From Henriciella sp. (GTDB taxonomy: Bacteria > Pseudomonadota > Alphaproteobacteria > Caulobacterales > Hyphomonadaceae): 32,343 nucleotides of DNA. The DNA lies in contig JASJAO010000021.1 in NCBI GenBank assembly GCA_030066975.1, positions 1-32,343 on the forward strand. Direction: 5' to 3'. Shown here piece by piece: positions 1 to 32,343 of the stretch; position 1 is the first letter of the stretch, and each line of letters begins with the position of its first letter. Under the pieces are notes generated by a model. That model searched no databases and was not told the origin of the DNA. It saw nothing but the letters and a program-made list of their open reading frames with translations. The position numbers were made by a program, and so were the translations under genes.

Positions 1-68
1 CCAATCAGCACATCCGCCTCGCGAAGCTTCCGGATGATCTCCTCAGTTGTGTAACGTTTACGGGCCAT
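1..68 (-). CDS. IS3-family transposase OrfA, N-terminal 22 residues (cut by window edge)
   Basis: The minus strand reads MARKRYTTEEIIRKLREADV and continues off the left edge. This is the characteristic start of the small helix-turn-helix OrfA protein of IS3-family elements (IS407-like group), which binds the IS ends and is normally fused to the OrfB DDE integrase by programmed frameshifting. A strong ribosome-binding sequence (CAGGAG) sits 7 to 12 bases ahead of the ATG, which supports this start. Only the N-terminus is visible, so whether the element is intact cannot be told. The family assignment rests on the N-terminal motif and the nearby terminal sequence. Confidence 0.75.
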   Translation of the reverse strand, partial: MARKRYTTEEIIRKLREADVLI

Positions 69-119
69 CTTTCTCTCCTGAACAGCATATTTCTATAACC
101 AAAACCTGGCTGCAGTTCA
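1..119 (-). mobile_element. IS3-family insertion sequence, orfA-side end
   Basis: Ahead of the orfA start, the minus strand begins TGAACTGCAGCCAGGTTTTG at position 119. IS3-family elements (IS407 group) typically have TGA-starting terminal inverted repeats with this G-rich then T-rich look, a short distance upstream of orfA. The end is therefore placed at 119. The bases just outside (gggg at 120-124) could belong to a short target duplication, but the other end is not visible. Element identity and exact end are inferred, not verified against a copy. Confidence 0.55.
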
Positions 120-423
120 GGGGGCTAGGTCACCAACGCCAGACACCCACCAACAACAAGGTCTGACGACGCGCAGCAGAGTTCTTGCCTCGGACACGCC
201 GGACTGGGCGAGTTTTACCAGCGGATTGTTTCGCGTTCACGCCGGTGCTGCTGAGCCAAAGACCTCATCTGTAAAAGTGTTCTATCGCGACCACTGGTAC
301 TGGATTGAGGACGCTGACCTTGAATCCAAAACCACGTTCAATCTTGTCCTGTTCCTGCTGGCCTTACAGTCTGCGGCGAGCGATGGCGTATCACCTCTGC
401 TTACGATTGACGCGGGCGGTTGA
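120..423 (+). pseudogene. C-terminal remnant of a conserved hypothetical protein, truncated by the IS
   Basis: The plus-strand frame is open from 82 to the TGA at 421-423. From about 193 it reads like a real protein: SDTPDWASFTSGLFRVHAG, then YRDHWYWIEDADLESKTTF and a leucine-rich end. This resembles the C-terminus of a widespread proteobacterial conserved hypothetical family that ends with a Y-R-x-x-W-(F/Y)-(W/Y)-I-x-D-x-D-L-x-S-K block; the function is not known to me. A 65-codon gene from the TTG at 226 is formally possible. However, the homologous-looking sequence begins before that TTG, and the upstream part runs directly into the IS end, so I read it as a gene whose 5' part was displaced by the insertion. 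Confidence 0.5.
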
Positions 424-452
424 GTTTTCTGCGGCGCTGTCCGGGCAGGATC

Positions 453-1982
453 TCAGTTAGACGCGGCCTCGTAAGTGTTTCGCCAGGCCTCGATGTCAGA
501 TTTGAAACCGCTGATCAGATCCGGATAGCTGTCCGCCACACTGGTCAGTTGGCCCGGATCATTATCAAGATCGTAAAGCGCGGTCTCACCTGTGGTCGGC
601 AGCCAGACAAAATGCCAGCGCAGATCACGGCGATAGTACCCGCCAAGCGGTGCACCCATATGGTCATCGGTAAAGTCGTCGGGCTCACCGAGGAAGTTGG
701 TGCCTGCACGGTGCTGGGTCATCTTGCCGATGAAATAGTCGCGGGGCTCTGCCAGTTCGCCAGAGTCGATCGCCGCACGCAGAGAGTAGCCGGGCAGGCC
801 ATTCGGCGTCTCAACCCCGGCATAGTCCAATATGGTCGGCATGATATCGAGGGCACTCGCGAGCGTTGTCGTATCCCGCATGGCCACGATCTCACCGCGC
901 CAATAGAAGATGATGGGTGTGCGAAACCCGGTCTCGAAGAAGGAGCCTTTGCCGCGCGGCCCGCCATTGGCGAAGGTCACATGATCGTCAACATATTCGA
1001 CATCTGCGGGCTGCTCCCAGCCGTTGTCGTTGACATAGACAATCAGTGTGTTGTCCATCAGGCGCTCTTCACGCAGCGTATCAAGAATCTCCCCGACACC
1101 CCAGTCAAACCAGGCAATATTGGCATAATAGAGCTTGGCAGATTCCGACAGATCCTCCCGGTCTTCGAAATACTTGTAAAACGAGTCAGGCGCGTTCAGC
1201 GGCGTATGGGGCAGGGCTGGGCCATACCAGACAAAGAACGGCTCATCGGCCTTGTCGCGAATGAACGTGTCGACCGGTTCCATAGTTTCGCGGCCAATGC
1301 GCTGGCCCTGGCCACCCATAAAGGTGAAGAACCAGCGATCGCCAAGCTCTGCGGCGTCCTGCCAGTCCCAGCTTTCGGTCATGCCGTCGGTGAAGCCGCC
1401 ATGTCGATAGGATTGTTCCCACCACTTTCCGCTCTGGTGAGAGGCATATCCTGCTTCACCCAGAACGCGCGGCAGGGTTTTGAACTGTTCGATCGCCGAG
1501 GTCTGCAACTGTTGACGAAGGATGTTGCGCTCCTGATCGGTATCGACCTCTGGCGGGATCGGCCCGGCGTCCATCGCCGCCTCCGCAATCGCATCGGCGC
1601 GTGCTTCATACTGTACCGGATAAAGACCCGTGATCAGGGTCTGCAGCGTGGGCCGGCAGAAGTTTGACGTTGCATGCCCGACTTCAAACACCGCGCCACC
1701 ATTGCCGAGTATGTCCATATTCGGCGTGATCACATTCTCATCGCCCAGAAAGCCCAGATAAGGCCAACCGAGATCATCCGCGATGATCAGAACGACATTT
1801 GGCGGGCCGTCCGGACGGCGCGGGGTCACAGTCCGGTCAATCTCCCCCGCATAAGTCTCATCGAATACGCCGCCAAAGTCGAAGGCGTCTTGCGCCGGGG
1901 GGCTGTCGCCCTGGGTTGTGCAGGAAACAGCGAGGCAAAGAGAGGCTGACAGGGCGAGGGCGCGATACATCATGTCATTCAT
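453..1982 (-). CDS. Lipoprotein arylsulfatase-family hydrolase with atypical formylglycine motif
   Basis: A 509-residue S1-type sulfatase (alkaline-phosphatase superfamily), expected to remove sulfate esters from a carbohydrate outside the cytoplasm. The N-terminus is a signal peptide ending in a plausible lipobox (AVSC, Cys21). Visible active-site elements are the metal-binding pair D69-D70 (IIADD), GKWW with a following RHGG, PHTP, VNDNG and GKGSFFETG. The maturation motif is C109-R-P-T-L-Q-T-L-I-T-G. Canonical sulfatases have C-x-P-x-R, and here the Arg is Leu113, so conversion to formylglycine is uncertain. The gene is last in the ABC operon; its ATG overlaps the ATPase stop as ATGA, which fixes the start and implies coupled translation. 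The placement suggests that the transported oligosaccharide, or its precursor, carries sulfate. The substrate cannot be read from sequence. Confidence 0.85.
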   Translation of the reverse strand: MNDMMYRALALSASLCLAVSCTTQGDSPPAQDAFDFGGVFDETYAGEIDRTVTPRRPDGPPNVVLIIADDLGWPYLGFLGDENVITPNMDILGNGGAVFEVGHATSNFCRPTLQTLITGLYPVQYEARADAIAEAAMDAGPIPPEVDTDQERNILRQQLQTSAIEQFKTLPRVLGEAGYASHQSGKWWEQSYRHGGFTDGMTESWDWQDAAELGDRWFFTFMGGQGQRIGRETMEPVDTFIRDKADEPFFVWYGPALPHTPLNAPDSFYKYFEDREDLSESAKLYYANIAWFDWGVGEILDTLREERLMDNTLIVYVNDNGWEQPADVEYVDDHVTFANGGPRGKGSFFETGFRTPIIFYWRGEIVAMRDTTTLASALDIMPTILDYAGVETPNGLPGYSLRAAIDSGELAEPRDYFIGKMTQHRAGTNFLGEPDDFTDDHMGAPLGGYYRRDLRWHFVWLPTTGETALYDLDNDPGQLTSVADSYPDLISGFKSDIEAWRNTYEAASN

Positions 1983-3046
1983 CCTTCAAAGAACATCGCT
2001 GACGGGACGGCGAGGTCAATCTCAACATGTCCATCGGCGACGACGTCGTGATAGTTGCGCTGCTCAGCACCTGAGCGGTGATAGAGAATCCGAACCGCAT
2101 GTCCGAATACATCCAGATTGAAGACGGCCTCACCGCCCAAATTCTCGACAATGTCGATCTTCGCGGGAATGCCTGATCCTTTGGCGATCTGAGCATATTC
2201 CGGACGGACACCATACTGTCCGGGTCCGGAGACATGTTTCAGATGATCTGGAAGGTCGAAGCTGAGATCCCCAGCGGTGAACCGCCCATCCTTCGCGACG
2301 CCTTCAATCAGATTTGTCGCCGGGGTGCCCAGGAAAGAAGCCACAAATGCATTGGCCGGATGATGGTAGGCGTCATTCGGCGTCGCATGTTGCTGCAGTT
2401 TCCCGTCTGACATGATCGCCACCCGGTCGGCGAGTGTCATTGCTTCGACCTGGTCATGGGTAACATAGACGGTGGTCGTGCCGTGCTGTTCGTGCAGGCG
2501 CCGTAAGTCCCGGCGCATCCGGTTGCGCAGCTTGGCGTCCAGGTTTGAGAGCGGTTCGTCCATCAGCAGCACTTTCGGCCGTCGCACCAGAGCCCGCCCG
2601 ATCGCGACCCGCTGGCGCTGCCCGCCAGATAGCTCCCGCGGCTTCTTTTCGAGTTCCTTTTCCAGCGTCAGCAGCTCGGCAATCTCGCTAACCCGGCGCG
2701 CAATCTCAGCCGCCTCCACCCGGTCGGCCTTCGGCGCCATTCGCAAGCCGAAGGACAGGTTCTCCGACACCGTCATGTGCGGATACAGCGCATAGGACTG
2801 AAACACCATGCCGAGGCCCCGAGCTGCTGCGGGTAGATCGTTGACGCGCACCCCATCAATCTGGATTTCGCCGTCACTGAGGTCCTCCAACCCGGCCAGA
2901 AGGCGTAAAGTCGTTGACTTGCCGCACCCCGATGGCCCGAGTAGGACAAGAAACTCTCCGTCCGCGATATCGAGATTCAGGCGATCGACGCCCACATACC
3001 CGTCATCGAATTCTTTGTGCGCATTGATAAATCGAACGTCTACCAT
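1979..3046 (-). CDS. Sugar ABC transporter ATP-binding protein, MalK/UgpC/MsmX type
   Basis: A 355-residue ATPase that energises import through the two adjacent permeases. Motifs in order: Walker A GPSGCGKST (37-45), Q-loop (VFQSYALYPHMT, about 81-92), signature LSGGQ (139-143), Walker B LLMDEP (160-165), D-loop SNLD and switch His197 (VTHDQ). A C-terminal TOBE/regulatory domain of about 120 residues is typical of carbohydrate importers (CUT1). The frame extends upstream to 3160, but the ATG at 3046 shares its A with the TGA of the upstream permease (TGATG) and gives the usual MalK length and N-terminus, so I use it. Neighbours (amylase, alpha-glucosidase) point to malto-oligosaccharides or related glucans. 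MsmX-type ATPases can serve several importers. Confidence 0.93.
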   Translation of the reverse strand: MVDVRFINAHKEFDDGYVGVDRLNLDIADGEFLVLLGPSGCGKSTTLRLLAGLEDLSDGEIQIDGVRVNDLPAAARGLGMVFQSYALYPHMTVSENLSFGLRMAPKADRVEAAEIARRVSEIAELLTLEKELEKKPRELSGGQRQRVAIGRALVRRPKVLLMDEPLSNLDAKLRNRMRRDLRRLHEQHGTTTVYVTHDQVEAMTLADRVAIMSDGKLQQHATPNDAYHHPANAFVASFLGTPATNLIEGVAKDGRFTAGDLSFDLPDHLKHVSGPGQYGVRPEYAQIAKGSGIPAKIDIVENLGGEAVFNLDVFGHAVRILYHRSGAEQRNYHDVVADGHVEIDLAVPSAMFFEG

Positions 3047-4296
3047 CAGCCTTTGACCGCCCCTGAGCTCAGGCCCTGAATGAGGGACCGTTGAAATAGA
3101 ATAAACAGAATGACGACCGGTATACTGACGAGCAGGCTCGCAGCCGCGAAATCGCCCCATCGCTGACCATCCGTCGGGATGAGAGAGGCGAGACCGACCG
3201 GCAAGGTGAACTGGTCATTCGACGTGTTGAACACCAGAGCCAGCAGGAACTCATTCCAGGCCGTCAGGAAGGAGAAAATACCTGTGACCGCAACAGCCGG
3301 GATCGACAGCGGCAGAATAATCCGCAGGAAAATCTGCGCCGTCGAACACCCGTCGAGCTTTGCGGCCTCTTCCAACTCTCGCGGGACGGCGTCGAAAAAC
3401 CCTTTCAGCATCCAGATGCAGAGTGGAAGCGCGGTGACAGAATAGGCGACGATCAGCCCAATCGACGTATTCAACAGGCCAAGCGTTTTCATCACCAGGA
3501 AATAGGGCACGAGGATGATCGCGCCGGGAAACATCTGCACAACAATAAAGGCGAACATGGCTGAGCGTCGGCCGAAAAAATCAAACCGGCTGAACGCATA
3601 GGCCGATGGGACCGCGAGACAGAGGCCAAAAAATGTCGTGCCAACCGCGACAATGACAGAGTTCCGCGTCCAAACCCAGAAACTGCTGCCGCCCAGCATC
3701 GTTTGGTAATGCTCCAGCGAGAAAGCATCGCCAATACCGCCCCCGAGCAGGTTGCCGGGTGAAATTGAAACATCGGCGATCCAGATCACCGGCAACAGGA
3801 CCAGAACACAGCTATGGATCAGTAGGACGTGGGAGCCAAAGCGCTGGAACCAGGGATAGAGCCGCCGGTTTCGCGCAAGCCCCTCAGCCAGGTCATCGGT
3901 GCTGAGCGGTTGTCGGGTCCAGGTGGAGGTGTACGGGCTGAATAAAGCCGCCAGCACCATCAGGATCGGGATCCAACTCCAGGCCCGCGCCCACACTGCG
4001 TAACCAGATACATCTCCGGCCAGCGTCAGACGCGCCACAATTATGATCGACAATAGAACGATGAGCCGAACAATCTGTAGCCGCGGACTACCGGACAGCG
4101 CTTGGGGAGCGAGCCAGCGCAGCAGCGCGAAGATGGCCGCCAGCGCGATGGTCAGACCCGCAAGATCGATCCGGTCGCGAATGAGTTCCAAGGCGGCCAG
4201 CACAACATGCATAGCGACCGCTGCATTCAGCACGCTTCGCAAGCTGAGAATCTCGAACGGGACATACCATTTGTGCGACGCGGTCTGCAGGCTCAT
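3046..4296 (-). CDS. MalG-like sugar ABC permease with an N-terminal membrane extension
   Basis: A 416-residue inner-membrane permease. Residues from about 155 onward are a standard CUT1 MalG-type subunit: a first segment (VLLIHSCVLVLLPVIWI), a periplasmic stretch with SLEHYQTML, RNSVIVAVGTT, then the cytoplasmic EAA loop E310-AAKLDGCSTAQIFLRI-LP that docks to the ATPase, and a basic C-terminus. About 150 residues precede this core and include roughly four hydrophobic segments (about 22-37, 46-62, 75-92 and 105-119), absent from ordinary MalG proteins of about 280-300 residues. The start is set by the 4-base ATGA overlap with malF. Role and family are secure; the function of the extension is unknown. 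Confidence 0.92.
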   Translation of the reverse strand: MSLQTASHKWYVPFEILSLRSVLNAAVAMHVVLAALELIRDRIDLAGLTIALAAIFALLRWLAPQALSGSPRLQIVRLIVLLSIIIVARLTLAGDVSGYAVWARAWSWIPILMVLAALFSPYTSTWTRQPLSTDDLAEGLARNRRLYPWFQRFGSHVLLIHSCVLVLLPVIWIADVSISPGNLLGGGIGDAFSLEHYQTMLGGSSFWVWTRNSVIVAVGTTFFGLCLAVPSAYAFSRFDFFGRRSAMFAFIVVQMFPGAIILVPYFLVMKTLGLLNTSIGLIVAYSVTALPLCIWMLKGFFDAVPRELEEAAKLDGCSTAQIFLRIILPLSIPAVAVTGIFSFLTAWNEFLLALVFNTSNDQFTLPVGLASLIPTDGQRWGDFAAASLLVSIPVVILFILFQRSLIQGLSSGAVKG

Positions 4297-5753
4297 GTTA
4301 CGGCCTCCGTCGCGCGGGTCTGGCGAACGTAGAAGATCGAGAAGCTGACAAGCAGCAGGAAAACGATCACTGACCAGGCCGCGGCAAGGCCGTAGTCCCC
4401 ATACTCAAAAGCCACATCGTAAATGTAAGTCACCATAATATCGGTGGCGCCCGGCTGACCGAAGCCGAGATAAGGTCCGCCGCGGGTGAGAAGGTAAATC
4501 GTGTTGAACATATTGAAGGTCCAAATGAAGCTGAGCAGGCTCAGCGGCACGAGGGTGGTCTTGAGGTTCGGAAACGTGATGTGCCGGAATTGGTTCCAGC
4601 GGCTGACACCATCAAGATCAGCGGCTTCGAACATGTCGGTAGAAATCGCCTTCATCGCACCGGATAGGCTCATCATCATGAACGGGACCCCCAGCCAGGC
4701 ATTGACCAAGGTCACCGAAATCCGCGCCGATGTGGCTTCGCCGAGGAAGTTCGCTTCCGCCCCGAGAAACTGGTTCACCAATCCTTCCGGCTGCAGCATG
4801 CCCTGCCAGGCCAGAACGGAGATATAGGCTGGAACCGCCCAGGGCAGAAGCAGGATCGTTCGATAGACATTGCGCCCAAACAGCGTCTCGCGGTTCAGCA
4901 CCAGGGCGAGCAGCAAACCCAGTGTCACATGCAGGAACACGTTCACCACCGTCCAGATCAGCGTGAACAGACCGACCTGCACCAGCCCCGAACTCATCAA
5001 GACCGTGCCGAAATTCTCCAGCCCAATAAAGCTCGATTGCCCCAGATGCGTCTGGTTGGCGTCGGTGAAGGACAGCCAAATGCCGTAAGTGATCGGATAG
5101 AAAGTCAGCAGCACCAGCGCGACAATCGCCGGACCGACATAGAGATACGCATTCCGCGATTTCAGATTGCCGCGTCGAATGTCCCACCAGCGCAAGGCCG
5201 ACAGCAACAGCACCAATGAGATGAGGATAGACCCCAACAGGTACAGGATCGGTCTTGTGTCTGGCGGTGTCAGACGAAGATCCGAAACGTCGGTTCGAAG
5301 GCGAATCTCAGATGATTGGGCGCGCAGTGTTCCGGTCTCGTCGACAATCGCAGCCTGGACAGCGACGTCTGTGCCGGGTCGCAGCCCCGTCAACGCACAG
5401 CGCAGGCTCTGCGTGCCTGCCCCGATCACACTTTGCTGATCAGTGTCGACATGCACAGGCGCGCCGTCACTGAAACAGGCCTGTAGCGCGGCCTCAGCTG
5501 GCAGTCGGGTCAGCCCGAAGACATCCTTAACGGGAATGCGCGTGTGCACGCCATGCTGATCCGTGCGGATCTCAACCGACCAGCCCTCCTGCAGACCCGA
5601 AAGCGACAATTCCAGACCGGTGCGTCGATAGTCAGTCAGGTCTTCCGCGCTGCTTGCCTCCACCGATTGAGCATAAGCGGCACCGCCGCTCAGCACCGCC
5701 AGAAGCGACACGATCAGAATGAAGCTGCGAAGAGAGATCCAAAACCGGCTCAT
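4293..5753 (-). CDS. MalF-like sugar ABC permease with signal peptide and N-terminal periplasmic domain
   Basis: A 486-residue inner-membrane permease pairing with the MalG-like subunit. The N-terminus is a cleavable-looking signal sequence (residues 1-29, ending GAAYAQ). It is followed by about 135 soluble residues with beta-rich character and two Cys (93 and 119) that could form a disulfide. A hydrophobic segment at about 168-188 comes next, then the six-helix CUT1 core starting near YVGPAIVALVLLTFYP. The EAA loop is at 376-395 (EAADLDGVSRWNQFRHITFP). E. coli MalF instead carries its periplasmic domain as an internal loop. The start overlaps the binding-protein stop by ATGA. The N-terminal domain may assist docking of the binding protein (inference). 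Confidence 0.92.
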   Translation of the reverse strand: MSRFWISLRSFILIVSLLAVLSGGAAYAQSVEASSAEDLTDYRRTGLELSLSGLQEGWSVEIRTDQHGVHTRIPVKDVFGLTRLPAEAALQACFSDGAPVHVDTDQQSVIGAGTQSLRCALTGLRPGTDVAVQAAIVDETGTLRAQSSEIRLRTDVSDLRLTPPDTRPILYLLGSILISLVLLLSALRWWDIRRGNLKSRNAYLYVGPAIVALVLLTFYPITYGIWLSFTDANQTHLGQSSFIGLENFGTVLMSSGLVQVGLFTLIWTVVNVFLHVTLGLLLALVLNRETLFGRNVYRTILLLPWAVPAYISVLAWQGMLQPEGLVNQFLGAEANFLGEATSARISVTLVNAWLGVPFMMMSLSGAMKAISTDMFEAADLDGVSRWNQFRHITFPNLKTTLVPLSLLSFIWTFNMFNTIYLLTRGGPYLGFGQPGATDIMVTYIYDVAFEYGDYGLAAAWSVIVFLLLVSFSIFYVRQTRATEAVT

Positions 5754-7012
5754 CTTTCAAACACCGCCCTCATCTCCGTCTCGGCACCGCTGAGCGCGGT
5801 CTCCGGATCAGCCTTGCCGCTGGACAACAACTCAATCGCTGTATCCATGACCAGAAAGATCTGTTGCGTTCCGCGCCGCATCGGCAATGCAAACGTATGG
5901 TTCGCCTGTGCCATGAACCCGGCGATCAGGGGATTCTCGTGGCTTTCAGCATCCTCGATCACAGAGATGTCGGTTGGCAGCGTCAGGGTCCGGTTCAGCG
6001 CATCGCGTTGAGTGTCCGCGCCGGTCAACCAGAGCGCAAGGTCGACACTGGCCGGTTTGTTGGTGCTTTGCGAGGACACGCTCCAGCCAATCAGAGTATT
6101 AAGCGGACGCATACGCAGTCCCGTGTCCGGATGCACCGGCAAAAGGGCCTGGCGAACATTGATCCCGGCTTGCCGGTAGTCTTCCAGATTCCAAACCCCT
6201 TCAATGATCATGGCGGCCTGGCCGCGAGAGAACTTGGATTTCGAGGCGTCGATTTGATTGGCGCTGGAGACCAGGCCCAGATCGAACTCAAGCGCGTAGC
6301 TCAGCGAAAGCGCGTCTGCAAAGCCTGTGGCCGAAAAACGTGGGTCGCCCTGCGCGTCAAACAGGTCACCGCCATACGCGGTCAGAAACGGCATCACCCA
6401 AAGCGACCAACGCAGCGGTATGGACAGTCCATCGACGCCGGTCTCCTCAAACGCGCTCGCAGCCGCCAAGAGATCATCGATCGTCCAGTCATCACGCGGC
6501 GGTGACACCTGATGGGCTGCGAACAGATCCGGATTGTATAACAAGGACATCGTCCCCTGACTGGCCGGCAGGGCGAGCAGGGCATTGTCCATCCGCATCC
6601 CTTCAATGGTCAGTGGCTGAAACCGACGGAGCTGTTGCGGGGTGAGGTGGGGGCGGAGGTCTTCGACGAGTGGGACCCCACTCACTGTAACCACACCGAT
6701 TTGGGTCAAATGCGAATCTGCAACGCGGATGAGGTCCGGTGCTTCGCCGCCCTGTGACGCGGTGATGAATTGCATCACGGTCTGACTGAACGGCACGCGA
6801 ACCACTTCGACCGACATGTCGGGATTCTGGCGGCGAAAGGCCTCAATCGACGTCTCGAAGACCTCTTCTTCCAAACTGTCCGCTGAATAAGTGTGCCAGA
6901 CCTCTAGAGTGTTGGTCGCATCATCTGTTGAGACAGGCTTCTCTGACGGCGCACAACCGGTTAAGGCCCATGTCAGTATACACCACAGAATGAGGACTGC
7001 GACTGTCCGCAT
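5750..7012 (-). CDS. Sugar ABC transporter substrate-binding lipoprotein, MalE-like
   Basis: A 420-residue extracytoplasmic solute-binding protein, first gene of the import operon. Residues 1-20 are a lipoprotein signal (hydrophobic core, then LTGC with Cys20). The body has family-1 binding-protein hallmarks: LEVWHTYSADSLEEEVFETSIEAFRRQNPDMSVEVVRVPF, SLLYNPDLF, and a late AMIIEGVWNLEDY-type segment. I chose the ATG at 7012 rather than 7042: it follows a GGGAGG ribosome site and begins the signal peptide directly. A promoter-like pair lies upstream at 7085-7113. The ligand is probably malto-oligosaccharide or a modified glucan oligosaccharide, by association with the divergent alpha-glucosidase. 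It is anchored on the periplasmic side of the inner membrane if the lipoprotein reading is right. Confidence 0.92.
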   Translation of the reverse strand: MRTVAVLILWCILTWALTGCAPSEKPVSTDDATNTLEVWHTYSADSLEEEVFETSIEAFRRQNPDMSVEVVRVPFSQTVMQFITASQGGEAPDLIRVADSHLTQIGVVTVSGVPLVEDLRPHLTPQQLRRFQPLTIEGMRMDNALLALPASQGTMSLLYNPDLFAAHQVSPPRDDWTIDDLLAAASAFEETGVDGLSIPLRWSLWVMPFLTAYGGDLFDAQGDPRFSATGFADALSLSYALEFDLGLVSSANQIDASKSKFSRGQAAMIIEGVWNLEDYRQAGINVRQALLPVHPDTGLRMRPLNTLIGWSVSSQSTNKPASVDLALWLTGADTQRDALNRTLTLPTDISVIEDAESHENPLIAGFMAQANHTFALPMRRGTQQIFLVMDTAIELLSSGKADPETALSGAETEMRAVFER

Positions 7013-7084
7013 CTTTAGAACAACCTCCCTCGCGCGGGCCACTCTTCTCGGTCAACCTCGGGCGCGCCAAAACCAGCGTACTGA

Positions 7085-7113
7085 ACTAAACGCTACGTCA
7101 ATTCAAACGTCAA
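7085..7113 (-). promoter_or_regulatory. Candidate sigma-70 promoter of the ABC import operon
   Basis: On the minus strand, TTGACG (7113-7108) and TTTAGT (7090-7085) are separated by 17 bases. A second TTGACG is repeated 13 bases downstream of the first. Transcription would begin near 7078, giving a leader of about 65 bases before the binding-protein ATG. This is prediction by eye; the minus-10 is weak (4 of 6 matches). Confidence 0.35.
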
Positions 7114-7207
7114 AGCGAAATAGACTTTCAAACAACAAGCAGTGGATAGCGCACATGTTCAAAGCCCAGTGAATTTGGGTGTCCCGAGCATTCTAAAGTC
7201 AATTCTA

Positions 7208-7218
7208 CGACAGTTTTT
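7208..7218 (+). promoter_or_regulatory. Shared regulatory motif copy A, upstream of alpha-glucosidase
   Basis: CGACAGTTTTT, one of three near-identical 11-mers in this window (the others are at 12657-12667 minus and 13708-13718 plus). It lies in the 266-base divergent region between the binding-protein and alpha-glucosidase starts, 60 bases ahead of the alpha-glucosidase ATG and pointing towards it. A binding site for the linked AraC-family activator is the natural guess, but no footprint-like symmetry identifies the factor. Confidence 0.4.
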
Positions 7219-7278
7219 CGCCTGTCCGAACCTGGCTTGCAACACGACATACGACGCGATTCAAGAAATAGGTCAGGC

Positions 7279-8934
7279 ATGATAAGACACGAAGAATTTG
7301 CGGCAGAGAGCGCCAGCCCGGCACGTCTGACTGAATGGTGGCGCGGCGCTTCAATCTACCAGATCTACCCGCGCAGTTTTCAGGACACTGACGGTGATGG
7401 CGTCGGGAATCTTGCAGGCATCACGGAACGGCTCGACTATGTTGCGTCGCTCAATGTGGATGGCATCTGGATCTCTCCGTTTTTTACCTCCCCGATGGCC
7501 GACTTCGGCTATGATGTCGCCGACTACTGCGATGTTGATCCCATTTTTGGCTCTCTGGACGATTTTGACCGTCTGGTTGAACGCGCGCATGCCCTCGGTC
7601 TGAAAGTGATCATCGACCAGGTCTACTGCCACACCTCGGACCTCCACGACTGGTTTCAGGAGAGCCGCAAGGCCCGACAGAATCCGAAATCAGACTGGTA
7701 TGTCTGGGCTGAGCCGAAGCCGGACGGGTCGCCGCCCAATAATTGGCTGTCCGTGTTCGGTGGGCCTGCCTGGACGTGGGACGCTCAGCGCAGCCAGTAT
7801 TATCTGCATCATTTCCTGTCGCAGCAGCCGACCCTCAATCTGCACAATCCAGATGTCGTCACAGCTCTGATTGAGGCCGGGAAATTCTGGATCGACCGCG
7901 GCGTCGACGGGTTCCGCCTTGATGCGCTGAACATGGGGATGTCCGACCCGGCGTTGAGAGATAATCCCGCCCATCCTGACAGTCATGGCATGACCCGGCC
8001 GTTTGACATGCAGAACCATGTCCACAGCCTATCGCATGACAATATGGTCGCGGTCGTTGAACAGATGGCCGAGGCATTCCGAAGCGCTGGCGGGCGGGAC
8101 TTCTTCACCATCGCAGAGATTGGCGGCGCCAACCCGCATCCGACTATGGTGAAATACACCTCCGGTCAGGCGCGCCTGTCTTCAGCCTACAGTTTCGATT
8201 TCATCGGGGCGCTCGAGGCGTCGGCGCCGCATATTCGCGAGGTGGTGGAGAAATGGCCGGATCAAGCGGATCAGGGTTATCCGTCCTTCGCCTTCTCAAA
8301 TCACGATTGCCATCGCGTTGCGACCCGTTGGGCTTTGGACGGCGCCCCCGAAGGCCGTGCGGAACGGCTGTTTGCCCTCATCCAGTCTGCCGTGCGCGGT
8401 GTGGTGTTCGTCTATCAGGGTGAAGAGCTTGGCCTGACACAGGTCGAAGTTCCGCTCGAACAACGCGTCGATCCGGAAGGGATCGCCAATTATCCGCACG
8501 ATCAGGGCCGCGATGGGGCCCGAACGCCGATGCCGTGGGAGCACACTCAACGCCATGCCGGATTTTCGACAGGCAAGCCCTGGCTGCCTGTCGACCCGGC
8601 CCATACAGCGAACGCGGTAAGCCAGCAGGACAATGACCCGTCCAGCGTGCTGGCTTTCTTCAGAACCGGCTTGAACCTGCGCCGGGAGCAGGCCGCCTTA
8701 CGCCATGGCGGGCTCACATTCATCGACGGTCCCGCCTCATTGGTCTGCTTTCAAAGGACCCTCGACAAGGTCGCGACGGCCCTGTGCGCGGTCAATCTCG
8801 GACCGGATCCCGTTCCCCTGTCAGCACTGCCGGATGGAGAGACCTGGCAAGTGCGCTTATCTGTCGGCCTCGAAGGGGACGATTATCCCGAAACCTTGCC
8901 GGGCTTTTCTGGATTGATCGCTATCCGCAGCTGA
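7279..8934 (+). CDS. Cytoplasmic alpha-glucosidase, GH13 (subfamily 23-like)
   Basis: A 551-residue GH13 enzyme that hydrolyses alpha-glucosidic bonds of imported oligosaccharides from the non-reducing end. It starts WWRGASIYQIYPRSFQDTDGDGVGNL. Conserved regions are DQVYCHTS with DLHDWF (113-126), GVDGFRLDALN with nucleophile Asp215, FFTIAEIGG with acid/base Glu280, and FSNHDCHR with Asp343. YPHDQGRDGARTPMPW is the usual signature of this alpha-glucosidase group. There is no signal peptide, so it acts in the cytoplasm after ABC import. The frame is open from a TTG at 7237, but the ATG at 7279 gives a normal N-terminus; its ribosome site is weak. It is divergent from the import operon and convergent with the amylase gene, with only 25 bases between stops. 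Confidence 0.93.
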   Translation: MIRHEEFAAESASPARLTEWWRGASIYQIYPRSFQDTDGDGVGNLAGITERLDYVASLNVDGIWISPFFTSPMADFGYDVADYCDVDPIFGSLDDFDRLVERAHALGLKVIIDQVYCHTSDLHDWFQESRKARQNPKSDWYVWAEPKPDGSPPNNWLSVFGGPAWTWDAQRSQYYLHHFLSQQPTLNLHNPDVVTALIEAGKFWIDRGVDGFRLDALNMGMSDPALRDNPAHPDSHGMTRPFDMQNHVHSLSHDNMVAVVEQMAEAFRSAGGRDFFTIAEIGGANPHPTMVKYTSGQARLSSAYSFDFIGALEASAPHIREVVEKWPDQADQGYPSFAFSNHDCHRVATRWALDGAPEGRAERLFALIQSAVRGVVFVYQGEELGLTQVEVPLEQRVDPEGIANYPHDQGRDGARTPMPWEHTQRHAGFSTGKPWLPVDPAHTANAVSQQDNDPSSVLAFFRTGLNLRREQAALRHGGLTFIDGPASLVCFQRTLDKVATALCAVNLGPDPVPLSALPDGETWQVRLSVGLEGDDYPETLPGFSGLIAIRS

Positions 8935-8959
8935 GTGGCCGAGGCGTCCGCGGGCACCC

Positions 8960-11614
8960 TCAGCCCGGGCTGTCGGAGAGGGTTAGGAGCACATCGTCCA
9001 GAACTCTAGGTCCGTCCGGCGCACCCCCTCCAAACTCCCATTCTGAGGGGGCTTCGCCGAGCTTTACATAAGAGCCCTCACCGGCAATGTCCCAGGTGGT
9101 GATGTAGACGTCTGTACCGGTCCAGCCCTGCACCCCGAAATCGGATCCATCATAGGTGAAAGTGATGGTGTGGGCGTCCTGATCCACCGTCACGCTGGGC
9201 GCGCTGGAAAACCGCTCTCCGGCTTGCGCTGACGTTGCCCCGTCGGCTGAGAACATCGTATTGCCCCAGCCAAATACGACATGTCCGATATCCCAATCCA
9301 TGCCGTCGGGCATCGCGGCATTCAATTGCGGCAGGGCTCGCGCTCCTGTCGCGTCTGGCAGGTCAAAGAAGATGCTGAAAGACACATTGTCGAAGCCGAT
9401 CGGCGGCAGCCAATCGCTGGTCACTTCCGCCATGGTGAGCTCTAGCTGCAGGATGTCGCCGCCAGCCCGTAATTTGGCATTCAGGATATCCTTCTGATTG
9501 TTGGCATTCGGCTGCTGCAAATCGACATAAGACCTGGCTGGTCCGGTATCGTCATCTCGTGGGTCCTCGACTTCAGCGCGCAGGCTCGCTGTATCGACTT
9601 GCGTGCGCAGTGTGAGCCGGTCACTCGTCCGTCCAGACTCTGGGTCGAAAGCGACGAGATAGAAGTCTTCTTTCCCAAGATTGGCGACGGGATAGGTATG
9701 CGCCCACGTGCCATCCGGCGCCACATCAATTGATATCGCACTCTCCATCAATCCGTTCTTGACGATCAGGATATCGCGCGCCTCCGGGGCAAGGCCAGAA
9801 AGTTCCACATCGCGCGTTAATAAATCACCTGTCATCCCCGGACTATTGAGAACCAATGGCGGGAGGGTCGCAGACGGCGCCACCTCAGATGCGCCGCTTT
9901 CCGGTGTACGGACCACCACGAAGGCACGGGGCGGGAGCACAGCGGTAATCGTCTCGTTGCGAACTGTCAGGTCGGCATCAAAATTCAGCGCGTACGCGAT
10001 TGCGGCGTCACCGTCGGGCAGTCCGGGCAGCGCCAACTCGTCCACGAGGACGCGCTGATCTGAAGTGTTGAAGATCACATCCAGCGTTTCGGTGTCATGC
10101 GACCGTCGGAAGGCGAACAGGCCCGCTTCGTATGGGTTTGACGCCAGCACCTCCAAATCCCCGCGCCGCAGGGCGGGGGACAGGGTTCTGAGCTCCGACA
10201 GCGACGCAATGAACTGGTAGAGTTCCGTTTCAGTATCATAATGGTCAGTGTCAGAGAGATACCCACCGGCAAACATGGCCTGGCGGGTTTCAGTGAAGCC
10301 CTGCGCTGAGCCCTGATAGATGGTCGGAATGCCCGGGATGGTAAAAATCAACGCAAATGACTGTTTGAACCCGTCCACCGATCCGGTCGACAGGAACCGG
10401 GCGACATCGTGATTGTCCACCATGGTCGGCGTCACATAGGGATTGGGGAACATCTCCATATGCTGGGCGATGCGATAGGCGAGTTGCGCGGAGGGCTCAC
10501 CTTGTCCGAAGATCGATTTGATCTCCTGCTTCAGCGGAAATGAGATCACGGCGGGCAGGATTTTCTGATCCGGTCGGTCGAGATATTCCGCAAGCGCTTT
10601 CTCTCCCGAATTGTCCATGGGCGCGGAATAATCCAGCACTTCACCAAAGACGAGAAAATCCTCACGCCCCGTATCGCGCGCGCGGGCGACAATGCCGTCC
10701 TCGTCAGTCATGAACCGGGTAAAAAAGTCCGGCTCCACATAGCGGACGGTATCGATCCGAATGGCATCGACACCCACCTTCTCAATCCAGTCGCCATAGG
10801 TGTCTTTGAAAGTGTCAATCACAACCGGGTTTTTCGTGTTGATATCGGCCAATCCGCCAAGCTGATAGGTGAACTGGCGCTCGCCCAGGTTCTGATAGTC
10901 CGTAATCATCGGCGTCCAGTTATAGATCCCGGCTGCATAATGCTCCGGATTGGTGCGATCAATCATGTCGAAGGGGGACTGAGTTGGCGCCGGTTGCGGG
11001 GAGGTTTCGTCCTGATAGAGAACAAAATTCTTCGCCGTGTCCTCAGGGTCGTACGCGCCATCGTACCCGAAAAAGTTACCGGTGTGGTTCACGACAATAT
11101 CCTTGATTAGATACATGTCCCGGCAGTGCAGCGTACTACTAAGCGCCTGATAATCCTGCACCGTTCCAAAGTGCGGATCCAGCTTTGAAAAATCGACCGG
11201 GTAGTAGCCGCTATAGCCGGTAAAATCATTCGCCTGGCTTTTCCATTGATTGAAGACCAGCGGGGTCGGCCAGACCGTCGTCGCACCCAGGCCCTCAATA
11301 TAGTCGATTTGCTGGGTCAGACCCTTGATGTCCCCGCCGCTGAAAAAGTGCTCGCGAGAGGGGGCATGCTCGCCGACGCCGAAATCGTTATTGCCGCGGT
11401 CGCCATCGGCAAAGCGATCGGTGAAGACCAGATAAATGATCTGATCCTGCCAGTCCGGGGAGGGGACATGCAGCAACTGGTTGGCCGCGCACAAGGCATC
11501 TTTGCTCGGTTGAGCTGCTGCCATGTCGATCTCTGCCGTCTGTTGGCACCCGCCCATCAGGGCGAGAAACGAAATTAAAAGCGCGCCGCGTGGGCGCCGT
11601 CTTGTCTCAGTCAT
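8960..11614 (-). CDS. Lipoprotein alpha-amylase, GH13, with C-terminal glucodextranase-like beta domains
   Basis: An 884-residue extracytoplasmic glucan hydrolase. Residues 1-23 are a lipoprotein-type signal (LMGGC, Cys23; Met at the -3 position is unusual). The GH13 barrel spans about 55-480: DIVVNHTG (172-179), VDAIRIDTVRY with nucleophile Asp288, FLVFGEVLD with Glu325, MVDNHDVARF with Asp403. The C-terminal beta domain of GH13 follows, then an Ig-like segment (about 600-700). The last roughly 180 residues resemble the C-terminal domain of glucodextranase-type proteins, thought to bind carbohydrate or the cell surface. The ATG at 11614 overlaps the kinase stop (ATGA), so I reject the longer frame starting at 11731. 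It probably makes oligosaccharides for the ABC system; whether it faces the periplasm or the surface is unclear. Confidence 0.92.
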   Translation of the reverse strand: MTETRRRPRGALLISFLALMGGCQQTAEIDMAAAQPSKDALCAANQLLHVPSPDWQDQIIYLVFTDRFADGDRGNNDFGVGEHAPSREHFFSGGDIKGLTQQIDYIEGLGATTVWPTPLVFNQWKSQANDFTGYSGYYPVDFSKLDPHFGTVQDYQALSSTLHCRDMYLIKDIVVNHTGNFFGYDGAYDPEDTAKNFVLYQDETSPQPAPTQSPFDMIDRTNPEHYAAGIYNWTPMITDYQNLGERQFTYQLGGLADINTKNPVVIDTFKDTYGDWIEKVGVDAIRIDTVRYVEPDFFTRFMTDEDGIVARARDTGREDFLVFGEVLDYSAPMDNSGEKALAEYLDRPDQKILPAVISFPLKQEIKSIFGQGEPSAQLAYRIAQHMEMFPNPYVTPTMVDNHDVARFLSTGSVDGFKQSFALIFTIPGIPTIYQGSAQGFTETRQAMFAGGYLSDTDHYDTETELYQFIASLSELRTLSPALRRGDLEVLASNPYEAGLFAFRRSHDTETLDVIFNTSDQRVLVDELALPGLPDGDAAIAYALNFDADLTVRNETITAVLPPRAFVVVRTPESGASEVAPSATLPPLVLNSPGMTGDLLTRDVELSGLAPEARDILIVKNGLMESAISIDVAPDGTWAHTYPVANLGKEDFYLVAFDPESGRTSDRLTLRTQVDTASLRAEVEDPRDDDTGPARSYVDLQQPNANNQKDILNAKLRAGGDILQLELTMAEVTSDWLPPIGFDNVSFSIFFDLPDATGARALPQLNAAMPDGMDWDIGHVVFGWGNTMFSADGATSAQAGERFSSAPSVTVDQDAHTITFTYDGSDFGVQGWTGTDVYITTWDIAGEGSYVKLGEAPSEWEFGGGAPDGPRVLDDVLLTLSDSPG

Positions 11615-12519
11615 ATCGTGACCTCCAAGGTTTCGATCATAGCGGAGAGGCAGCCCGGCGACAGATCCGGGGAGACCGGCCCCTCTGCCTCGATCGCAGT
11701 GGCGCCAGCCGCTGCGCCATAGGCGAGGCAAACCGGGAAGGGCGCTTCGCGAAGATAGGCATACAAGAAGCCGGCAAAGAAAGAGTCGCCCGCACCATTT
11801 GTATCGAGCACGGTTTTGACGGGAATAGCAGGCATGACGTGCCAGTCGCCGCCCGCGGTAAGTCCCGTCGCTCCGCCTGCACCATGCGTGCAGACCGCGA
11901 AACGCTTTCCCTGCGCGATCAGCTGTTCCATGAACGGGCGAAATTCCGGCAGCGCTTCGCTGGAGAAGAAGACCGCGTCGGCGACGTCAATGAACGGCAT
12001 GTGGTACGCGTCGGTGCCATTGTAATTGTGAAGATCCACCCAGATGGTCGCGCTGCTCCGCCTCAGACTTGGAAGCAGGCTAAGGGCCGAGGGGACGATA
12101 TTCAGGGCCGTGATGTCAGCCTGTCTCGCGGCCGCGCCGATCTCCTCTGTTCTGGTCGGCGATCCGGAAAAGGGGGACGAGTGATAGATTGAAAGCCGCT
12201 CCCCGTCGGGGAACATCAAATTCGTATGTACCTCGGTAGGGTGATCGATCTGCTCGTCGAGAAACACGAGGTCTTTTGCTGCAAGCGCCTCTCGTATTTC
12301 AGCGCCTGCTTGATCAGGCCCCACCGTCGCATGAAACACGACGTCCAAGCCCAGGTGCGTTAGCGCGACCGCTTTTCCATAGCCGGTGCCCCCAACATAT
12401 CTGGCGCTGCGATCCGCGAAGAGGGTTTGTGGTGGGTCTTTGATCGGACCGCTTAGATGCAGCACATTCATGATCCCAGCGCCGCCTACCACAAAGGCAG
12501 AATTGGCTGACCCCGACAT
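11611..12519 (-). CDS. PfkB/ribokinase-family sugar kinase
   Basis: A 302-residue kinase of the ribokinase/PfkB fold that transfers phosphate from ATP to a sugar. Visible are the N-terminal VGGAGIMNVL, the substrate-side GGTGYGKAVALTHLG (the usual GG-x-x-x-N-x-A region, with the Asn replaced by Gly/Lys) and the C-terminal signature DTNGAGDSFFAGFLYAYL, whose GAGD Asp is the catalytic base. It is the first gene of the kinase-amylase operon, divergent from araC. Glucokinases of sugar-import loci are usually ROK or Glk proteins, so a PfkB enzyme here hints at a monosaccharide other than plain glucose, or a modified one. Substrate cannot be assigned from sequence. Confidence 0.88.
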   Translation of the reverse strand: MSGSANSAFVVGGAGIMNVLHLSGPIKDPPQTLFADRSARYVGGTGYGKAVALTHLGLDVVFHATVGPDQAGAEIREALAAKDLVFLDEQIDHPTEVHTNLMFPDGERLSIYHSSPFSGSPTRTEEIGAAARQADITALNIVPSALSLLPSLRRSSATIWVDLHNYNGTDAYHMPFIDVADAVFFSSEALPEFRPFMEQLIAQGKRFAVCTHGAGGATGLTAGGDWHVMPAIPVKTVLDTNGAGDSFFAGFLYAYLREAPFPVCLAYGAAAGATAIEAEGPVSPDLSPGCLSAMIETLEVTI

Positions 12520-12834
12520 CAGACGGTCAGTCCTCGTTTCGGCAGATCAAGCGTCGCTTCAATCATCGCAGAATTTCGCTCCATATTCGGATCGGCTCGC
12601 CGGGGAGTGGACCCGCCCAATTCGATAAATCACCCCACTCAGCTTCGCTCAACGGTAAAAACTATCGCCTTGTTGTCGCGGGTTGAACCCTAGGCGTCGA
12701 TCGTCTGCCAACCCGCGCTGAACTGGAAATCGGCGCCGGATGGGATCGTCAATGCGCACAGATCATCGAATTGATGATGCCGAGCGTCGTGTTTTCGCTT
12801 GAAAACTGGAATTTCTTTCGTAATCTTGCGCTCC
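12520..12834. promoter_or_regulatory. Divergent control region between pfkB-type kinase and araC-type regulator
   Basis: About 315 bases without a convincing gene. It holds motif copy B on the minus strand (12657-12667) and must contain the promoters of both flanking genes. I see no clear sigma-70 pair or strong hairpin. A short minus-strand frame ending at 12690 (…PSGADFQFSAGWQTIDA) looks protein-like but has no credible start or length. Confidence 0.5.
12657..12667 (-). promoter_or_regulatory. Shared regulatory motif copy B, upstream of kinase-amylase operon
   Basis: The minus strand reads CGATAGTTTTT, identical to the copy at 13708-13718 and one base different from the copy at 7208-7218. 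It points towards the kinase gene, 137 bases from its ATG. It also lies 168 bases from the araC-family ATG on the other side, so it could serve autoregulation too. Confidence 0.4.
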
Positions 12835-13695
12835 ATGGGTCACGGGATCATCTGCGAACCGGTCGATGTCAGGCCGGAAACCCTGCTGCTCTCAGAACAT
12901 GTTGAGCAAACAGAAGAGGCTGAAGCGCTTGAGCCGTTCCATCACTTTCATGATGTCTGTGAACTGGTCTGGTTTCGCAGCGGGATCGGCGAGGTCCTGA
13001 CCGAATCCGGTACATTTACGATCTCGGGCGGCACGGCGATATTTCTGCCCGCCATGCACAGCCATGACTTCTCCATTGCGGCCGGGGAGAAAGAGTGGGT
13101 GTTGTTCCATATCGATCCTTCGCTGGTGGCGACGCTCATTCAAGAAGACGCGCTTCCGGCGCTGGAGACCGTGCTTTGCTGCCGCTTTGAAGGCACCGCG
13201 CGCACGCGGATCGATACCTTGCTGGATTGGGCGTCAGATGTCTCGTCAGATCCGATCGCCAATCGGCCGCTCCTGACCCGTCTGATCAAGCTCGTTCTGG
13301 GTGAGATGACCCGCTCAGCCTCTATCGCACCGCGGGACATCACACGCGATGTCGGCAAGTTCGAACGTTTGAGGCCTGCGCTCGACCTTGTCGCGCAACA
13401 GACATCGCACACCGTTTCGCTCGAAGATGCGGCCTCGGCCTGCCACCTGTCGGAAGCCTACTTTTCCCGTCGTTTCAAATCAGTCTTCGGTATGAACTTT
13501 TCAGACTATGTCCGAACCTATCGCCTGCGACTGGCGGCACGACGATTGATTGTGTCCGGCGAGCGGATTTCCGACATTGCCTTCAGTCTGGGCTTCGCCA
13601 CCCCAGCGCATTTTACGGCGTTGTTCCAGAACCGCTTTGGCATGACGCCCCGTGACTACCGGTCTATGGCGCAGGGGCATGAGGCGATACTTTAG
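12835..13695 (+). CDS. AraC-family transcriptional regulator with N-terminal cupin domain
   Basis: A 286-residue one-component regulator. The N-terminal half (about 1-150) is a cupin-like sensing domain: EPFHHFHDVCELVWFRSG, a glycine turn and LPAMHSHDF. The C-terminal hundred residues hold two helix-turn-helix motifs of the AraC/XylS type: VSLEDAASACHLSEAYFSRRFKSVFGMNFSDYVRTYRLRLAARRL and ISDIAFSLGFATPAHFTALFQNRFGMTPRDYR. The frame is open from a TTG at 12799. I prefer the ATG at 12835, although neither start has a good ribosome site. It is divergent from the kinase-amylase operon and just upstream of the P450 operon, so it is the obvious candidate for sugar-responsive control of both and of the 11-base motif (inference). 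Confidence 0.92.
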   Translation: MGHGIICEPVDVRPETLLLSEHVEQTEEAEALEPFHHFHDVCELVWFRSGIGEVLTESGTFTISGGTAIFLPAMHSHDFSIAAGEKEWVLFHIDPSLVATLIQEDALPALETVLCCRFEGTARTRIDTLLDWASDVSSDPIANRPLLTRLIKLVLGEMTRSASIAPRDITRDVGKFERLRPALDLVAQQTSHTVSLEDAASACHLSEAYFSRRFKSVFGMNFSDYVRTYRLRLAARRLIVSGERISDIAFSLGFATPAHFTALFQNRFGMTPRDYRSMAQGHEAIL

Positions 13696-13707
13696 GTATC
13701 AAATTTT

Positions 13708-13718
13708 CGATAGTTTTT
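13708..13718 (+). promoter_or_regulatory. Shared regulatory motif copy C, upstream of P450 operon
   Basis: CGATAGTTTTT lies 12 bases after the stop of the AraC-family gene and points towards the P450, 215 bases away. A related sequence, CGATACTTT, lies 23 bases upstream at 13685-13693, overlapping the regulator's last codons. A direct repeat with about two helical turns of spacing is the usual AraC-family site layout, but the second half is not present at the other two copies. The remaining 13719-13933 shows no gene. Confidence 0.38.
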
Positions 13719-13933
13719 GACCTAACCCATACAGAATGGAACCAGTTAGAGCATTGATTGGAAAGTATCAGGTCTCAACATCCACACGCGAACGGTCCAT
13801 CGCAGCAGTGAGTCCTTGATGAAGGAAACGCTGACTGTATCGGTCCGGATGAGGCGTGAAACTGCTATGGAGGCGGTCTGCGTTGACTTCACACAAGCGG
13901 AAACCGAAACAGTGCGCCAATGAATTGGATGCC

Positions 13934-15082
13934 ATGACAGACAGCCCATTTAAAGACGCCTTCAAGACAGCGCGTGCGGAGACAGGCGTGCTCACGCTTG
14001 ATGTGGACGGTGAGCCTATTCCCCTTATCCTGCGCTATCGCGACGTCCGCCTGGCCGCAAAGAACTGGCAGACCTACAGCTCAGATGCACCGTTCCGTGT
14101 GCCGGTCCCGTCCGAAGAAGATGTCCGCTCGGTCCGTCAATTGCCGATCGAGACCGATCCCCCCCGCCACACACAAGTGCGCGCCCTGCTGGAACCTGTG
14201 TTCCGGCAACCGCAACAGCCAGACTATATTCAGCGCATCGAAGCGCTGGTGAACGAACTGGTCGATCAGGCGGCGGCAGGTGAGCCGATTGAAGTCGTCC
14301 GCGATTTCGCTCTACCGCTGCAGTCGCGGGCGCTGACCTACCTGCTAAACATGCCAGAGGCCGAGGCGGATATCTGGGCCCAGTGGGGCACACATGTCTT
14401 TCGCGATGCCGGTGATGGCGGCACGGGAACCACAGTCGATCGCTACATTCGCACGCAACTCACGCGCGCTGCCAGAGACGAGAACGGCGAGGATTTCTTT
14501 TGCGCCCTGCGGCGGATGCAACTCGATCGACGCCCCCTGAACGAAGACGAGATGATGGGGATCGCGAACCTGACTTTCGCTGGCGGTCGGGACACGATTA
14601 TCAACGCCGTGTCTGTCATGGTCGCCTATTTCGCAGAGCATCCCGAACACTTCATCGACATCGCCGATGATCAAAGACAGATCAATCTCGCCACCGAAGA
14701 ATTTGTTCGGCTGATCTCGCCGCTCACCTTTATCGGTCGGGTCTGTCCACACGAAACCGATTTGGGCAGCACCACGGTCGCGGCCGATGGCCGGGTCGGA
14801 CTGTGCTGGGCGTCGGCCAATTATGATGAGACGGTGTTTGAAGCCCCGGAAGATGTACGCCTCGACCGCTCACCTAATCCGCATGTCGGCTTTGGCAGTG
14901 GTCATCACACCTGTCTCGGGGCCCATCAGGCACGGGTGATTATGCGCAGCCTGATCAAGGCCCTCGCCAGCCGGACGGGAGGGATTGAGATTATCGATGC
15001 GACGGCCAAGACCGAGGACAATGGCGAGTATGCCCGATGGCTTGCCTATGACTCCCTAATCGTGAAAGTCTTGCCGCAATGA
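13934..15082 (+). CDS. Bacterial class I cytochrome P450 monooxygenase
   Basis: A soluble 382-residue heme monooxygenase using O2 and electrons from a ferredoxin system. Landmarks are ETDPPRHTQVRALLEPVF (C-helix region), I-helix FAGGRDT (215-221), ExxR as EFVR (256-259), ANYDETVF, and the heme loop FGSGHHTCLG (320-329) with axial ligand Cys327. I start at the ATG at 13934, not the upstream GTG at 13856, because homologous-looking sequence begins there; the ribosome site is weak. It is the first of three overlapping genes with a zinc alcohol dehydrogenase and a serine esterase. No ferredoxin or reductase is encoded in the window, so partners must be elsewhere. The substrate is unknown. The sugar-locus context suggests oxidative demethylation of an O-methylated sugar; terpene or lipid hydroxylation is the main alternative. 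Confidence 0.93.
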   Translation: MTDSPFKDAFKTARAETGVLTLDVDGEPIPLILRYRDVRLAAKNWQTYSSDAPFRVPVPSEEDVRSVRQLPIETDPPRHTQVRALLEPVFRQPQQPDYIQRIEALVNELVDQAAAGEPIEVVRDFALPLQSRALTYLLNMPEAEADIWAQWGTHVFRDAGDGGTGTTVDRYIRTQLTRAARDENGEDFFCALRRMQLDRRPLNEDEMMGIANLTFAGGRDTIINAVSVMVAYFAEHPEHFIDIADDQRQINLATEEFVRLISPLTFIGRVCPHETDLGSTTVAADGRVGLCWASANYDETVFEAPEDVRLDRSPNPHVGFGSGHHTCLGAHQARVIMRSLIKALASRTGGIEIIDATAKTEDNGEYARWLAYDSLIVKVLPQ

Positions 15083-16215
15083 GTAACGTGGACCCCATCA
15101 CCCGCACCCAGGCTGTGATTGCTCATGGTGACGGCTCTTATGCGATTGAGCAGATCGATTTGCTGCCGCCGCAAGACGATGAAATCCTGGTCGAGATCAA
15201 GGCGGCTGGGATTTGTCATACAGATTGGGATTCGATCCAGAACTGGGATGGCCCGTTTGTCGTCGGCCATGAAGGGGCCGGTGTGGTTCGCGCGGTCGGG
15301 CCAGGTGTTCAACGCTTCAATATCGGCGATCATGTCGTCCTGAACTGGGCGATTGCCTGCGGCCACTGCGCCATGTGCGATGATGGCCTGTTTCCACTTT
15401 GCGAAACAAGCTCACCCGCAAACGGCGACGGCAAGTCCGGCTTGCCAAGACCCGAAGCGACCACACGGTCCGGAGCCCCGATCAACAGTTCCTTCAACCT
15501 TGGGACCATGGCCAATTTCTCAATGGTCAAGGAAGCCGCGTGTCAGCATTTGCAGGACGGTGTTCCCTTTGAAGTTGGCGCAATCATGGGCTGCGGGGTG
15601 ATGACCGGCTTTGGCTCGGTCGTAAACGCCGCGAAAGTCAGCGCCGGTGCCAGCGTCGCCGTGATCGGCTGCGGAGGCATTGGGCTCAATGTCATCCAGG
15701 CCGCCGCGATTTCCGGTGCGGATCCAATTTTTGGTATCGATATCAGTCCAGAGCGGCTGGAGCAGGCCCGGAAATTCGGCGCGACGCAGACCATTCTGAG
15801 TGATCGCGACGACCCGACCCTGGCTTCTGTAAAGGATGCGGTTTTTGCAGCGACCGGGCGCGGAGCGGATTTCGCTTTCGAATGCACGGCCATCCCCGAA
15901 TTGGGGGCCGCGCCGCTCGCCCTTATTCGCCATGGTGGCACAGCGGTTCAGGTCAGCGGCATCGAACAGGTTATTCCCTTTGATTGCAGTCTGTTCGAAT
16001 GGGACAAGACCTATATCAATCCGCTGTATGGCCAGTGCAATCCTGAGCGCGACTTTGCCCGGTTACAGGATCTCTACCTCTCGGGTGATCTCAAGCTGGA
16101 TGACATGATCACAAAGACCTACGCGCTCGATCAGCTTGAAACCGCCTTTGCGGACATGTTGGCCGGTCGCCTGGCCAAGGGGGTCATCCGGCTGGACCAG
16201 CGTGATCCGGCATGA
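15079..16215 (+). CDS. Zinc-dependent alcohol dehydrogenase (class III-like MDR)
   Basis: A 378-residue medium-chain dehydrogenase oxidising an alcohol (or a hydroxymethyl adduct) with NAD. Catalytic zinc ligands are C46 (GICHTD), H64-E65 (GHEGAG) and a later Cys in MGCGVMTGFG. The structural zinc site is complete, C94-x2-C97-x2-C100-x7-C108. The Rossmann motif is GCGGIGLNVIQ, followed by Asp (GIDIS), favouring NAD. The ATG overlaps the P450 stop (ATGA) and its own stop overlaps the esterase start, so the three proteins are translationally linked. It probably processes the P450 product or the formaldehyde it releases (inference). Class III enzymes use S-hydroxymethylglutathione, but sequence alone does not establish that substrate. 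Confidence 0.92.
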   Translation: MSNVDPITRTQAVIAHGDGSYAIEQIDLLPPQDDEILVEIKAAGICHTDWDSIQNWDGPFVVGHEGAGVVRAVGPGVQRFNIGDHVVLNWAIACGHCAMCDDGLFPLCETSSPANGDGKSGLPRPEATTRSGAPINSSFNLGTMANFSMVKEAACQHLQDGVPFEVGAIMGCGVMTGFGSVVNAAKVSAGASVAVIGCGGIGLNVIQAAAISGADPIFGIDISPERLEQARKFGATQTILSDRDDPTLASVKDAVFAATGRGADFAFECTAIPELGAAPLALIRHGGTAVQVSGIEQVIPFDCSLFEWDKTYINPLYGQCNPERDFARLQDLYLSGDLKLDDMITKTYALDQLETAFADMLAGRLAKGVIRLDQRDPA

Positions 16216-17015
16216 ACCGGTTTCGAACAATTGAGATTTCCAACCCGGCTTACACCCCGCCGAACATTCACTTCATAACTGTTCAAGCCCCGGCCTTGGG
16301 TCGTCGCGGCGATATGCTGGTCTATTGTGACCCGTCAACCGCCCCGGATGCGCCCGTCATCATCTTACTGCACGGCGTTTATGGCAGCGCTTGGGCGTGG
16401 CTGTTCGCGGGCGGCGTGCACACGGTCTATGAGCGCTTGCGAGCGCAAGAGGGGCTCAGCGAGTTTGTTCTGGTCATGCCGAGCGATGGCCTGGCGGAGG
16501 ATGGCTCGGGATACTTCAATCGCGACGATGCCCAGTACCGCAATTGGATTGTCGAGGATGTCCGGTCCGCGGCATTGAACGTGTTTGCAAGCGTGACAGA
16601 CCAGTCACGGGTCTACCTGACCGGACTGTCCATGGGCGGGTATGGAGCCTTGCGGCTTGGGGCGCTGCACCCGGATGTTTTCACGGCCATGAGTGCACAT
16701 TCGCCGATCACGCGCCTTGGTGATTTTGACCACTTCACCCAGGACCCGCCGAACCGGGCGCTGCAGGAAGACGCGCAGACCCTGGATCTGATCCCGCTCC
16801 TGACATCCGATCCTGATCGTCTGCCGCCCTTTCGTTTCGATTGTGGACGCTCTGATATTCTGTTTAAGAGCTGTCAGTCCCTTAGTCAGGGGCTCCGCGC
16901 TGCTGGAATGGCTCATCAGTTTGATACACCCGGCGGCGGTCACGACTGGACCTATTGGCACGAAAACATCGCGCGCTCATTTCGCTTCTTTGATCAGATC
17001 GAACGCGCAATCTGA
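16212..17015 (+). CDS. Serine esterase, EstA/S-formylglutathione hydrolase-like alpha/beta hydrolase
   Basis: A 267-residue alpha/beta hydrolase without signal peptide, so cytoplasmic. The oxyanion motif is LLHGVYGSAWAW (52-63). The nucleophile is Ser140 in GLSMGGYGALRLG. The likely acid is Asp215 (CGRSDILF) and the base His244 (PGGGHDWTYWH). This is the esterase-D / tributyrin-esterase fold group that includes S-formylglutathione hydrolases. Coupled by ATGA to the alcohol dehydrogenase, it could cleave a formyl thioester or a sugar ester made in the same pathway. Last gene of the operon. Fold and triad are clear; the substrate is not. Confidence 0.9.
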   Translation: MNRFRTIEISNPAYTPPNIHFITVQAPALGRRGDMLVYCDPSTAPDAPVIILLHGVYGSAWAWLFAGGVHTVYERLRAQEGLSEFVLVMPSDGLAEDGSGYFNRDDAQYRNWIVEDVRSAALNVFASVTDQSRVYLTGLSMGGYGALRLGALHPDVFTAMSAHSPITRLGDFDHFTQDPPNRALQEDAQTLDLIPLLTSDPDRLPPFRFDCGRSDILFKSCQSLSQGLRAAGMAHQFDTPGGGHDWTYWHENIARSFRFFDQIERAI

Positions 17016-17152
17016 AAACCCTGAGTGATTTAGGTCACTTGGTCTATTGTCGGCGAAGGGCCCGGGCCCAGCATCAGCTAAACATCTGCCGTGGCAAGAA
17101 CGATGCATGACATTCCCAATAGGGTCCAAAATGGAGCAGGGCCCTTTAAGTC

Positions 17153-17182
17153 TTGACAAATGACTGACTGGTCAGTTATTTG
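17153..17182 (+). promoter_or_regulatory. tetR promoter with embedded palindromic operator
   Basis: TTGACA (17153-17158) is a perfect minus-35. A weak minus-10 (TATTTG at 17177-17182, or TTATTT one base earlier) follows with 17-18 bases of spacing. Filling the spacer is an imperfect palindrome at 17159-17180, with half-sites AATGACTGAC and GTCAGTTATT. This is the standard geometry for autorepression by a TetR-family protein, whose gene starts at 17188. With this promoter, transcription would start about at the ATG, so the message may be leaderless. Confidence 0.7.
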
Positions 17183-17187
17183 ATCGC

Positions 17188-17817
17188 ATGCTCAGAGCCA
17201 GAACTGTAAGCGACAAGGATTCTCGCCGCCAGGAGCTGCTTGATGCAGCCTTGGACGAGTTCTTCGAGCGTGGCTTCTCCGCCGCGCGCATGGAGGACAT
17301 CGCGAAGCGTGCTGGCCTCTCGAAAGGCACTCTGTACCTCTATTTCGACTCGAAAGACGCCTTGTTCAAGGCGATCATTGATGCCTTGGCGACGCCAAAT
17401 CTCGAAGTGATCAGTGCTATAGCAACATCTGCCCCGAGCTTTAGCGAAGCCTTGGATCGTGTTGCGGTTTTCGCCCCCACGGTGATCCGTACGTCAAAAC
17501 TACCACGGCTGATGAAAGTCATTGTCGGGGACAGCCACACGTTCCCTGAGATCCTGATCGAGTATCGACAGAACATTCTTGATCGCATTCTCGGGCTCTT
17601 TGGCGAGCTTTTATCCCAGGCCAAAGCGGCCGGTGAAATTGAGGTTGAGGACCCGTATCTTGCAGCCCGCATCGTGATGGGCCCGATGCTGTTGTCGGGC
17701 CTCTGGCATGCCTTGTTCTCGGATACGCCAGGCGGCGAAGTCGACCTGGAAAAGCTGTTTCGGATGCACGCCAGCGCAATGAAAAAAGCCTTTGCTCCTG
17801 TGGAGAATTCACAATGA
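17188..17817 (+). CDS. TetR-family repressor of the efflux operon
   Basis: A 209-residue regulator. The N-terminal helix-turn-helix is plain: RRQELLDAALDEFFERGFSAARMEDIAKRAGLSKGTLYLYFDSKDALFKAII (about 13-64). The C-terminal two-thirds is a helical ligand-binding and dimer domain with a hydrophobic end typical of efflux repressors. It is first in an operon with adaptor, ATPase, permease and outer-membrane factor, and its stop overlaps the adaptor start by ATGA. It presumably represses its own promoter through the palindrome at 17159-17180 and is released by a toxic efflux substrate. The ATG at 17188 lies only six bases beyond the minus-10, so a later in-frame start cannot be excluded. Confidence 0.92.
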   Translation: MLRARTVSDKDSRRQELLDAALDEFFERGFSAARMEDIAKRAGLSKGTLYLYFDSKDALFKAIIDALATPNLEVISAIATSAPSFSEALDRVAVFAPTVIRTSKLPRLMKVIVGDSHTFPEILIEYRQNILDRILGLFGELLSQAKAAGEIEVEDPYLAARIVMGPMLLSGLWHALFSDTPGGEVDLEKLFRMHASAMKKAFAPVENSQ

Positions 17818-18764
17818 CGTTGAGTACCAGATCTTCTATAGCGGGTCTCGGACTGCTGCTTTTGGCCGCCTGTTCCGGCGAGACGCCTGAAGACATCAAT
17901 ACCGGCTATGTCGAAGCCGATTGGGTCTATATCGCCGCACCGCAGTCTGGCTGGCTGGTCGAACAAACCATCTCCGAGGGCGATACGATCGCCGTCGGAG
18001 ACACGCTCTTCCGGCTCGATACAGATGCAGAGCAGGCAGCCCTCGCAGAGGCTCAAGCGCGCGTTCGACAGTCCGGGGCAGAGGCCCGAAACATCGAAAG
18101 CGGTGCCCGCGCCCCGGAGATCCGCGCCTTGCAGGCGAGACTGGCTGAGGCCGAAGCCCGCCTGGTGCGAGCCGTGACCGATCGCGACCGAATTATGCCT
18201 CTGGTGGAAGCCGGGGTTGAGCCGAGCGGACTTGGTGAACAGCTCAACAGCGATGTCGCCGCGGCTGAAGCCGCCGTTGAAGCGTTGAAACAGGACATCG
18301 CCGTCGCAACGCTCGCGGGTCGCCCGGCAGCCCGCGAAGCGGCAGACGCGGCGACGGAAAGCGCCCAGGCTTCGGTTGAAAGCGCTCAGTACAGGCTCAA
18401 CCAGCGGACGATCATCTCTCAGGTCAGCGGCCGGGTTGAGGAAGTGTTCTTGACCCAAGGCGAATATGCCACTGCCGGAGCCCAGGTACTTGCCGTCCTA
18501 CCCGCTGATGGCATGAAAGTTCGGTTCTTTGTGCCGCAGGCCGAGCTGCCACAGATTGCCATGGGCGACAGCATTCAGGTCACAGCAGACGGTTTGGGTG
18601 CGCCCACAACCGCGACCGTGTCCTACATTTCTGCAAGCGCAGAGTTCACCCCGCCTGTGATCTACTCACGCAATGTTCGCGACAAGCTGGTTTTCTTGAT
18701 CGAAGCTGATTTGCCAAGCTCAACTCGGCTTCTGCCTGGTCTGCCGGTTGAGGTGAACTGGTGA
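17814..18764 (+). CDS. HlyD/YbhG-family periplasmic adaptor, lipoprotein form
   Basis: A 316-residue membrane-fusion protein linking the inner-membrane ABC pump to the outer-membrane factor. The signal ends in LLLAAC (Cys20), a clear lipobox; many HlyD-type adaptors have a transmembrane helix instead. The order is biotinyl-lipoyl half-motif (VYIAAPQSGWLVEQTISEGDTIAVGDTLFRLD), a long alpha-helical hairpin rich in Ala/Glu (about 70-195), the second lipoyl half (RTIISQVSGRVEEVFLTQGEYATAGAQVLAVL) and a beta-barrel domain. Overlapping starts and stops with tetR and the ATPase show it is part of one transcript. Confidence 0.92.
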   Translation: MTLSTRSSIAGLGLLLLAACSGETPEDINTGYVEADWVYIAAPQSGWLVEQTISEGDTIAVGDTLFRLDTDAEQAALAEAQARVRQSGAEARNIESGARAPEIRALQARLAEAEARLVRAVTDRDRIMPLVEAGVEPSGLGEQLNSDVAAAEAAVEALKQDIAVATLAGRPAAREAADAATESAQASVESAQYRLNQRTIISQVSGRVEEVFLTQGEYATAGAQVLAVLPADGMKVRFFVPQAELPQIAMGDSIQVTADGLGAPTTATVSYISASAEFTPPVIYSRNVRDKLVFLIEADLPSSTRLLPGLPVEVNW

Positions 18765-19693
18765 GCGCCGACCTCGCCATTGATGTTCGCGGTCTTGTCA
18801 AAAAGTTTGGCAAGAAGACCGCCGTCAATGGCGTTGATATCGCCATGCCGCGCGGACAGGTCTGGGGGTTTCTCGGGCCGAACGGGTCTGGAAAAACCAC
18901 CACGATCCGGATGATCTGCGGCCTGCTTCGCGCGACCGAAGGCGAGGGCAAAACGCTGGGCTACGACATTCGCCGCGACGCCAACGAGATCAAACTGCGC
19001 ACGGGCTATATGACCCAGAAATTCTCTTTCTGGACGGACATGACCATCAGAGAGAATATCGAATTCGTGGCCCGGCTCTATCGCCTTGAGGACAGTCGGC
19101 TCCGCGTCGACGAGACCCTGGAAAAGCTGGGTCTGACGGACCGCCAACATCAACTGGCGGGTGACCTGTCGGGCGGCTGGAAACAGCGGATGGCGCTCGC
19201 GGCCGTCACCATGCATCGGCCGAGATTGCTGCTTCTGGATGAACCGACCGCCGGCGTGGACCCACAGGCCCGGCGAGATTTCTGGGATGAAATCCACCAC
19301 CTGTCCCTGGAAGGCATGACCGTGCTGGTGTCGACCCACTATATGGACGAGGCCGAACGCTGCGACCGCATTGTCTATCTCGCCAACGGGCAGAAAGTCG
19401 CCGAAGGCACCGTGCCGGAAATCATTACCCGATCTGGGCTGGTCACGTTTCGCGGTGAAGGCCAGGGCGTGCGGCGTCTGGCGGAGCGTCTCAAAGGGCG
19501 ACCCGGGCTCGATCATGTCGCCTACTTTGGCTCCGCCCTTCACGTCAGCGGCGGGAATGCGGCGATCATCCAATCGGCGATTGCCGATGAAGCCGCCCAT
19601 GATGTCGAGTGGAACGAGGTTCGGCCTAGTCTTGAGGATGCCTTCATCGCGATGATGGCAGAGGCCGGTCAAGACAACCGGGTGCATTCGTAA
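18761..19693 (+). CDS. ABC-2 exporter ATP-binding protein
   Basis: A 310-residue ATPase driving the neighbouring ABC-2 permease. It contains Walker A GPNGSGKTTT, the signature segment as LSGGWKQRMALA (Trp in place of the usual Gln after LSGG), Walker B LLLLDEPTAGVDP and the switch STHYMDEAERCD. The C-terminal tail of about 80 residues is typical of YbhF/CcmA/drrA-type exporter ATPases. Translation starts at a GTG that overlaps the adaptor stop (GTGA), and the stop shares one base with the permease ATG (TAATG). It likely exports a hydrophobic or amphipathic toxicant. Confidence 0.93.
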   Translation: MSADLAIDVRGLVKKFGKKTAVNGVDIAMPRGQVWGFLGPNGSGKTTTIRMICGLLRATEGEGKTLGYDIRRDANEIKLRTGYMTQKFSFWTDMTIRENIEFVARLYRLEDSRLRVDETLEKLGLTDRQHQLAGDLSGGWKQRMALAAVTMHRPRLLLLDEPTAGVDPQARRDFWDEIHHLSLEGMTVLVSTHYMDEAERCDRIVYLANGQKVAEGTVPEIITRSGLVTFRGEGQGVRRLAERLKGRPGLDHVAYFGSALHVSGGNAAIIQSAIADEAAHDVEWNEVRPSLEDAFIAMMAEAGQDNRVHS

Positions 19694-20829
19694 TGGGCAT
19701 GGTGGCCTCCTTCCAGCGCGTCATCGCCGTGTTCATGAAAGAACTCGTGCAGATGCGGCGCGATCGTCTGACCTTCGCCATGATGTTCGGGATCCCCATC
19801 GTCCAACTGATCCTCTTCGGCTATGCGATTAACACCGACCCGAAGCGATTGCCGGCTGCGCTGCTGGCTGAGGAAAACACGCCGATCGTGCGCACTCTGG
19901 CGACCGCGCTGGAGACATCAGACTACTACAGAATCATTTTGCAGACCGACGACCCGCGCGAAAGCTCTGACCTGCTGGCGCGCGGAGAGGTCGCGTTTGT
20001 GGTCTCCATTCCGTCCGGGTTTACACGCGGTCTGATCCGCGGAGAGCGCCCCCAAATCCTGATTGAAGCAGACGCGTCCGATCCGTCCGCTTCCTCCGGT
20101 GCCATTGGACAGGCGAGTTCGATCCTGAACCAGGCCTTGCGGCACGAGCTGACCGGACAGCTCGCGCATCTGCAGTCCAGTCCGTCGCCGTTCGATCTGG
20201 TCGTGCACTCCAAATACAATCCTGAGGGGATTACCAGCTACAATATCGTGCCCGGCCTGCTCGGGGTCATTCTCACCATGACTCTCGTGATGATCACCGG
20301 CATGGCAATGACCCGCGAGGCCGAACGCGGCACGATGGAAAATCTGTTGGCCATGCCTGCAGCACCGAGCGAGGTGATGATTGGCAAGATCATGCCCTAT
20401 GTCGGGGTTGGGGCCGCTCAGACGTTGGTGATTCTGATTGCCGCAGATGTCCTGTTCGGGGTGCCGTTCGCCGGCTCGCTCTGGCTGCTCCTGCTCGGGG
20501 TTACGATTTTCGTGATCGCCAATCTGGCCATCGGTTTCACCTTCTCGACGGTGGCGCAGTCACAGATGCAGGCGATGCAGCTGACCTTCTTCTTCTTTCT
20601 GCCGTCCTTGCTGCTTTCAGGGTTCATGTTCCCGTTTCGCGGGATGCCCTATTGGGCACAAGTCATTGGCGAAGCGTTTCCACTGACGCATTTCCTGCGT
20701 CTGGTTCGGGGCGTTATGCTGAAAGATACCAGCTTTGCTCAGCTGCAAGCGCCGCTCCTTGCCATGACCCTGTTCACAGCGATCGTGATGACGATCGCAC
20801 TGCTTCGCTATCGCCGCACCCTCGACTAA
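19693..20829 (+). CDS. ABC-2 type efflux permease (YbhS/YbhR-like)
   Basis: A 378-residue inner-membrane protein. One N-terminal transmembrane helix (MMFGIPIVQLILFGYAI) is followed by a large periplasmic domain (about 50-175) and a C-terminal block of five hydrophobic helices including IVPGLLGVILTMTLVMITGMAMTREAERGTMENLLAMP, the classic ABC-2 coupling element. Half-transporters of this layout work as homodimers or with a paralogue. Only one is encoded here, so a homodimer is likely. It starts on the last base of the ATPase stop and is followed 11 bases later by the outer-membrane factor. Confidence 0.92.
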   Translation: MGMVASFQRVIAVFMKELVQMRRDRLTFAMMFGIPIVQLILFGYAINTDPKRLPAALLAEENTPIVRTLATALETSDYYRIILQTDDPRESSDLLARGEVAFVVSIPSGFTRGLIRGERPQILIEADASDPSASSGAIGQASSILNQALRHELTGQLAHLQSSPSPFDLVVHSKYNPEGITSYNIVPGLLGVILTMTLVMITGMAMTREAERGTMENLLAMPAAPSEVMIGKIMPYVGVGAAQTLVILIAADVLFGVPFAGSLWLLLLGVTIFVIANLAIGFTFSTVAQSQMQAMQLTFFFFLPSLLLSGFMFPFRGMPYWAQVIGEAFPLTHFLRLVRGVMLKDTSFAQLQAPLLAMTLFTAIVMTIALLRYRRTLD

Positions 20830-20840
20830 AGAGATCCCTC

Positions 20841-22289
20841 ATGCGTTCCGTTCTTGCTGTCACAATGTTGCTGTCGCCTCTCACGGTCAGTTGCGCGCAA
20901 TTTGAACGGGAGACGACCGACCGGTCTGTCACCGTGAGCGAGCTGGCATGGTCTGAGGCCCTGGCCCCGATGCTCCAGGACGTCGACAAGACAATGTCGC
21001 CGTTGCAGGACCGTGTTGTCGATGAACAGCTTGCGCGCCTGATTGAGCTGGCGCTCGAAAACAACCCGGATCTCGATATATCCGAGGCACGAATTGCAGA
21101 GGCCCGCGCCCTGTCGCAACAGGACCTGTCGAGATTTGGCCCGCAACTGAATGCCGGCGGCTCGGTCACCGGGACGCGTCAGAGCGAGAATGGCACGTTG
21201 CCTGTTGGTGAAATCGCCGCCTTTGAAACCGAACAGATCATCTACGAGGCTGGGTTTGATGCCAGTTGGGAGCTTGACCTGTTTGGACGGCGCGACGTGA
21301 TTGGCGAACTCGGCGCGCTTGGGGTCGATGCTGAAGCCTTCAATCTTCGCAGTACAAAATCCAGCCTGATCGCAGACCTTGCCCGCGCCTATATCGACGC
21401 CCAGGCGGCCATGCAGGAACTCTCTCTGATCACCACAATTGCAGATCGCCAGACTGAAGTGCGTGATGCAACGGCCATGCGCCGCGATTTCGGTGAAGCC
21501 TCAAATCTCGATGTCGAACGCGCCAATGTATCACTCGCCGTGACGCTCGCCCGCCGACCGGCGCTGGCCGAGGCAAGTGCCCTCGCTAAAGCACGCCTCG
21601 CGACCCTGACCGGCCAGCCTGTGTCTGCGCTTGAACTGGAGCCCAGTGCAGAGTTCGAAGTGTTTTCCGAAGCCGGTGGCATTGCCGAAGCCGCAAGCGA
21701 TACGTTGCGCCGCCGCCCCGACATCCTGCTGGCGGAGGTCGATTATGCCATCGCTGCGGCCTCGGTCGATCTTGCAAAGCTGGACTATTATCCGAGTTTC
21801 TCCCTGTTCGCTGCGGTCGGTCCGGAAGCCACAGACCTTGGCGACATTTTTGACCCGGCCAGTCTGGCAGCTTCGCTCGGCGGGCTGGTCGACTGGGCCT
21901 TGCTCGATGGCGGTCGCCGCAGCGCTGGGGACGATATTGCGCAGGCGCGACTGACCCAGTCAGATGCCGCCTACCGCGCCGCCGTTTTGCGCGCAGTCGA
22001 AGACATCGAAGCGAGCGCTGTATCGCTATCGCAAACACAAGCTGAGCTGCAGGACCGTATCGAGATTATGGCCTCGCGGCGACGGATCTCTGAGATGTCG
22101 CAAGCTCGCTATGAAGGTGGGACCGGCACGCTGATCGACGTGTTGGAAACTGAACAGGACCTGATCGAAGCTGAGATCACGGTCCTGCGTCTGCGCGCGC
22201 GTCAGACGATCGATCAAATTGCACTTGAGAAAGCCTTGGGACTGATCCTTCCACCTCTAGCAACCGCCGATGAAGGCGAGGGAATCTGA
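20841..22289 (+). CDS. Outer-membrane efflux factor, NodT/OprM-type lipoprotein
   Basis: A 482-residue TolC-superfamily protein completing the tripartite pump. The signal ends LTVSC (Cys18), so it is probably lipidated, as in the NodT group. Two outer-membrane efflux repeats are visible: LIELALENNPDLDISEARIAEARALSQQDLSRFGPQLNAGGS then long helices with DLARAYIDAQAAMQELSLI, and a second with LRRRPDILLAEVDYAIAAASVDLAKLDYYPSFSLFAAVG and YEGGTGTLIDVLETEQDLIEAE. I use the ATG at 20841, which gives a normal signal peptide. The frame extends upstream inside the permease gene, but that part is an overlap artefact. Confidence 0.93.
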   Translation: MRSVLAVTMLLSPLTVSCAQFERETTDRSVTVSELAWSEALAPMLQDVDKTMSPLQDRVVDEQLARLIELALENNPDLDISEARIAEARALSQQDLSRFGPQLNAGGSVTGTRQSENGTLPVGEIAAFETEQIIYEAGFDASWELDLFGRRDVIGELGALGVDAEAFNLRSTKSSLIADLARAYIDAQAAMQELSLITTIADRQTEVRDATAMRRDFGEASNLDVERANVSLAVTLARRPALAEASALAKARLATLTGQPVSALELEPSAEFEVFSEAGGIAEAASDTLRRRPDILLAEVDYAIAAASVDLAKLDYYPSFSLFAAVGPEATDLGDIFDPASLAASLGGLVDWALLDGGRRSAGDDIAQARLTQSDAAYRAAVLRAVEDIEASAVSLSQTQAELQDRIEIMASRRRISEMSQARYEGGTGTLIDVLETEQDLIEAEITVLRLRARQTIDQIALEKALGLILPPLATADEGEGI

Positions 22290-22291
22290 CC

Positions 22292-23290
22292 ATGTTAAAA
22301 ACCATTATGGCGCTCGGGCTTGCCAGCCTGGCGCCGATTGCGATCGCGCAGGAAGCGGGGCCCGCGCCCCGGTCTGATGATGGCGCGACCGTCTCATTCG
22401 TCTGGGAAAATGACAGTTTTGCCGGAACGGACAGAAACTACACCAACGGGATCCGCCTGTCCTGGCTGTCCGGCACCGGAGATACCGATGGGGTGTCGGA
22501 ATGGGTCGCGGATCGCCTCGGGGCTGATGAAGGTGCGGTTGTACGCCGCGGAATTTCGATCGGACACTCCCTGTTCACGCCTGAGGATATCAGCGCGACC
22601 GAGCCGCTGCCCGATCAGCATCCCTATGCTGGCTGGCTTTACACAGAGTACACGGCACTGATCCAGCAGGCAGATCAGGTGGACCAGTTCACCCTCCAGC
22701 TTGGTCTTATTGGTCCCAGCGCCGGCGGCGAATGGGTCCAGAACGAGTTCCACGCTCTGATCGGCGCCGACGAAGTGTTTGGTTGGGACAATCAATTGCG
22801 CGACGAAATGACGGTCGGGATCTCCTGGGATCGCCGTTTTCAGAGGCTCGCAGAGTTTGGTGTCGGCGGGCTTTCTGCCGACGTCACGCCGACATTGGGG
22901 GCGACACTTGGCACCGTCCACACCAACGCGAAGGTCGGTACTATGTTTCGCATTGGCGACGATTTGAAAGTCGACTATGGCCCGCCGCGTGTCAGGCCCT
23001 CCTTGTCCGGGGCAAACTTCTTCCACCCGGTCGATGGCTTTAGCTGGTATGTCTTTGCAGGCGCGGAAGCACGCTGGATCGCACACAACCGGTTCCTGGA
23101 TGGCAGTGTCATTCTCGACGATGAAGGCACTCTGACAAGCGAGCCCTGGGTCGCAGACTTGCAGGGCGGCATCGCCGTTCAGTTCCGCAAGACCCAGATC
23201 GGGTTCACCGTCGTCTACCGCACCGAAGAATATGAAGAGCAACTGGACGCCCAGCGTTTTGGCGCCTTTACCCTGTCGCGCAGGTTCTAG
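22292..23290 (+). CDS. LpxR-like lipid A 3'-O-deacylase (DUF2219 outer-membrane barrel)
   Basis: A 332-residue outer-membrane protein with a cleavable signal (IAIAQ-EA). The LpxR hallmarks are FVWENDSFAGTDRNYTNGIRLSW, with Asn40-Asp41 matching the catalytic Asn-Asp of Salmonella LpxR, HPYAGWLYTEY, and LIGPSAGGEWVQNEFHALIG with the candidate catalytic His154. The last residues, SRRF, end in the Phe used for outer-membrane assembly. LpxR removes the 3'-acyloxyacyl chain from lipid A. It begins two bases after the efflux-factor stop, behind a GAGG site, so envelope remodelling appears co-expressed with the efflux pump. Confidence 0.88.
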   Translation: MLKTIMALGLASLAPIAIAQEAGPAPRSDDGATVSFVWENDSFAGTDRNYTNGIRLSWLSGTGDTDGVSEWVADRLGADEGAVVRRGISIGHSLFTPEDISATEPLPDQHPYAGWLYTEYTALIQQADQVDQFTLQLGLIGPSAGGEWVQNEFHALIGADEVFGWDNQLRDEMTVGISWDRRFQRLAEFGVGGLSADVTPTLGATLGTVHTNAKVGTMFRIGDDLKVDYGPPRVRPSLSGANFFHPVDGFSWYVFAGAEARWIAHNRFLDGSVILDDEGTLTSEPWVADLQGGIAVQFRKTQIGFTVVYRTEEYEEQLDAQRFGAFTLSRRF

Positions 23291-23354
23291 GGGCTCTCCC
23301 CACTCAATCAGTTGCGCCTATCCCTCGACCTGGGGCAACACACCCTCTTGCCAA

Positions 23355-23407
23355 TCTGGCGTGTTCGACTTTGATCCTTCAAGATCGTACGGTCGGGACA
23401 CGCCAGA
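23355..23407 (+). other. Long nested hairpin between the efflux operon and SDR genes
   Basis: A perfect 10-base inverted repeat, TCTGGCGTGT (23355-23364) and ACACGCCAGA (23398-23407), encloses a second stem CGAC/GTCG (23366-23369 with 23392-23395) and a third, GATC/GATC (23373-23376 with 23383-23386), with loop CTTCAA. No T-run follows on either strand, so it is not a standard intrinsic terminator. It could be a transcript 3' end stabiliser, an operator, or a leader element of the SDR operon, whose ATG is 29 bases downstream. Confidence 0.55.
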
Positions 23408-23436
23408 CCAGCGTGACGATGTAAGAGGACAGAGAC

Positions 23437-24108
23437 ATGCGCGTTATTGTAACCGGAGCTTCCGGCGCCCTCGGACAGGCGGTGTGCGAGCATCTTCTGG
23501 GGCAGGGGACTTCCGTCATCGGCATCGACCTGCGCGCTCCCGACGAGCCGGACTCGCGCTTTGAGTTGCAGCTCTCTGATGTCGATCTCTCCGATGCAAC
23601 CTCTGTGCAGAGCGCGATGGATCAGATCACTGACGGTGGCGCACCTCTGACCGGATTGGTCAATGTCGCCGGTGGATTTACCTGGGAGACCATTATGGAC
23701 GGCAGCCCGGAGAGCTGGGACCGGATGTGGACGATGAACGTCAAAACCGCCCTCAACATGTCCCGCGCTGCGGTCCCTCACCTGCAGGACCACAAAGGGG
23801 CGATCATCAATATCGGCGCAGGCGCGGCGGCCAAAGCCGGACTGGGGATGGGCGCCTATACCGCCTCCAAGTCCGGAGTAGCGCGCCTGACAGAGGCCCT
23901 GGCTGAAGAACTCAAACCGCGCGGCATTCGCGTCAATGCCGTCTTGCCTTCAATCATTGATACCCCGGCCAATCGCGCTGATATGCCCGACGCGGAATTC
24001 CCCGCTTGGGTCACGGCTCAGGAGCTGGCCAACGCGATTGGCTTTCTGTTGTCAGATGCGGCAAGCGGCGTCACCGGTGCCTTGCTCCCGGTCTCGGGTC
24101 GGGTTTAA
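23437..24108 (+). CDS. Short-chain dehydrogenase/reductase, Ser-less variant
   Basis: A 223-residue Rossmann oxidoreductase. The cofactor motif is TGASGALG (6-13), followed by GIDLR (the Asp favours NAD), VNVAGG at 75-80, and the catalytic Tyr141 and Lys145 (YTASK). The usual catalytic Ser about 13 residues before Tyr is absent: the segment reads NIGAGAAAKAGLGMGAY, as in a subgroup of SDRs that do not use the classical tetrad. It is short and ends GALLPVSGRV. An AGAGGA ribosome site precedes the ATG. It is first of three same-strand genes with another SDR and ArgE. The substrate is unknown. Confidence 0.88.
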   Translation: MRVIVTGASGALGQAVCEHLLGQGTSVIGIDLRAPDEPDSRFELQLSDVDLSDATSVQSAMDQITDGGAPLTGLVNVAGGFTWETIMDGSPESWDRMWTMNVKTALNMSRAAVPHLQDHKGAIINIGAGAAAKAGLGMGAYTASKSGVARLTEALAEELKPRGIRVNAVLPSIIDTPANRADMPDAEFPAWVTAQELANAIGFLLSDAASGVTGALLPVSGRV

Positions 24109-24141
24109 AAGCCGGACAACCCCCAAGGCTCAGGACATCAC

Positions 24142-24900
24142 ATGACCCTTTCAACCGATCTGTCGGGAAAAACCGCGCTGGTCACCGGCGCGTCGAGCGG
24201 CCTCGGCGCGCACTTCGCTCGCGTCCTGGCAACGGCCGGCGCGACCGTCGTGCTTGCCGCACGTCGCCTCGACAAACTCGAAGCGCTCAAGACCGAGATT
24301 GAAGCGAGTGGCGGGCACGCAAACGCGGTTCAGATGGATGTCACCTCGCCAGAATCAGTCACCGCAGCCTTCGAGCAAATCGCCACTCCGTGCGATATTG
24401 TCGTCAATAATTCCGGCATCGGTCAGGCCTCCTGGTTCATCAACACCGAAGAGGAAGAATGGGCCGATATTGTCGAGACCAATCTCACCGGCGTCTGGCG
24501 TGTGGCGCAGCAGGCAACGCGGGCCTTGATTGCGGCCGGCACACCAGGCTCCATCATCAACATTGCCTCCATCACGGCGGTTCAGCCTGCATTGATGAAT
24601 TCCGGCTATGCCGCCTCGAAAGCCGCTGTTGAGCACCTGACCCGCAACATGGCGGTTGAACTCGCGCGCTATAATATCCGCGTTAACGCGATCTCTCCGG
24701 GCTATTTCCGCACCGCCATCAACGACACCTATCTCGACAGCGAGGCGGGCGACAAACTCCGCCAGCGGATCGCGATGAAACGTTTTGGCGATTATGAAGA
24801 CCTCGACGGTGCTCTGCTGCTGCTCGCTTCCGACGCAGGCGCCTATATGACCGGTTCAACCCTCATCGTGGACGGTGGTCACACCCTCGCACCGCTTTAA
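24142..24900 (+). CDS. Classical short-chain dehydrogenase/reductase
   Basis: A 252-residue SDR with a complete tetrad: Asn114 (ETNLTGVW), Ser143 (INIASIT), Tyr156 and Lys160 (YAASK). The glycine motif TGASSGLG and two arginines after the second strand (AARR, 41-42) point to NADP(H). The proline loop ISPGYFRT and C-terminal GSTLIVDGGHTL are standard. Members of this group include gluconate-5-dehydrogenase-like and 3-oxoacyl reductase-like enzymes, and sequence does not separate them. It sits 33 bases after the first SDR with an AGGA site and 9 bases before argE, so the three are probably co-transcribed. Confidence 0.9.
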   Translation: MTLSTDLSGKTALVTGASSGLGAHFARVLATAGATVVLAARRLDKLEALKTEIEASGGHANAVQMDVTSPESVTAAFEQIATPCDIVVNNSGIGQASWFINTEEEEWADIVETNLTGVWRVAQQATRALIAAGTPGSIINIASITAVQPALMNSGYAASKAAVEHLTRNMAVELARYNIRVNAISPGYFRTAINDTYLDSEAGDKLRQRIAMKRFGDYEDLDGALLLLASDAGAYMTGSTLIVDGGHTLAPL

Positions 24901-24909
24901 GTCAGGTCC

Positions 24910-26067
24910 ATGACAAGCTCCGCCCGCACTTTTGAGCTCCTTGAGCGCCTGATCGCCTTCGACACCACGTCGCGCTACTCAAATCTCGGTATCATTGACT
25001 GGATTGAGGCCGAGCTTGCGCCACTGGAACCGGCGCTGCAACGCATCCCGAACTCGACCGGGGACAAGTCTAATCTCTGGGTTCGCATCGGCCCGGACCG
25101 TCCGGGCGGCCTGATCCTGTCAGGCCATACAGATGTTGTCCCGGTGGACGGGCAGGACTGGCACACCGACCCGTTCACGATGACCGAAAAGGACAATCGT
25201 TTCTATGGCCGCGGCACAGCAGACATGAAATCCTTCCTCGCGCTCTGTCTCGCCTTTGCGCCAGCCTTCAAAGCCGCAAATCTCAGTCAGCCGGTCCATT
25301 TCGCTTTCTCCTATGACGAGGAAGTGGGCTGTCAGGGGGCACCGGACATGATCCATCAAATCGTCGATAGGGGCGCGGCCCCCGGGGCGGTCTGGGTCGG
25401 TGAGCCAACGAATTGGCGAGTCGTCTCCGGCCATAAAGGCATCATGCTCACCGAAGTTGAGATCACCGGGAAGGAGGCGCATTCCAGCCTGCCGCATCTC
25501 GGTGTCTCAGCAATAGGAGAGGCAGTGGAGCTTCTGGCTTGTCTAAAAACGATCCAAGCAGATCTCATCGCCGCCGCGCCGAAAGACACGCCGTTTGAAC
25601 CACCTTACCCAACCATGACGGTCGGCGAAATTTCGGGCGGCACGGCAACCAATATCCTCGCCCGGCAATGCAAGTTTCTGTTCGATCTACGCTGCCCACC
25701 CGGCTTCGAGCCGGAGCAGCTGCTCGCCCCTTTCAAGGCCAAGGCGCGCGACATTGATCGCCAGCTCAAAGACCGGTTTCCAGAATGCGGCGTCCGGGTC
25801 ACGCACCTGACCAATGTCCCATCGCTGGCCGCCGTTCCAGACAATCCGGCAGAGCGTCTCGCGCGGGCCATGACCGGTGACAACACGCTTCGCGCCGCGA
25901 CCTTTGCCACCGAAGCCGGACAGTTTCACCGGGCAGGCATCCCGGCCGTCGTCTGTGGCCCCGGCTCAATCGATCAGGCCCACAAACCGAACGAATTCAT
26001 CGAAACCGCCGAAATCACCAAAGGCGTCGACATCTTCTCCAAACTGGTCAGGCACCTGAATGCCTGA
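24910..26067 (+). CDS. argE: Acetylornithine deacetylase (ArgE-type M20 metallopeptidase)
   Basis: A 385-residue amidohydrolase matching ArgE in length, expected to hydrolyse N2-acetylornithine to ornithine in arginine synthesis. The dinuclear metal site is readable: His73 (SGHTDVVP), bridging Asp105 (RGTADMK), base Glu137 and ligand Glu138 (YDEEVGC), a carboxylate in WVGEPTNW, and His in DQAHKPNEF near the C-terminus. The KEAHSS segment belongs to the dimerisation lid. The context of two SDRs rather than arg genes leaves open action on another N-acyl amino acid. It is the last gene before the composition change. Confidence 0.85.
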   Translation: MTSSARTFELLERLIAFDTTSRYSNLGIIDWIEAELAPLEPALQRIPNSTGDKSNLWVRIGPDRPGGLILSGHTDVVPVDGQDWHTDPFTMTEKDNRFYGRGTADMKSFLALCLAFAPAFKAANLSQPVHFAFSYDEEVGCQGAPDMIHQIVDRGAAPGAVWVGEPTNWRVVSGHKGIMLTEVEITGKEAHSSLPHLGVSAIGEAVELLACLKTIQADLIAAAPKDTPFEPPYPTMTVGEISGGTATNILARQCKFLFDLRCPPGFEPEQLLAPFKAKARDIDRQLKDRFPECGVRVTHLTNVPSLAAVPDNPAERLARAMTGDNTLRAATFATEAGQFHRAGIPAVVCGPGSIDQAHKPNEFIETAEITKGVDIFSKLVRHLNA

Positions 26068-26751
26068 CGCCTCCACCTACCGCTTCTCCGTCGCCCCTAC
26101 GATGGATAGAAAATTAAGTTGTTTAAAATCAATAATTTATATTGTGCCGCGCACGCTACGTGCACTCGGTAACCAAGAAGGGAAATGATAAAAAGTGTAC
26201 TTCCGTCAGGAATAATGCACACTATTGTAAGCCACCACATTTTGAAGTTTCGTGCTAATAGCAACCATCACGCTGTAAGCTCATAACCTGAAGGTCGTAG
26301 GTTCAAATCCTACTCCCGCAACCAACAATCCCTCCTGAACCGCTAAAGCCACTAAGATCAATTTGGCCCAAGTTTAAGGGGGAAGGGCAACAGTGTGCAG
26401 CCAAAGATTACGATCCGGCCTGGGTGGCGGCTAAGGATTTTGGTGCAGAGAGATTTTGTGCTGCGAAATTCTTATTGTCGCTACCACTGTTATATATATC
26501 GAAGTATTGAGAGATACGAATTTTCTTCTTTTGTATACTTTGTAATGATTTCGTAAATCTACTTCGATTGGGAAAACAGACGTTCCAGCCGCACCCTAAT
26601 AAAAGCTTCACTTAAGCCTTGGCGGATCCCGTTGTAAAGAACTCTATCGACGAAAGTATAATGAGCGTCGAACGGTCTTCAAAAACACAAGGCTTAAGTA
26701 ATGACACTCTATCTAGAATGTAGTGGGCCTGAGCTTTTTGATCACTCCGCT
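26068..26751. other. AT-rich gene-free stretch with tRNA scar
   Basis: Roughly 680 bases without a gene I can support. It is visibly more AT-rich than everything to the left (poly-A/T tracts around 26110-26145 and 26470-26560). It holds the partial initiator tRNA at 26279-26324 and must contain the promoter of the TolC-like gene. A 67-codon minus-strand frame at 26408-26611 and a short plus-strand frame ending near 26513 have neither start signals nor recognisable products. The stem GCACG-cta-CGTGC near 26151 is small and unassigned. Confidence 0.6.
26279..26324 (+). tRNA. 3' fragment of initiator tRNA-fMet(CAT), probable attachment-site scar
   Basis: The sequence starts in the anticodon loop CTCATAA, continues CCTGAAGGTC, a perfect T-arm GTAGG-TTCAAAT-CCTAC, then acceptor strand TCCCGCA, discriminator A and encoded CCA. 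The CGCAACCA ending is diagnostic of initiator tRNA (the A at position 72 that mismatches C1). Upstream there is no D-arm, no 5' acceptor strand and not even a pairing 5' anticodon stem. The similarity stops at the anticodon, as expected where a tyrosine recombinase crosses over in a tRNA. It cannot fold as a functional tRNA. Confidence 0.85.
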
Positions 26752-28077
26752 ATGCCTAGAGCTATACTTACGATTCTCGTAACGGTCGCCGCCGCATATC
26801 CCTGTTTTGCTCAAAATCCGGATGTCAGTCTGACTGCGAAAAGCGAAACTCAGGCCGCCACCGTGATTGCAGACGCAGAGACACTTCAGACCTGCGATCC
26901 TATTGAGACCGTTTTGGGGCTTTCGGCTTCACGTAGCCCAGCTATCCATGCCTCAGGTGCCATCGTTGATCGTGCTCGATCAGACGCTGCAGTGGCTTCC
27001 TCTCTCAATAAACCGCAATTGTCCGTTTTTGGCAGGTCGCAAGCAGGAGATGGTGGCTTAACCGGAAATGCTCTGGACAATCAAGTCGGCCTTCGCGCCT
27101 CTTTGAGGCTCTTTGATTTTGGTGACGCCCGCCTAGCGCGGACCGCAGCTAATGCTCGTGTGAACTCAGCGATCAGCAACCGTATGTCGGTTGAGACACA
27201 AACGGTACGGCAAACTGCGCTTTCCTATCTGTCAGCTCTAGAAGCGCATGAGCGCCTAAGAATTATTCAAGATAGAGAATCGTATTTCGAAAACCTGCTG
27301 CAAGCCAATCAGAGCGCCCTGGAAAATGGTTATGTTACGCTATCACAAGTGGCGGAAATATCTGCTAATCTAGCCGAAGCTCAAGCCGATAGGATTGAGT
27401 TTGAGTTCCTTATCGATCGTTTCACACAAGAGGTTTCAATCGACGTCGATGAACCGGTAGTCATCTGTACAAATCAGATCCCGCATTTCGGAATTTCAGC
27501 ATTAGACTTTGATGATACCGATGTCGAAGTCGCACTAAATGCCAACCCCGAAATCGTGCGCGCGGAGCAAGATGTGAACGCCTTCGATGCGGATAAAAGG
27601 CGTGAACGGCTTAACCGCACACCAATTGTGGAGGCCGTGGGGATAACGTCTTACTCTTATATCGACCAATTGAATGATTGGGAGTATCGAGATCGTATTG
27701 GTGTAGACGTATCGGTCCCACTTTTTTCTGGCTCAGCGCTGTCTGCACGAGTGCGCGGTGCTGAAGCGGACGTATCAAGAGCGAGATTTGAACTTGCCCA
27801 GATACGCCGACAATTACGTGAAGATATAATACTGACGCACCGGGACTTGCTGTCCTTGGGCGCTCAATTCGAGCGTAGAAAGCATGTCGAAGATATGCAG
27901 CTTCAAAAATTTGAGGCCGCTCAGTTCGAATTTGATAGCAGAATGAAGACACTTCCCGGTCTGATCGAAGACAGGCTTGAATATGAGCAATCCCGCCTGG
28001 TCACCGCGAGCTTGAAGTATGAACACTTACGACAGCAGATTAATCTCATGGCGCTTACCGGAACGCTGATTGAATAG
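26752..28077 (+). CDS. TolC-like outer-membrane protein of a type I secretion system
   Basis: A 441-residue TolC-superfamily channel. The signal peptide MPRAILTILVTVAAAYPCFAQ begins exactly at the ATG at 26752; the frame is open from 26701, but that start would put 17 polar residues ahead of it. The body holds two efflux repeats with long helices: VLGLSASRSPAIHASGAIVDRARSDAAVAS, then RQTALSYLSALEAHERLRII, and later ALNANPEIVRAEQDVNAFDADKRRERLNRTPIVEAVG with GVDVSVPLFSGSALSARVRGAEADVSRARFELAQIRR. It lies convergent to the adaptor and exporter genes, only 20 bases from the adaptor stop. It probably forms the outer-membrane exit for the RTX protein. Codon and base usage are more AT-rich than in the efflux factor at 20841. 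Confidence 0.88.
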   Translation: MPRAILTILVTVAAAYPCFAQNPDVSLTAKSETQAATVIADAETLQTCDPIETVLGLSASRSPAIHASGAIVDRARSDAAVASSLNKPQLSVFGRSQAGDGGLTGNALDNQVGLRASLRLFDFGDARLARTAANARVNSAISNRMSVETQTVRQTALSYLSALEAHERLRIIQDRESYFENLLQANQSALENGYVTLSQVAEISANLAEAQADRIEFEFLIDRFTQEVSIDVDEPVVICTNQIPHFGISALDFDDTDVEVALNANPEIVRAEQDVNAFDADKRRERLNRTPIVEAVGITSYSYIDQLNDWEYRDRIGVDVSVPLFSGSALSARVRGAEADVSRARFELAQIRRQLREDIILTHRDLLSLGAQFERRKHVEDMQLQKFEAAQFEFDSRMKTLPGLIEDRLEYEQSRLVTASLKYEHLRQQINLMALTGTLIE

Positions 28078-28097
28078 GCGCTTAAAGCTAAATCTGT

Positions 28098-29390
28098 CTA
28101 TTCACGAAACGTCTTGGACATCGCATCCTGCGCAGGTCTGATCAGATATGAGAGCACTGTGCGACTTTCGGTGCGGACCAAAGCATCGACAGGCATCCCA
28201 GGATAGAGTTGGACATGGGCTGGAAGCTCTTCAGAAGGCGGGAGCTGTACGATTCCCTGATAATAGGAGACGCCCAAATTAGGATCTTCGATCGCATCAG
28301 CTGATATCGTCAGGATCTGCCCGTCCACCTCTGGTGTTGTGTTCTGATTGAAGGCTGACAAACGAAGCGTGACTGTTTGCCCTGGCTCAACCTTATCAAT
28401 ATCTTGCGGCGACACTCTAACGTTTGCAACCAACCGATCATCCTTTGGCACAATGTGCATAATCGGTTCGCCAGCGGCTATCACACCACCCAGCGTATGT
28501 GTCGTTACACCTACAACGCGACCCTTTCTTGGAGCTTTGATTTCCACGCGCGCCAAGCGATCATTCACGGTGATGCGTTGCTCGATAAGTTCAGCAATTT
28601 CGGTTCGAGCGTCCGAGAGCCGCGCGAGGACCTCTTCTCGGGATGAATCTCGAATTCGATTTCGTTCCAACGTGGTTTCACCGATTTGGACTTCAACTCG
28701 TGCCATTTCGGCTGTTAGCGATTCGATCGCGCCTTCAATCGACGCCTTTTCTCGCCGAAGTCCGAGCACTTCTGCCCTGGGTGCAAGTTGCCGATTCATC
28801 ATGAACTCTATAGATGAGAGTTCCTCGTTCAGGATTAACAGCTGTCGGTCCTTCGATGCAATATCGGCCTGGATACCGCTTCTCTGCCTGTTCAATTGTT
28901 CTTCCTGGTTTCGTAAAACTGAGATTTGAGTGGCGAGACTTTGACGTCTTGCAGCGCGATACTCTTTCTGGCTTTGCAGTGCCTGATCCAAGGCGTCTCC
29001 CAACTGCAGATCTGTTGCGCCCCGGCGCAACTCCAACGCCTCATTGCCATCTCTCTCGGCTACAAGCCTGGCTTCCTCAGAGATCAAATCTAGAAGCTTG
29101 GCATCTAATGCTGAGCGAGCGGATAGGATCGCGGTGGCATCTAAGGATATGAGTTTATCGCCTGCCTCAACGAGGTCTCCTTCACGAACATGAATGTCCG
29201 CAACGATGCCACCCTCCAAGTGCTGGATAGCTTTGTTCTGAGATTCCACGACGATTGTGCCAGATGTGATGATCGCGCCCTCAAAGGGCGCCAATACCGA
29301 CCATGCTAATAGTCCTCCAAAGACAAACCCAATTATCGTAGATGCACCAATGAAGTAGTTGCGAATGCTCTTTTCGTTGTTGGGTCGCAT
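28098..29390 (-). CDS. HlyD/PrtE/LapC-type adaptor of type I secretion system
   Basis: A 430-residue membrane-fusion protein. It has a short cytoplasmic N-terminus, one transmembrane helix (about 13-33), the first lipoyl half (GTIVVESQNKAIQHLEGGIVADIHVREGDLVEAGDKLISLD, where QHLEGGIV is the family signature), a long coiled-coil of about 190 residues, the second lipoyl half (RVEIKAPRKGRVVGVTTHTLGGVIAAGEPIMHIVP) and a beta-barrel ending near the C-terminus. The C-terminal PGMPVDALVRTESRTVLSYLIRP is typical of T1SS adaptors. Its ATG shares a base with the exporter stop (TAATG), so the two are one operon. Confidence 0.93.
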   Translation of the reverse strand: MRPNNEKSIRNYFIGASTIIGFVFGGLLAWSVLAPFEGAIITSGTIVVESQNKAIQHLEGGIVADIHVREGDLVEAGDKLISLDATAILSARSALDAKLLDLISEEARLVAERDGNEALELRRGATDLQLGDALDQALQSQKEYRAARRQSLATQISVLRNQEEQLNRQRSGIQADIASKDRQLLILNEELSSIEFMMNRQLAPRAEVLGLRREKASIEGAIESLTAEMARVEVQIGETTLERNRIRDSSREEVLARLSDARTEIAELIEQRITVNDRLARVEIKAPRKGRVVGVTTHTLGGVIAAGEPIMHIVPKDDRLVANVRVSPQDIDKVEPGQTVTLRLSAFNQNTTPEVDGQILTISADAIEDPNLGVSYYQGIVQLPPSEELPAHVQLYPGMPVDALVRTESRTVLSYLIRPAQDAMSKTFRE

Positions 29391-31111
29391 TAGGCTCGCT
29401 CTCTAAGTTGAGAGACATTGTTCTGCGTTGCGTCAGACAATTTCGTAATTACGTCTGACTTGTCGCCAAATAGACGGATTTCACCTCGTTCCAGGACAAG
29501 AAGTTTGGTACAGGCAGCCAGTACATTGGGACGGTGAGCAATGATAATCACGGTGGCCGCTCGGCTCTTCAAGTGCGAGAGGCACTCCAACAGAGCTCTG
29601 TCCCCGGCTGAATCGAGATTGGAATTCGGTTCGTCAAGGATAACAATATTCGGTGATCCAAATACTGCACGCGCCAGACCTATTCTTTGCCTTTGACCTC
29701 CTGACAGGTAGGCACCCCCCTCACCAATTTCTGTTTCATAACCTTTGGACAATTGAAGGATCATCTGATGGCAATCTGCTTCCTCGGCGGCTGCCAATAT
29801 GGCTTCATTATTAGGGGCGTCGCAAAAGCGAGAAATGTTGTTTGCGACACTTCCCGACATGAGATTGACCTGCTGAGGCAAATACCCAATTTGCGGCCCG
29901 AGGCTTTCCGAAGGCCAGCGTGAAAGATCAGCTCCATCGATACGGACGACACCGCGCTCGTAACCCTGAGTGCCCGATAAAACGCGAGCTAGTGTGGATT
30001 TTCCTGCGCCGCTGTTTCCAAGGACTCCCAATATATCACCAGGTTCCAGTGAAAAACGAATATCCCTCAGAATAGGTGCCTGACCACTCCTTTTAAGAAC
30101 ATAAACATTTTCAACGGAAACTTTACCTGCGATAGGGGGCAGCTCGATCACTTGTTCACTTTCAGGTAGTATATCAAGGGATTTCTTAAGCGATGACCAC
30201 GCTTGCCCTGTTGAAACGATCAATCGCCATTGTCCAAGTGTTTGCTCAATCGGCGCAATCGCTCGTCCCATTAGAATAGACGCGGCGATCATCGCCCCTG
30301 GTGTGGAAACACCAATAATCGCGAGATAAGCGCCCAAACCCAAAATTGCCGATTGCATAAACAGACGGATCGCTTTGGTTGATGCTGTGAAACGGCTAAG
30401 TAGCTTACTCGCGCGGTCGTTTTGCCCGTCCGATTGATCCAGTACAGAGCGCCACCTTTTCTGGAGTGAGGATCGCATCCCCATCGCATCAATAACTTCA
30501 ACATTGGCAGAAAGCTCCCGAGCAAGCTGTTCGGCATTTCGTTCACATCCGTCCGCGCGGATGCTTGGGCCTTTAGTGAGGAAGCGGTTTAAAAGGGCAA
30601 TTGCGATGAGCACTGCTGTTCCAAACAACGCCCAGGCTCCAAAGGACCAATGAAGCATAAAAAGGGCGATAAAAAATAACGGCGCCCAAGGCAAATCCGA
30701 TAGTGCCGGCAATGCGGGGCTGCCAACAAATTTCTTAATGGCCTTCAAGTCGCTCAGCGTCTTGTTCGATGTTCCCCCACGATCAGCAAGAGACTTCTGC
30801 AATGTTGCCGCCAGAGCGGCATCAGCAAGCCGATCTTCGATTTGAGATCCAATTGTGCTGAAAATGCTTGAGCGGATCCAGTCGAGAATGGCCAGTGTCG
30901 CATAAAGTGCTCCAACCAAGATCGTCAACGAGATTAATGTCGGGACCGATCCACTTGCCAATACCCGATCGTAGACCTGAAGCATGTAGAGCGGGCCGGT
31001 TAACATCAAGACGCTAATGACAAAGGCGAGGACGCCGAGCCCAACCAGGGCTCGGCGAGACTGATTTACAGCATCAAATACAGCTGAATGTTTCGAGTTA
31101 GCCGCAGGCAT
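29390..31111 (-). CDS. Type I secretion ABC exporter, PrtD/LapB-type
   Basis: A 573-residue fused membrane/ATPase protein. The membrane half (about 20-310) opens with VLMLTGPLYMLQVYDRVLASGSVPTL, the hallmark of the PrtD/AprD exporter group, which lacks the C39-like domain of HlyB. The ATPase half has Walker A GNSGAGKSTLAR, the signature YLSGGQRQRIGLARAVF, Walker B NIVILDEPNSNLD and the switch IIAHRP. I choose the ATG at 31111, which follows AAGAGAG and lies five bases after the RTX gene stop; the longer frame to 31150 would overlap that gene. It should export the adjacent RTX protein through the C-terminal signal. Confidence 0.92.
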   Translation of the reverse strand: MPAANSKHSAVFDAVNQSRRALVGLGVLAFVISVLMLTGPLYMLQVYDRVLASGSVPTLISLTILVGALYATLAILDWIRSSIFSTIGSQIEDRLADAALAATLQKSLADRGGTSNKTLSDLKAIKKFVGSPALPALSDLPWAPLFFIALFMLHWSFGAWALFGTAVLIAIALLNRFLTKGPSIRADGCERNAEQLARELSANVEVIDAMGMRSSLQKRWRSVLDQSDGQNDRASKLLSRFTASTKAIRLFMQSAILGLGAYLAIIGVSTPGAMIAASILMGRAIAPIEQTLGQWRLIVSTGQAWSSLKKSLDILPESEQVIELPPIAGKVSVENVYVLKRSGQAPILRDIRFSLEPGDILGVLGNSGAGKSTLARVLSGTQGYERGVVRIDGADLSRWPSESLGPQIGYLPQQVNLMSGSVANNISRFCDAPNNEAILAAAEEADCHQMILQLSKGYETEIGEGGAYLSGGQRQRIGLARAVFGSPNIVILDEPNSNLDSAGDRALLECLSHLKSRAATVIIIAHRPNVLAACTKLLVLERGEIRLFGDKSDVITKLSDATQNNVSQLRERA

Positions 31112-31116
31112 CTCTC

Positions 31117-32343
31117 TTAGGCAATCTCTGCCCACTGGTTTTGAAGCCAAGAGTCAGGATCATGCGGCGCGGTGGGTAGGTATAGAATATCCGCCGACAC
31201 TTTTGCCTCTGGTGCTTCATCCATGATAATCTTGATATCTTCATCAGGGCTGAGCTTAATCGTCGAAAACTCAGTCTCAGTCGCCGCCTTGATTTCGATT
31301 TGATCCTCGGCGAGCCACATGCCTACGATGCCATTGTCCGGAACTGTAATGTCGCGCTCAGGCCCCGTAGCCACATCGAGTTTGACCGTACTCAGCATAT
31401 GCCCAAGATTGTCTGGTAGTTCGATCGTATCACTCTCACGCCAGTCATCTAGCACACTATCGTCAACTCTTCTGACGGATGTATCGTCATGATGCTGGGG
31501 GAACTCCGATACGGATAGTTCATTGAGGACTTGATCCAACGACTCTCCAAGACGATTGTCGATCCTTGACCGTGCAAACTCAATTCCTGGCCGCAGCTCC
31601 ACGCTTCGATCATAATCAACGAAGTACTTTGAAATGTCGTCAATCTGCCCGCGGAAATTGGTGATCGCGTCGGCCTCGGTATTTTGCTGATAGCTCAAAG
31701 CAGCATCTGCGACGTCAACGCTTCGACCAGTGTCAAAGATTGCGCTTGTTTCTCCATAGAGCGTAGCATTTGCATTAGGTTGTGCGCCTTCGAAGTCCGC
31801 GCGAGACAGCGACAAAGCGAGCAATCCGGCGTCGACAACACTCGCCAGTTCACCTTCATCGCTCACCCCGTTCTGATTGGTATCGGTCCAAAGGAGGAAG
31901 TCAGAGAATTGCTCATCAGCTGCTGAGAACAAGCCATCGCCATTTGTGTCGAACGCACGCAAGCCCTCAAGATCGGTGCGAGCGCCTGGAAGGTCGGAGA
32001 CGAAGGAAATCTCGTTCCCAGATGAGATCGTTCCATCGCCGTCTCTGTCCAGGGCTAAGATGGCATCGCCCTGATCGACCCATGCACCGAGTTCCACTGC
32101 TGTATCTGAGTCGAAGTCGAAAGAGACCGACTGATTGGCAAAATATATCCCATCGCCATCCAAATCGAATATAATTGGAGGCAGTGTACCGTCGATGATG
32201 TTCAGAATGTCGGTTGTCGTCCAAACGGTGCCATCATCGAAGATAATCTCTTCGATCTGGTCGCCATTGGAATACTCCAACGTGTTCCAGATGGTGATTT
32301 GATCGCTCGTCCCGGCAAATGTGAGGATGAGATCGTCGCCAGA
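31117..32343 (-). CDS. RTX-type secreted protein, C-terminal 408 residues (5' end beyond window)
   Basis: The minus-strand frame is open to the window edge. It begins SGDDLILTFAGTSDQITIWN with IEEIIFDDGTVW, the haemolysin-type calcium-binding associated repeat. A domain follows that opens PIIFDLDGDGIYFANQSVSFDFDSD and carries EF-hand-like calcium loops: DRDGDGTISSGNE, DTNGDGLFSAADE and DTNQNGVSDEGE. This block is common near the end of very large RTX adhesins and toxins. About 200 further acidic residues include the uncleaved C-terminal secretion signal, ending QNQWAEIA. It sits directly upstream of the exporter in the same direction, so it is the probable cargo. The activity (adhesin, enzyme or toxin) lies in the missing part. 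Confidence 0.88.
   Translation of the reverse strand, partial: SGDDLILTFAGTSDQITIWNTLEYSNGDQIEEIIFDDGTVWTTTDILNIIDGTLPPIIFDLDGDGIYFANQSVSFDFDSDTAVELGAWVDQGDAILALDRDGDGTISSGNEISFVSDLPGARTDLEGLRAFDTNGDGLFSAADEQFSDFLLWTDTNQNGVSDEGELASVVDAGLLALSLSRADFEGAQPNANATLYGETSAIFDTGRSVDVADAALSYQQNTEADAITNFRGQIDDISKYFVDYDRSVELRPGIEFARSRIDNRLGESLDQVLNELSVSEFPQHHDDTSVRRVDDSVLDDWRESDTIELPDNLGHMLSTVKLDVATGPERDITVPDNGIVGMWLAEDQIEIKAATETEFSTIKLSPDEDIKIIMDEAPEAKVSADILYLPTAPHDPDSWLQNQWAEIA

Follow-up and report, generated by a model that had tools for sequence, protein, structure and literature searches.

An attachment scar of the initiator tRNA in Henriciella, probably at the seam between two acquired blocks

Results

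Layout of the locus

The window, that is, the whole stretch of 32,343 nucleotides that we analyzed, is one entire contig (C4) of the draft genome of a Henriciella sp. (G000; 3,571,995 bases in 24 contigs). Its left end carries a frame, read directly (1..68, minus strand), which we take to be the start of an IS3-type orfA. An ABC transporter pair lies at about 18.8-20.7 kb, and a peptidase M20 gene (24910..26067, plus strand) is the nearest gene to the left of the feature described here, a 45-base piece of a tRNA gene (26280..26324, plus strand). Between the two stands an AT-rich non-coding flank of 212 bp (26068..26279), with a computed GC content of 43%. To the right of the piece come the decayed C-terminal end of TrbI, a VirB10-like conjugation protein (26362..26466, plus strand); a gene for an outer membrane efflux protein of the TolC type, the first on that side (26701..28077, plus strand); HlyD-type and ABC-type genes of a type I secretion system (28098..31150, minus strand); and the C-terminal part of an RTX-like protein, related to haemolysin-type calcium-binding proteins and truncated by the contig end (31117..32343, minus strand). 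From 0.588 left of 26067 the GC content falls to 0.43 in the two non-coding flanks and is then 0.507 on the right side, and the tRNA piece is located at this GC step.

The piece, CTCATAACC...CGCAACCA, corresponds to the initiator tRNA (fMet) between the first anticodon-loop base and the encoded CCA, both included, and has nothing of the 5' half. A sequence-only reading had described it in these terms, and 45 exact bases bear this out; the preceding G, at 26279, is also compatible with the tRNA and may match by chance, because most orphan 3' parts in relatives share zero or one base before the anticodon-loop C. Neither ARAGORN nor Rfam calls a tRNA in the window. With up to three mismatches allowed, the fragment occurs once in the draft and its reversed control not at all. 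Given the 45 exact bases, the single copy and the empty control, the match to fMet is not chance. The RNA fold of the fragment and its right flank is ordinary (z 0.40). A plasmid search with 26060-26760 returned 347 records, of which the 10 listed align to the tRNA piece and to a few bases beside it at most.

Orphans and integrases in relatives

Searched with a 46-base pattern at a tolerance of up to three mismatches, by which a more divergent native fMet would be missed, 43 of 61 genomes (G000 among them) gave a match. Within the genus the pattern found an intact fMet in 20 of 28 relatives and orphan 3' parts in nine (G004, G006, G008, G010, G011, G018, G023, G024 and G026), with no match in G009, G015, G019 and G027; two order-level genomes outside the genus (G039 and G040) have orphans as well. 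The sequence-only reading had called initiator tRNA genes a comparatively unusual target. The nine orphans among 28 same-genus genomes speak otherwise, as do 92 stretches of viral contigs and the prophages described in a Paracoccus study (PMC6536676).

In most of the relatives' orphans the shared segment begins at the same anticodon-loop C, give or take one base, and the G000 fragment likewise begins at the anticodon loop, a known crossover subsite in the Islander signature. The orphans of G010 and G023 begin four and six bases earlier. At eight of the 11 orphan loci (L065, L068/L248, L069, L070, L072, L073, L074 and L075; identified by blastp, five of them Pfam-checked), a tyrosine integrase gene lies to the left, on the 5' side, and points away from the orphan, its start being 20 to 212 bp off when start codons are assigned mechanically. 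The integrase of G006 (L068/L248) is split over two frames. These orphans and integrases uphold the earlier view of the fragment as an attachment-site scar of the tyrosine-integrase kind. An adjacent integrase is missing at L077 (contig end), at L247 of G023 (contig end; two integrase queries only) and at L048/L246 of G010, where an insertion sequence is present. On contig C107 of G010 (L246) we see two inverted copies of what is presumably an IS21-like gene pair, one of them ending near the orphan.

Starting about 30 bp beyond the CCA, the orphan flanks of G004 and G018 align collinearly, at about 94% (tblastx), with the flanking DNA of the intact G017 fMet. This comparison fixes the geometry for the clean case, with the element on the 5' side and native DNA with its terminator on the 3' side. 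Weaker comparisons come from the G008 orphan and the intact fMet of G028, which share a GGDEF gene (about 88%) that is about 560 bp further off in G028, and from G026, G024 and G003, where a partly shared LysR-like gene (about 71%) lies at distances of about 81, 3530 and 1118 bp. A terminator scan placed a terminator just after the CCA in two flanks, that of the G004 orphan and that of the G026 element; for the G004 element flank (L069) it reported none, though one is visible by eye. At L071 (1448-1481) the element supplies its own terminator right after the restored fMet, so that the rRNA operon keeps one; for L069 the scan gave no confirmation of this. No empty site for the G000 locus was found in the relatives searched.

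Serine recombinases at the same tRNA

In G008, G012, G021 and G022 a large serine recombinase gene is convergent with fMet and has a frame that stops within the tRNA (the G021 frame is broken). The G008 protein has Resolvase, Recombinase and zinc ribbon domains by Pfam. When G012 (L242-L245) is set against the empty site of G025 (L249), the flank of the empty site resumes 63.8 kb after the CCA. Both ends of the G012 element have CTCCCGCACCCA, identical to the final 12 bases of the tRNA, and the empty site has a single copy of it. This 63.7-kb element carries trb genes, a TraG-type coupling protein, a relaxase-like protein and AbiEii, and neither tblastn with 14 queries nor Pfam on 10 proteins of its some 60 frames found a tyrosine integrase in it. 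Members of this recombinase family are convergent with fMet at 16 of at least 115 named loci (17 have a hit). Among open-licence papers, we found no report of a mapped conjugative serine-recombinase element at fMet.

Both classes flank one orphan, the tyrosine integrase on the left and the serine recombinase on the right, in G011 (L065) and in two viral stretches (L271 and L279). At L065 the serine recombinase survives as a remnant, recognized in the right flank by blastx in shifted frames (best E 8e-18). By analogy, these three arrangements may serve as a model for two elements meeting at a scar; they are not proof for G000, in which no recombinase remnant was found to the right of the fragment. 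Elsewhere in G000 (loci L257 on C16, L256 on C24 and L258 on C12), tRNA-Arg(ccg) and tRNA-Leu(tag) are each crossed by the frame of a large serine recombinase, and a third such frame ends in a tail that presumably resembles tRNA-encoded sequence, without a whole tRNA.

Base 73 of the fragment

All 20 intact fMet genes found in the genus have C before the CCA (C73), and the fragment has A (A73). Six of the ten genus orphans have C73; the A73 orphans are those of G000, G010, G011 and G023. Named genomes have at least 115 loci with the exact G000 form, many of these, by title, in Rhodobacteraceae and sphingomonads. This form is also that of the 92 viral stretches (some contigs give two), which comprise 70 orphans, 14 intact genes and eight copies too near an end, and no viral contig has the C73 form. 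Because A73 is found in viral stretches and C73 in none of them, while C73 is found in all intact genes of the genus, the sequences suggest an element as the source of the fragment or of its last bases. As a serious caveat, A73 could be native in G000, G010, G011 and G023, because no intact fMet was found in any of these four genomes. A native fMet ending in CGCACCCA would favor a foreign tail for the fragment, and one ending in CGCAACCA would favor a plain host scar.

The intact fMet of G000

None of the 40 tRNA hits in the G000 draft (RF00005), all typed by ARAGORN (30 loci, then the other 10), is an initiator tRNA, and the two with a CAT anticodon differ from it in sequence. A looser pattern run over the fetched G000 loci matched the fragment alone. 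Contig C8 (L081:4860-6771) has a CAT tRNA and then a 582-aa tyrosine integrase near the contig end, at which we see what we take to be a transposase-like piece. Contig C13 holds 16S, tRNA-Ile, tRNA-Ala and 23S, and ends at position 2600 of the 2925 of the 23S model. A 5S search gave no hit in G000 with 150 of 201 candidates scored, its control being detected in 11 of 14 genomes. In G004 and G018 the distance from tRNA-Ala to fMet is about 3.5 kb, which puts fMet at the tail of the rRNA operon. As C13 stops inside 23S and the relatives' fMet sits at the operon tail, the intact fMet of G000 is most likely unassembled, in the gap at that tail. The sequence-only reading had expected an intact fMet with an integrase to the left, beyond position 1. 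Within the contig, which ends at position 1, this expectation finds no support: its left end is an insertion-sequence piece and not fMet, and the integrase and recombinase profiles PF00589 and PF07508 have no match on C4.

Flanks of the fragment

The TrbI remnant sits 38-142 bp right of the fragment and points away from it, with no 5' part seen. It covers positions 164-188 of the 188 of the Pfam model with an E of 0.0068, under the curated cut-off, and matches the TrbI of G008 by tblastn at E 6e-7. Its local score of 85-86 compares with 33 +/- 4.1 for shuffles (maximum 49, n=400). No TrbI in G000 passes the family cut-off, the sole other profile hit being a sub-threshold piece on C17, and a solved-structure search with the stump returned nothing. 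Of the integrase and conjugation genes that would make up an fMet-targeting Trb element, C4 has this C-terminal trbI stump alone.

Some blastn matches to relatives extend 8-15 bp beyond the CCA into the right flank, where likeness to the relatives' flanks ends; none of the relatives' native genes was found there. For the first 20 bases after the CCA, 153 of 2000 shuffles resemble the flanks of 27 relatives equally well. The terminator scan, an insensitive one that misses the terminator visible in L069, found none to the right of the fragment. The left flank matches neither known attachment arms nor any fetched locus, and is possibly the remnant of an element end. Sought in G000 as a native fMet flank, a GGDEF protein (300 residues) gave distant hits alone, the best at 39%, and the 10.6-kb flagellar flank of G008 had no match in G000 DNA, an empty answer of a kind that shows little.

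Eight of 24 same-genus relatives have a close homologue of the M20 gene (63-70%). Inspection of seven showed no other gene of the window alongside at over 120 bits. The ABC transporter pair has matches at 71% in G040 and G044, which belong to another family, and partial ones in further order-level genomes; no same-genus match is among those listed (eight candidates per genome scored). With the same scoring, the listed same-genus DNA matches to the 13.8 kb left of the scar are mostly to the M20 gene, a short-chain dehydrogenase and short stretches. The TolC-type gene has a close homologue in one of 24 same-genus relatives, G008 (73%), where HlyD, HlyB and RTX genes follow in the order of the window. 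This gene order in G008 likewise lies near a contig end. Judged by these matches, the blocks left and right of the scar are both patchy in the genus.

Discussion

The fragment is a genuine attachment scar; its kind is known and ordinary, its setting instructive. We consider it somewhat probable that it marks a seam between two acquired blocks. Mobile DNA would have integrated site-specifically into fMet at the rRNA operon tail, the elements of this group presumably recombining at the anticodon loop through a tyrosine integrase. Such an element would supply a replacement 3' half and displace the old one to its far end, where it would persist as the fragment. To the left of the G000 scar would then stand the acquired block or its remainder, with the integrase lost; to the right, what is left of a second element, a conjugative one represented by the trbI piece, and then the AT-rich secretion operon. 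The mobility of both sides and the order of events are what we infer. The sequence-only reading had named a second element inserted at the scar as its alternative, and with a TrbI remnant in the right flank this alternative fits better than the island it preferred.

Several observations weigh against the seam. No integrase matches C4 and no serine-recombinase remnant was found right of the fragment, and the trbI remnant faces the other way from its counterparts in the serine-type elements of G008 and G012. A73 is possibly native in the four genomes that have it. The short likeness past the CCA is what a decayed native terminator would give, shuffles equal it at the rate stated above, and the empty answer of the terminator scan is weak. 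The GC content of the left block is also close to the average of 38 other G000 loci (0.566). A plain tRNA island would read the first bases after the CCA as weakly like the relatives' terminators: one island would reach from the unassembled fMet to 26279, and the DNA to the right would be native, its flank decayed and rearranged. The standard geometry of the relatives argues for such an island, as do the patchy genes on the left, with M20 in a third of the relatives compared and the ABC pair shared with G040 and G044 and none listed in the genus. Of the claim that the island lies left of the fragment, the geometry thus stands in relatives; for G000 it falters on the lack of an integrase match at the expected place or elsewhere on C4, on a right flank that is not recognizably native, and on the TrbI remnant in it. 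The lower GC content of the right side (0.43, then 0.51, against 0.59) and the single same-genus homologue of the TolC-type gene count against it as well. We place an island with the left genes as cargo second, as an unlikely account, because no integrase or tRNA on C4 backs it; the simple geometry of island on the left and native DNA on the right is not shown for G000.

It is quite improbable that the fragment is instead the attP core of a right-hand element at a secondary, non-tRNA site, or a rearranged one, next to a left block of ordinary chromosome. The A73 form shared with the viral stretches and their 70 orphans would suit that origin, and so would the GC content of the left block, but the 6 kb to the right of the fragment contain no recombinase match and the left genes are themselves patchy. 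An assembly chimera at the repeated 45-mer, or a chance similarity, is very improbable. The fragment does lie at a GC step in a draft with a broken rRNA operon; against this, its 45 bases are exact and both flanks continue for thousands of bases, and a 45-base repeat is shorter than the usual assembly words. Within the favored seam between two acquired blocks, we tentatively offer a further idea, itself doubtful: fMet may have two insertion points, the anticodon loop for tyrosine enzymes and the last 12 bases for serine enzymes, so that both classes would stack behind the rRNA operon. The G000 piece could then be a relic of such stacking, with a body derived from the host and a tail of last bases, A73 among them, contributed by the element on the right.

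The scar differs from the systems nearest to it. From the account of Islander-type tRNA islands (PMC4383910), G000 departs in that no cognate tRNA is assembled, no integrase matches the contig and the right side is not native-like. With the Trb-type conjugative elements that carry a large serine recombinase at fMet in G008 and G012, it has trbI and the use of fMet in common; unlike them, it has a trbI stump alone, turned the other way, and the contig gave no serine recombinase when searched. In the Paracoccus virome, a CAT tRNA is the commonest tRNA target, with 10 tyrosine-type prophages and one serine-type phage, vB_PamS_Pami6, in tRNA-Met(CAT), in a main text that does not use the words initiator or fMet (PMC6536676). 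Both this target and one serine-type case are thus already in print there; in contrast to those prophages, no phage genes were recognized beside the G000 scar. The description of Islander-type islands has the same start of the 3' fragment at the anticodon loop, as subsite 'A', and the relatives' elements lie on the side that it predicts (PMC4383910). The G000 scar records the arrival of DNA behind the rRNA operon, and the initiator tRNA appears in this group as a busy docking site rather than a rare one.
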